The notes: generated by a model not told the origin, from the sequence alone. Shown: positions 1 to 31,966, counted from the stretch's first letter. The stretch is 31,966 bases of DNA from a virus (IMGVR_UViG_3300031800_000009:1-31966); one strand, 5' to 3'. A program made the numbers and translations.

Positions 1-47
1 ATCGGTCACCCCCTAGGCTCAGGATGCCCTTGGAGGACCCGCCGTTT

Positions 48-449
48 CTATTCTGCACCCTTGCCCTTCGCTGGCTTGCGCACTCGTTGACTGGATGTTT
101 CAAACTGGAATTTGTTTGTGAAGCCTCGCACCAGCGCGTTGGTCTGCGAGCGTGAGAGGTTGAGCTTGCGACTCAACTGCGCTTGGTTCTTGATGCCAAG
201 CTCAGGGGCTTGCATTAAAAAGCCGAGCGTCATTGCGCGATTGTAAACGCCGCGCTGCTGAAAGTTTCCATCGTTGGTGATCCAGTTCACCACCTGACCG
301 AGAGCCATACTCATTTCATCCATCGAGTAGCATTCACCCGTTGTGGTTTGGTTGGGTTGCATCGTATGGAACGGATCAATGAGCGGGTGCGCCACCCCGT
401 TTGCCCACTCGTATTGTCCACCCACATCGCCGAAGTTGCTGAACGCCAT
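48..449 (-). CDS. HTH-containing phage protein, possible regulator
   Basis: A 133-residue protein that I cannot assign to a named family. Its C-terminal half contains a stretch that reads as a helix-turn-helix (AQLSRKLNLSRSQTNALVRG), followed by a basic tail (RKPAKGKGAE). The most likely role is therefore DNA binding, perhaps control of the left-arm genes or replication. It is the last gene in the leftward direction inside the window. The start is uncertain: ATG at 449 is used here, but a GTG at 464 in the same frame would add five residues. Neither has a convincing Shine-Dalgarno sequence. A perfect dyad at 451-466 overlaps the GTG and could be an operator for this gene. The DNA-binding reading is an inference from the HTH-like stretch only. 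Confidence 0.7.
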   Translation of the reverse strand: MAFSNFGDVGGQYEWANGVAHPLIDPFHTMQPNQTTTGECYSMDEMSMALGQVVNWITNDGNFQQRGVYNRAMTLGFLMQAPELGIKNQAQLSRKLNLSRSQTNALVRGFTNKFQFETSSQRVRKPAKGKGAE

Positions 450-450
450 T

Positions 451-466
451 GAGTGTTTAGACACTC
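451..466. promoter_or_regulatory. Perfect dyad GAGTGT-N4-ACACTC, operator-like
   Basis: A 6-bp perfect inverted repeat with a 4-nt centre (TTAG) lies directly upstream of the ATG at 449, where a repressor or autoregulator could bind. No T-tract follows it on either strand, so it does not look like a terminator. Function is inferred from position and symmetry only. Confidence 0.35.
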
Positions 467-477
467 TGCACGCTTGG

Positions 478-537
478 TTACTCCAGCGGGAAAGGTAGTT
501 TGATGCTCACTCGTTTACGCTCACGCCCTTGAGCCAT
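478..537 (-). CDS. Possible 19-residue micro-ORF
   Basis: ATG at 537 opens a 19-codon frame (MAQGRERKRVSIKLPFPLE) that almost exactly fills the gap between the 108-residue gene ending at 541 and the HTH gene. The peptide is strongly basic in its first half. The ribosome binding site is weak. It could be a real micro-gene, a decayed gene start, or chance. It is listed because the space is otherwise unexplained. Confidence 0.25.
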   Translation of the reverse strand: MAQGRERKRVSIKLPFPLE

Positions 538-540
538 ATT

Positions 541-867
541 TCATTTCTCATTCTTCGGGGGGATTTCATGCGTCCATCCGTTTTCTACGCAAGCCTCGGC
601 GCGCAATATCCGAAGCTCGAACGCGCGGAAAAATGCGTCAATTGCCTCCTGCTCCATCTCGCCAATCGTATCGAGGAAGCGGGGTTGCTTCGCCTTGTCC
701 CACCTCTCGCGAGCAACGCGATCAAATCGCGTAACGATCATTTCGCGGATGTCGTCTGACGTCCATCCCTCGCGCCAATAAATAGGGAAGTGTTCGTATT
801 TTTCGTCGGTCGCCGGTTTGTTGTTTGGCGGTTTGTATTTGTCGTTTGTTTTCCTGTTTGTTTTCAT
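541..867 (-). CDS. Small phage protein, paralogue of the 97-residue gene
   Basis: A 108-residue protein of unknown function. The N-terminus is polar and Lys/Asn/Pro-rich, followed by a helical region (about residues 38-95) that aligns with the product of 1034-1327. The two share the pattern I/V-RE-x-x-I-x-RF, then ARE-x-x-DK, then E-x-EAID-x-x-F-x-x-F-x-LR and finally RAEA. This is good evidence of duplication within the phage. The start ATG at 867 overlaps the stop of the upstream gene in an ATGA, indicating translational coupling. Small acidic helical proteins like this are common in phage early regions, but I cannot give a function. Confidence 0.75.
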   Translation of the reverse strand: MKTNRKTNDKYKPPNNKPATDEKYEHFPIYWREGWTSDDIREMIVTRFDRVARERWDKAKQPRFLDTIGEMEQEAIDAFFRAFELRILRAEACVENGWTHEIPPKNEK

Positions 868-1037
868 TTTTTCTTGTCCCGTATCATCTGCCTGATCCTT
901 TCAGCCAGTTCAGGGTCGTAAATCTTGACGCCAATAAGCACGCTCTCAAGCTCGCTGCGGGTGTAGTCCTTGGGGTTGCCCTTGACCACATTTCTGGCTG
1001 TCTCAAGCCACGCTTTTTTTAGTGCTGCTTCCATCAT
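864..1037 (-). CDS. Small basic helical phage protein
   Basis: A 57-residue protein starting MMEAALKKAWLETARN and ending RDKKK. It is rich in Lys and Arg and probably all helical. The ATG at 1037 overlaps the stop of the upstream gene (ATGA), and its own stop overlaps the next start at 867, so it is firmly inside a coupled operon. No family is recognised. An N-terminal extension in the same frame exists but would overlap the upstream gene by about 50 nt, so the coupled ATG is preferred. Confidence 0.65.
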   Translation of the reverse strand: MMEAALKKAWLETARNVVKGNPKDYTRSELESVLIGVKIYDPELAERIRQMIRDKKK

Positions 1038-1327
1038 TCGCCACCCCCTTCGCATTTGCACATCGGTTCCCCGCACCAACGGCAAACCAGTTTCGCATTC
1101 TGTTTAATCATTCGCGCCTCTGCCCGCTGAAGTTTCAAGCGCAAGGCAAAGATGTAGAAAACCAAGTCAATCGCCTCGTCCTCGATCTCATTCAGCAGGT
1201 CGCGGTCAACGATCAGCCCTTGATGCTCCGCCTGCCCCTTGTCGTATTTCTCGCGGGCCTTGGCCTTGAAGCGCGCAATGGCGTGCTCACGCACCTCGCT
1301 CGGCTTTATGTTTTCCAAGTCGATCAT
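1034..1327 (-). CDS. Small phage protein with C-terminal Cys cluster
   Basis: A 97-residue protein. Residues about 10-72 form the helical region shared with the 541-867 product. The C-terminus adds a Cys-rich tail (CRWCGEPMCKC, CxxC followed by CxC) that could bind a zinc ion; the paralogue lacks it. The start overlaps the preceding 37-codon frame in an ATGA, and the stop overlaps the next start. The function is unknown. The duplication suggests either a subunit pair or divergence after a local gene copy. Confidence 0.75.
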   Translation of the reverse strand: MIDLENIKPSEVREHAIARFKAKAREKYDKGQAEHQGLIVDRDLLNEIEDEAIDLVFYIFALRLKLQRAEARMIKQNAKLVCRWCGEPMCKCEGGGE

Positions 1328-1437
1328 GTTAATTTCTTAAAAACGGGGTATTTCTCATCGGGGAAATTGGGTGATTTTAAGAAATTCCGCCGATCATTTT
1401 TATGGTTTTTTGACTGACAAACTTTTTTGTCGTTCAT
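1324..1437 (-). CDS. Small 37-residue basic protein
   Basis: ATG at 1437 opens a 37-codon frame (MNDKKVCQSKNHKNDRRNFL, then KSPNFPDEKYPVFKKLT) that fills the gap between the replication-organiser gene and the 97-residue gene. It ends in an ATGA overlap with the next start at 1327, the same coupling used by its neighbours, which is the main reason to accept it. It has no clear Shine-Dalgarno and is more AT-rich than the surrounding genes. The function is unknown. Confidence 0.45.
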   Translation of the reverse strand: MNDKKVCQSKNHKNDRRNFLKSPNFPDEKYPVFKKLT

Positions 1438-1446
1438 TGGTGATCG

Positions 1447-2259
1447 TCAAATACTCTGCTTCTCCTTCGCGATGCTTGCCAGTTCCTTGCGCACCTCAAA
1501 CCAGCGGGTCTTTGCCTTGGGGTCATCCCAAATGAAATCGCCTCCGGCCACCTCGGCGCGATGCCGTTCCAGCTTCCCCTTCTCCTCCTCGTAAGCCTTG
1601 GCCTTGATGTCCAGAGCGTAGGCGTTTGATGATGCGCTGCCGCCCGTTCCACGCCCCTTGCTGGTTGATGGCTCGGCTCGGTTCTTTTCAGCCCAACGCT
1701 TGAGGGCGGTTTGCCAATTGGTAATCCTCAACCCGCTTGCCTTCAGCCAGCCCTGCGACTCGTAGTGGTCGAAAAATTCCTCTGCCCATTCCGGCTTGCA
1801 TCCAATCATCGAAGCCTTCGCCAAGACGGTTTCAAGGTCAGGTGTTAATGTGGAAGCTGAAGTTGAAGTTGAAGATGAAGATGAAGATAGGGTGCACAAA
1901 TCCGTTACATCACCGTTACGAAAACGCCTCATCCGCTCGGTATTCTTGGCCCTTTTCTCCGCATCGCGTACCATTCTGCGACTGAAAATGACCCCGTTTT
2001 TGTCCAAAGATGGTACAGAAAGCGACATAAGTTGGTCAAGAAGGCGACGGTATTCGCGCGTAGAAACGCCACAACCGCGACAGATTTGCCGTTGCGTCAT
2101 CGGCTTGCCGCCCACCTCAAGCCGTCCGTAAACCTCGGCGTCGTGCATTAGCATCATCATCCGGAACCAAAGCCCTTGAGCCGCGAGCGAGCAGCAACTA
2201 ACTGGATCGCGCAACCAATCGCCAACGTAGAATTGGATTGCCGGAAGCTTGCCGCTCAC
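1447..2259 (-). CDS. Replication organiser-like protein (DUF1376/YdaU type)
   Basis: A 270-residue protein likely to act in phage replication initiation or helicase loading. The N-terminal region (about residues 1-110) has the IQFYVGDWLRDP opening and the LAAQGLWFRMMMLMHD helix typical of the DUF1376/YdaU family, which is related to DnaD-like replisome organisers. A low-complexity Ser/Thr linker follows (about residues 123-137). The C-terminal part (GWLKASGLRITNWQTALKRW) resembles the tail of DnaT/DnaD-type phage replication proteins. The start is GTG at 2259, overlapping the upstream stop as GTGA. A longer reading would run through the upstream membrane-protein gene. The family call comes from sequence pattern; the replication role is inferred. 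Confidence 0.75.
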   Translation of the reverse strand: MSGKLPAIQFYVGDWLRDPVSCCSLAAQGLWFRMMMLMHDAEVYGRLEVGGKPMTQRQICRGCGVSTREYRRLLDQLMSLSVPSLDKNGVIFSRRMVRDAEKRAKNTERMRRFRNGDVTDLCTLSSSSSSTSTSASTLTPDLETVLAKASMIGCKPEWAEEFFDHYESQGWLKASGLRITNWQTALKRWAEKNRAEPSTSKGRGTGGSASSNAYALDIKAKAYEEEKGKLERHRAEVAGGDFIWDDPKAKTRWFEVRKELASIAKEKQSI

Positions 2260-2468
2260 GTCACCGCCTCCAGCAGCCAGCGGATTGATGCGTAAGCCCC
2301 TACGCCCATAAAAAACAGCATGACCAGAAAGGTCAGCACTCTGCCTATTCTCATCACCATCAGGGTCGGCCCAACCCAGCGGCCTACCTTCTCGGCGTCC
2401 TCCTTTAGTTTCTTTGCCTTGGCTCGCGCCTTGCGGGCGTCGTCCTTTTGCTTTTGTGGTGTTGTCAT
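2256..2468 (-). CDS. Small membrane protein with basic N-terminus
   Basis: A 70-residue protein. Residues 1-30 are very basic and helical (repeated KARAKAKK pattern). Residues about 42-62 (VLTFLVMLFFMGVGAYAS) form one clear transmembrane segment. It lies in the replication region, coupled by ATGA at its start and GTGA at its end, and is probably anchored in the host inner membrane. It could tether a replication or regulatory protein to the membrane, but this is speculation. No family is recognised. Confidence 0.75.
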   Translation of the reverse strand: MTTPQKQKDDARKARAKAKKLKEDAEKVGRWVGPTLMVMRIGRVLTFLVMLFFMGVGAYASIRWLLEAVT

Positions 2469-2650
2469 AAATCATCCTCGCTGTCTGCCAATTCTGCTGG
2501 CCCTTCAAATTCGCACTCAAGGTCTTGGGCCTTTGCCTTCTCGATTGCTTCTTGCGCCAAATCCTGCACCTCACTGTATGCGGGCAGTTTACTGGTCGTC
2601 ATGATGTCAACGCTGGTCGTTACTTTCAGGTGGTGCAGGTATGCTTTCAT
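2465..2650 (-). CDS. Small acidic protein
   Basis: A 61-residue protein beginning MKAYLHHLKVTTSVDIMTTS and ending in an acidic tail (ELADSEDDL). The ATG at 2650 overlaps the upstream stop as ATGA, so this start is preferred over longer readings into the neighbouring gene. The middle is probably one helix (VQDLAQEAIEKAKAQ). No family is recognised and the function is unknown. Its position between a nuclease candidate and a replication protein suggests a DNA-metabolism context. Confidence 0.65.
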   Translation of the reverse strand: MKAYLHHLKVTTSVDIMTTSKLPAYSEVQDLAQEAIEKAKAQDLECEFEGPAELADSEDDL

Positions 2651-3180
2651 TTTTCCAAAGGGCTTCTCTCTGCGTCGTCCATCGGGACAAAGGTTTGCCA
2701 AGCCCATTCGTAGCCGGATTGGCAAGGCCGCTTGACGCGCATATATTTCTCGTTGTAGCGAAAGGTAAATGAGCCGTCGCCGTTGGTGATTTGTTTGACC
2801 AGAAAGAATGTCTCGTCCAGCAAGCGCATAAACAGCAGCGTCGGCACTCCAAACAGGATCGACGCCCGTTGAGCGTTGCCGAGCTTCACGCTGCCAAGGA
2901 TTGCCCGCCCGCCATACTTGCCAAACAAGGTGGCCGCATCAAAGTTGCGACACTTGGCCTCGTAGATGTAAGCCACCTCGGTCGTCATTGATTCCCTGTT
3001 GCACGTCATAATCATGCCGTCCATCGGCGCGCGCGCTCCGGCCCAAGTGTCCTTTGGTGATTCAATGGCAATAAGGTCGGAGCGGGTGCAGGCGAACGCA
3101 TTCATCATATCCCTTTCGGCATTTGAATAAGCGCGTCCGAGGTCGGTAGATACGCCCAACCCGCTCCGGTTTTTTCTCAT
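2647..3180 (-). CDS. Possible PD-(D/E)XK-fold nuclease
   Basis: A 177-residue protein. The layout is an N-terminal helix with a conserved-looking Glu (NAERDMMNAF), an Asp in the middle (PMDGMIM), then a strand ending in an E-x-K motif (YIYEAKCRNFD, about residues 70-80), followed by alternating helices and strands. This order fits holiday-junction-resolvase-type or VRR-NUC-type nucleases of the PD-(D/E)XK superfamily. Location among ERF, exonuclease, RuvC-like and SSB-tailed proteins supports a role in recombination or replication. The start is uncertain: ATG at 3180 is used, and a TTG at 3186 would add two residues. Neither has a Shine-Dalgarno. The nuclease call rests on weak motifs. Confidence 0.55.
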   Translation of the reverse strand: MRKNRSGLGVSTDLGRAYSNAERDMMNAFACTRSDLIAIESPKDTWAGARAPMDGMIMTCNRESMTTEVAYIYEAKCRNFDAATLFGKYGGRAILGSVKLGNAQRASILFGVPTLLFMRLLDETFFLVKQITNGDGSFTFRYNEKYMRVKRPCQSGYEWAWQTFVPMDDAERSPLEK

Positions 3181-3225
3181 ATGCAAGGAGGCATAATGTG
3201 TTGAAGAATCGACCTCGTTTGTAGA

Positions 3226-3546
3226 TTAGAATGGTACATCATCATCGGGATCGACAACGTGTCTGGATGCTGTCGTTGGCGGCGTAATAATGCCCTGCGG
3301 CAAATCGCCAAATGTCTTGGCGTTCCCAAGGATCGGCCCGCGCTCTCCGGCTTCGCGCTCCTCCTTGCTCACGCTTTGCACCACCATATGACTGTCACCA
3401 TATTGACTGTCCGGCGTTTCGATCAGGGTGAGGTCGCAATATTTTGGGCTCACCGGCTCCTCGCCACCTCGGTCTTGGGGCTTGCCTGTTATCAGTCTGC
3501 CCTTGTCGATTTTCGTTACGTCAATGCTTATGCTAATTACTGCCAT
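3226..3546 (-). CDS. Single-stranded DNA-binding-like protein with acidic SSB tip
   Basis: A 106-residue protein. The N-terminal two thirds are strand-rich (AVISISIDVTKI, then KYCDLTLIETPDSQYGDSHM and VVQSVSKEERE) and compatible with an OB-like fold. The last eight residues are DPDDDVPF, almost identical to the acidic C-terminal tip of bacterial SSB proteins (DDDIPF), through which SSB recruits exonucleases, helicases and RecO. It probably coats single-stranded DNA during phage replication or annealing. It lies downstream of the ERF, exonuclease and RuvC-like genes. The OB fold is an inference; the C-terminal tip is seen directly. Confidence 0.6.
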   Translation of the reverse strand: MAVISISIDVTKIDKGRLITGKPQDRGGEEPVSPKYCDLTLIETPDSQYGDSHMVVQSVSKEEREAGERGPILGNAKTFGDLPQGIITPPTTASRHVVDPDDDVPF

Positions 3547-3769
3547 TTCGTTCCTTCCGTTCTGTTTGTTTCCGTTTCTCCCGCAGGGCGCACATACACT
3601 CCCGCTGGATTTTCAACCGCGCCGCCTCTGCCTGTTCTGGCGTTTGACCAACGCCGATTGAAATTCGTTCTGCCTTGGGCAGATGCACCCAGCCCATCAG
3701 GATGCCGTAGGCAACTATCTGCGGAGCATTCGCGCGCAGGTATTCGTTGTCGGCCTGTTGCTCCTTCAT
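3533..3769 (-). CDS. Small helical protein, unknown
   Basis: A 78-residue protein that is mostly helical, with a Gln/Glu/Arg-rich C-terminus (EAARLKIQRECMCALREKRK). The ATG at 3769 overlaps the resolvase stop by one base (TGATG). It overlaps the downstream SSB-like gene by 14 nt. No family is recognised. It may be an accessory to the neighbouring resolvase or SSB-like protein, but that rests on position only. Confidence 0.65.
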   Translation of the reverse strand: MKEQQADNEYLRANAPQIVAYGILMGWVHLPKAERISIGVGQTPEQAEAARLKIQRECMCALREKRKQTERKERNGSN

Positions 3770-4272
3770 CACTTGCCCGCCCTCCTCCGGCCTGAATCAA
3801 GCAGCGCGTGAGATAGGATCAGCAGCGCGTCACTTGTCTTGAGTGTGATTTGCTTCCTGATCTCCGGCCAACGCCGCTGCGCCTCGCCCTTCAGCTTGTT
3901 CTTCCATTCGGTCTGGCTTGTCCCTCGCGTCCGGCTCATTGCAACGGTCTTTTGCCACTTCTGCGGGCGCACCAAACGCACGTCGGCGTTCAGGGCTTCG
4001 AGGAGGCCAAGGCAGAAACCGAAATGCTTGCCCAATACAAAGGCGCGACTGCTTGGAATGTTCTTGCCGCAGTAACTCGGCACGTCCTCAACGTAGGCAA
4101 CCAGCCGCCAACCCTCATCCTCGCAGTTGCTCGCCGTCTCGCGAATCAACTCGATGAGGTCGCCATCGGTGGCGGGCATCGGCAGACACGCCACGCTGCC
4201 AAGCGGCCCAAGGATGGCAATGCCGCCGCTCTTGCCGGGATCAATTCCGAGCGTGTATTGTTGCGCTGGCAT
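3769..4272 (-). CDS. RuvC-like Holliday junction resolvase
   Basis: A 167-residue RNase H-fold nuclease of the RuvC group, which cleaves four-way or branched DNA. The signature is clear: GIDPGKSGGIAIL near the N-terminus gives the first catalytic Asp (D11), VEDVPS gives the second acidic residue (E62), and KTSDALLI near the C-terminus gives another (D148). Phages use such enzymes to resolve recombination intermediates and branched DNA before packaging. The start at 4272 has AAGGAG upstream, although this ORF overlaps the previous gene by 32 nt. Neighbouring ERF and exonuclease genes form a coherent recombination set. Confidence 0.88.
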   Translation of the reverse strand: MPAQQYTLGIDPGKSGGIAILGPLGSVACLPMPATDGDLIELIRETASNCEDEGWRLVAYVEDVPSYCGKNIPSSRAFVLGKHFGFCLGLLEALNADVRLVRPQKWQKTVAMSRTRGTSQTEWKNKLKGEAQRRWPEIRKQITLKTSDALLILSHALLDSGRRRAGK

Positions 4273-4483
4273 ATTCCGGTTGCTCCTTGTTCAACTCAAT
4301 AAACAGGCGGTACATTCCCTCCTGCGATTCCTTCAGCTTTTCGATGGCAAAGAGGGCAAGCGTTGCCTGTTGCTCATCCTTCAGGGATGACGCCAAGCTG
4401 CCCATCGCCTCCGCTGCTGCGATGATGGATTCCGCCGCGCTGCTTGCGGCCTCATGAATTATTCTCTGTTCGTTTGGGCTCAT
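4241..4483 (-). CDS. Small Ala/Glu-rich helical protein
   Basis: An 80-residue protein, Ala-, Glu- and Ser-rich in its first 40 residues (HEAASSAAESIIAAAEAMGS). It is probably a long helix or coiled coil. It is coupled to the exonuclease gene by ATGA at 4480-4483 and overlaps the resolvase start by 32 nt. No family is recognised. The position suggests an accessory protein of the recombination module. Confidence 0.65.
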   Translation of the reverse strand: MSPNEQRIIHEAASSAAESIIAAAEAMGSLASSLKDEQQATLALFAIEKLKESQEGMYRLFIELNKEQPEYASATIHARN

Positions 4484-5535
4484 TTTTTTATCAATCTGGG
4501 TTTGCCCTCCTTGGTTTCGATTAGGTGACCGAGCTCCTTGTCGATCACCACCCTTGCCGCCTTGGGGCTGACGCCCGCCCTGCGCGCCACCATCCGCTCA
4601 AGCTCGGTGGGTGAAATTTTGATGCCATCAAGTTCCGCGCGGCTTAACATCCCCAACTCAAGGATGCCCTCGCGCATTCGTTGAGGGTCTGAAACGCTGC
4701 GCAACTTGCTGCCGTTGCGTAACTCCCACCCGCTGACCGCTTCAGGGTCTGCTGTAATCAACTCCTCTGCCCGCCCGCGAATGTCCTTGATGCACTCCGT
4801 TGCAACCCTTGAAAGCTCAAGCAACCGAGGCAAGTCCTCCACCGCAATCAGCGCGCCATTCACCTTGGCTACCTCGGCCAGTTGGGCGTTGGCCTCCGGA
4901 CAGGTCGGGCGGGCTCGGCAGTATTTACAAGCCGCCGCCGTTGCCGTTCGTCTGGCCTTGGGATTGATGGCCGCTTGCAGGATGCGCAGCACCTCGTCGC
5001 GCGCCTCGCGCAAATCGTTCTTGGTGTAGGCCACCACTTGCGGCTGTTCGAATGCCTGAATGATGGCCACCAGAATCACGTCAGCCTTGTGCGTCTCGGC
5101 CACCAAGACCGCCAGCGCGCGCAACTGTAAATTGTCAGGGCTCTCCGGCACATCGCCTCGGCCTGTCTTGTAATCGATGACCAGAAACTTGCCGTCCTTG
5201 CTGCCAACAAAATCCGGCATCCCAGAAAACCGATAATCGCCAAGCGTCTTGTCGCGCATAAAATACCGCTGCTCCTTCACCACCTTGTCAACGCCTTCAG
5301 GAAAATGGTGGTCAACAAGGGTGTCCCGCTTGCGCATAAGTTGGTGGTAAATCTCAAGCTCATCATCGGCAAGCGTCAGCGTCTCCCCCGCAAGTGCGGA
5401 GTGAATCAGCGTGCCGCGCGTGGCGTCAGGGCTTGCCGGTGGTTCTGGCAAATTCTTTTCCGCATTCCATTTGCCGTTGCAGTCGGCCACCCCCTCAAGG
5501 TAGCTGGCTGAAATAAATCCCTCTCGTTCGTCCAT
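4480..5535 (-). CDS. RecB/Cas4-like exonuclease with Fe-S-type Cys set
   Basis: A 351-residue PD-(D/E)XK nuclease, DUF2800-like. Visible motifs are GTLIHSAL (His near residue 45), FSGMPDFV (Asp near 108), VIDYKTGRGD (catalytic D-x-K near 121-123) and a following NLQLRALA helix with the RecB-family Gln. Three Cys at about 203, 206 and 212 (CKYCRARPTC), together with one near residue 19 (ADCNGKW), match the four-Cys iron-sulphur arrangement of Cas4 and AddB. Next to ERF it probably makes the 3' single strands used for annealing. The start is ATG 5535, with AAGGA about 9 nt upstream. ATG 5544 is possible but has the same AAGGA too close. Confidence 0.85.
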   Translation of the reverse strand: MDEREGFISASYLEGVADCNGKWNAEKNLPEPPASPDATRGTLIHSALAGETLTLADDELEIYHQLMRKRDTLVDHHFPEGVDKVVKEQRYFMRDKTLGDYRFSGMPDFVGSKDGKFLVIDYKTGRGDVPESPDNLQLRALAVLVAETHKADVILVAIIQAFEQPQVVAYTKNDLREARDEVLRILQAAINPKARRTATAAACKYCRARPTCPEANAQLAEVAKVNGALIAVEDLPRLLELSRVATECIKDIRGRAEELITADPEAVSGWELRNGSKLRSVSDPQRMREGILELGMLSRAELDGIKISPTELERMVARRAGVSPKAARVVIDKELGHLIETKEGKPRLIKK

Positions 5536-5568
5536 TCGTTCCATTCCTTTTTGCAGTCGATAAAACCC

Positions 5569-5601
5569 CACCGCCGCGCCCTGCAAAACAGCGCGGCGAT
5601 G
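5569..5601 (-). terminator. 11-bp hairpin between ERF and exonuclease genes (attenuator-like)
   Basis: On the minus strand an 11-bp stem (8 perfect GC-rich pairs CGCCGCGC/GCGCGGCG, one G-U, two more pairs) closes an 11-nt loop and is followed by GGGGTTTTATC. The U-run is short and separated from the stem, so it may act as a partial terminator, an mRNA processing site or a translation attenuator rather than a full stop. It lies in the only sizeable gap of this operon. Confidence 0.45.
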
Positions 5602-5611
5602 AGGATGGTTG

Positions 5612-6145
5612 TTACCGTTGATTCGCGTAGCGTTTGTCTGGCCTCGGCTGGGCAACGGCTTGGGGTTTGGCCGACATAGCCGCACCCGCATCATCGTCCT
5701 CGCCCTTCACCGTCAAACCCACTTGAGCGCAAAACGTATAGCGGCGCGCGTAGCTAATCGCGGAAGCGAATGCGTGTGCGTCGGTCTTGTCCTTCGGGTG
5801 GAGCGGATGTTGCGAGGCGATCCATTGGCCGGAAGTGTGCAAAAGCAGCGACCAGAGTTTTGTGGCTCCAGTTTGATCCGGCCAAAGCACTTGCGTGAGG
5901 GCAATGCCGTTGGCGTTAAGCTTGGGCAGAGCCTCATCAAAGCAATCGGGAAGGTCGGCGTATTTATATTTATGCGCCACCTTGGTCTTGGTGACGGTCT
6001 TGATTGATTGCTGCACCTTGATGAGTGCGGGCACAATCTTATCCACCTTGGCCGAGGTCATCATCGTCTCGACCGTCGGCTTGTTGGCTGCTCCATTATT
6101 GGGAACAGGTTTGTGTTCTGATTTGGCTTGTTCTGTTTCCGCCAT
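5612..6145 (-). CDS. erf: ERF-family single-strand annealing protein
   Basis: A 177-residue phage recombinase of the ERF superfamily, which anneals complementary single strands during phage recombination and genome circularisation. The family core is visible: KYKYADLPD, then a segment with NGIALTQ, then LWSLLLHTSGQWI, then AFASAISYARRYTF and the acidic GEDDDAG motif. The C-terminus (about residues 158-177) is a short basic, Pro/Gln-rich tail. The start ATG has AAAGGA upstream. It pairs naturally with the downstream exonuclease, as in Red-like two-component systems. The family assignment is confident; the pairing is inferred from gene order. Confidence 0.9.
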   Translation of the reverse strand: MAETEQAKSEHKPVPNNGAANKPTVETMMTSAKVDKIVPALIKVQQSIKTVTKTKVAHKYKYADLPDCFDEALPKLNANGIALTQVLWPDQTGATKLWSLLLHTSGQWIASQHPLHPKDKTDAHAFASAISYARRYTFCAQVGLTVKGEDDDAGAAMSAKPQAVAQPRPDKRYANQR

Positions 6146-6148
6146 TTG

Positions 6149-6475
6149 TTAGGTTCCTTTCGCGTTCAGGGCGTCAGCCCTTTTCGTTGTTGTAAAGGCG
6201 ACCAGCGGAAAATACTGCTGGTCGTCTTTTTTGATTTCCCAAACCGCAGCGGTTCGCCCGCTGGCGTTCTGGCGTCGTTGCCCGCTGTCCTGCAAGTACC
6301 CTCGCTTGACCAGTTCGGCCACTCGCGGGCGGGCGGTCAAAATGCTGATGCCGAGCCTTTGCGCAATCTCATCAGCGGTGTGGTTGCCCGCATCGAATTG
6401 GCGAATGATCCGCCGCTGCAATTTGTAGCGCAACGGGTGGATGGCCTTGAGGGCGTCGAGGTGGGTGGTGGTCAT
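6149..6475 (-). CDS. Winged-helix DNA-binding protein
   Basis: A 108-residue protein with a winged helix-turn-helix at about residues 20-85: HTADEIAQRLGISILTARPR is the HTH, VAELVKRGYLQD the following helix, and RTAAVWEI the wing strand. This is the MarR/ArsR-like layout used by many phage regulators and replication-associated proteins. The start at 6475 overlaps the upstream stop as ATGA. Longer readings run back through the neighbouring gene and an intergenic palindrome and are rejected. It is a candidate transcriptional regulator of the left arm; its targets are unknown. Confidence 0.75.
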   Translation of the reverse strand: MTTTHLDALKAIHPLRYKLQRRIIRQFDAGNHTADEIAQRLGISILTARPRVAELVKRGYLQDSGQRRQNASGRTAAVWEIKKDDQQYFPLVAFTTTKRADALNAKGT

Positions 6476-6636
6476 TTGCTTTGGATTGACTTCAGGACGT
6501 TGCAGAATAATCGGGCAACGTCGGTGTCGTTTGCGTACTCGTACCCGTAAGGAGCGAGGTCGAGGGTTGCGCGTTCGGCGTTCACTCGATCCCAAGCTGC
6601 GCGCCAATCGGTGTGGGGTGTGGGTTTTTTCTTCAT
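6472..6636 (-). CDS. Small 54-residue protein
   Basis: A 54-residue protein with several Trp and Tyr (TDWRAAWDRVNAE, YGYEYANDT). The ATG at 6636 follows a purine-rich leader containing AAGGAG. It ends in an ATGA overlap with the winged-helix gene. No family is recognised. It is the first gene after the palindrome-containing gap at 6637-6722, so it probably starts a transcription or translation unit. Confidence 0.65.
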   Translation of the reverse strand: MKKKPTPHTDWRAAWDRVNAERATLDLAPYGYEYANDTDVARLFCNVLKSIQSK

Positions 6637-6669
6637 TGTTGTTTGTTCTCCTTGTTCTTGTTTTATGTT

Positions 6670-6684
6670 GGGGGTTAAACCCCC
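6670..6684. promoter_or_regulatory. Palindrome GGGGG-TTAAA-CCCCC, copy 1
   Basis: A 5-bp perfect GC arm pair around a TTAAA centre in the gap between the 52-residue and 54-residue genes. On the minus strand it is preceded by ATTTTAC-TT-GC, as copy 2 is preceded by ATTTTAC-A-GC. No T-tract follows, so it is unlikely to be an intrinsic terminator. An operator or structured leader is more likely. An upstream TTGCCC and the ATTTTA 17 nt later could be a weak promoter. Confidence 0.5.
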
Positions 6685-6722
6685 GCAAGTAAAATCCAAC
6701 AGTTAAAGGGGAGGGCAACATT

Positions 6723-6881
6723 TCAACGCTTCTGCTTCTGCGTGCCGATGTCCTTGTCCTCGCCCAATCTCTCCTTCAGTAAGTCGCGCATGAAATCGCT
6801 GGTGGTCATTCCGTCCCGCTTTGCTTCCGCATCAATTCTTCGCTTGAAGTCAGTGGTCACAAAACAGGCCAGCATTTTCAT
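6723..6881 (-). CDS. Small ribbon-helix-helix protein (CopG/Arc-like)
   Basis: A 52-residue protein with the pattern of a ribbon-helix-helix DNA-binding protein: a short strand (MLACFVTTDF), helix one (KRRIDAEAKRDG), then MTTSDFMRDLLKERL as helix two. The basic tail ends KQKR. Such proteins dimerise and usually repress their own or neighbouring promoters. The start ATG 6881 overlaps the upstream stop as ATGA. The palindromes at 6670-6684 and 8902-8921 are candidate targets; that link is speculative. Confidence 0.7.
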   Translation of the reverse strand: MKMLACFVTTDFKRRIDAEAKRDGMTTSDFMRDLLKERLGEDKDIGTQKQKR

Positions 6882-7084
6882 TCGCTTATGGTTTCGGCCT
6901 CCGGCCATTCGTCTGTTGGGTTGTCGTTTTCTGTAAAGTCCTCGCGCAACTCCGCTTCGCCTAGCGTCTCGCACTCGATGGCGTCCCGCACCATTTCCCG
7001 CACCGCCTTGCCCAAATTCTTGCAGAATCTATCCTGCAAAAACTGAACCTCGCGGGCGTTGAGCTTGACGGTAAAATTCTTCAT
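6878..7084 (-). CDS. Small protein, possible ribbon-helix-helix regulator
   Basis: A 68-residue protein. The N-terminus (MKNFTVKLNAREVQFLQDRF, then GKAVREMVRDAI) fits a strand-helix-helix arrangement like Arc/MetJ repressors, and the C-terminus is acidic (about residues 45-68). The ATG at 7084 is preceded by GAGG at good spacing; a GTG at 7096 is less likely. It is the first gene after the integrase terminator and sits directly downstream of two dyads at 7125-7149, which fits autoregulation. Two adjacent small RHH-like genes may form a heteromeric pair or derive from duplication. Confidence 0.65.
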   Translation of the reverse strand: MKNFTVKLNAREVQFLQDRFCKNLGKAVREMVRDAIECETLGEAELREDFTENDNPTDEWPEAETISE

Positions 7085-7124
7085 TGCTTGCCTCACATAA
7101 GTATTACCGTCTTTCGGGGTGGGT

Positions 7125-7149
7125 GTTTAACGTAAACTTTTTAAAAGTT
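7125..7149. promoter_or_regulatory. Two overlapping dyads upstream of the left operon
   Basis: Two perfect inverted repeats overlap here: GTTTA-ACG-TAAAC at 7125-7137 and AACTTTT-T-AAAAGTT at 7135-7149. They sit in the gap between the integrase terminator and the first gene of the leftward operon (ATG 7084), where its promoter must lie. This is a good candidate operator/promoter. A -10-like TAATAC lies at about 7103 on the minus strand, but no matching -35 is clear. Confidence 0.45.
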
Positions 7150-7169
7150 GCCCCCTAGTTACCCCCCAC

Positions 7170-7194
7170 AAAAAAAGCGCGACCGTAGCCGCGC
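7170..7194 (-). terminator. Intrinsic terminator after integrase, UACG loop
   Basis: On the minus strand a 7-bp stem (GCGCGGC/GTCGCGC, one G-U) closes a TACG loop, an exceptionally stable UNCG-type tetraloop, and is followed at once by seven T. It starts about 20 nt after the integrase stop. It ends the integrase transcript and separates it from the left operon. Confidence 0.88.
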
Positions 7195-7215
7195 CTGTTG
7201 GGGTTGGGGGTGGGG

Positions 7216-8496
7216 TTAGAGTTTGTCAGGGGTCAGGCTCCAGAGCTTCAGCGCATACTCGCGCTTGAGCAACCGACCGTTGTCGGCCTTTTCCTCGCCG
7301 GTTGCATTCTCCTCCGGCTTGCCGAGGCTGGTGATTGAGTTCTCATAATGCGCCTTGCTCACGTCCATCGAGTGGCCCGCAATCTGGTTGGTGAGTTCCA
7401 TATTGGAGTAGGCGTGTTTGTGGTAGCTGCAAAAGGCGTGGCGCAAGGCGTCCTTCGGCCACTTGTCCCATCCGGCATCCTTGTAGATTTTCTGGAACAG
7501 CGTCCGGTGCTCGCCCGCTTGCTTGGCGTTCGCCCGCCAGTTGCGCCACTTCAAGCCGCCCGTCCCGTCGTCGGGCAGGTAGCCGTCGGTGGGCTCCAGC
7601 CATTTGCGCAGCGGCCCGCAGTCGTCGATCATAATGACGCGAGGATAACCGCCCGTTTTTGGATCGTTGATTTTGATGTATCCCTCCTTGAGCGAAACGT
7701 CGTCGGCGGTCATGCGGTCAACCTCCTCCGGCCTGATGCCAGCGAATAAGCAGAGCGCGTAATAACTGATGGCCTCCGGCCTGACCTCGTTCACCTTGCG
7801 CAGCAGTCGCTTGAGGCTCTCAATGCTGAACAGGATTGGCGGGCGTTGGGTTTTCTTTTTGCGCTCAACCTTGGCCGCTGGATTGCTGCCGATGAACTCC
7901 TGCACCACGCACCATTCCAGAAACGTGTTGATGCCGCGCAAGCTGGTGTTGTAGCTGGTCGGGTTCTCGTACCGCTCAAGATGCGCCTCAATGTGCAGCT
8001 TCGTCACGTCGGCAACCGCGACCTTGCCCGCCTGTTTGATGAGCCCGTCGATGCCGGTGCAGTAGCCAACAACGGTGGACTGCTTCACGCCCGCCTTATT
8101 CTTGGCCGCTCTGAATTGCTTCTTGGCCTCCTCCAGCTTCACACCATTGCTGGGTGCGATGGGTGCGGCGGTGGCAACCGTCAGGCCGTTGCCGTTGCCG
8201 TTGCGGTGAGCCTCAAAGAAGGTCAAAGCCTCGCCGAGATCATAACCGCCATCCTGCGAGCGGAGGTAAGCCGCCGAGAGGCGAATGCGGTCGTCGCTGC
8301 CAAGGCCAATGAAGGTGTCGCCGAGCTTGGCGTATGCGTCGTTCTCGTTGCGTGCGAAATTGGTTGCGGGCTCAATGTCGCGGAAGAATTTCTGCACCCG
8401 TCGCGGCCCAAGCCGCCCGTAGACAAAGAAACGCTCTTGACCAAGTTGGTTGTCCTTGGCGGTGACGGTTAGTTTTCCGAATGTGATTGGTGTCAT
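7216..8496 (-). CDS. int: Tyrosine recombinase (phage integrase)
   Basis: A 426-residue integrase that recombines phage attP with a host attB. The N-terminal arm and core-binding region run to about residue 215 (including a SAM-like helical segment, KQSTVVGYCTGIDGLIKQAG). The catalytic domain shows FAGIRPEEVDRM (Arg near 255), a Lys in the following hairpin (DPKTGG, near 280), DALRHAFCSYH (Arg near 352), AGHSMD (His near 375) and AHYENS (nucleophile Tyr near 384). The usual His of the H-x-x-R box is replaced by Lys, a tolerated variation. The gene ends in a strong terminator, and a tRNA-Pro fragment lies about 1 kb upstream, marking attP. Confidence 0.93.
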   Translation of the reverse strand: MTPITFGKLTVTAKDNQLGQERFFVYGRLGPRRVQKFFRDIEPATNFARNENDAYAKLGDTFIGLGSDDRIRLSAAYLRSQDGGYDLGEALTFFEAHRNGNGNGLTVATAAPIAPSNGVKLEEAKKQFRAAKNKAGVKQSTVVGYCTGIDGLIKQAGKVAVADVTKLHIEAHLERYENPTSYNTSLRGINTFLEWCVVQEFIGSNPAAKVERKKKTQRPPILFSIESLKRLLRKVNEVRPEAISYYALCLFAGIRPEEVDRMTADDVSLKEGYIKINDPKTGGYPRVIMIDDCGPLRKWLEPTDGYLPDDGTGGLKWRNWRANAKQAGEHRTLFQKIYKDAGWDKWPKDALRHAFCSYHKHAYSNMELTNQIAGHSMDVSKAHYENSITSLGKPEENATGEEKADNGRLLKREYALKLWSLTPDKL

Positions 8497-8506
8497 AATT
8501 TAGCCT

Positions 8507-8878
8507 TTAGCTGATTGTTGGGCCATTGCTGCGCTCGTCGTCCTCGGTTTCGCCGCCGGTCGTCCAGCCGCCAAATGTGCCGTCGCGTTCCTCGTCGGGC
8601 GGGTCGTTGTCGCTCACCTCGCCGAAAGCTTGGTGGCGGCCTTGGCCGAGGTAGGGGAGGTCGGTTGCGTCGATGAAACGAATGGAGGCGTTGCTTAAGC
8701 AAAAACCCTCGAGCGAGGCGGCGCAGCTAATCATATGCCGAATCTCCTCGGCGGCGAAACCAGCGTTGCTAACTAGGGCTTGATTGCGCCGCCTATCCAC
8801 GCCGAGGGCGAGTTGGGCAATTGCCTTTTCTACCCTTGAGGTCGTTGCGGCATTGAGTTGATGTTTGTTTATTTTCAT
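8507..8878 (-). CDS. Unknown protein upstream of integrase
   Basis: A 123-residue protein of unknown function. The N-terminus is basic and helical (MKINKHQLNAATTSRVEKAI); the last 40 residues are acidic, Gly-rich and probably disordered. The ATG at 8878 is preceded by an ACAACAACGAA leader nearly identical to that of the neighbouring upstream gene. It lies between attP and the integrase, where recombination directionality factors are often found, but it is larger than a typical excisionase and shows no clear HTH. Confidence 0.65.
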   Translation of the reverse strand: MKINKHQLNAATTSRVEKAIAQLALGVDRRRNQALVSNAGFAAEEIRHMISCAASLEGFCLSNASIRFIDATDLPYLGQGRHQAFGEVSDNDPPDEERDGTFGGWTTGGETEDDERSNGPTIS

Positions 8879-8901
8879 ATTCGTTGTTGTGTTCAGGTTG
8901 C

Positions 8902-8921
8902 GCGGGGGTTTTACCCCCCGC
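8902..8921. promoter_or_regulatory. Palindrome GCGGGGG-N6-CCCCCGC, copy 2
   Basis: A 7-bp perfect GC stem with a 6-nt centre (TTTTAC on the plus strand) in the short gap between two genes. Preceded on the minus strand by ATTTTAC, as in copy 1 at 6670. No T-tract follows on the minus strand, so an operator or attenuator is more likely than a terminator. Confidence 0.5.
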
Positions 8922-8928
8922 TGTAAAA

Positions 8929-9345
8929 TTAGTTAGCAAAGGGCGCATCGGCGGGCAACTTGATCTTGCCGGAAAAATCAGCTTTCGCAATCGCGTTCAA
9001 GTGATGGAAAATTGCTGTTTTGTTTTTGCTCGTTTCCTTCGGCCAATTCGCCTCGACGTATTCGGCAGTATTTTTCGGCCCGCCATAAAGCTCGACGTGC
9101 CGCCTTGCCGTTAACATTTTAGGAGCATCAAAAAGGCGGGTTTTTGTTTTTTCGGTGAGTTCGTTTTGGTTGCTTGCTTTGTTCAAATTGATTGCCTCCC
9201 CCTCGATTGTTTCGAGGAGGGTTTCGATCTCTTTCTGCTTGCGGGTGTACCATCTGCTTCCGCATACCAGATTTGAAAGTTCGTCCAGCGCGGCGTCGTA
9301 TTTTTTTGTCGTTGGGCTTTTGAATTGGTTGCTGATGGTTGTCAT
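8929..9345 (-). CDS. Unknown protein at the head of the integrase operon
   Basis: A 138-residue helical protein of mixed charge with no recognised domain (for example RWYTRKQKEIETLLETIEGE in the middle). ATG 9345 is chosen because its leader, CAACAACGAAAATGA, nearly matches that of the next gene (CAACAACGAATATGA). A GTG at 9384 would add a low-complexity Asn/Thr stretch encoded by the same CAA-type repeats. It is the first gene after attP on the integrase side, where temperate phages often carry lysogeny control genes, but no HTH is visible. Confidence 0.65.
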   Translation of the reverse strand: MTTISNQFKSPTTKKYDAALDELSNLVCGSRWYTRKQKEIETLLETIEGEAINLNKASNQNELTEKTKTRLFDAPKMLTARRHVELYGGPKNTAEYVEANWPKETSKNKTAIFHHLNAIAKADFSGKIKLPADAPFAN

Positions 9346-9391
9346 TTTCGTTGTTGTTGTTTCGTTGTTGTTGTTGTCGCTCACTGATTAG

Positions 9392-9420
9392 AGAATGGGA
9401 GTTAAACCCCTTTTCGTCAA
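9392..9420 (-). promoter_or_regulatory. Candidate promoter with embedded palindrome (copy 3)
   Basis: On the minus strand TTGACG (9420-9415) is followed after 17 nt by CATTCT, a good -35 and a poor -10. The spacer holds GGGGTTTAACTCCC (9397-9410), a weaker form of the palindromes at 6670 and 8902. It would drive the integrase-side operon with a CAA-rich leader, and the palindrome would be well placed for repression. Confidence 0.4.
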
Positions 9421-9491
9421 GAAATACTTTAACCTTTTTCAACCTTTTTTATGGCTCAAGTTTGGCACAAGTGGCGAGGGGTTGAGAAAAT

Positions 9492-9539
9492 TGGTCGGAG
9501 CGGCGCGATTCGAACGCGCGACCTCCTGCTCCCAAAGCA
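9492..9539 (-). other. attP core: 3' half of tRNA-Pro (anticodon TGG)
   Basis: Read on the minus strand, this segment is the 3' part of a tRNA. It has an anticodon loop TTTGGGA with TGG anticodon, the 3' anticodon stem GCAGG, the variable loop, a T-arm GCGCG-TTCGAAT-CGCGC, the acceptor strand CGCTCCG, discriminator A and encoded CCA. The 5' half is absent: pairing fails at the anticodon stem. A truncated tRNA 3' end beside an integrase operon is the classic attP core, restoring the host tRNA on integration. It sits in the 9385-9729 gap, which otherwise holds only regulatory features. Confidence 0.85.
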
Positions 9540-9672
9540 ACAGTCTGCCCCTAAAATCCCTTAAAAACAAGCCTCGAAAGGGTGGTTTGCCAATATTAAC
9601 CGGAGCAAGGTGCTCGGTTGCCCCCTCTAATTTGGCTGGGGTCACTTATTACCTGCGGCCAATCAAAGGCTG

Positions 9673-9688
9673 TTAGAAACGATTCTAA
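9673..9688. promoter_or_regulatory. Dyad TTAGAA-N4-TTCTAA in the attP region
   Basis: A perfect 6-bp inverted repeat with centre ACGA, about 135 bp from the tRNA fragment. It could be a binding site for the integrase arm domain, for an excisionase, or for a repressor. No coding gene is seen between 9540 and 9690. Confidence 0.3.
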
Positions 9689-9694
9689 ACGCCA

Positions 9695-9718
9695 AGAAAG
9701 CCCACTCCTGCGAGGGGC
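9695..9718 (-). terminator. Probable terminator of the late operon
   Basis: On the minus strand GCCC-CTC-GCAG-GAG-(T)-GGGC forms a 7-bp stem with one bulged T and a 4-nt loop, followed by TTTCT. It lies 11 nt after the stop of the last late gene (9730) and just before attP, where the late transcript would be expected to end. Confidence 0.55.
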
Positions 9719-9729
9719 AAGGTGTGCGA

Positions 9730-9924
9730 TTACTCGCTCAAATCAAAGAAAACCCAACCGCCCTGCAGCTCGGCGATGGAGCGGATTTCTTCGAGTCGGT
9801 TGGTCAGGGTGTCCGTCGCCAGCGCAAAGATGATCTGCTGCGCGATGAAGCCGCCGACCATAATGATCGCCAAGGTGCGCCAAGAAAAAAGGCCAGCGCG
9901 CTGCTTGCAGTTCGCGTGTCTCAT
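9730..9924 (-). CDS. Small membrane protein at end of late operon
   Basis: A 64-residue protein. The N-terminus is basic (MRHANCKQRAG), followed by one transmembrane segment at about residues 17-35 (LAIIMVGGFIAQQIIFAL) and a C-terminal domain of about 28 residues with EEIRSIAELQGGWVFFDLSE. The topology suggests a single-pass inner-membrane protein. ATG 9924 is preferred over an in-frame TTG at 9957. It could belong to the lysis system or to host-surface alteration; no family is recognised. Confidence 0.65.
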   Translation of the reverse strand: MRHANCKQRAGLFSWRTLAIIMVGGFIAQQIIFALATDTLTNRLEEIRSIAELQGGWVFFDLSE

Positions 9925-9931
9925 TTGGGGC

Positions 9932-10057
9932 TCAGGCTTTCTTAAACTTGTAGGCAACCACCACCGCCGCGAATGCCATCACCATCAAGGCGGTATCGGC
10001 GGCGAGGTTGAAAATCCATTCAAGCAAGCTCAAGTAGAAATATACGTTGTTCTCCAT
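9932..10057 (-). CDS. 41-residue membrane protein
   Basis: ATG 10057 opens a 41-codon frame (MENNVYFYLSLLEWIFNLAA, then DTALMVMAFAAVVVAYKFKKA). One or two hydrophobic helices end in a basic KFKK tail, a typical inside-positive anchor. It lies between the zinc-ribbon gene and the 64-residue membrane protein with only short spacers, fitting the compact operon. The ribosome binding site is weak. It could be a holin-like or antiholin-like peptide; this is inference from size and hydrophobicity. Confidence 0.5.
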   Translation of the reverse strand: MENNVYFYLSLLEWIFNLAADTALMVMAFAAVVVAYKFKKA

Positions 10058-10065
10058 CCATTACA

Positions 10066-10383
10066 TTAGACGCTTTCAGGTTCGGATTCGTTAGCGTTAA
10101 TTTGTCCCGCCTCCTCCTCCCACTTTCCAATCGGGCAGTGCGATGTTTCGAGCCAGAGCTTGAAGCCGGAGCAACCGCAAGCCCCGCAGCGGCCTACGCC
10201 TTGGAAAGCGTTCGGGCTCCACATCTCGCACCCTTTGCAAATCTCATGCCGCCGCTCGTACTCGTCCCTGTCGGCAATCGGGAATCCGGCTTTTGCCCAG
10301 ATCGATGTTGCCCCTGCAAAGTTGTCGGCCAGTTCCAGGAGGTTAGGTCGGCGTGGCGGGATGGGGTGGATGGGGTTGCTCAT
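10066..10383 (-). CDS. Cys-rich zinc-ribbon-like phage protein
   Basis: A 105-residue protein. The central region holds CKGC (near residues 49-52), CGACGC (near 67-72) and a later Cys (HCPIGKW), spaced like a zinc ribbon or treble-clef. The N-terminus is Pro-rich (NPIHPIPPRRP), and the C-terminus is acidic. Similar short Cys proteins occur in many phage late regions with no known function. The start overlaps the upstream stop as ATGA. The metal-binding reading is inferred from Cys spacing. Confidence 0.7.
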   Translation of the reverse strand: MSNPIHPIPPRRPNLLELADNFAGATSIWAKAGFPIADRDEYERRHEICKGCEMWSPNAFQGVGRCGACGCSGFKLWLETSHCPIGKWEEEAGQINANESEPESV

Positions 10384-10646
10384 AAGATTTCTATAAACTC
10401 AATGCCGCCGCGAATGATGACGGTGAAGTCGCCTGACTGTTCGCCGTCCTCCGGCTCGCCCTTGTCGTTGGTGTAAAGTGATGTGGCCAAAACGATGTAG
10501 TGCTTGGTCTGTTTCACAAGCTGCCCCTCGGTCCAGCACTTCGAGGGCTTCGCGTCGGAGAGCAGAGCGTTGGTGTGGTTGCAATAATCCCACCACCAGA
10601 CGCGGCAGCGTTCGCCTACTTTTGGCTGTTTCCTTTTGGCAGTCAT
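10380..10646 (-). CDS. Unknown 88-residue late protein
   Basis: An 88-residue protein starting MTAKRKQPKVGERCRVWWWD. It is strand-rich, with a WWWDY cluster and a C-terminal GDFTVIIRGGIEFIEIL that suggests a small beta-barrel such as an SH3-like fold. The ATG at 10646 overlaps the nuclease stop as ATGA; longer readings run into the nuclease gene. No family is recognised. Confidence 0.65.
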   Translation of the reverse strand: MTAKRKQPKVGERCRVWWWDYCNHTNALLSDAKPSKCWTEGQLVKQTKHYIVLATSLYTNDKGEPEDGEQSGDFTVIIRGGIEFIEIL

Positions 10647-11068
10647 TGCAGCAGATGCCAAGCCTCGCGGTACTTTTCCCACTCACATTCGCGGCCATAC
10701 CGATGCGTGCCGTTCTCGAAAAATACCAGCGTTGCCGCTTTGCGCCCCGTCACCTCCTTGGCCGGAATGATGAAGCAAGCCCAAGGCAGCACCACAATCG
10801 CAAAGTCAAAATCCTTGGCGGAGTACGCTTCCGATGAACTCACCCCTCGCCCCATCCTGACGTAGTAGCTTGAGGTGGTTCGCTTGTCTGGTTTGTGGCG
10901 GGATTTAACCTGAAGGCGGTTGACCTTGCCGCGCCAGTCAGCGATCAAGTCCCAAGTGGCCGAGTCGCCAACCGGCCAAGCGCAATCAAAGCCGCGCTGC
11001 ACCAATAGCCAATGCACCTTGGCCTCGGCTTCCTCGCCTTTGCGCTTGCTTCCCTTTTCCAAAATCAA
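10643..11068 (-). CDS. PD-(D/E)XK endonuclease-like protein
   Basis: A 141-residue protein with the resolvase-like nuclease layout. An N-terminal helix carries KRKGEEAEAKVHWLLVQRG, followed by VGDSATWDLIADW (catalytic Asp near residue 40) and LQVKSRHK (Q-x-K near 53-55). Conserved strands then continue to ATLVFFE. This fits the small PD-(D/E)XK family related to group I intron-associated endonucleases and archaeal Hjc. It lies among lysis-type genes, an unusual place for a DNA enzyme, so it may be a late-acting accessory: superinfection exclusion, host DNA degradation or a junction resolvase for packaging. Start and stop are coupled to neighbours by ATGA overlaps. Confidence 0.75.
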   Translation of the reverse strand: MILEKGSKRKGEEAEAKVHWLLVQRGFDCAWPVGDSATWDLIADWRGKVNRLQVKSRHKPDKRTTSSYYVRMGRGVSSSEAYSAKDFDFAIVVLPWACFIIPAKEVTGRKAATLVFFENGTHRYGRECEWEKYREAWHLLQ

Positions 11069-11244
11069 TCAGATTCAAGTTGCTCCTCAAGCCGGTTGAT
11101 TGTCTGCAAGGCGTCCCGCACCCACTCTGGACTTGCCAAGGTTGCGGCCTCGAAATCTGGCCGCGCCATTAGACGCGCGCTATTCTCCAGCTTCATCGTC
11201 ACGCACCCCGCCGCCATCAGCAGCAAGAATGCGAGTAATGGCAT
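11065..11244 (-). CDS. Small lipoprotein, spanin-like (o-spanin candidate)
   Basis: A 59-residue protein whose first residues (MPLLAFLLLMAAGC) form a lipoprotein signal peptide with lipobox LMAAGC, so Cys14 would be lipidated. The mature part is a short helical domain (about residues 15-59). The gene starts inside the 69-residue gene upstream, in a different frame, with a GAGG ribosome site. Nested or overlapping lipoprotein genes next to holin genes are the hallmark of Rz/Rz1 spanin pairs, which fuse inner and outer membranes at lysis. The o-spanin role is inferred from the lipobox, size and position. Confidence 0.65.
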   Translation of the reverse strand: MPLLAFLLLMAAGCVTMKLENSARLMARPDFEAATLASPEWVRDALQTINRLEEQLESD

Positions 11245-11389
11245 CGTCAACCTCGTCGTCCTTCCGTTCACGTCTCTTTGCAGCATCCACCCGTTTGAGA
11301 TGTTGGTTCAGTTGTCCCATCGCCGTCGCGAGCGTTTCAAGGCTGGCCGCAATCTTGGGGATCGCAGCAAGGGCGGCGAGCAAGCTCAT
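11180..11389 (-). CDS. Small helical protein overlapping the lipoprotein gene
   Basis: A 69-residue protein. Residues about 3-28 (LLAALAAIPKIAASLETLAT) are moderately hydrophobic and amphipathic. The rest is a charged helix (KRRERKDDEVDDAITRILA) ending in a Gly/Asp-rich tail. The ATG overlaps the stop of the upstream holin-like gene as ATGA, and the 3' end overlaps the lipoprotein gene. In Rz/Rz1 terms this is the i-spanin position, but the N-terminal segment is weaker than a normal signal anchor and the protein is short, so the partner role is uncertain. Confidence 0.6.
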   Translation of the reverse strand: MSLLAALAAIPKIAASLETLATAMGQLNQHLKRVDAAKRRERKDDEVDDAITRILAADGGGVRDDEAGE

Positions 11390-11583
11390 TTTTTCTTGGC
11401 AGCATACTCCTTCAAGGCATCCACCACCGACTGCCCGCCGATGTAGCAGGGCACAATGACCACAATTGCTGCAATGAGGCTTTCAGCCAGTTTCGGCTCA
11501 AGGTTGAGCCAGTCGGTTGCCATCACCAGCAGCAAGCCGCCAATGGCCATCCAGAGTTTGCGCGATTTCAGTTTTTCTTTCAT
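11386..11583 (-). CDS. Putative holin (small membrane protein)
   Basis: A 65-residue protein: a basic start (MKEKLKSRKLW), a transmembrane helix (MAIGGLLLVMATDWL), a short loop with NLEPKLAES, then a second hydrophobic helix (LIAAIVVIVPCYIGGQSVV) and a basic C-terminus (KEYAAKKK). This hairpin of two membrane helices with short charged ends matches many phage holins, which form the lesion that triggers lysis. ATG 11583 has AAGGA in good position; a longer in-frame reading would overlap the preceding gene. Context: lipoprotein and small membrane genes around it. Confidence 0.7.
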   Translation of the reverse strand: MKEKLKSRKLWMAIGGLLLVMATDWLNLEPKLAESLIAAIVVIVPCYIGGQSVVDALKEYAAKKK

Positions 11584-11588
11584 GTTTG

Positions 11589-11756
11589 TTATTCCTTGTC
11601 TCGCCACGCTTGGCGGATTTTTATGCAAGTCCAGACTAGGGTTGCGAATAGAAGCAGGCAGGAAAGTATCGTCTGCACGTTGCTCAAGTTGGCAATGGCC
11701 AGCGAGCCGCCGTTAATCGTCATTACTTTTGCGATGTCAAAAACGTGCCCGTTCAT
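11589..11756 (-). CDS. 55-residue membrane protein
   Basis: ATG 11756, overlapping the upstream stop as ATGA, opens a 55-codon frame. Its N-terminal half is soluble (MNGHVFDIAKVMTINGGSLA); residues about 30-45 (ILSCLLLFATLVWTCI) form one transmembrane helix followed by a basic tail (KIRQAWRDKE). It directly precedes the holin-like gene by 5 nt. It is a candidate second holin, antiholin or pinholin. The call depends on hydrophobicity and operon position. Confidence 0.6.
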   Translation of the reverse strand: MNGHVFDIAKVMTINGGSLAIANLSNVQTILSCLLLFATLVWTCIKIRQAWRDKE

Positions 11757-12010
11757 GCCTTCTCGCTCCGCCTTCGTTTCAGTAGCTCGTCAGTTGCCTT
11801 ACGGCGATGCGGTGAGTGCTGGCGACAACACCATTGCAGGTCGTCATCGCTTAACTCCTCAGCGTTGGTTCCGTCCCCGTCAATGAAGGCTTGGCCGTCA
11901 ACGCATACCTTGTGAAATTTCGCCAGAAACTTCACTGCCTCGGCCAGCTCATCCAGCGTGAGGTCGTCGGTGTCTTTGCCTTGCAGAATGTTTTTCGTGT
12001 TATCAGTCAT
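11753..12010 (-). CDS. Small acidic/basic split protein, unknown
   Basis: An 85-residue protein. The first 60 residues are acidic with a helical segment (DDLTLDELAEAVKFLAKFHK); the C-terminus is very basic (KATDELLKRRRSEKA). It contains adjacent Cys (WCCRQH). The ATG at 12010 lies 3 nt after the fibre stop, so it is probably co-translated with the fibre gene. A short charged protein right after a tail fibre could be a fibre assembly chaperone, but there is no sequence evidence for this. Confidence 0.65.
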   Translation of the reverse strand: MTDNTKNILQGKDTDDLTLDELAEAVKFLAKFHKVCVDGQAFIDGDGTNAEELSDDDLQWCCRQHSPHRRKATDELLKRRRSEKA

Positions 12011-12013
12011 AAT

Positions 12014-15000
12014 TTACAATTTGTACCACATCCCTAACGTGCCGCTGGCATACCAGCCAGTGACGGCATCCGACACCAGAGTAAGCTCAAGGTCGTAGTA
12101 ATACCCCTCGATTGTTGTGAAGCCGGAACCTGCACCGTCTGTTATTTCGTAGGCTGTATAGATCAGGTCGGAGCCGGCTCTCGTAATGTTCATGTATTCA
12201 TAATTAGAGTCCTTGATAATAAAAGTTAAGCGCGTCCCTCCGTCGACACTTGATGCCGCTGGCAGCGTGACGGTTAAGGTGGCCGCTGCGCTGGAATCAT
12301 CCCAACGGTAAACGTGATCCCCGACTGCGGTGGCTGTATACGTTGTGCCGGAAGCTATCGTCGTGGACTCTCCTACCGGCGGAATGTCATAATAAGGCGG
12401 GTCGGAAAACTCCAAGGCATCCCCAGCAGGGTTGACGCGCAAGAGCTGGAGTGCGTCACCTATAGGTTCGGGGAGCTCAAGCTTTAGGCTTGGGGGGTTA
12501 ACAAGAGCAATCAAACTGTCGCTGGTCCACAATCTCCCAATCCCCCAAGTTGCTTCGCTGGTTGTAAGAGTGTCCTTGCGCGTCAAATTGCCGTCGGCGT
12601 CCACTTGATAGCTAATCAACGTGCCGGTTGATGTGGATGCGGAGTAATAAGAGGCCGTATAAACAAAGTTGCCATCCCCGCCTACGCCTTGGTGGTACGT
12701 GGGGTCAGGTGATCCGCTTGCTCCTCCGTCATTATCAACGTGGGTTGGGTCGCCTGCGCTATCAACTGAGAATGACGAAAAGCCACAAGTGCCATATGCA
12801 ATATAAACAAAAACGCCGTCGCCCCAAACATCCGTTGCCTGCGCGGTGGAGCAGGCTGGATTGATGCCGGTGCCGAGCACCGCAAAGCCGGCACTGTCCG
12901 AATATGATAACGAACGAACACCGCTGTTGCCAGTGCTCCAGTGACCTGCCGCAAAAAGGTAAGTGCCGTCGCTCCAGAGGCGGACGCCGGCAAAGCCGCC
13001 CGTTGGGGCATAAGTAATGGTATTGGTCAAAACTCCAGAGCTATCAACCGTAAATGCTTTTAATTTTGAGCCGGCTGAGTCCTGAGTAACGGCAAACACA
13101 ACATCGTCGATGCCAATTGTTCCGGCCCAAATGGAAGTGGCAACGTCGTTCCCTGAATTGTCCCACGTGCTCAAATGCGTTAGGGCTCCATAGCCGTCCA
13201 CCTCAAAAGAATGGATGCCAACGTCGGTGCCGGACACATTTGTGGCAGTAAAGACCATCTGCTTGCCGTGAAAGTAGGCTGTGGCAACACCTCTGGCATA
13301 TCGGTCGTGGCTACTGCCTTGCGGGTCGTCGGTGTCTTTAAGCGTTAAATTCCCTGAACTATCCGCCGCCATTACCTGCAGCCCCTCATCTCCCGCAGCA
13401 AGGTAGATAAAGTTTGAGTCGCCTGTAATCCCAACAATGGCGTCGGGCGTTCCTTCGAGTAAAGTGTCAATCAACGCGAGGTTTCCAGTAGAATCAACGC
13501 TGAAGGATTGCAGGCCGATATATGCGCCGCTTTCAATTGACGCCCCAAAAACGAAACCAGACGCGCCAGTGGTCGGGGCGTCTCGTGGTGTGGGTAGCCA
13601 TTTGCTTTCTCCTGCGTCCCACCTTAATAGCTGGTCGTCAATGAGTGCGCGTGAGCTGGTGTCTACATCGGTCAGGTCGTCAATGCCTGTAGCTCCTCCT
13701 CCGCCGCTGCCGCTCGCCGCTGCGGTTAATCGGCCTTGAGCATCAACGGTTATGTCTGCTGCCGTATATGATCCAGCCGTTACCGCTGTCGAATCCAAGT
13801 CCAGCGTAATGGTTCCGCTTGATGTGATCGGCCCGCCGGAATCAGTTAAGCCGGTTCCGCCGTCAACGGTTACGCTGGTGACTGTTCCCGAGCCGCCGCC
13901 TCCGCCGCCCGTTGTCTCTGTCCAGACGGCCGCGCCCGCAGTCGCATCAAGGCAGACATACTCTTTGTCGTTGGTTGTATCAACCCAGCGAGAGCCTACT
14001 GTATAATTGTCGTCCGTATCATCACCAGCCACTGGTGCGGTTGTTCCATTGATTTCGTTTTTTATCCACTCCGGCGTTGATGCTGATGAGTTGGTGCGCA
14101 ACGTGTCCCCTGATGTCCCAATCGGCAACCGCACATTGTCGCTGCCGTCGTGGTGTATCATATCACCGCCCGTTGTGGTGGGGGCGAGATTGTCAAAAGC
14201 ATCTTCTGCTGTACTGGCTCCGGTTCCACCAGTTCCGATGGCGACCGCCTGCAAACCCACCTGCCCGCCGGACACCGTAAAGGCTCCGGAATCAAAGCTG
14301 GCAATTCCCTTGTTTGTGGTCGTCGCGTCCTCGGCGGATATGGTCACCGTATCGCCGCTGACCGTTGTGTCCACCCCTTCACCGCCCGTAACCGTCAAGG
14401 TCGAATCAACCGCCGATGCCGTTGCCGAGCCTGAATCGGCGTCAACCGTTGCCCACAAGTTTGGCGAGGTGTTGGTTGCCGGAGCCCACGCAGAGCCATT
14501 CCACGCAAGCACCTCACCTGATGATGGCGAGGAAGCTGAAACGTCGCTTATGTCATCGAGGGCGTGGGAGTGAGCCGCAGAGGTTGGTGAGATTTCAAGC
14601 CAGACCGCAACGCCCGTTGATGAATCGGCCAAGACGTAAGCTGTATCGTTGGTGACATCCACCCAAAGACTGCCGACCGCATACCCGCCGCTGTCATCAT
14701 CGCCTGTTGTCGGTGCAGCAGTCGCATCAAACTTGTTGAGCACATCGCCACTGTCGGCCAATTCAAATCCTGTCCCGCCGCTGTTGACCTTGAGAAACTT
14801 GCTTGCGGTTAATCCGGACAATCCGCTTGTGCCAATAATGTGCGCGTAATTGTAGTCGCCGGATTTCGTCCACTCGATTGTTTCCGAATCTTCAGCCGTT
14901 GCCGCAAAGCTATTGGCAAACGCGCTTCCGCTCGTCACGCCGCTTGGCGGAACGGTGGGGTTGGTGATGACATCTTTGTGCAGGGTAACGCTCTCATGCA

Positions 15001-15388
15001 GGACGGTGTGAAACTTGGTTGACCGCTCAACCTCAATTTCAAAGATGCGCGCCAGAGTCGAGCCGGAGGCATTCGTGAAGGCATCATTCAGCTCGGTGGT
15101 ATTAAAAACTAGGTCAGCGGTAAACGTGTTGGCGGTGGTATCCTTCGTCCACGTCTCCTGAAGCACTTCTGGGTCCACATCCGGAAGGCCGATGCCAACT
15201 GCAATGTCGATGTCCGTCACATCAATAATCTGCATTGGCTCGGTGAAATTGCCTGTCGGCTCCAGCAGCGTGACCACTAAACGCATTGTATCCTCGCGAA
15301 ATAATGCGGGCAGGGTAACGGGGAAATCGCTGGTCGCATTCTTGACCAGCTTTCGGTTTGCGGTATCTACGTAAAGTTTCAGTTCCAT
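12014..15388 (-). CDS. Tail fibre with seven-repeat beta-propeller
   Basis: An 1124-residue structural protein, probably the receptor-binding fibre. Residues about 1-155 resemble a baseplate-attachment domain of the BppU type (MELKLYVDTANRKLVKNATS). Residues about 155-600 are fibre repeats, with a GTGGTGA-type motif and two GS-x-WVD-x-x-ND modules (near 230 and 460). Residues about 620-960 hold seven degenerate repeats of the pattern G-x-x-SF-x-VDS-x-GxL-T, each followed by a strand like gdgnfvYxA: a likely seven-bladed beta-propeller. The C-terminus (about 990-1124) is strand-rich and ends in a tip-like domain. A copy of the 30-nt element lies just upstream of the start. Confidence 0.85.
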   Translation of the reverse strand: MELKLYVDTANRKLVKNATSDFPVTLPALFREDTMRLVVTLLEPTGNFTEPMQIIDVTDIDIAVGIGLPDVDPEVLQETWTKDTTANTFTADLVFNTTELNDAFTNASGSTLARIFEIEVERSTKFHTVLHESVTLHKDVITNPTVPPSGVTSGSAFANSFAATAEDSETIEWTKSGDYNYAHIIGTSGLSGLTASKFLKVNSGGTGFELADSGDVLNKFDATAAPTTGDDDSGGYAVGSLWVDVTNDTAYVLADSSTGVAVWLEISPTSAAHSHALDDISDVSASSPSSGEVLAWNGSAWAPATNTSPNLWATVDADSGSATASAVDSTLTVTGGEGVDTTVSGDTVTISAEDATTTNKGIASFDSGAFTVSGGQVGLQAVAIGTGGTGASTAEDAFDNLAPTTTGGDMIHHDGSDNVRLPIGTSGDTLRTNSSASTPEWIKNEINGTTAPVAGDDTDDNYTVGSRWVDTTNDKEYVCLDATAGAAVWTETTGGGGGGSGTVTSVTVDGGTGLTDSGGPITSSGTITLDLDSTAVTAGSYTAADITVDAQGRLTAAASGSGGGGATGIDDLTDVDTSSRALIDDQLLRWDAGESKWLPTPRDAPTTGASGFVFGASIESGAYIGLQSFSVDSTGNLALIDTLLEGTPDAIVGITGDSNFIYLAAGDEGLQVMAADSSGNLTLKDTDDPQGSSHDRYARGVATAYFHGKQMVFTATNVSGTDVGIHSFEVDGYGALTHLSTWDNSGNDVATSIWAGTIGIDDVVFAVTQDSAGSKLKAFTVDSSGVLTNTITYAPTGGFAGVRLWSDGTYLFAAGHWSTGNSGVRSLSYSDSAGFAVLGTGINPACSTAQATDVWGDGVFVYIAYGTCGFSSFSVDSAGDPTHVDNDGGASGSPDPTYHQGVGGDGNFVYTASYYSASTSTGTLISYQVDADGNLTRKDTLTTSEATWGIGRLWTSDSLIALVNPPSLKLELPEPIGDALQLLRVNPAGDALEFSDPPYYDIPPVGESTTIASGTTYTATAVGDHVYRWDDSSAAATLTVTLPAASSVDGGTRLTFIIKDSNYEYMNITRAGSDLIYTAYEITDGAGSGFTTIEGYYYDLELTLVSDAVTGWYASGTLGMWYKL

Positions 15389-15398
15389 CGCTTGAAAG

Positions 15399-15428
15399 CC
15401 CTTTTATTTTGGCGGTTTGTTCGGGTTT
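15399..15428 (-). repeat. 30-nt intergenic element, copy 1
   Basis: This copy fills the space between the stop of the 732-residue gene and the fibre start (ATG 15388, 10 nt downstream). On the minus strand it reads AAACCCGAACAA, six variable bases, then AAAATAAAAGGG. It aligns without gaps to copies at 21673, 25085 and 27393. Confidence 0.8.
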
Positions 15429-17627
15429 TCAGAATGAAACGTCCCGCATAGTGGCAGCACCCGAGTCAACTAAAGGGCCAAGCAAAGATGCGCTTGCCGA
15501 GGGGCTGGCATTCACTCGCCCGCCCGCAGCAACAAAGAAAGCAGCGGTATCCTCGCTGGAAGTAATCGGGTCAACCGCCACCACGTCCCCAATGCTGGTG
15601 CTCGTATTGCTGACAGTATTCTGATTGCGGGTGGTAAAAGACCCCGCCACATAAAAAAAGTTAGCTGGAACAATTGAAGCTCCGACGGCTGAAAGGTCAA
15701 TCAAGGTGAAGGTGTCGGCAGCATGATCCTCGATGTCTGATGCCTGAATGTTGCCGTTGCCTACGGGGTCAATTTTGGAAATGAATGCCCCTGCACTATA
15801 ATAATCCGCCGCTGCCGCGCCTAATTGTGACACAATATTGTGCGTGACAACGCTGCTCATTTTAATGAATGAGCCTGAAGCATATAGTGTCCCGCCATTA
15901 TCGGTCGCAGACCATCCGGCGGGGATGGGTGACACTCGGTACCAAGCATCTTGTTTTAAGTGAAAAATATCTGCCCCAGATTTGACGGTGTAATATGCCT
16001 CTCTTACGTCATAAGAATCCTTCGTTAGCATATAGCCAGCTTTGGCCAACACCCAAACGTCCTTGGTAACTTTCCAGCTCATTGGTACGATATTATAGCT
16101 GCTGCTTGGGTCAAACGACACGCCAAGGTGAAGGCATTTAGGCTGGCCGCTTATGGTGGTATCGTGAACGCCCGCTGTCGGGCGGGGGATGGAGTGGCTT
16201 GCCCCGAAGTGGTAATAATCCTGCTGACTTGTCTTGAGCGGAAAATTCTCCAGCCTTGCGTTGTTGTCGGGAGTGTCCCAAGAATAAAAAGTGGCATAAG
16301 AAACTCCGCGCTTTCGGCGCGGCCCGCCTTTCCATCGAACGCTATACCCACCCCTCCATTGGCTCACTTCCTCGCCTTCAGTTCCATCTTCAAAAATTGG
16401 CCGGAATGACCACGCTTGCCAGATTCCATTCCGCACCGCGCCTGTTGTGCTGACAGGGTGCTCCACTCGCACCGTCTTTTTCGTGAGCGGGCTGCTTTCT
16501 TGGTTCCAGAAAGCCCTCGTGTAACTCGACAACCCGCCTATTATAGGCCCATAGAATGTCTTGAAGGGGTCGCCGAGCAAGGGGTCTTGGCGTGGTAGGA
16601 TCGCATAAAATTTTTCTGGTTGCCAAGTGAGCGGCATATTCAGTTCAGCCCCGAAAAGGTGGTAAGAGCAAGTGTAGTCCATTTGAGCAGGGGCACTCCG
16701 GTCCAGCACCGCATCATAACTCCAAAGGGGAAAAACCCAATTTGTTGCATTGGTGTCGTAGCTGACGTTGCCCGTCCATCGGGTTATCCTGACTTTAGCA
16801 ACGGGCTTGGTGTATGCGTTTATCAACCACAATTGATTTGGTACGGGGCTGAGTTTGTGCAGCCGTACCGTCCACTGCTCGCTTGCAATTGACGAGTCCA
16901 CATCGGAAATTGAGCCAGCAATTGTTCCGCCAGCGGTGTGGGTGAGGAAGTTCCTGCCAAGCGACTCCAATCCGTACGGCATTCCGCTGGAATGAGAAAA
17001 GTTTGGCGGCGGCATATCGCTCGGCAAGGCGTGCATCGTCACGTCGGACATCCAGACAAAAATTGCCCCCTGTAGAATGTGGTTGTTAGCATTGTGCGAA
17101 AAATATGGGTGAGCGCGCACCGCGTGCCCTGAGCCGCCATGATCGCCTTGCTGGACCGTTTCCCCATATGGCCTGTAAAATCCAGTGTTGTCGTGACCGC
17201 ACCCCCACGTCTCAACCTTGTCTGCCCGCCCGAAAGGGTAATGCCCGTTAGACTGGAGCCAGTCTATGCGGAACGGGGTGGTTGATGCGTAGCTACTCTT
17301 GTCATATTGCTGATCGTAGGACTTATCGCGCTGCCTGTAATTGTCCATCGTCACCCCGCCGCTGTTCCACTTCAGGTGCGAGCTGTCCGTTGCCCCATCA
17401 AATCCAGTAGTGCGGTTTGTGACGGGTTGGGCTGTTGTTTTCCAGATGCCAGCACCGCGCGCGCCAAAGTCCCAATTGGGCGAGCCGGAGCTTACCAAAA
17501 CGCTGCCGACTGTTTCCCACTCTGCATCGTCTCCGCTGCGATCATCGCCCCCGCCACTCTGCCCCCATCCTTCGGCGCACCCGCAAGGGTCGCAAGTATC
17601 CTTGATAATTGGGTGGAGCGAGGGCAT
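15429..17627 (-). CDS. Large tail-tip/structural protein, unknown
   Basis: A 732-residue protein with no family I recognise. The N-terminus carries a short Cys motif (TCDPCGC) followed by a Gly/Asp-rich linker. The rest is Trp-, Tyr- and Ser-rich and mainly beta (for example YSVRWKGGPRRKRGVSYATF near residue 430), as in phage baseplate or receptor-binding proteins. The last 150 residues are Ala/Ser/Thr-rich. The start at 17627 overlaps the upstream stop as TAATG. Position between the tape measure and fibre indicates a distal tail component. Confidence 0.75.
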   Translation of the reverse strand: MPSLHPIIKDTCDPCGCAEGWGQSGGGDDRSGDDAEWETVGSVLVSSGSPNWDFGARGAGIWKTTAQPVTNRTTGFDGATDSSHLKWNSGGVTMDNYRQRDKSYDQQYDKSSYASTTPFRIDWLQSNGHYPFGRADKVETWGCGHDNTGFYRPYGETVQQGDHGGSGHAVRAHPYFSHNANNHILQGAIFVWMSDVTMHALPSDMPPPNFSHSSGMPYGLESLGRNFLTHTAGGTIAGSISDVDSSIASEQWTVRLHKLSPVPNQLWLINAYTKPVAKVRITRWTGNVSYDTNATNWVFPLWSYDAVLDRSAPAQMDYTCSYHLFGAELNMPLTWQPEKFYAILPRQDPLLGDPFKTFYGPIIGGLSSYTRAFWNQESSPLTKKTVRVEHPVSTTGAVRNGIWQAWSFRPIFEDGTEGEEVSQWRGGYSVRWKGGPRRKRGVSYATFYSWDTPDNNARLENFPLKTSQQDYYHFGASHSIPRPTAGVHDTTISGQPKCLHLGVSFDPSSSYNIVPMSWKVTKDVWVLAKAGYMLTKDSYDVREAYYTVKSGADIFHLKQDAWYRVSPIPAGWSATDNGGTLYASGSFIKMSSVVTHNIVSQLGAAAADYYSAGAFISKIDPVGNGNIQASDIEDHAADTFTLIDLSAVGASIVPANFFYVAGSFTTRNQNTVSNTSTSIGDVVAVDPITSSEDTAAFFVAAGGRVNASPSASASLLGPLVDSGAATMRDVSF

Positions 17628-18175
17628 TAAGGATAAACCGAAACGGGCACATAATAATATGTGGTCACTTGATTAGAGCAACTGGTGAGAGCCACCGACC
17701 ACTGCCGACTGTCGGCGTTCACGTCAACGTACTGCTCGCCGTTCGGCCCCAGCTCTGCCAATGAAAGGCAGTAGATGATGTCGCCCACCTTGTAGCTTGG
17801 CCGGATTAAGGCATTTGAGAAAGGCTGATAAAACAGCCGGAGGTATTGCGGGAGCAGGATTTTCTTAACGTCGGTCGAGCCCTTGATGCGCGCGCTGATA
17901 TAAGTGCCATCATCAACGCCTGTCCTGTTATATGGATTCTCCGGCAACTCAGCGGCGGTCGTGACCTCCATCTCAAGAATTGAGCTGCCGCCACTCGCTC
18001 CCGCTGCCTTGCTTCGCAAGGCTAAAAATGTCCCCTGCGTTGTCCGGCTGACCATTATGTCAGGCGACGGCATCACCTGATTGTTCCTCGCCAAGCCCTC
18101 CACCTGCTTGAGTGCTTGCCCGCCAAGAGCCGCGCTGGTGGGAATGCTTTTGACTGGCGGGTTGGTGAAGGCCAT
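17627..18175 (-). CDS. Tail protein, unknown
   Basis: A 182-residue protein, strand-rich after an N-terminal linker (MAFTNPPVKSIPTSAALGGQ). The C-terminal half contains YKVGDIIYCLSL and YVDVNADSRQW, typical of beta-sandwich tail proteins. The ATG at 18175 overlaps the upstream stop as TAATG; a longer reading to 18226 would overlap the neighbour. It is coupled at both ends, so it is co-expressed with the tail-tip set. The function is unknown, probably a baseplate or tail-tip component. Confidence 0.7.
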   Translation of the reverse strand: MAFTNPPVKSIPTSAALGGQALKQVEGLARNNQVMPSPDIMVSRTTQGTFLALRSKAAGASGGSSILEMEVTTAAELPENPYNRTGVDDGTYISARIKGSTDVKKILLPQYLRLFYQPFSNALIRPSYKVGDIIYCLSLAELGPNGEQYVDVNADSRQWSVALTSCSNQVTTYYYVPVSVYP

Positions 18176-19173
18176 TAGTAAGTCGCCTGTTGGTAAAGAT
18201 AATCGTTCCAGTCCTCGGAGTGCCAATACTCCTGCTCAATGCTCATCTTGGTTCGTTCGTATTGAACGCTTGGGGCTTTCTTTAGCCACTCGCCATAGTC
18301 CGGCATTGCAAACTTCAAGCCCGTCGGCACTCCCTCCTTGTTTTCCATCTGCCAAGTGTTCACGCGCTTGTTAACATTCGTAAGCCCATAAATATCCTTG
18401 GTCGAGGTCGGCAAGGTGATTGATTTGCGCAGCACATATTGTGATATAATGTAGGAATCAATGCCGTCGCGGAAGTAGGTGAGAATTATTTTTGCCGCAA
18501 CGCAGCATTTGTTGTTCACGTGAACCCACGTTGACGAGCCGAAGCCTGTCCCAGATTTGACGCTGCAGACGTAAGCCTTGTCGTTGAGTACATCCACCCA
18601 AATGCTGCCAACGCTGAATTGCCGCCCTGTTGAAGCCTCAACCGCAGCCGCGCCAGCCGCGCCAGTATTAGGGTCAGCCGCCCCGTTCATTTCATTGTAT
18701 AAATCGTATTTTACAGCATACGGCGAGACATCGCTTGCAGTGCAATCCCACCCTGCAATAGTGGCGTCAAATGTTCCTTCTTGGCCAACTCGCTCGGCAT
18801 TCTCCCGCAGAAATTTGTACTGCGTTGGGCAGATGTTTGCGAGCGAGCGAATCGTTGGGTGCGTCCAGATGCTTTTTTCATAGTCCGATGCCTGTAAGCT
18901 CCACGTCGTAGACTCAACGCCTGAGCCAATGTCATCATCGGAGCTGATGTCCAGCGTGGACAGGCCACCGCCCGCAGGTGTGATTTGCAAATTAACAGTT
19001 GCAGGTGTTCCGGCGTCGTCGTCGGTCTTTTCCTTTTTTATCTGCGCGGCGAGCGCGCGAATCTCTGAGTCGGTTCCGACATATTGCTTGGTAGACACCC
19101 AACCTGTAGCGGGCGAATAGCTGAGTGCGCCAGCTTGCTTTACGGGTGATTTGTCGCCATGAAGTGTGCCCAT
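18175..19173 (-). CDS. Tail-tip protein with GSxWVD module
   Basis: A 332-residue protein just downstream of the tape measure. Residues about 190-225 (VGSIWVDVLNDKAYVCSV, then STWVHV) match the two GS-x-WVD-x-x-ND-x-x-YV modules of the 1124-residue fibre. In the fibre the module is likewise preceded by a short N-G-x-A-A/P linker. The N-terminal part contains charged helices (IRALAAQIKKEKTDDD); the C-terminus is aromatic and acidic (WHSEDWNDYLYQQ). The gene follows the tape measure by 5 nt. It is likely a distal tail or baseplate hub-associated protein; the module may be a small surface or sugar-binding insertion. Confidence 0.75.
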   Translation of the reverse strand: MGTLHGDKSPVKQAGALSYSPATGWVSTKQYVGTDSEIRALAAQIKKEKTDDDAGTPATVNLQITPAGGGLSTLDISSDDDIGSGVESTTWSLQASDYEKSIWTHPTIRSLANICPTQYKFLRENAERVGQEGTFDATIAGWDCTASDVSPYAVKYDLYNEMNGAADPNTGAAGAAAVEASTGRQFSVGSIWVDVLNDKAYVCSVKSGTGFGSSTWVHVNNKCCVAAKIILTYFRDGIDSYIISQYVLRKSITLPTSTKDIYGLTNVNKRVNTWQMENKEGVPTGLKFAMPDYGEWLKKAPSVQYERTKMSIEQEYWHSEDWNDYLYQQATY

Positions 19174-19178
19174 ATTTT

Positions 19179-20489
19179 TCAGCCCCCGTTGATGATGATG
19201 TTGCGCAGTTCAGCAACATTCTTGTCTAGCTGCGTGCGCTTCTCTTGTGCCTTTACCATCAAGGCAAGCTGTTGCTTGCCGATGTTCAGCTGAGTGGTTG
19301 CCATCCCCATCCGCCCGCCGATCTTTTCCAGCTTGTCCCCCTTGAAGCCAGTCCATGCGGTGAGGCGTTTTGCTGCCGCGCCCTCTTTCTTTTGTTTCTG
19401 GGCGGCGGCTTTTAACTGTTCTTCTGTTTCTGCCTTTTGCTTTTCAACAAGTTCCTGCTGGCGCACAAGTTGCTCGTCGCGTTTCTTTTTCCTTTCTGTT
19501 TTTTCATCCTCCTTCTTCTTCTCTTTGGCTGCCTGTTCGTTTGCGATGTCCTTTCTGGCGGCCTGAAGGGCTTCGCCTTTGTATCCAATCCCAAGCCATT
19601 CCTCTGCTCCCCCAAGTCCCACCGCGCCAAGGATGCCAGAGGCGGCGTTCAACACGCCTTGCACTGAATAATTTCCCTCAATGATCGAATCTGAAAGGGC
19701 CTCTGACGCTACCCGTTGCTGGGCCTCCCACTCCGCCGCCTCAGTGTCATATCGCTCAAACGCCGCACCAATCCCGCGAGACTTGAATGCTTGCCAGCGC
19801 GTATCTATTTCCGCCATTTTCTCGCCCGCCTCGGCGAGCTTCATGATTGTTTCTTCGTCGATGGTTGCCCCCAAGTTGCGAAACTTCTCCCGCAACCCAT
19901 CCACCCCAGCCCCGAAAGTGACTAGCAACTTGTTGCCCGAGCCGCCAAAGACGGTGTTCAACGCCTCTTGAAGTCCCTGCGAGTTCGCGTCGGCATATTC
20001 CAAAGCCCGCGCGATTTTCAGAAAAAGCTGGTCGGGCTTCAGGTTCTCGACATCTTTAACCGTCACCCCCAGCATCTTGAAGGCTGCACCCAACTCCTCA
20101 CGCCGCTGTTCACCGCGAAATTTTGACAGGGTGCGGTGCATATAAATCTGCATATTCTTAAACGAGCCCATTCCCTCCTCGATGGTCATGCCTGTTTGCG
20201 AGAAGGCATAATCCATTTCCTGAATGAATCCGGTTGTAACTCCAAACTTTTCCGAGAGGTCTTGTATCTTGCCGCCCCACTCGACGGTTTGCTTGATTTG
20301 CTGGCCGATCACCGCCGCGCCGACTCCGATGCCAAGCATTCCCGCCCCGCTTTTGAGGATGCCCCCCATCTTGCCGCCGATGCCCTTCATCTTTGCGCCA
20401 AGTGAGGTGACGGATTTCTTGGCGCGATTCATTCCGGACTGAAACGCCTTGCCGTCGAGCCCTAGTTTGCCGAATAGCTTAAATGGCAT
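19179..20489 (-). CDS. Tail tape measure protein (short)
   Basis: A 436-residue tape measure protein, setting tail length and later crossing into the cell. The N-terminus has a phage-tape helical start (MPFKLFGKLGLDGKAFQSGM), then a Gly/Met-rich hydrophobic segment (GMLGIGVGAAVIG, about residues 50-65). The middle has the tape-measure-like NLKPDQLFLKIARAL and GGSGNKLL patterns. Residues about 320-380 are a strongly charged Lys/Glu/Gln coiled coil. ATG 20489 has GAGGAG at ideal spacing; a longer reading would overlap the upstream gene by 300 nt. By the usual 1.5 angstrom per residue rule the tail would be short, roughly 65 nm. Confidence 0.85.
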   Translation of the reverse strand: MPFKLFGKLGLDGKAFQSGMNRAKKSVTSLGAKMKGIGGKMGGILKSGAGMLGIGVGAAVIGQQIKQTVEWGGKIQDLSEKFGVTTGFIQEMDYAFSQTGMTIEEGMGSFKNMQIYMHRTLSKFRGEQRREELGAAFKMLGVTVKDVENLKPDQLFLKIARALEYADANSQGLQEALNTVFGGSGNKLLVTFGAGVDGLREKFRNLGATIDEETIMKLAEAGEKMAEIDTRWQAFKSRGIGAAFERYDTEAAEWEAQQRVASEALSDSIIEGNYSVQGVLNAASGILGAVGLGGAEEWLGIGYKGEALQAARKDIANEQAAKEKKKEDEKTERKKKRDEQLVRQQELVEKQKAETEEQLKAAAQKQKKEGAAAKRLTAWTGFKGDKLEKIGGRMGMATTQLNIGKQQLALMVKAQEKRTQLDKNVAELRNIIINGG

Positions 20490-21096
20490 TGGTTGCTCCT
20501 CGGTTATTAATTGCCTCGGCCACAAGCGCATCGTGGTCGCGGTCTGCTCGCTCGCGCATCTCCTTGCGGTGTTCGCGGTCGCAAACAAGAATATTGCCCT
20601 CGCTCTCATGCCACGCATAATAATCCCACATTGCTTGAACGTAGGGGCAGTCGAGAGCCTCGGCGGGTGAATAGTTGAGGTGACTTTGCAGCGTCGACTT
20701 GACGTGCTGCAGAAATGGCGTGCCGGATTCGGCGAGGGAATTTCCGCCCTCGCCCAAGCTGATAGTGCTTGGAGCCTCGGTTCCTTGGTCAATGTAATCT
20801 ACCAGAGCGAGCATTTTTTCATCCCAATCTATTCGCTTAAATGGCGAGTAGCGGAAGAGCCAGAAACGGATTTTCCACTCAAGCCAAGGGTCTTGAAGGG
20901 TGGGGGTGATGTCTGCCGTTTCGCGGGTGCAAACCAGAATCGCCAGAACAATCTGGTCGGGTCTGGTCGCTGGAGTAATGCCCAACCGATCAAGGAAAAG
21001 CAGATGCCCAACGGACAAGGGCTGCAACTCTTGCCCCAGAATTATTGTTGGCTCTGGTAAGGCAAGGCGCAGGTAAGTTTCATATTCTGAGGCCAC
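20479..21096 (-). CDS. Tail assembly chaperone-position protein
   Basis: A 205-residue protein starting at a GTG (21096). Its place immediately before the tape measure is that of tail assembly chaperones in lambda-like phages. The N-terminal half has helical hydrophobic segments (LLFLDRLGITPATRPDQIVL) and a region with SPFKRIDWDEKM. The C-terminus is Arg/Glu-rich (EHRKEMRERADRDHDALVAE). The frame is open upstream of the GTG and sits one base out of register with the small gene before it, so expression by ribosomal slipping cannot be excluded. The function is inferred from position. Confidence 0.65.
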   Translation of the reverse strand: MASEYETYLRLALPEPTIILGQELQPLSVGHLLFLDRLGITPATRPDQIVLAILVCTRETADITPTLQDPWLEWKIRFWLFRYSPFKRIDWDEKMLALVDYIDQGTEAPSTISLGEGGNSLAESGTPFLQHVKSTLQSHLNYSPAEALDCPYVQAMWDYYAWHESEGNILVCDREHRKEMRERADRDHDALVAEAINNRGATNAI

Positions 21097-21097
21097 A

Positions 21098-21247
21098 TTA
21101 TTCGCCCTCGTCCTCTGCTGCCTTTTTCGGCTTTCTAGGCTTCTCAGCCTTCTTGCCGCCGCCTAGGGCATTCACTTTGCCGGAGCTTGCCGCGCCCTTG
21201 GGGGCAGCACCTTGCACACATCCGCCTGTTGATTGTTCGTCAGCCAT
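21098..21247 (-). CDS. 49-residue Lys/Ala-rich protein
   Basis: ATG 21247 overlaps the stop of the tail-tube gene (TAATG) and opens a 49-codon frame. The N-terminus is MADEQSTGGCVQGAAPKGAA; the second half is a basic Lys/Ala/Pro run (GGGKKAEKPRKPKKAAEDEG). It looks disordered. Its position between tail tube and chaperone-position gene, and the run AAAAAG near its end, recall the first partner of frameshift chaperone pairs, but it is much smaller than usual. It could also be a tail-tube decoration or a nucleic-acid-binding peptide. Confidence 0.6.
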   Translation of the reverse strand: MADEQSTGGCVQGAAPKGAASSGKVNALGGGKKAEKPRKPKKAAEDEGE

Positions 21248-21636
21248 TATGGGGTAATGCTGTCGTAGCTAGTCAGTGAAAGGTCAAACTCAACCACGCC
21301 ATCCTGCTTGCGCGATTTGGTCGAGGTATCGCAAATCCAATCGCCATTAATGTCTGCGTCTCCGCTTGTTACCGTAACCTTATCGCCTACGCCGGGCTGG
21401 GAAACCGACGACGCGCTTGTGCCGCTTGGGTAGCATTTTAGGCCGAGGGTCTTGCGTCCGTTGTAGTAATAAATGGTGGTGAGCTCGCCATCCTCGTCAG
21501 CCACCTCCGCCTTGTCGGCTTCCTTGCCCAAGTCCTCGCCCGTAAACGTATAGCCGCCCGTCACTGCTGCGGTGTAGCCCGTCATGTTTGTCGTACTTAC
21601 CCCCCAGATGATTGCAGTTCCTTTTGTGACGGCCAT
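21247..21636 (-). CDS. Probable major tail tube protein
   Basis: A 129-residue beta-rich protein. It begins MAVTKGTAIIWGVSTTNMTG and contains repeated strand patterns (YTFTGEDLGKEADKAEVADE, LTTIYYYNGRKTLGLKCYPS, GDKVTVTSGDADINGDWICD) with alternating hydrophobic residues and Gly/Asp turns, typical of tail tube folds. Its place after head-tail joining genes and before the chaperone-position and tape measure genes is that of the tube protein (lambda V). It has its own Shine-Dalgarno-like GGGAG and a 30-nt element 36 nt upstream, fitting high expression. The family call rests mainly on order and fold pattern. Confidence 0.65.
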   Translation of the reverse strand: MAVTKGTAIIWGVSTTNMTGYTAAVTGGYTFTGEDLGKEADKAEVADEDGELTTIYYYNGRKTLGLKCYPSGTSASSVSQPGVGDKVTVTSGDADINGDWICDTSTKSRKQDGVVEFDLSLTSYDSITP

Positions 21637-21672
21637 CGATTTTTTTCTCCCAAATTTCCAAGGGCATCATCG

Positions 21673-21702
21673 CCCTTTTATTTTGGTGGATTGTTCGGGT
21701 TT
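21673..21702 (-). repeat. 30-nt intergenic element, copy 2
   Basis: Begins 4 nt after the stop of the 231-residue gene and ends 36 nt before the tail-tube ATG. Conserved arms AAACCCGAACAA and AAAATAAAAGGG on the minus strand. Same length as the other copies. Confidence 0.8.
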
Positions 21703-21706
21703 GGGG

Positions 21707-22402
21707 TCAGGCCGCGCCGGTCTTTCTTGCCGCCTCCTGCAATTTTCGCTCGATGTAGACCTTCATTGACGCGCGTTCCTTGGCGAAAGCCTTCCCTAAT
21801 GCTGGCTCGCCAAACGCTCTTGCGGCGTCGGCTTGACTGTATTTTGAGCCGTGCGTGGTGCGGTCGCTGTTCTTTTGTGCGCCCGCTGCGTTGGTGAATG
21901 TGGCGGTGGGCCTGAATGTTCTTTTGCTGATTTTGGCGGGGACTGCGGTTCCGAGAATCTGGCCTTTGCGCTGTTTCGCACCCTTGATGTTCTTGATCTT
22001 TACCCGCCCCGCCCTTCGCATCGCGCCGAGCGGCCTTGTCCAGCCCGCCTTAATATATCCCACGCTGGCAATCCTTGCGGCGATGATGCGCTTGGTCGCC
22101 TCCTTGCGGCTCGCGGGCATTGATTTTCCGCGAACATATTTCATCATAATTTCCCTGCCAAAAAGCGAGCCGATCCAGTTCTGCCCGTCCTTCGACCTGA
22201 CCCATTTGCGAATCTCACCTTTGTCGGCCAACTTCGTCCCTTCTCCAGCGGCGTGGATGATGTAAGCGGCCTTGGTGTTAAGGGCTTCGGGCAGTGTTTT
22301 CGACGTGCATAAGCTCATATACTTCTCAAAAGTCTTGTTGAACTCCTTGCTGTTCAACTCCAGAAGGATGCCGGGGTGCGGCAGCTTGATTCTCGTTGCC
22401 AT
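21707..22402 (-). CDS. Basic neck or minor tail protein
   Basis: A 231-residue, strongly basic protein with many Lys/Arg clusters (RAGRVKIKNIKGAKQRKGQI in the middle). It has an Ala/Glu-rich start of the mature helical region and a C-terminal helix (FAKERASMKVYIERKLQEAA). Position between the tail-completion protein and tail tube matches the lambda Z / HK97 gp10 slot, which joins head and tail and stabilises the first tube ring. The ATG is separated from the upstream stop by one nucleotide. The call is by order and charge. Confidence 0.6.
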   Translation of the reverse strand: MATRIKLPHPGILLELNSKEFNKTFEKYMSLCTSKTLPEALNTKAAYIIHAAGEGTKLADKGEIRKWVRSKDGQNWIGSLFGREIMMKYVRGKSMPASRKEATKRIIAARIASVGYIKAGWTRPLGAMRRAGRVKIKNIKGAKQRKGQILGTAVPAKISKRTFRPTATFTNAAGAQKNSDRTTHGSKYSQADAARAFGEPALGKAFAKERASMKVYIERKLQEAARKTGAA

Positions 22403-22403
22403 T

Positions 22404-22910
22404 TTACGTTGTCATGTAGGTGTACACTTCCACCCGCACCACATCTTCAATGCGCTCATCATCCATCTCGCCGCGATCAAATCCGGCAATCCTGATGGCC
22501 TTCACCTCCACCTCGTTCGCGTAACCCGTTACCCCTCCACTCAATGAAGCGGCCACTGCATTGCTGTCGGTCGCAAGCCACTCAAACAGGTTGCCGACAA
22601 TCTGGTTGTGATTGTCAAAGGCGGTTTCGTAAGCCTCGTCGGCATCACCCGCTGCGGTGGTAATGTCGGTGCTGCTCGCAACGGTAATTTCAACCGTCAT
22701 ATTGTAATTGCTTGAGTAATCTGGTTCCTCATCGCCTCCGCTGATGACCACGCGCACAAGCGGCAGCTTGATTCCATAGCCAACCGCCCCACGTACTGCG
22801 AGCGGAACAGTTGCCGCCTGACTCCCTGCGAGATCAGTCGCCCAACTCTCGCCCGCGATTGCATCCACAATCCGCTTTTCAAGAATCGTTGCCGGAGGTA
22901 GCCAGCTCAT
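22404..22910 (-). CDS. Probable tail terminator/completion protein
   Basis: A 168-residue protein with a mixed alpha/beta pattern: helix LEKRIVDAI near the start, strand LPLVRVVISGG near residue 50, central strand YNMTVEITVASS, a helix HNQIVGNLFEWLATD, then strand VKAIRIAGFDRG and C-terminal strands VRVEVYTYM. This order is that of tail terminator proteins (lambda U-like), which close the end of the tube. It overlaps the upstream connector gene as ATGA. The assignment is from fold pattern and position, not from a named match. Confidence 0.6.
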   Translation of the reverse strand: MSWLPPATILEKRIVDAIAGESWATDLAGSQAATVPLAVRGAVGYGIKLPLVRVVISGGDEEPDYSSNYNMTVEITVASSTDITTAAGDADEAYETAFDNHNQIVGNLFEWLATDSNAVAASLSGGVTGYANEVEVKAIRIAGFDRGEMDDERIEDVVRVEVYTYMTT

Positions 22911-23218
22911 CGGGTTTGTTCGCAGCGATAAACTGCAAAGGCTTCGTTGGGTGCTTTGTCGATTCCGCCGATTGAATAGTTGCGGGTATTAAAAACGATG
23001 CGTTCCTTGGCTTGCGGCTTTGTCCCGCTGCCAAACTGGTCAAGCCGGACAATTAGCGAAACGCTGTCACCCGCCTCGGCTCCATACGCACCCGCCAAGA
23101 TGTCGCGCTCCTCCGTTGAGACAAGGCAGGCGTAGGTGGTGGAGTTCCAGACAAATGTGTCAGGGAAATCCGCCTCAAGCTCAAGCAGGCCGTCTGCGAT
23201 TTCAGTTTGTATGCTCAT
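22907..23218 (-). CDS. Head-tail joining protein (FII-like)
   Basis: A 103-residue protein starting MSIQTEIADGLLELEADFPD. It has a small beta-barrel pattern: FVWNSTTYACLVSTEE, then SVSLIVRLDQF, ERIVFNTRNYSIGGID and AFAVYRCEQ. This fits the lambda FII/attachment-protein family that caps the head connector. It starts 4 nt after the T-tract of the capsid terminator; a longer reading would run through that terminator into the capsid gene and is rejected. No Shine-Dalgarno is seen. Its expression would depend on read-through of the terminator. Confidence 0.6.
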   Translation of the reverse strand: MSIQTEIADGLLELEADFPDTFVWNSTTYACLVSTEERDILAGAYGAEAGDSVSLIVRLDQFGSGTKPQAKERIVFNTRNYSIGGIDKAPNEAFAVYRCEQTR

Positions 23219-23221
23219 CTC

Positions 23222-23257
23222 AAAAAAGGGCGGTGACAGTATGTCCTGCCACCGCCC
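23222..23257 (-). terminator. Strong intrinsic terminator after capsid gene
   Basis: On the minus strand an 8-bp perfect stem GGGCGGTG/CACCGCCC extends by GCAG/CTGT (one G-U) to 12 bp with a GACATA loop and is followed by six T. It lies about 38 nt after the protease-capsid stop and just before the connector gene start. It would cut the transcript after the most abundant protein while letting a fraction continue to the tail genes. Confidence 0.88.
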
Positions 23258-23294
23258 CTGCTTTAGTTCTCCACCCTTCGGCGATCCGTTAGGA

Positions 23295-25082
23295 TTAAGT
23301 GGTTGCCATTGTGCAGAAGCTGTCGGCGTGGCGTACGCCCACATCTGCGAAACGGCTAACGTGGATTCGGAGCAGACCAGTCAGCGCGAGGCTGTAAGGG
23401 TCAACCACCAGATCAACACCGCTGCCCCACTCGGCAACAATCAACTGGCTGAAATCGCCAAAGATGAGCGTCGTCGCTGGTGACTGCGTGGTTGCTTCTG
23501 CGCGGTAACCATTTAGGTCTGCGCCTTCCATAATGAAACGCCCGCTGCCGCTGTCCACGCTCGTCTTGCGGAGCGTAGCCTTGTCGGCTGGGGTCATCAC
23601 GTAGGCCAGTGAACCGGCCAGCGCGTTGTCAGTTTCAACCGCTGCCTCGATGTCTACCACGTCGGCGTAGGCTGGATCGGAGCCAGCCATTGTGACGGTG
23701 TTGATGCCGGAGGTGTTGGTTATGCCGGTCGGCTCATTCGAGCTGCCGCTGCCTTGGATTGCGGCCTTGTCAATCGCGAGGCTCAACTGCTTGTTGAGGT
23801 CGTCGCGGATGATGCCTTCCACGTCGTAGCTGGCTTGCGTAATCAACTGCTTGCTGATTTCGCTGTAAGCCGCCACTCGGTTCGGGCTCAGGCTCAACTG
23901 CGCAACGGTCATTGTCGACTCTGTTGCCGCAGCATTCTCTGCCGTCCAGTAGGCTGTCGCGCTTCCACCTTGCGGCAGATTCACGTTACCAGATAGGCCG
24001 GACAATACGCGCGCGCCAAGCTGCACCACAAGTGGCACTGCTGATAGCGCGTCGATGAACTCGCCATTGGCCGTTTCCACCAGATAACTGCCGCCAGTTG
24101 CTTCGGCGGTCAGGTCACGCTTTAGGGCGAACACGTCATTGGGGACGTAGAAGCCTTGCGCGGCGCGGCCAGTGCGGATTGCGATCTCTTTGCTGATCTC
24201 AGCCTCGTATCCTGCAGGTCGTCCAGTTTCGCTTGCGCAGCGAATGGCACTCACCAGCGAGTAGCGTTTGACCTCGCGGTCGTTCAATCCAAGGTCGGGC
24301 TCGCTTTGTGGCTCAACAATCGGTTGGGCCTCGGCGTTCCGTTCCATTAGGTAGTTCTTGAAGTCGTCAGCAGACTTGCCTTCAGCGATGTGATCCACCG
24401 CTTCTGCGGAGGCATCAAACTTGCGGCCAAGTTCGGCGATCTCGGTGGCCCGTTTGTCGGGCTTCACTTCAATCCGCACCTCTTGAGCAACAGGCTGGGG
24501 CTGGTCTTGCGTCGGGGCTTCCCTCGTTTCAATGGTCTTTTCTTTTTCGTCCATTTTTTTGGGTTCCTCGTTTAGGTTAATTTCTGTTGGTTTGTTTTCA
24601 TCGCTGCGCCCTACGCCAACATTTCCGTCGGCAGGTATTGCAACCAGCGATATTTCAAGCGGAAGCCAGTCAATCGCGCGCAAGGTTTCCAGCCCCGCTT
24701 CTGCTTTTTCCTTGGCAAATTCGTTCACTTGATAGCCGACAGATACCAACCGCCGGATGCCATCGCGAACGTCTTGAAAGATTTCCTGGCCGAGTGCGCT
24801 CTTGCTGAACCGCACCACCGCGCGGCCCACCTTGTCATCGTCCACTCTGGCCGACTCGATCACGCCGACCTGTTGGTTGCGGTCATGCTCGATCAGCAAG
24901 GGTGCGCCATCGTTCAGGCGCGAAAGGTCAACACTCTCTGGAGAGTGATCCAGCACCTCCGTCCCGAACGCCCGTTCAACCGGCGACTCGCTTGAGAATG
25001 AAAGCTCAACGGTTCTGGCATCCTCATCCACCGCCGAGCGGTCGATCAGTTGCACCTCAAAATGTCGCACTTCGTTTTTCAT
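23295..25082 (-). CDS. Fused prohead protease-major capsid protein (HK97 type)
   Basis: A 595-residue polyprotein. Residues about 1-155 are an HK97/U35-type prohead protease: catalytic His in LLIEHDRN (near 66) and Ser in RLVSVGYQV (near 114). Residues about 160-280 are a charged Glu/Lys/Pro linker and helical delta-like scaffold. Residues about 285-595 are the HK97-fold capsid, with motifs such as GGSYLVETANGEFIDALSAV, YWTAENAAAT, the E-loop area and GDFSQLIVAEW. Protease and capsid are usually separate genes; fusion implies self-cleavage. The ATG overlaps the portal stop (ATGA), and a 30-nt element lies inside the portal 3' end just upstream. Confidence 0.9.
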   Translation of the reverse strand: MKNEVRHFEVQLIDRSAVDEDARTVELSFSSESPVERAFGTEVLDHSPESVDLSRLNDGAPLLIEHDRNQQVGVIESARVDDDKVGRAVVRFSKSALGQEIFQDVRDGIRRLVSVGYQVNEFAKEKAEAGLETLRAIDWLPLEISLVAIPADGNVGVGRSDENKPTEINLNEEPKKMDEKEKTIETREAPTQDQPQPVAQEVRIEVKPDKRATEIAELGRKFDASAEAVDHIAEGKSADDFKNYLMERNAEAQPIVEPQSEPDLGLNDREVKRYSLVSAIRCASETGRPAGYEAEISKEIAIRTGRAAQGFYVPNDVFALKRDLTAEATGGSYLVETANGEFIDALSAVPLVVQLGARVLSGLSGNVNLPQGGSATAYWTAENAAATESTMTVAQLSLSPNRVAAYSEISKQLITQASYDVEGIIRDDLNKQLSLAIDKAAIQGSGSSNEPTGITNTSGINTVTMAGSDPAYADVVDIEAAVETDNALAGSLAYVMTPADKATLRKTSVDSGSGRFIMEGADLNGYRAEATTQSPATTLIFGDFSQLIVAEWGSGVDLVVDPYSLALTGLLRIHVSRFADVGVRHADSFCTMATT

Positions 25083-26800
25083 AAGCCTTTTATTTTTGTT
25101 GATTGTTCGGGTTTGAAGCCAGCCACCGCGCTCATCATTATGCTGACGGTTGCGCTATCCAGCCCGAGGCTTTCAAGCAATTCAGTGGCAGCGGCGGGCG
25201 GCATTTGTTGAGTAATTACCTGCTCCAAGACGCTAATTGCTGCCGATATTTGTGCCCCGTTTAGGCTGTTTCTGGCATCATCTTCAGGCTGTTTTTCGGC
25301 ATTTTCAGGTTGTTTTTCGGTCGGGTTTTGGGCCTTTGGAGCCTCCCCAACGGCATCAAAATCGCCCAAATCTTCAGTCGGTTTCGGGCTGTTTCCGCCA
25401 TCCACCTTGAGCCCCTTGGCCTCGGCGAGTTGGTTGTCGGATTCCAACTCGGCAAAGGTGTCCACAATATCGCCACCCGCTTCAGCGATGATGGCTTGGC
25501 GGCTCTTGAAGCCGTTGGCAACCGCGATCACGCTGGCTTGCGTATCCTTCAAAGGGTCAACCCATTGCCACCGTCGCGGCCTCCATTCCACCGCGCTGAA
25601 CTTCTCCATCTTGGCGGCGGGCAATTCCAGCTTGCCGCTCAAGAGCGCGTAAGGTAGCCAAGCATCAAAGATCGGTTGTATCAGGTGCGCCACCATCCAG
25701 TTCTGAATCTGCCGCCACTCCTCACGCTCCTCCAAAAGCCCCGCGCGGATGCTGCTGTAATTCACGCCCTCAAGATCGTTGGCGAGCGAGGTGTAACTGA
25801 CGCCAAGGCCGGAGGAGATGCCGCGCAAACAGGCTTTGACATAATCGTTGTAGTTCGCTGTTGGGTGCGAAGGGTCAAACGTCTTGAAGTCTGTCCCGTA
25901 TGGCAGCTCCTCAAATGCTCCCGGCTCTGCTTGGGTGATTAGGTTGCCCGAATCATCCTGCTCGCCTTGGTATCCTTCGCCCTGTTCGCTCTTGATATAA
26001 AACCCCATCTTGGCGGAAGCAACGCGCGCGGCCACCAGCTCGGCCTCCTCGTAACCCGACAGCATATTGAGCCGAGACATTGCGCTGGTTAGCCAAGGCA
26101 CCCCCACCGATTGATGCGCGCGCTCTGGCATATATGCGAAAATGATTTGCTCGGCTGGGATGCGGCTGGTGCTGGTGGGCTTGCCCATCTTGAACTCGTC
26201 GCCCTCATGCCCGTCCATTATGTGATAGGCAACGGGCTTTTCCCACTCATCCAACTCAACGCCCATCCGGACGATGTTGCCGCTCTTGAGCTTCACGTTG
26301 GCATCGTTGTTGAGCAGGTCGGCCTCTAAAATCTGAATGGCAAAGCGGTGCGGGTTGTTGTAGTTGGTCACCTTGCGAACGATGCAGGAGCCGTCGCGCG
26401 CCACGCTCCGCAGGATCAACCGCTGCGCGTCCTGCCACGCTTGCGTTCCGGTGACGGTGCAATTTTCCATCCGCCCCCAATCGCGCCAAGCCGCTTCAAC
26501 CTTCGCATTCGCTGCGGTGTCAAAGCTGCCATCCTCGTCCTTGGCCTTTGCTTGCAGCCTGATGCCTCCCGCGCCCAGCACGTTGTTCTCCAAAATCTTG
26601 AAGTAACGGCGCACATAATCGTTGTCGCGTTCCAGCTGTCTTGACCGCGCCCGCAGCGTCTTGATGTCGCGCCTGATTTCGGTGTTGGCCGATTGTGTTT
26701 GCGTCGTCCAGTCGCTGGTCAGGCGGGTCTGCTTTGCTGAAGTGTAGCCGCGCTGTTTGGAGTAGCCGAAACGGCGGGCGATGCGGTCGAGGAGTTTCAT
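25079..26800 (-). CDS. Portal protein (lambda family)
   Basis: A 573-residue lambda-type portal, the dodecameric vertex through which DNA is packaged and leaves. Recognisable elements are the N-terminal RARSRQLERDNDYVRRYFKI segment, LRSVARDGSCIVRKV, ILEADLLNND, a helical stem region with SAMSRLNMLSGYEEAELVAA, and GVSYTSLANDLEGVNYSSIR, a lambda-portal signature. The C-terminus (about 460-573) is a Glu/Gln/Asn-rich variable tail. It follows the gpW-like gene by 4 nt and is coupled to the capsid gene. Length and motifs agree with the lambda B family. Confidence 0.92.
   Translation of the reverse strand: MKLLDRIARRFGYSKQRGYTSAKQTRLTSDWTTQTQSANTEIRRDIKTLRARSRQLERDNDYVRRYFKILENNVLGAGGIRLQAKAKDEDGSFDTAANAKVEAAWRDWGRMENCTVTGTQAWQDAQRLILRSVARDGSCIVRKVTNYNNPHRFAIQILEADLLNNDANVKLKSGNIVRMGVELDEWEKPVAYHIMDGHEGDEFKMGKPTSTSRIPAEQIIFAYMPERAHQSVGVPWLTSAMSRLNMLSGYEEAELVAARVASAKMGFYIKSEQGEGYQGEQDDSGNLITQAEPGAFEELPYGTDFKTFDPSHPTANYNDYVKACLRGISSGLGVSYTSLANDLEGVNYSSIRAGLLEEREEWRQIQNWMVAHLIQPIFDAWLPYALLSGKLELPAAKMEKFSAVEWRPRRWQWVDPLKDTQASVIAVANGFKSRQAIIAEAGGDIVDTFAELESDNQLAEAKGLKVDGGNSPKPTEDLGDFDAVGEAPKAQNPTEKQPENAEKQPEDDARNSLNGAQISAAISVLEQVITQQMPPAAATELLESLGLDSATVSIMMSAVAGFKPEQSTKIKGL
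25085..25114 (-). repeat. 30-nt element, copy 3 (inside portal 3' end)
   Basis: This copy is part of the portal coding sequence (it encodes residues near KPEQSTKIKG) and ends 2 nt before the capsid ATG. It aligns with the other three copies but is read in a different frame from the short frame around copy 4, so conservation is at the nucleic-acid level. Confidence 0.75.
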
Positions 26801-26803
26801 GCG

Positions 26804-27397
26804 TTAAACCTTGGGCAGCGGATTGGTTGAGGTGCTGGCTCCAAAGCGGGTGAGGATGGTGCGCCCTGTTCCCATCCCCAGCTTGATATTCTCGGCGGCG
26901 AGCTCCTCCTTGTACCACGCCAGATAGCGGCCACGCATCGCCATCAATTCCTCATGCGGTATGCGCTTAATTGCAACGCCTTCAATGGAGCTTTCCAAAA
27001 TCTCCTTGGTCGCCCTGTTCTCCAGCACCGCCTCGATGGCATCGAGCGTTTTCTTGACGTGGGTGCGGCCATCGTAGCTTGAGCCAGCCGCTTCAAGGTC
27101 GGCCAGTATCTCGATTGTCCCGCTGTAAACGGTGTAACGCTCGCTCCCTTTCTCCACCCATCCGAGCACATCGTAAACGCCAGAGGAGTAGTCTGCGGAG
27201 GTGGCGGCGGTTATCGAGACGAGATGTTTCTTGCCGGAGGCAGCGGCGGTGATGTCGATGGTTGAGGAGTTTCCACGAAAGGCATATTTTAGCACCCAAG
27301 AGTCAGCGGCGGAATAATCTGCTAAATCCTTTTCCCATTTGATCGTATCACCCGCCCGCGCGGCATCTGGTTCCTTTGTCGCAATGTCAACAGCCAT
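26804..27397 (-). CDS. gpW-like head-tail connector with N-terminal beta domain
   Basis: A 197-residue protein in the lambda W slot between terminase and portal. The C-terminal part (about residues 112-160) has the gpW-like arrangement: LDAIEAVLENRATKE, a short hairpin (SSIEGVAIKRI) and a helix (HEELMAMRGRYLAWYKEELA). The first 100 residues are an added beta domain (VLKYAFRGNSSTIDITAAAS, then HLVSITAATSADYSSGVYDV), Ig-like or similar. gpW seals the portal before tail attachment; the extra domain may decorate the connector. The ATG lies within the end of a 30-nt element. The gpW homology is inferred from pattern and position. Confidence 0.6.
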   Translation of the reverse strand: MAVDIATKEPDAARAGDTIKWEKDLADYSAADSWVLKYAFRGNSSTIDITAAASGKKHLVSITAATSADYSSGVYDVLGWVEKGSERYTVYSGTIEILADLEAAGSSYDGRTHVKKTLDAIEAVLENRATKEILESSIEGVAIKRIPHEELMAMRGRYLAWYKEELAAENIKLGMGTGRTILTRFGASTSTNPLPKV

Positions 27398-27422
27398 TTA
27401 TTTTGGGGATTTGTTCGGGTTA
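27393..27422 (-). repeat. 30-nt element, copy 4 (overlaps start codon)
   Basis: Aligned with the other copies; the gpW-like ATG (27397) lies within its last 5 nt. The 27398-27518 gap upstream also holds a 17-codon frame, which ends in a TAA adjoining this ATG, and a 26-codon frame. Neither is convincing as a gene. Confidence 0.75.
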
Positions 27423-27518
27423 AAGGGCGGCGATTTCGCGGGTGTAATCATACCGGCCACCCCTTCAAAGTGCCTGACGTTGCAACCTCGCGGTCCGTTT
27501 TTTGACCGATTGCCCGTT

Positions 27519-29330
27519 TCACCGCCATTCGTTGATGTATCCGCCTCCGCGCCGTTTCGGCTTGATGGTCGCCTCGTCCTCATCATTGCCCTTCGCCATC
27601 AGCCGCGCGATGGCGTCAAAGTTTGGGTTCAGGATTTCCAGAGCGGCCATATTGTAAACGCGAATATCGAGTGCCTCGTTGCGCGGCCTGATCTTGCGGT
27701 AATAGCGAATGGCAAAGCCGTTCTGGTATTTGGTGCGCACCTCCTCGGCGGTCAGTTGCTTAAAATACTCCTCGTCGTATCCGTACCCGTTTGGGAAATG
27801 TTGAAAGCCCGCGCCCTCGTCCTCGATCTGCAACCGCGCAAATAGTGTGTCCTTGATCGCGCCGGTTCCCAAAGTCCAGAGCAGCACCCGCGCATTCTTG
27901 ATGCTGCGCTTGTGGATCGGTGGCGCACCCCGTACCGGCGAGCCCTTCACCGCATAAATCCTGTTGGCCGCTCGCGCCCTCGTATATTCGTAGACCCTGC
28001 TTGTTGCATAACCAGAGTCGATGGCGGTGGCCGCTATCTTCATCACCGAGCCAGCCGGATGGTTCCAAGTTTTCGCAAGGTGCTTGTCCAAGACATCCCA
28101 CACCCCTCGCTGCTCCGGCGATCCAGCCAGCACTTTGTATTCGATGCCCCAGCTCTCGCCGTCGGCAGCGTGACCCAGCACCTCGACCTCAAGCCGATCG
28201 TCCTGGACATCAACCGCCGCAGTCAAAACCATAACGCCTTCCGGTAACATATCACCGCCATACAATTCGCAGCGCGCAAGCAACGGCTCGCTCTCAACCT
28301 TGTCGCCTTCATCCTCCCACGTCTCGGCCAAGAACGTGTTGACCCAAACCTTGAGCATCTGCTTTCCGCTGGTCTTTGCCGCAAGGAAATTCTCGGCGAA
28401 CTCATGCAGGTAGGTTGTGAACTGCCGCTTCTTTCCCATTATCCTATACAGGCCGGAAAGGTGGTAGCCGCGCACCCTGCGGTTCGGGTAGGTCGCGCGC
28501 CACTCGCCTTTCAAAATCATCTTGATGCGGTCGGCGTCCTCGATGTCCTCGTTGCAATGTTTGCAAACGTAAACCGCCTCGCTGGTCTTGTCCTCTGGCC
28601 AAGTGACTTGGCTCCACTCCAGCTTGTGAAATGATTTGCAATGCGGGCAGGGACAGTACCAATACCGCTGGTCGGAGTCCTCGAAATATTTCTCAATCCG
28701 GCTCGCGTTCTTGATGGTGGGCGTGCTGGCCTTTATCAGAGTGGCGTCGTGGAAGTTTGAAGCGCGCGCGTCGGCCAACATACAGGGGTCGCCCTCGGTT
28801 CCTGCGCTCGCCTCGTAACTATCGATCTCATCCTGCAAGACCACGCGCGTGGAAATCTGCCGGAGCGATGCGGGTGAGTTGCTGCCCGCGATCACCAGAA
28901 AACCGCCGGCATAATCCTTGCTCAATACGGTGTTGCCGGAATCGCGAGAGCGGGGGTCTTTGACCTTGCCGCGAAGGGCGGGCGTTTCGCGGAGCATCAT
29001 TGCCAGCTTCTTGGTTGACCACTTGCGCGCGGTGTCGAGCGTTGGGTAAACCGCAAGCATCGGCGAGGGGTTGAGGTGGATGAAGAAGCCAATGGCGTTG
29101 AGCAGGATTTCGGTCTTGCCCATCTGCGCGGCCCACATCAGAACCGTCTCGCCAACCGTCTCGTCGGTGAACGATTCCATCGGCTCCTTCTGGTACGGCA
29201 AGCGGTCGTTGCGAAACTTGCCCGCCTCCGGCGAAACGCCTCGGCCTAGGTAACGGTACGCCTCGGCCCACTCAGCCACGTTCATCTTCGGCGGCGGCCT
29301 CCAGAGGGTCGTTGCCCTCATCAAGTCCAT
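27519..29330 (-). CDS. terL: Terminase large subunit (GpA family)
   Basis: A 603-residue packaging ATPase/nuclease. The ATPase domain begins WRPPPKMNVAEWAE, typical of GpA; the Walker A-like segment is AAQMGKT (near residues 67-73) and the Walker B acidic pair is VVLQDEID (near 167-168). A zinc-finger-like CPCPHC and VCKHC pair lies near 225-260. The nuclease domain opens with AVDVQDDRLEVEV and includes AIDSGYATS. It cuts and pumps DNA into the prohead through the portal. ATG 29330 is chosen since it retains the family N-terminus and overlaps the small subunit by only 59 nt; ATG 29285 also has a GGAGG upstream. Confidence 0.93.
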   Translation of the reverse strand: MDLMRATTLWRPPPKMNVAEWAEAYRYLGRGVSPEAGKFRNDRLPYQKEPMESFTDETVGETVLMWAAQMGKTEILLNAIGFFIHLNPSPMLAVYPTLDTARKWSTKKLAMMLRETPALRGKVKDPRSRDSGNTVLSKDYAGGFLVIAGSNSPASLRQISTRVVLQDEIDSYEASAGTEGDPCMLADARASNFHDATLIKASTPTIKNASRIEKYFEDSDQRYWYCPCPHCKSFHKLEWSQVTWPEDKTSEAVYVCKHCNEDIEDADRIKMILKGEWRATYPNRRVRGYHLSGLYRIMGKKRQFTTYLHEFAENFLAAKTSGKQMLKVWVNTFLAETWEDEGDKVESEPLLARCELYGGDMLPEGVMVLTAAVDVQDDRLEVEVLGHAADGESWGIEYKVLAGSPEQRGVWDVLDKHLAKTWNHPAGSVMKIAATAIDSGYATSRVYEYTRARAANRIYAVKGSPVRGAPPIHKRSIKNARVLLWTLGTGAIKDTLFARLQIEDEGAGFQHFPNGYGYDEEYFKQLTAEEVRTKYQNGFAIRYYRKIRPRNEALDIRVYNMAALEILNPNFDAIARLMAKGNDEDEATIKPKRRGGGYINEWR

Positions 29331-29805
29331 CGTCAGTTTCGTCCTCCCTGATGCTCTCATAAGTTTTCCGCTTTGACAGTTCGGCCAAAGCCTCCTCGAT
29401 CTCCTTCCGGAGTTCCTGCCGTTGGTGCTCGTCAAACCCCAGCCGCCCGCTGATCTTGTTCTCAAGGCCAAGCAACTTCTGGCGCGCGATCATCACCACG
29501 CCCTGCCAAGCCCGCACCACGCTCTCGGCCTCAAGCGAATTGCCCATCATCCGCGCCAGCTTCAGTTCCTCAATCTTGCGCTCGGCGGTCAGCTTCTTGC
29601 GCTTCTCGTCCTCAATGGATGAGTGCCGCTTTTTTGACAGTTCGCGGTAGTAACGAAACAGTCCCTGCAACGTCGCCGCGAATTGATACTGCCCGTTGAG
29701 CGGCGGCGGAAAGTAACCGTCCTTTGCTATCTGCCGATGGCGGCGGTCAGTAACTCCTGTCAGCGCGCAGAGTTTTTCTGCGTCGATGGTTTGGGACTCT
29801 GCCAC
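29272..29805 (-). CDS. terS: Terminase small subunit (Nu1-like)
   Basis: A 177-residue DNA-recognition subunit of the terminase. The N-terminus has a Nu1-like winged helix: DAEKLCALTGVTDRRHRQIA, followed by a strand and YFPPPLNGQYQFA. The centre is a helical charged segment (KRKKLTAERKIEELKLARMM) used for oligomerisation and TerL binding. The C-terminus is very acidic (DETDDGLDEGNDPLE). It begins with GTG overlapping the upstream TAG (TAGTG) and overlaps terL. Gene order with terL, gpW-like and portal is lambda-like. Confidence 0.85.
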   Translation of the reverse strand: MAESQTIDAEKLCALTGVTDRRHRQIAKDGYFPPPLNGQYQFAATLQGLFRYYRELSKKRHSSIEDEKRKKLTAERKIEELKLARMMGNSLEAESVVRAWQGVVMIARQKLLGLENKISGRLGFDEHQRQELRKEIEEALAELSKRKTYESIREDETDDGLDEGNDPLEAAAEDERG

Positions 29806-30665
29806 TACTTGCTGCGCGCCTTCCGTTGCTGCTCGATATACTCCTCCCGCGCTCCGAATTTCTCCCGCTCGGTTCTGCGCTTGCGTATCCGCAACAACTC
29901 ATCTGTCACCGTCTCGCACTTCCACATTTGTTTCAGCGAATAATAAACGATTGTGTAGCGCATCGCATCCACGCGCTGGCGGCGGATCGGTGTTACGCCA
30001 TGAAGGATTCCTTGGCCGTCAAACATGAAAAATGTGCTGTCCTTTAATTCAATGCCAAGACCAAATTCCGGCAGCGCAAGATGCCCGCCCTCGATGCCGT
30101 CCTTGAGCGTTATCATACCCGACCAAACAGCCTTGTAGTTGCCAGCGTCAAAGTGATATTTGAGAGGATTATTCTTGTTCACAATTCCGCTGGTGAAGGG
30201 CATCCCGTCAACGCGATATTGCGCGTTCAAATTCTTCTCAGACATTGCATCGTGATAGCAATAAAGCGACGGGTTGAGGTCGGAGTAATATTGAGCAATC
30301 AGCTTGCCCGCATCCATAAGGGCGGTGTGCTCCCTCGGAAATTCTCCGGCCAGTTTCGTTGCAGAGCAGAAGTCTTTCCGGAGAGCCTTGCGCGGCTCAA
30401 AGCCAAAGACTCTGCTGGTTGTAACCATTCCGCCAGTGCGGCTTTGCAAGCTGTACGGAATCCGGTTGCATACATCCCTCACCCACTCCAGAGATTCAGT
30501 TGGGGTGATGTAAAGCAGGATGAGTTTGCCGTCCTCATAAAGCGCGCAGTCATTTGTAATGAGGCGGTCATAATCATCCTCCACTGCGCTTCGCTTTTTG
30601 TATTCAGCCAGGGCGACCCCTCGCCGCTCAACGTCGATGCGTTCCGGTTCAGCTTGGCTCGTCAT
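29805..30665 (-). CDS. TET/JBP-like 2-oxoglutarate/Fe(II) dioxygenase
   Basis: A 286-residue oxygenase of the double-stranded beta-helix class. The iron ligands are visible in order: H-x-D in LKYHFDAGN (near residues 171-173), then GGHLALPEFG, then the distal His in QGILHGVTPI (near 222), and the 2-oxoglutarate Arg in AMRYTIVYYS (near 236). The HxD-x-x-N core, GG-x-L strand and R-Y-x-x-x-Y ending match TET/JBP nucleic-acid oxygenases, which hydroxylate 5-methylcytosine or thymine. A phage member next to an FkbM methyltransferase and a ParB-like protein suggests modified phage DNA. Other protein hydroxylases share the fold, so the substrate is inferred. ATG 30665 lacks a clear Shine-Dalgarno. 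Confidence 0.75.
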   Translation of the reverse strand: MTSQAEPERIDVERRGVALAEYKKRSAVEDDYDRLITNDCALYEDGKLILLYITPTESLEWVRDVCNRIPYSLQSRTGGMVTTSRVFGFEPRKALRKDFCSATKLAGEFPREHTALMDAGKLIAQYYSDLNPSLYCYHDAMSEKNLNAQYRVDGMPFTSGIVNKNNPLKYHFDAGNYKAVWSGMITLKDGIEGGHLALPEFGLGIELKDSTFFMFDGQGILHGVTPIRRQRVDAMRYTIVYYSLKQMWKCETVTDELLRIRKRRTEREKFGAREEYIEQQRKARSK

Positions 30666-31332
30666 AATTGATTGCAAAGATTATGTCGTCGATGAAGCCG
30701 CCCCAAAGTCCTGCGATCCCGTTGTGCTTCTGGTTGTGGTAGCTCTTGGGATACTTGACCACCTCAAAGGACTGCTTGAGGGTTTCCACTATCCTAAAAA
30801 ATTTCGCCATATCCCGCTCCAAGGTAAACGAGTACTCGAACACCAGCTTGCGGATTCCTTTCCATTCCTTTTTCTTTTCAAGTATCTCAACCTCTGCGCC
30901 TTCAATATCCATCTTGACGCAATCAATGTCTGGATGCTCCTTGAGCAAGTCGTCAATCGCCCTGACCTCAACCGCTATGGATGTTGCCCCTCGCTTATAT
31001 TTTCGCAGCAACGAATGCCGCCAAGTATTTGGAGCAATGTTGAAAGCCGCCCTGCCTCCTCTCCAGCCCACCGCAGCATTGCAGATTGTTATGTTGTGGC
31101 CGCTTGCGTTTTTCTTCAGCAACTCAAAGTTGCTCGGCTCTGGTTCATAAGCGTAAACCTTCGCTGCGCCGTTCTCGATTGCGTACAGTGAAAAGCAACC
31201 GATGTGGCCACCAGCATCAAGCCATACGTCGCCGCTTTCAATTCCGAATCCAATCATGCGCTTCTTGTAAGCGTTCTTGGTGAAGATTTCGGCAATCACC
31301 TTTTCGTCGGTTGTGCCTTCGCGGTAAATCAT
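30649..31332 (-). CDS. FkbM-family methyltransferase
   Basis: A 227-residue S-adenosylmethionine-dependent methyltransferase. The SAM motif is DVWLDAGGHIGCFSLYA (near residues 35-51), with YAYEPEPSNFELL as motif II and CVKMDIEGAEVEIL (near 138-150) as the family signature. FkbM enzymes usually O-methylate sugars or polyketides. Here the enzyme is translationally coupled to a ParB-like gene (ATGA) and overlaps the dioxygenase, so a plausible acceptor is the hydroxyl group made by the dioxygenase on a DNA base. That is inference. Methylation of a virion glycan is an alternative. Confidence 0.85.
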   Translation of the reverse strand: MIYREGTTDEKVIAEIFTKNAYKKRMIGFGIESGDVWLDAGGHIGCFSLYAIENGAAKVYAYEPEPSNFELLKKNASGHNITICNAAVGWRGGRAAFNIAPNTWRHSLLRKYKRGATSIAVEVRAIDDLLKEHPDIDCVKMDIEGAEVEILEKKKEWKGIRKLVFEYSFTLERDMAKFFRIVETLKQSFEVVKYPKSYHNQKHNGIAGLWGGFIDDIIFAINYDEPS

Positions 31333-31955
31333 TCCACACTTTCGGCGTGATGGTTTAGGGCAAGAGTGAAAGCCTCTGTATTGGTTTCAAGGCTTTCCGC
31401 CGCCTTCACCTTTTCCAAGGTTTCGCAGATGCCGGCATATTCCTCACTGTCATAAAGCAGGACAATCTGCCGCACCGATGTTGCTGAATACTGCTCCTCA
31501 AAACGCCTTCCAACTTCACCGTCACCGGCAAATTTCACGCTGTCTGTATTATATTCCAGCGGCTGCAATGCGCTCTCAAGTTCCTCCAGTTGCTTCTTGG
31601 TAAAGCCTGTTGTTTCTATCCTGACCGAATCGGCCTCCAGTTCTCCAAGCAGATTTGTAAGTGCGGCGTTGTCCATCGTTGCAAGCTCGGCAATCCTGTT
31701 GTCAGCAATCATGTGCGCCCACTCGTCGGCCTCGTTCTCAAAATCCTGAAAATCGACCGGCACCATTTTCTGCTTCAGCAAGCGAGCCGCCTCAAGTCGG
31801 CCATGACCAGACACAATGAATCCGGATTGATTTGAAACCTGAATGCTGTTGCGCCAACCGCGATGGCGAATAATTTCTGCAAGCAATGCAATCTGCGCGT
31901 CGCTATGCCGGTTGGGGTTCTTGGGGTTTGGTACTAGCGACTCCAAGGCCACCAT
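31329..31955 (-). CDS. ParB-like domain protein (start near window edge)
   Basis: A protein of at least 208 residues. Residues about 1-65 form a ParB/sulfiredoxin-type domain: ESLVPNPKNPNRHSDAQI, SNQSGFIVSGHGRLEAARLL (GHGR motif near 50-53) and KMVPVDF. Then comes the MIADNRIAELATMDNAALTN segment common in phage ParB-domain proteins that accompany or are fused to DNA methyltransferases. The C-terminal half is charged and helical. Such domains bind nucleotides and sometimes act as nucleases. ATG 31955 fits the domain edge, but the frame stays open to the window end, so the true start may be upstream. It is coupled to the FkbM gene. Confidence 0.82.
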   Translation of the reverse strand: MVALESLVPNPKNPNRHSDAQIALLAEIIRHRGWRNSIQVSNQSGFIVSGHGRLEAARLLKQKMVPVDFQDFENEADEWAHMIADNRIAELATMDNAALTNLLGELEADSVRIETTGFTKKQLEELESALQPLEYNTDSVKFAGDGEVGRRFEEQYSATSVRQIVLLYDSEEYAGICETLEKVKAAESLETNTEAFTLALNHHAESVE

Positions 31956-31966
31956 TTTGTTATGCG

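Follow-up and report, generated by a model that had tools for sequence, protein, structure and literature searches.

A candidate TET/JBP-FkbM base-hypermodification cassette next to the terminase genes of an IMG/VR virus

Described relatives and gene layout

In the base J pathway of kinetoplastids, JBP1/2 hydroxylate thymine in DNA, after which a glucosyltransferase decorates the hydroxyl. The pathway that we propose below resembles it in combining TET/JBP hydroxylation of thymine with later decoration of the hydroxyl, whereas base J arises by glucosylation in a eukaryotic nucleus, with neither a ParB protein nor O-methylation. Among phages, operons bringing together TET/JBP, ParB, glycosyltransferases, kinases and amino-acid transferases were reportedly described by Iyer et al. 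in 2009 and 2013, and the phage 5mC TET pathways are said, in the accounts of Burke et al. from 2021 and Pyle et al. from 2024, to pair with a C5-methyltransferase and glycosyltransferases. In these pathways, as proposed here for our locus, a TET-made hydroxymethyl base is modified further; they include a C5-methyltransferase, whereas none was seen in the sequence that we analysed, where the decorating enzyme is itself a methyltransferase.

That sequence, hereafter the window, is the whole stretch under study and an entire linear IMG/VR virus record of 31,966 bases. Mycobacteriophage Baee, with the arrangement ParB-TET-TAGT(-PIG-L deacetylase)-terminase, resembles it in placing ParB and then TET before TerS/TerL, and the Baee TET is homologous to the window's, at 29% identity when aligned in full and 34.5% in a local match, whereas Baee decorates with the TET-associated glycosyltransferase TAGT plus a GlcNAc deacetylase and the window carries an FkbM-family methyltransferase. 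The TAGT and PIG-L GlcNAc deacetylase that follow the Baee TET (L035:1713-3031) suggest a glucosamine-type decorated base. Rhodococcus phage Tonitrus (ParB, TET, ADDT/aGPT-Pplase2 and 5hmU DNA kinase) holds a possible thymidine-hypermodification system according to its authors (PMC11955845); it shares with the window ParB, a homologous TET and, by our prediction, a hydroxymethyl base as the starting point of decoration, but uses a kinase and an amino-acid transferase, neither of which lies beside the window's TET. The CmoA/CmoX/CmoY genes of Synechococcus phage S-B43 form a two-step carboxymethylcytosine system, and ParB-domain proteins often accompany such base-modification systems of phages (PMC12783734). 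The window cassette would be alike in its two-step base hypermodification and its ParB-domain companion; the handle is a carboxymethyl group from Cx-SAM in the S-B43 system, in contrast to a predicted TET-made hydroxymethyl group in the window.

All cassette and terminase genes discussed here lie on the minus strand and, in reading direction, run ParB-like, FkbM, TET/JBP, TerS, TerL and then head genes (Table 1). An earlier note on this DNA had described three overlapping genes beside terS, and the ORFs are indeed in that place, with overlaps of 4 nt between ParB and FkbM (ATGA), 17 nt between FkbM and TET (counted from the TET ATG) and 1 nt between TET and TerS (TAGTG, with the last base of the TET stop codon opening terS). 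A TTG at 30677 is a possible alternative start for TET and would lengthen the protein to 290 aa. Because only 11 bases separate the ParB ATG from the right end of the record, ParB may in reality start off the record, and any genes further upstream are unreadable. Because the TerL ORF called from its first TTG reaches back into terS, TerL probably starts near 29285 instead. The closest cultured-phage match of TerL is Roseobacter phage CRP-821 (44.7%), and an integrase at 7216-8496 suggests that the window phage is temperate.

Table 1 Cassette and terminase genes of the window
Gene product	Position	Strand	Length and supporting match
ParB-like protein	31329..31955	-	First cassette gene, 208 aa or more; phrog_620 E 1.5e-32, phrog_498 E 2.6e-35
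FkbM-family SAM-dependent methyltransferase, predicted O-methyltransferase	30649..31332	-	227 aa; PF05050 E 2.7e-19
TET/JBP Fe(II)/2-oxoglutarate dioxygenase, predicted DNA base hydroxylase	29805..30665	-	286 aa from ATG; PF12851 E 3.6e-14
Terminase small subunit	29272..29805	-	177 aa; phrog_57 E 8e-18
Terminase large subunit	27519..29471	-	ORF from first TTG; phrog_15 E 3.6e-224

The three cassette proteins

The window dioxygenase scored 52.8 bits against Pfam PF12851 (Tet_JBP), above the curated cut-off of 34.9. Its AlphaFold2 model (pLDDT 93.9) was compared with solved structures using Foldseek, where the first 26 PDB matches were all TET-family DNA dioxygenases, led by NgTet1 (E 7e-12) and including human TET2, CMD1 and CcTet, followed mainly by AlkB/FTO nucleic-acid demethylases; a sequence-only search of the PDB with the same protein returned nothing significant. 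In the numbering of the 290-aa form, the Fe(II) triad and the 2-oxoglutarate arginine (H175, D177, H226 and R240) show no variation across 156 homologues, 155 of which have N at position 180. Judged by Pfam, catalytic residues and predicted fold, the protein is a real TET/JBP enzyme, the identity for which the earlier note had suggested profile search and structure prediction as a check. The motif layout given there holds for HxD-x-x-N (H175-F-D177-A-G-N180), GG-x-L (G197-G198-x-L200) and the histidine (H226), but not for the R-Y..Y spacing, which is one residue longer (R240-Y241-x-x-x-x-Y246). A protein or prolyl hydroxylase, the alternative named in the same note, was rejected on the strength of the fold search, no protein hydroxylase heading the list. 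The enzyme is predicted to hydroxylate T or 5mC in DNA; a finer reading of its substrate from HxDxxN was dropped, as the motif does not separate thymine from 5-methylcytosine. At the search depth used, the TET family is almost confined to viruses, with only 5 relatives in ~85,000 bacterial/archaeal genomes vs 490 in viral contigs.

The second protein (METHYLTRANSFERASE) contains the FkbM domain PF05050 at 70.4 bits (cut-off 22.7), and its AlphaFold2 model (pLDDT 90.4) retrieved the class I SAM methyltransferase fold in Foldseek, including UbiG, with no clear closest match, so the FkbM methyltransferase identity proposed earlier is borne out by domain and fold. In a profile search, the solved 'Methyltransferase FkbM' 2py6 matched it at E 9e-4. 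FkbM enzymes are known as O-methyltransferases, and described relatives methylate sugar and polyketide hydroxyls; by analogy, transfer of an O-methyl group is the predicted activity of the window protein, its acceptor being taken from the family because no close FkbM relative has a solved structure. Eighteen residues are invariant in 45 TET-linked FkbM homologues. The KxDxEGxE core (K140, D142, E144, G145 and E147) is invariant among TET-linked FkbMs, with K140, D142, E144 and E147 also invariant in an unrelated control group of phage FkbMs and E166 likewise common to both groups, whereas a column comparison found R4, D9, W37, W104, R105 and S107 to be fixed in the TET-linked FkbMs and not in the control group.

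A ParB-like identity of the third protein is indicated by strong PHROG matches (phrog_620 and phrog_498), while its match to Pfam ParB_N PF02195 (E 0.026, 15.0 bits) falls below the cut-off of 26.3; the homologue in Pelagibacter phage HTVC112P is above that cut-off. In relatives, the ParBs encoded upstream of TET can be aligned with the window protein, also over a C-terminal RQIxL..Y...NT segment. This segment, which follows the ParB domain (window 31329-31500), is common to many TET-linked ParBs in the alignment and is possibly a docking module for modification enzymes. Proteins with ParB-like folds serve varied functions and in some cases bind NTPs (PMC12704722). The cassette ParB probably targets or organises the modification enzymes.

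Linkage and exchange of decorating enzymes across viral loci

In the window, TET shares an operon with ParB and a candidate decorating enzyme, the combination by which we define a TET-linked base-hypermodification cassette. Three linkage searches agreed with one another, and the one using FkbM alone is the least biased; it kept the best 80 of 328 matches and hence describes a subfamily rather than all FkbMs. Among these best 80 of 328, TET was found within the fetched stretch in 78 of 79 new viral loci and ParB also in 78 of 79, while both lay within three genes of FkbM in 54 of 56 different FkbM-called loci, the usual order being ParB-FkbM-TET as in the window. A control FkbM group, that of Synechococcus phage DSL-LC02, had TET in 0 of 70 loci and ParB in 0 of 70, and the FkbM of this phage adjoins tail-fibre and mannosyltransferase genes. 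The search with a TET query returned 31 loci, most with ParB directly upstream and a variable extra gene. Intergenic gaps within the cassette rarely exceed 10 nt. The ParB-FkbM-TET linkage is far beyond chance.

The cassette also occurs in cultured phages. In Pelagibacter phage HTVC112P, gp17-gp18-gp19 are ParB-TET-FkbM, and gp18, annotated as DnaJ/SNF2, matches Tet_JBP at 1.1e-29. Prochlorococcus phage MED4-184 has the window's order (CPAG_00033-34-35, ParB-FkbM-TET), with a small gene and then the large terminase next in line, and its TET matches Tet_JBP at 3.4e-6, below the curated cut-off; cyanophage MED4-117 is arranged in the same way, as judged by position and annotation. Public records mislabel such proteins, TETs appearing as 'queuine tRNA-ribosyltransferase' or 'DnaJ/SNF2' and ParB as 'DNA methylase' (L118:4318-6442, L117:5091-5999, L035:819-1697), and the label of phrog_6059 carries the same 'queuine tRNA-ribosyltransferase' error. 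A deazaguanine (queuine) pathway, as these record labels and phrog_6059 would have it, was rejected because the same proteins match Tet_JBP, and the 'DNA methylase' label of the cyanophage ParB was rejected because the protein matches only ParB_N in Pfam.

We compared decorating enzymes across 90 TET loci, gathered by a TET profile search with near-copies removed, plus loci fetched otherwise. These held TAGT in 38 cases, FkbM in 11 (some of them fetched through FkbM), another glycosyltransferase in 7 and one kinase type in 2, while 32 had none, a class that is too large, as several members hold kinases or amino-acid:DNA transferases missed by the profile. Two of these decorators (TAGT, FkbM, other glycosyltransferase or the kinase type) occurred together in 0 of the 90 loci. 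The FkbM slot is taken in sister cassettes by TAGT, by other glycosyltransferases, or by a kinase plus amino-acid:DNA transferase. Beside the window's TET there is no TAGT, with FkbM in that place, and neither a 5hmU DNA kinase nor ADDT, the neighbours being only ParB, FkbM and TerS (the record ends at ParB). Since it swaps with glycosyltransferases, kinases and transferases, FkbM would appear to be another means of decorating the hydroxymethyl base. The decorator type has switched repeatedly along the TET tree, with at least 13 changes for FkbM forced by supported branches, a rough number as the tree is a fast one with long branches. Such switching would be expected from an arms race over the camouflage of DNA.

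Base-modifying partners, which the earlier reading of the trio leads one to expect in related phages, were found there as TAGT glycosyltransferase, P-loop kinase and amino-acid:DNA transferase. Among the TETs nearest to the window's (L037-L040, up to 51% identity), that of L040 is preceded by a Ploopntkinase3-family kinase, the record holding L039 encodes ADDT, and L038 has TAGT instead. A Ploopntkinase3-type kinase is also present in L041 and probably in L043 (just under the cut-off), ADDT and an FAD oxidoreductase in L068, and ADDT in L115. At L159:4354-8467, a single run reads ParB - FkbM - ADDT (an amino acid:DNA transferase) - FAD/NAD-binding oxidoreductase - P-loop kinase - TET, a composite in which the FkbM cassette is merged with one of the thymidine-hypermodification type. 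Two proteins encoded between ParB and TET, one glycosyltransferase-like and without a Pfam or PHROG match (L003:7099-8001), the other of 299 aa and of no known family (L100:5096-5995), are possibly further new decorators. The 327,295-base viral contig IMGVR_UViG_3300028800_000001 (L101) carries two successive ParB-TET pairs plus ADDT; this is a contig of jumbo size, in contrast to a 2021 jumbo-phage survey that reported TET/JBP as absent (PMC7824862).

A proposed route to an O-methylated base

We consider it fairly probable that the trio is a protective hypermodification cassette, in which TET and FkbM would produce a 5-(methoxymethyl)pyrimidine, most likely 5-(methoxymethyl)uracil, with ParB as their partner. 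The proposal builds on computed family membership, fold, catalytic residues, conserved linkage and exchange of FkbM with other decorators, and its predicted elements are the DNA substrate, the thymine base, the order of steps, the O-methyl product, the role of ParB and protection. TET would act on a pyrimidine already incorporated in phage DNA and hydroxylate its 5-methyl group, with thymine to 5-hydroxymethyluracil as the likeliest conversion, and FkbM would then methylate the new hydroxyl using S-adenosylmethionine. An O-methylated hydroxymethyl product would fit the replacement of glycosyltransferases by FkbM in the cassette. The ParB-like protein would serve both enzymes as a partner, DNA-binding or NTP-switched, by targeting them to phage DNA or clamping them on it, and the mark, presumably made before packaging, would protect the DNA from host nucleases; the modified base could in this way hide phage DNA from host defences. 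As the cassette often lies directly before the terminase genes, it is also possible that the terminase recognises the putative modified base.

The modified base is more likely to be thymine than cytosine, given the rarity of C5-methyltransferases and the thymidine-hypermodification genes found alongside the nearest TETs; the Tonitrus cassette and the composite at L159 point the same way. The window record, a fragment, has no C5-cytosine methyltransferase (PF00145), and neither do HTVC112P and MED4-184; the enzyme was found in 2 of 36 FkbM-bearing records, most of which are fragments where it could be out of view. The 34 records without it suggest that these phages do not, as a rule, provide 5mC themselves. 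A dUMP/dCMP hydroxymethylase was rejected as the source of the hydroxymethyl base, with the thymidylate-synthase/hydroxymethylase family PF00303 in 0 of 20 tested records, and a regular association with N4/N6 methyltransferases was likewise rejected, PF01555 being present in 2 of 20 records and PF02086 in 0 of 20.

The same pathway on cytosine, in which 5mC made by the host or by an unseen phage enzyme is oxidised by TET to 5hmC and converted by FkbM to 5-(methoxymethyl)cytosine, draws on several observations: among solved structures, the nearest are of enzymes that act on 5mC, C5-methyltransferases do occur in a few TET records (G054, G056, G067 and G017), and the phage TETs tested by Burke et al. 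in 2021 reportedly oxidise 5mC. The scarcity of that methyltransferase in FkbM-bearing records, including those of two cultured phages, and the thymidine-type partners of sister cassettes nevertheless make cytosine unlikely in our view. It is distinctly unlikely that FkbM methylates some other acceptor, be it a sugar, amino acid or carboxylate on the base or another DNA group. Such acceptors would suit the known FkbM relatives acting on sugar and polyketide hydroxyls, and in L159, where ADDT and a kinase accompany FkbM, one would expect the final acceptor to differ from a bare hydroxymethyl; however, the window and most FkbM cassettes have no adjoining glycosyltransferase, kinase or amino-acid transferase, and FkbM and a glycosyltransferase co-occur in 0 of 90 loci.

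One could further suppose that the trio modifies protein, RNA or a surface glycan and adjoins the terminase for operon convenience, considering that the 2OG oxygenase and FkbM superfamilies include many non-DNA enzymes and that ParB-like folds are functionally varied (PMC12704722). This is very improbable when set against the 26 leading structural matches, all DNA dioxygenases, the membership of FkbM's exchange partners (TAGT, kinases and amino-acid:DNA transferases) in DNA-modifying families, and the phage FkbM group beside tail-fibre/sugar-transferase genes, which is without TET and ParB in 70 of 70 loci. We retain a thymine-directed TET and FkbM pathway as the preferred reading.

TET/ParB/glycosyltransferase cassettes of phages are known, whereas the widespread FkbM decorator and its predicted product are new, unless already contained in Iyer et al. 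2013. The literature found, which covers the field in part, describes no methoxymethyl pyrimidines in DNA and, with Iyer et al. 2013 outside that coverage, no FkbM paired with TET/JBP in phages; the proposed O-methylated base appears not to have been reported from nature. We suggest, tentatively, that 5-(methoxymethyl)uracil or -cytosine may be a natural base made by TET and FkbM in many environmental phages, and the first case of an O-methyl-capped, TET-made hydroxyl. If true, this would be a new chemical class of natural DNA base, bearing a small uncharged ether cap rather than a sugar or amino acid, and TET would be a general platform on which phages swap decorating enzymes. The annotations of TETs as 'queuine tRNA-ribosyltransferase' or 'DnaJ' and of the cyanophage ParB as 'DNA methylase' would likewise be corrected. 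Because the cassette is carried by the cultured phages HTVC112P, MED4-184 and MED4-117, the proposed chemistry is accessible.
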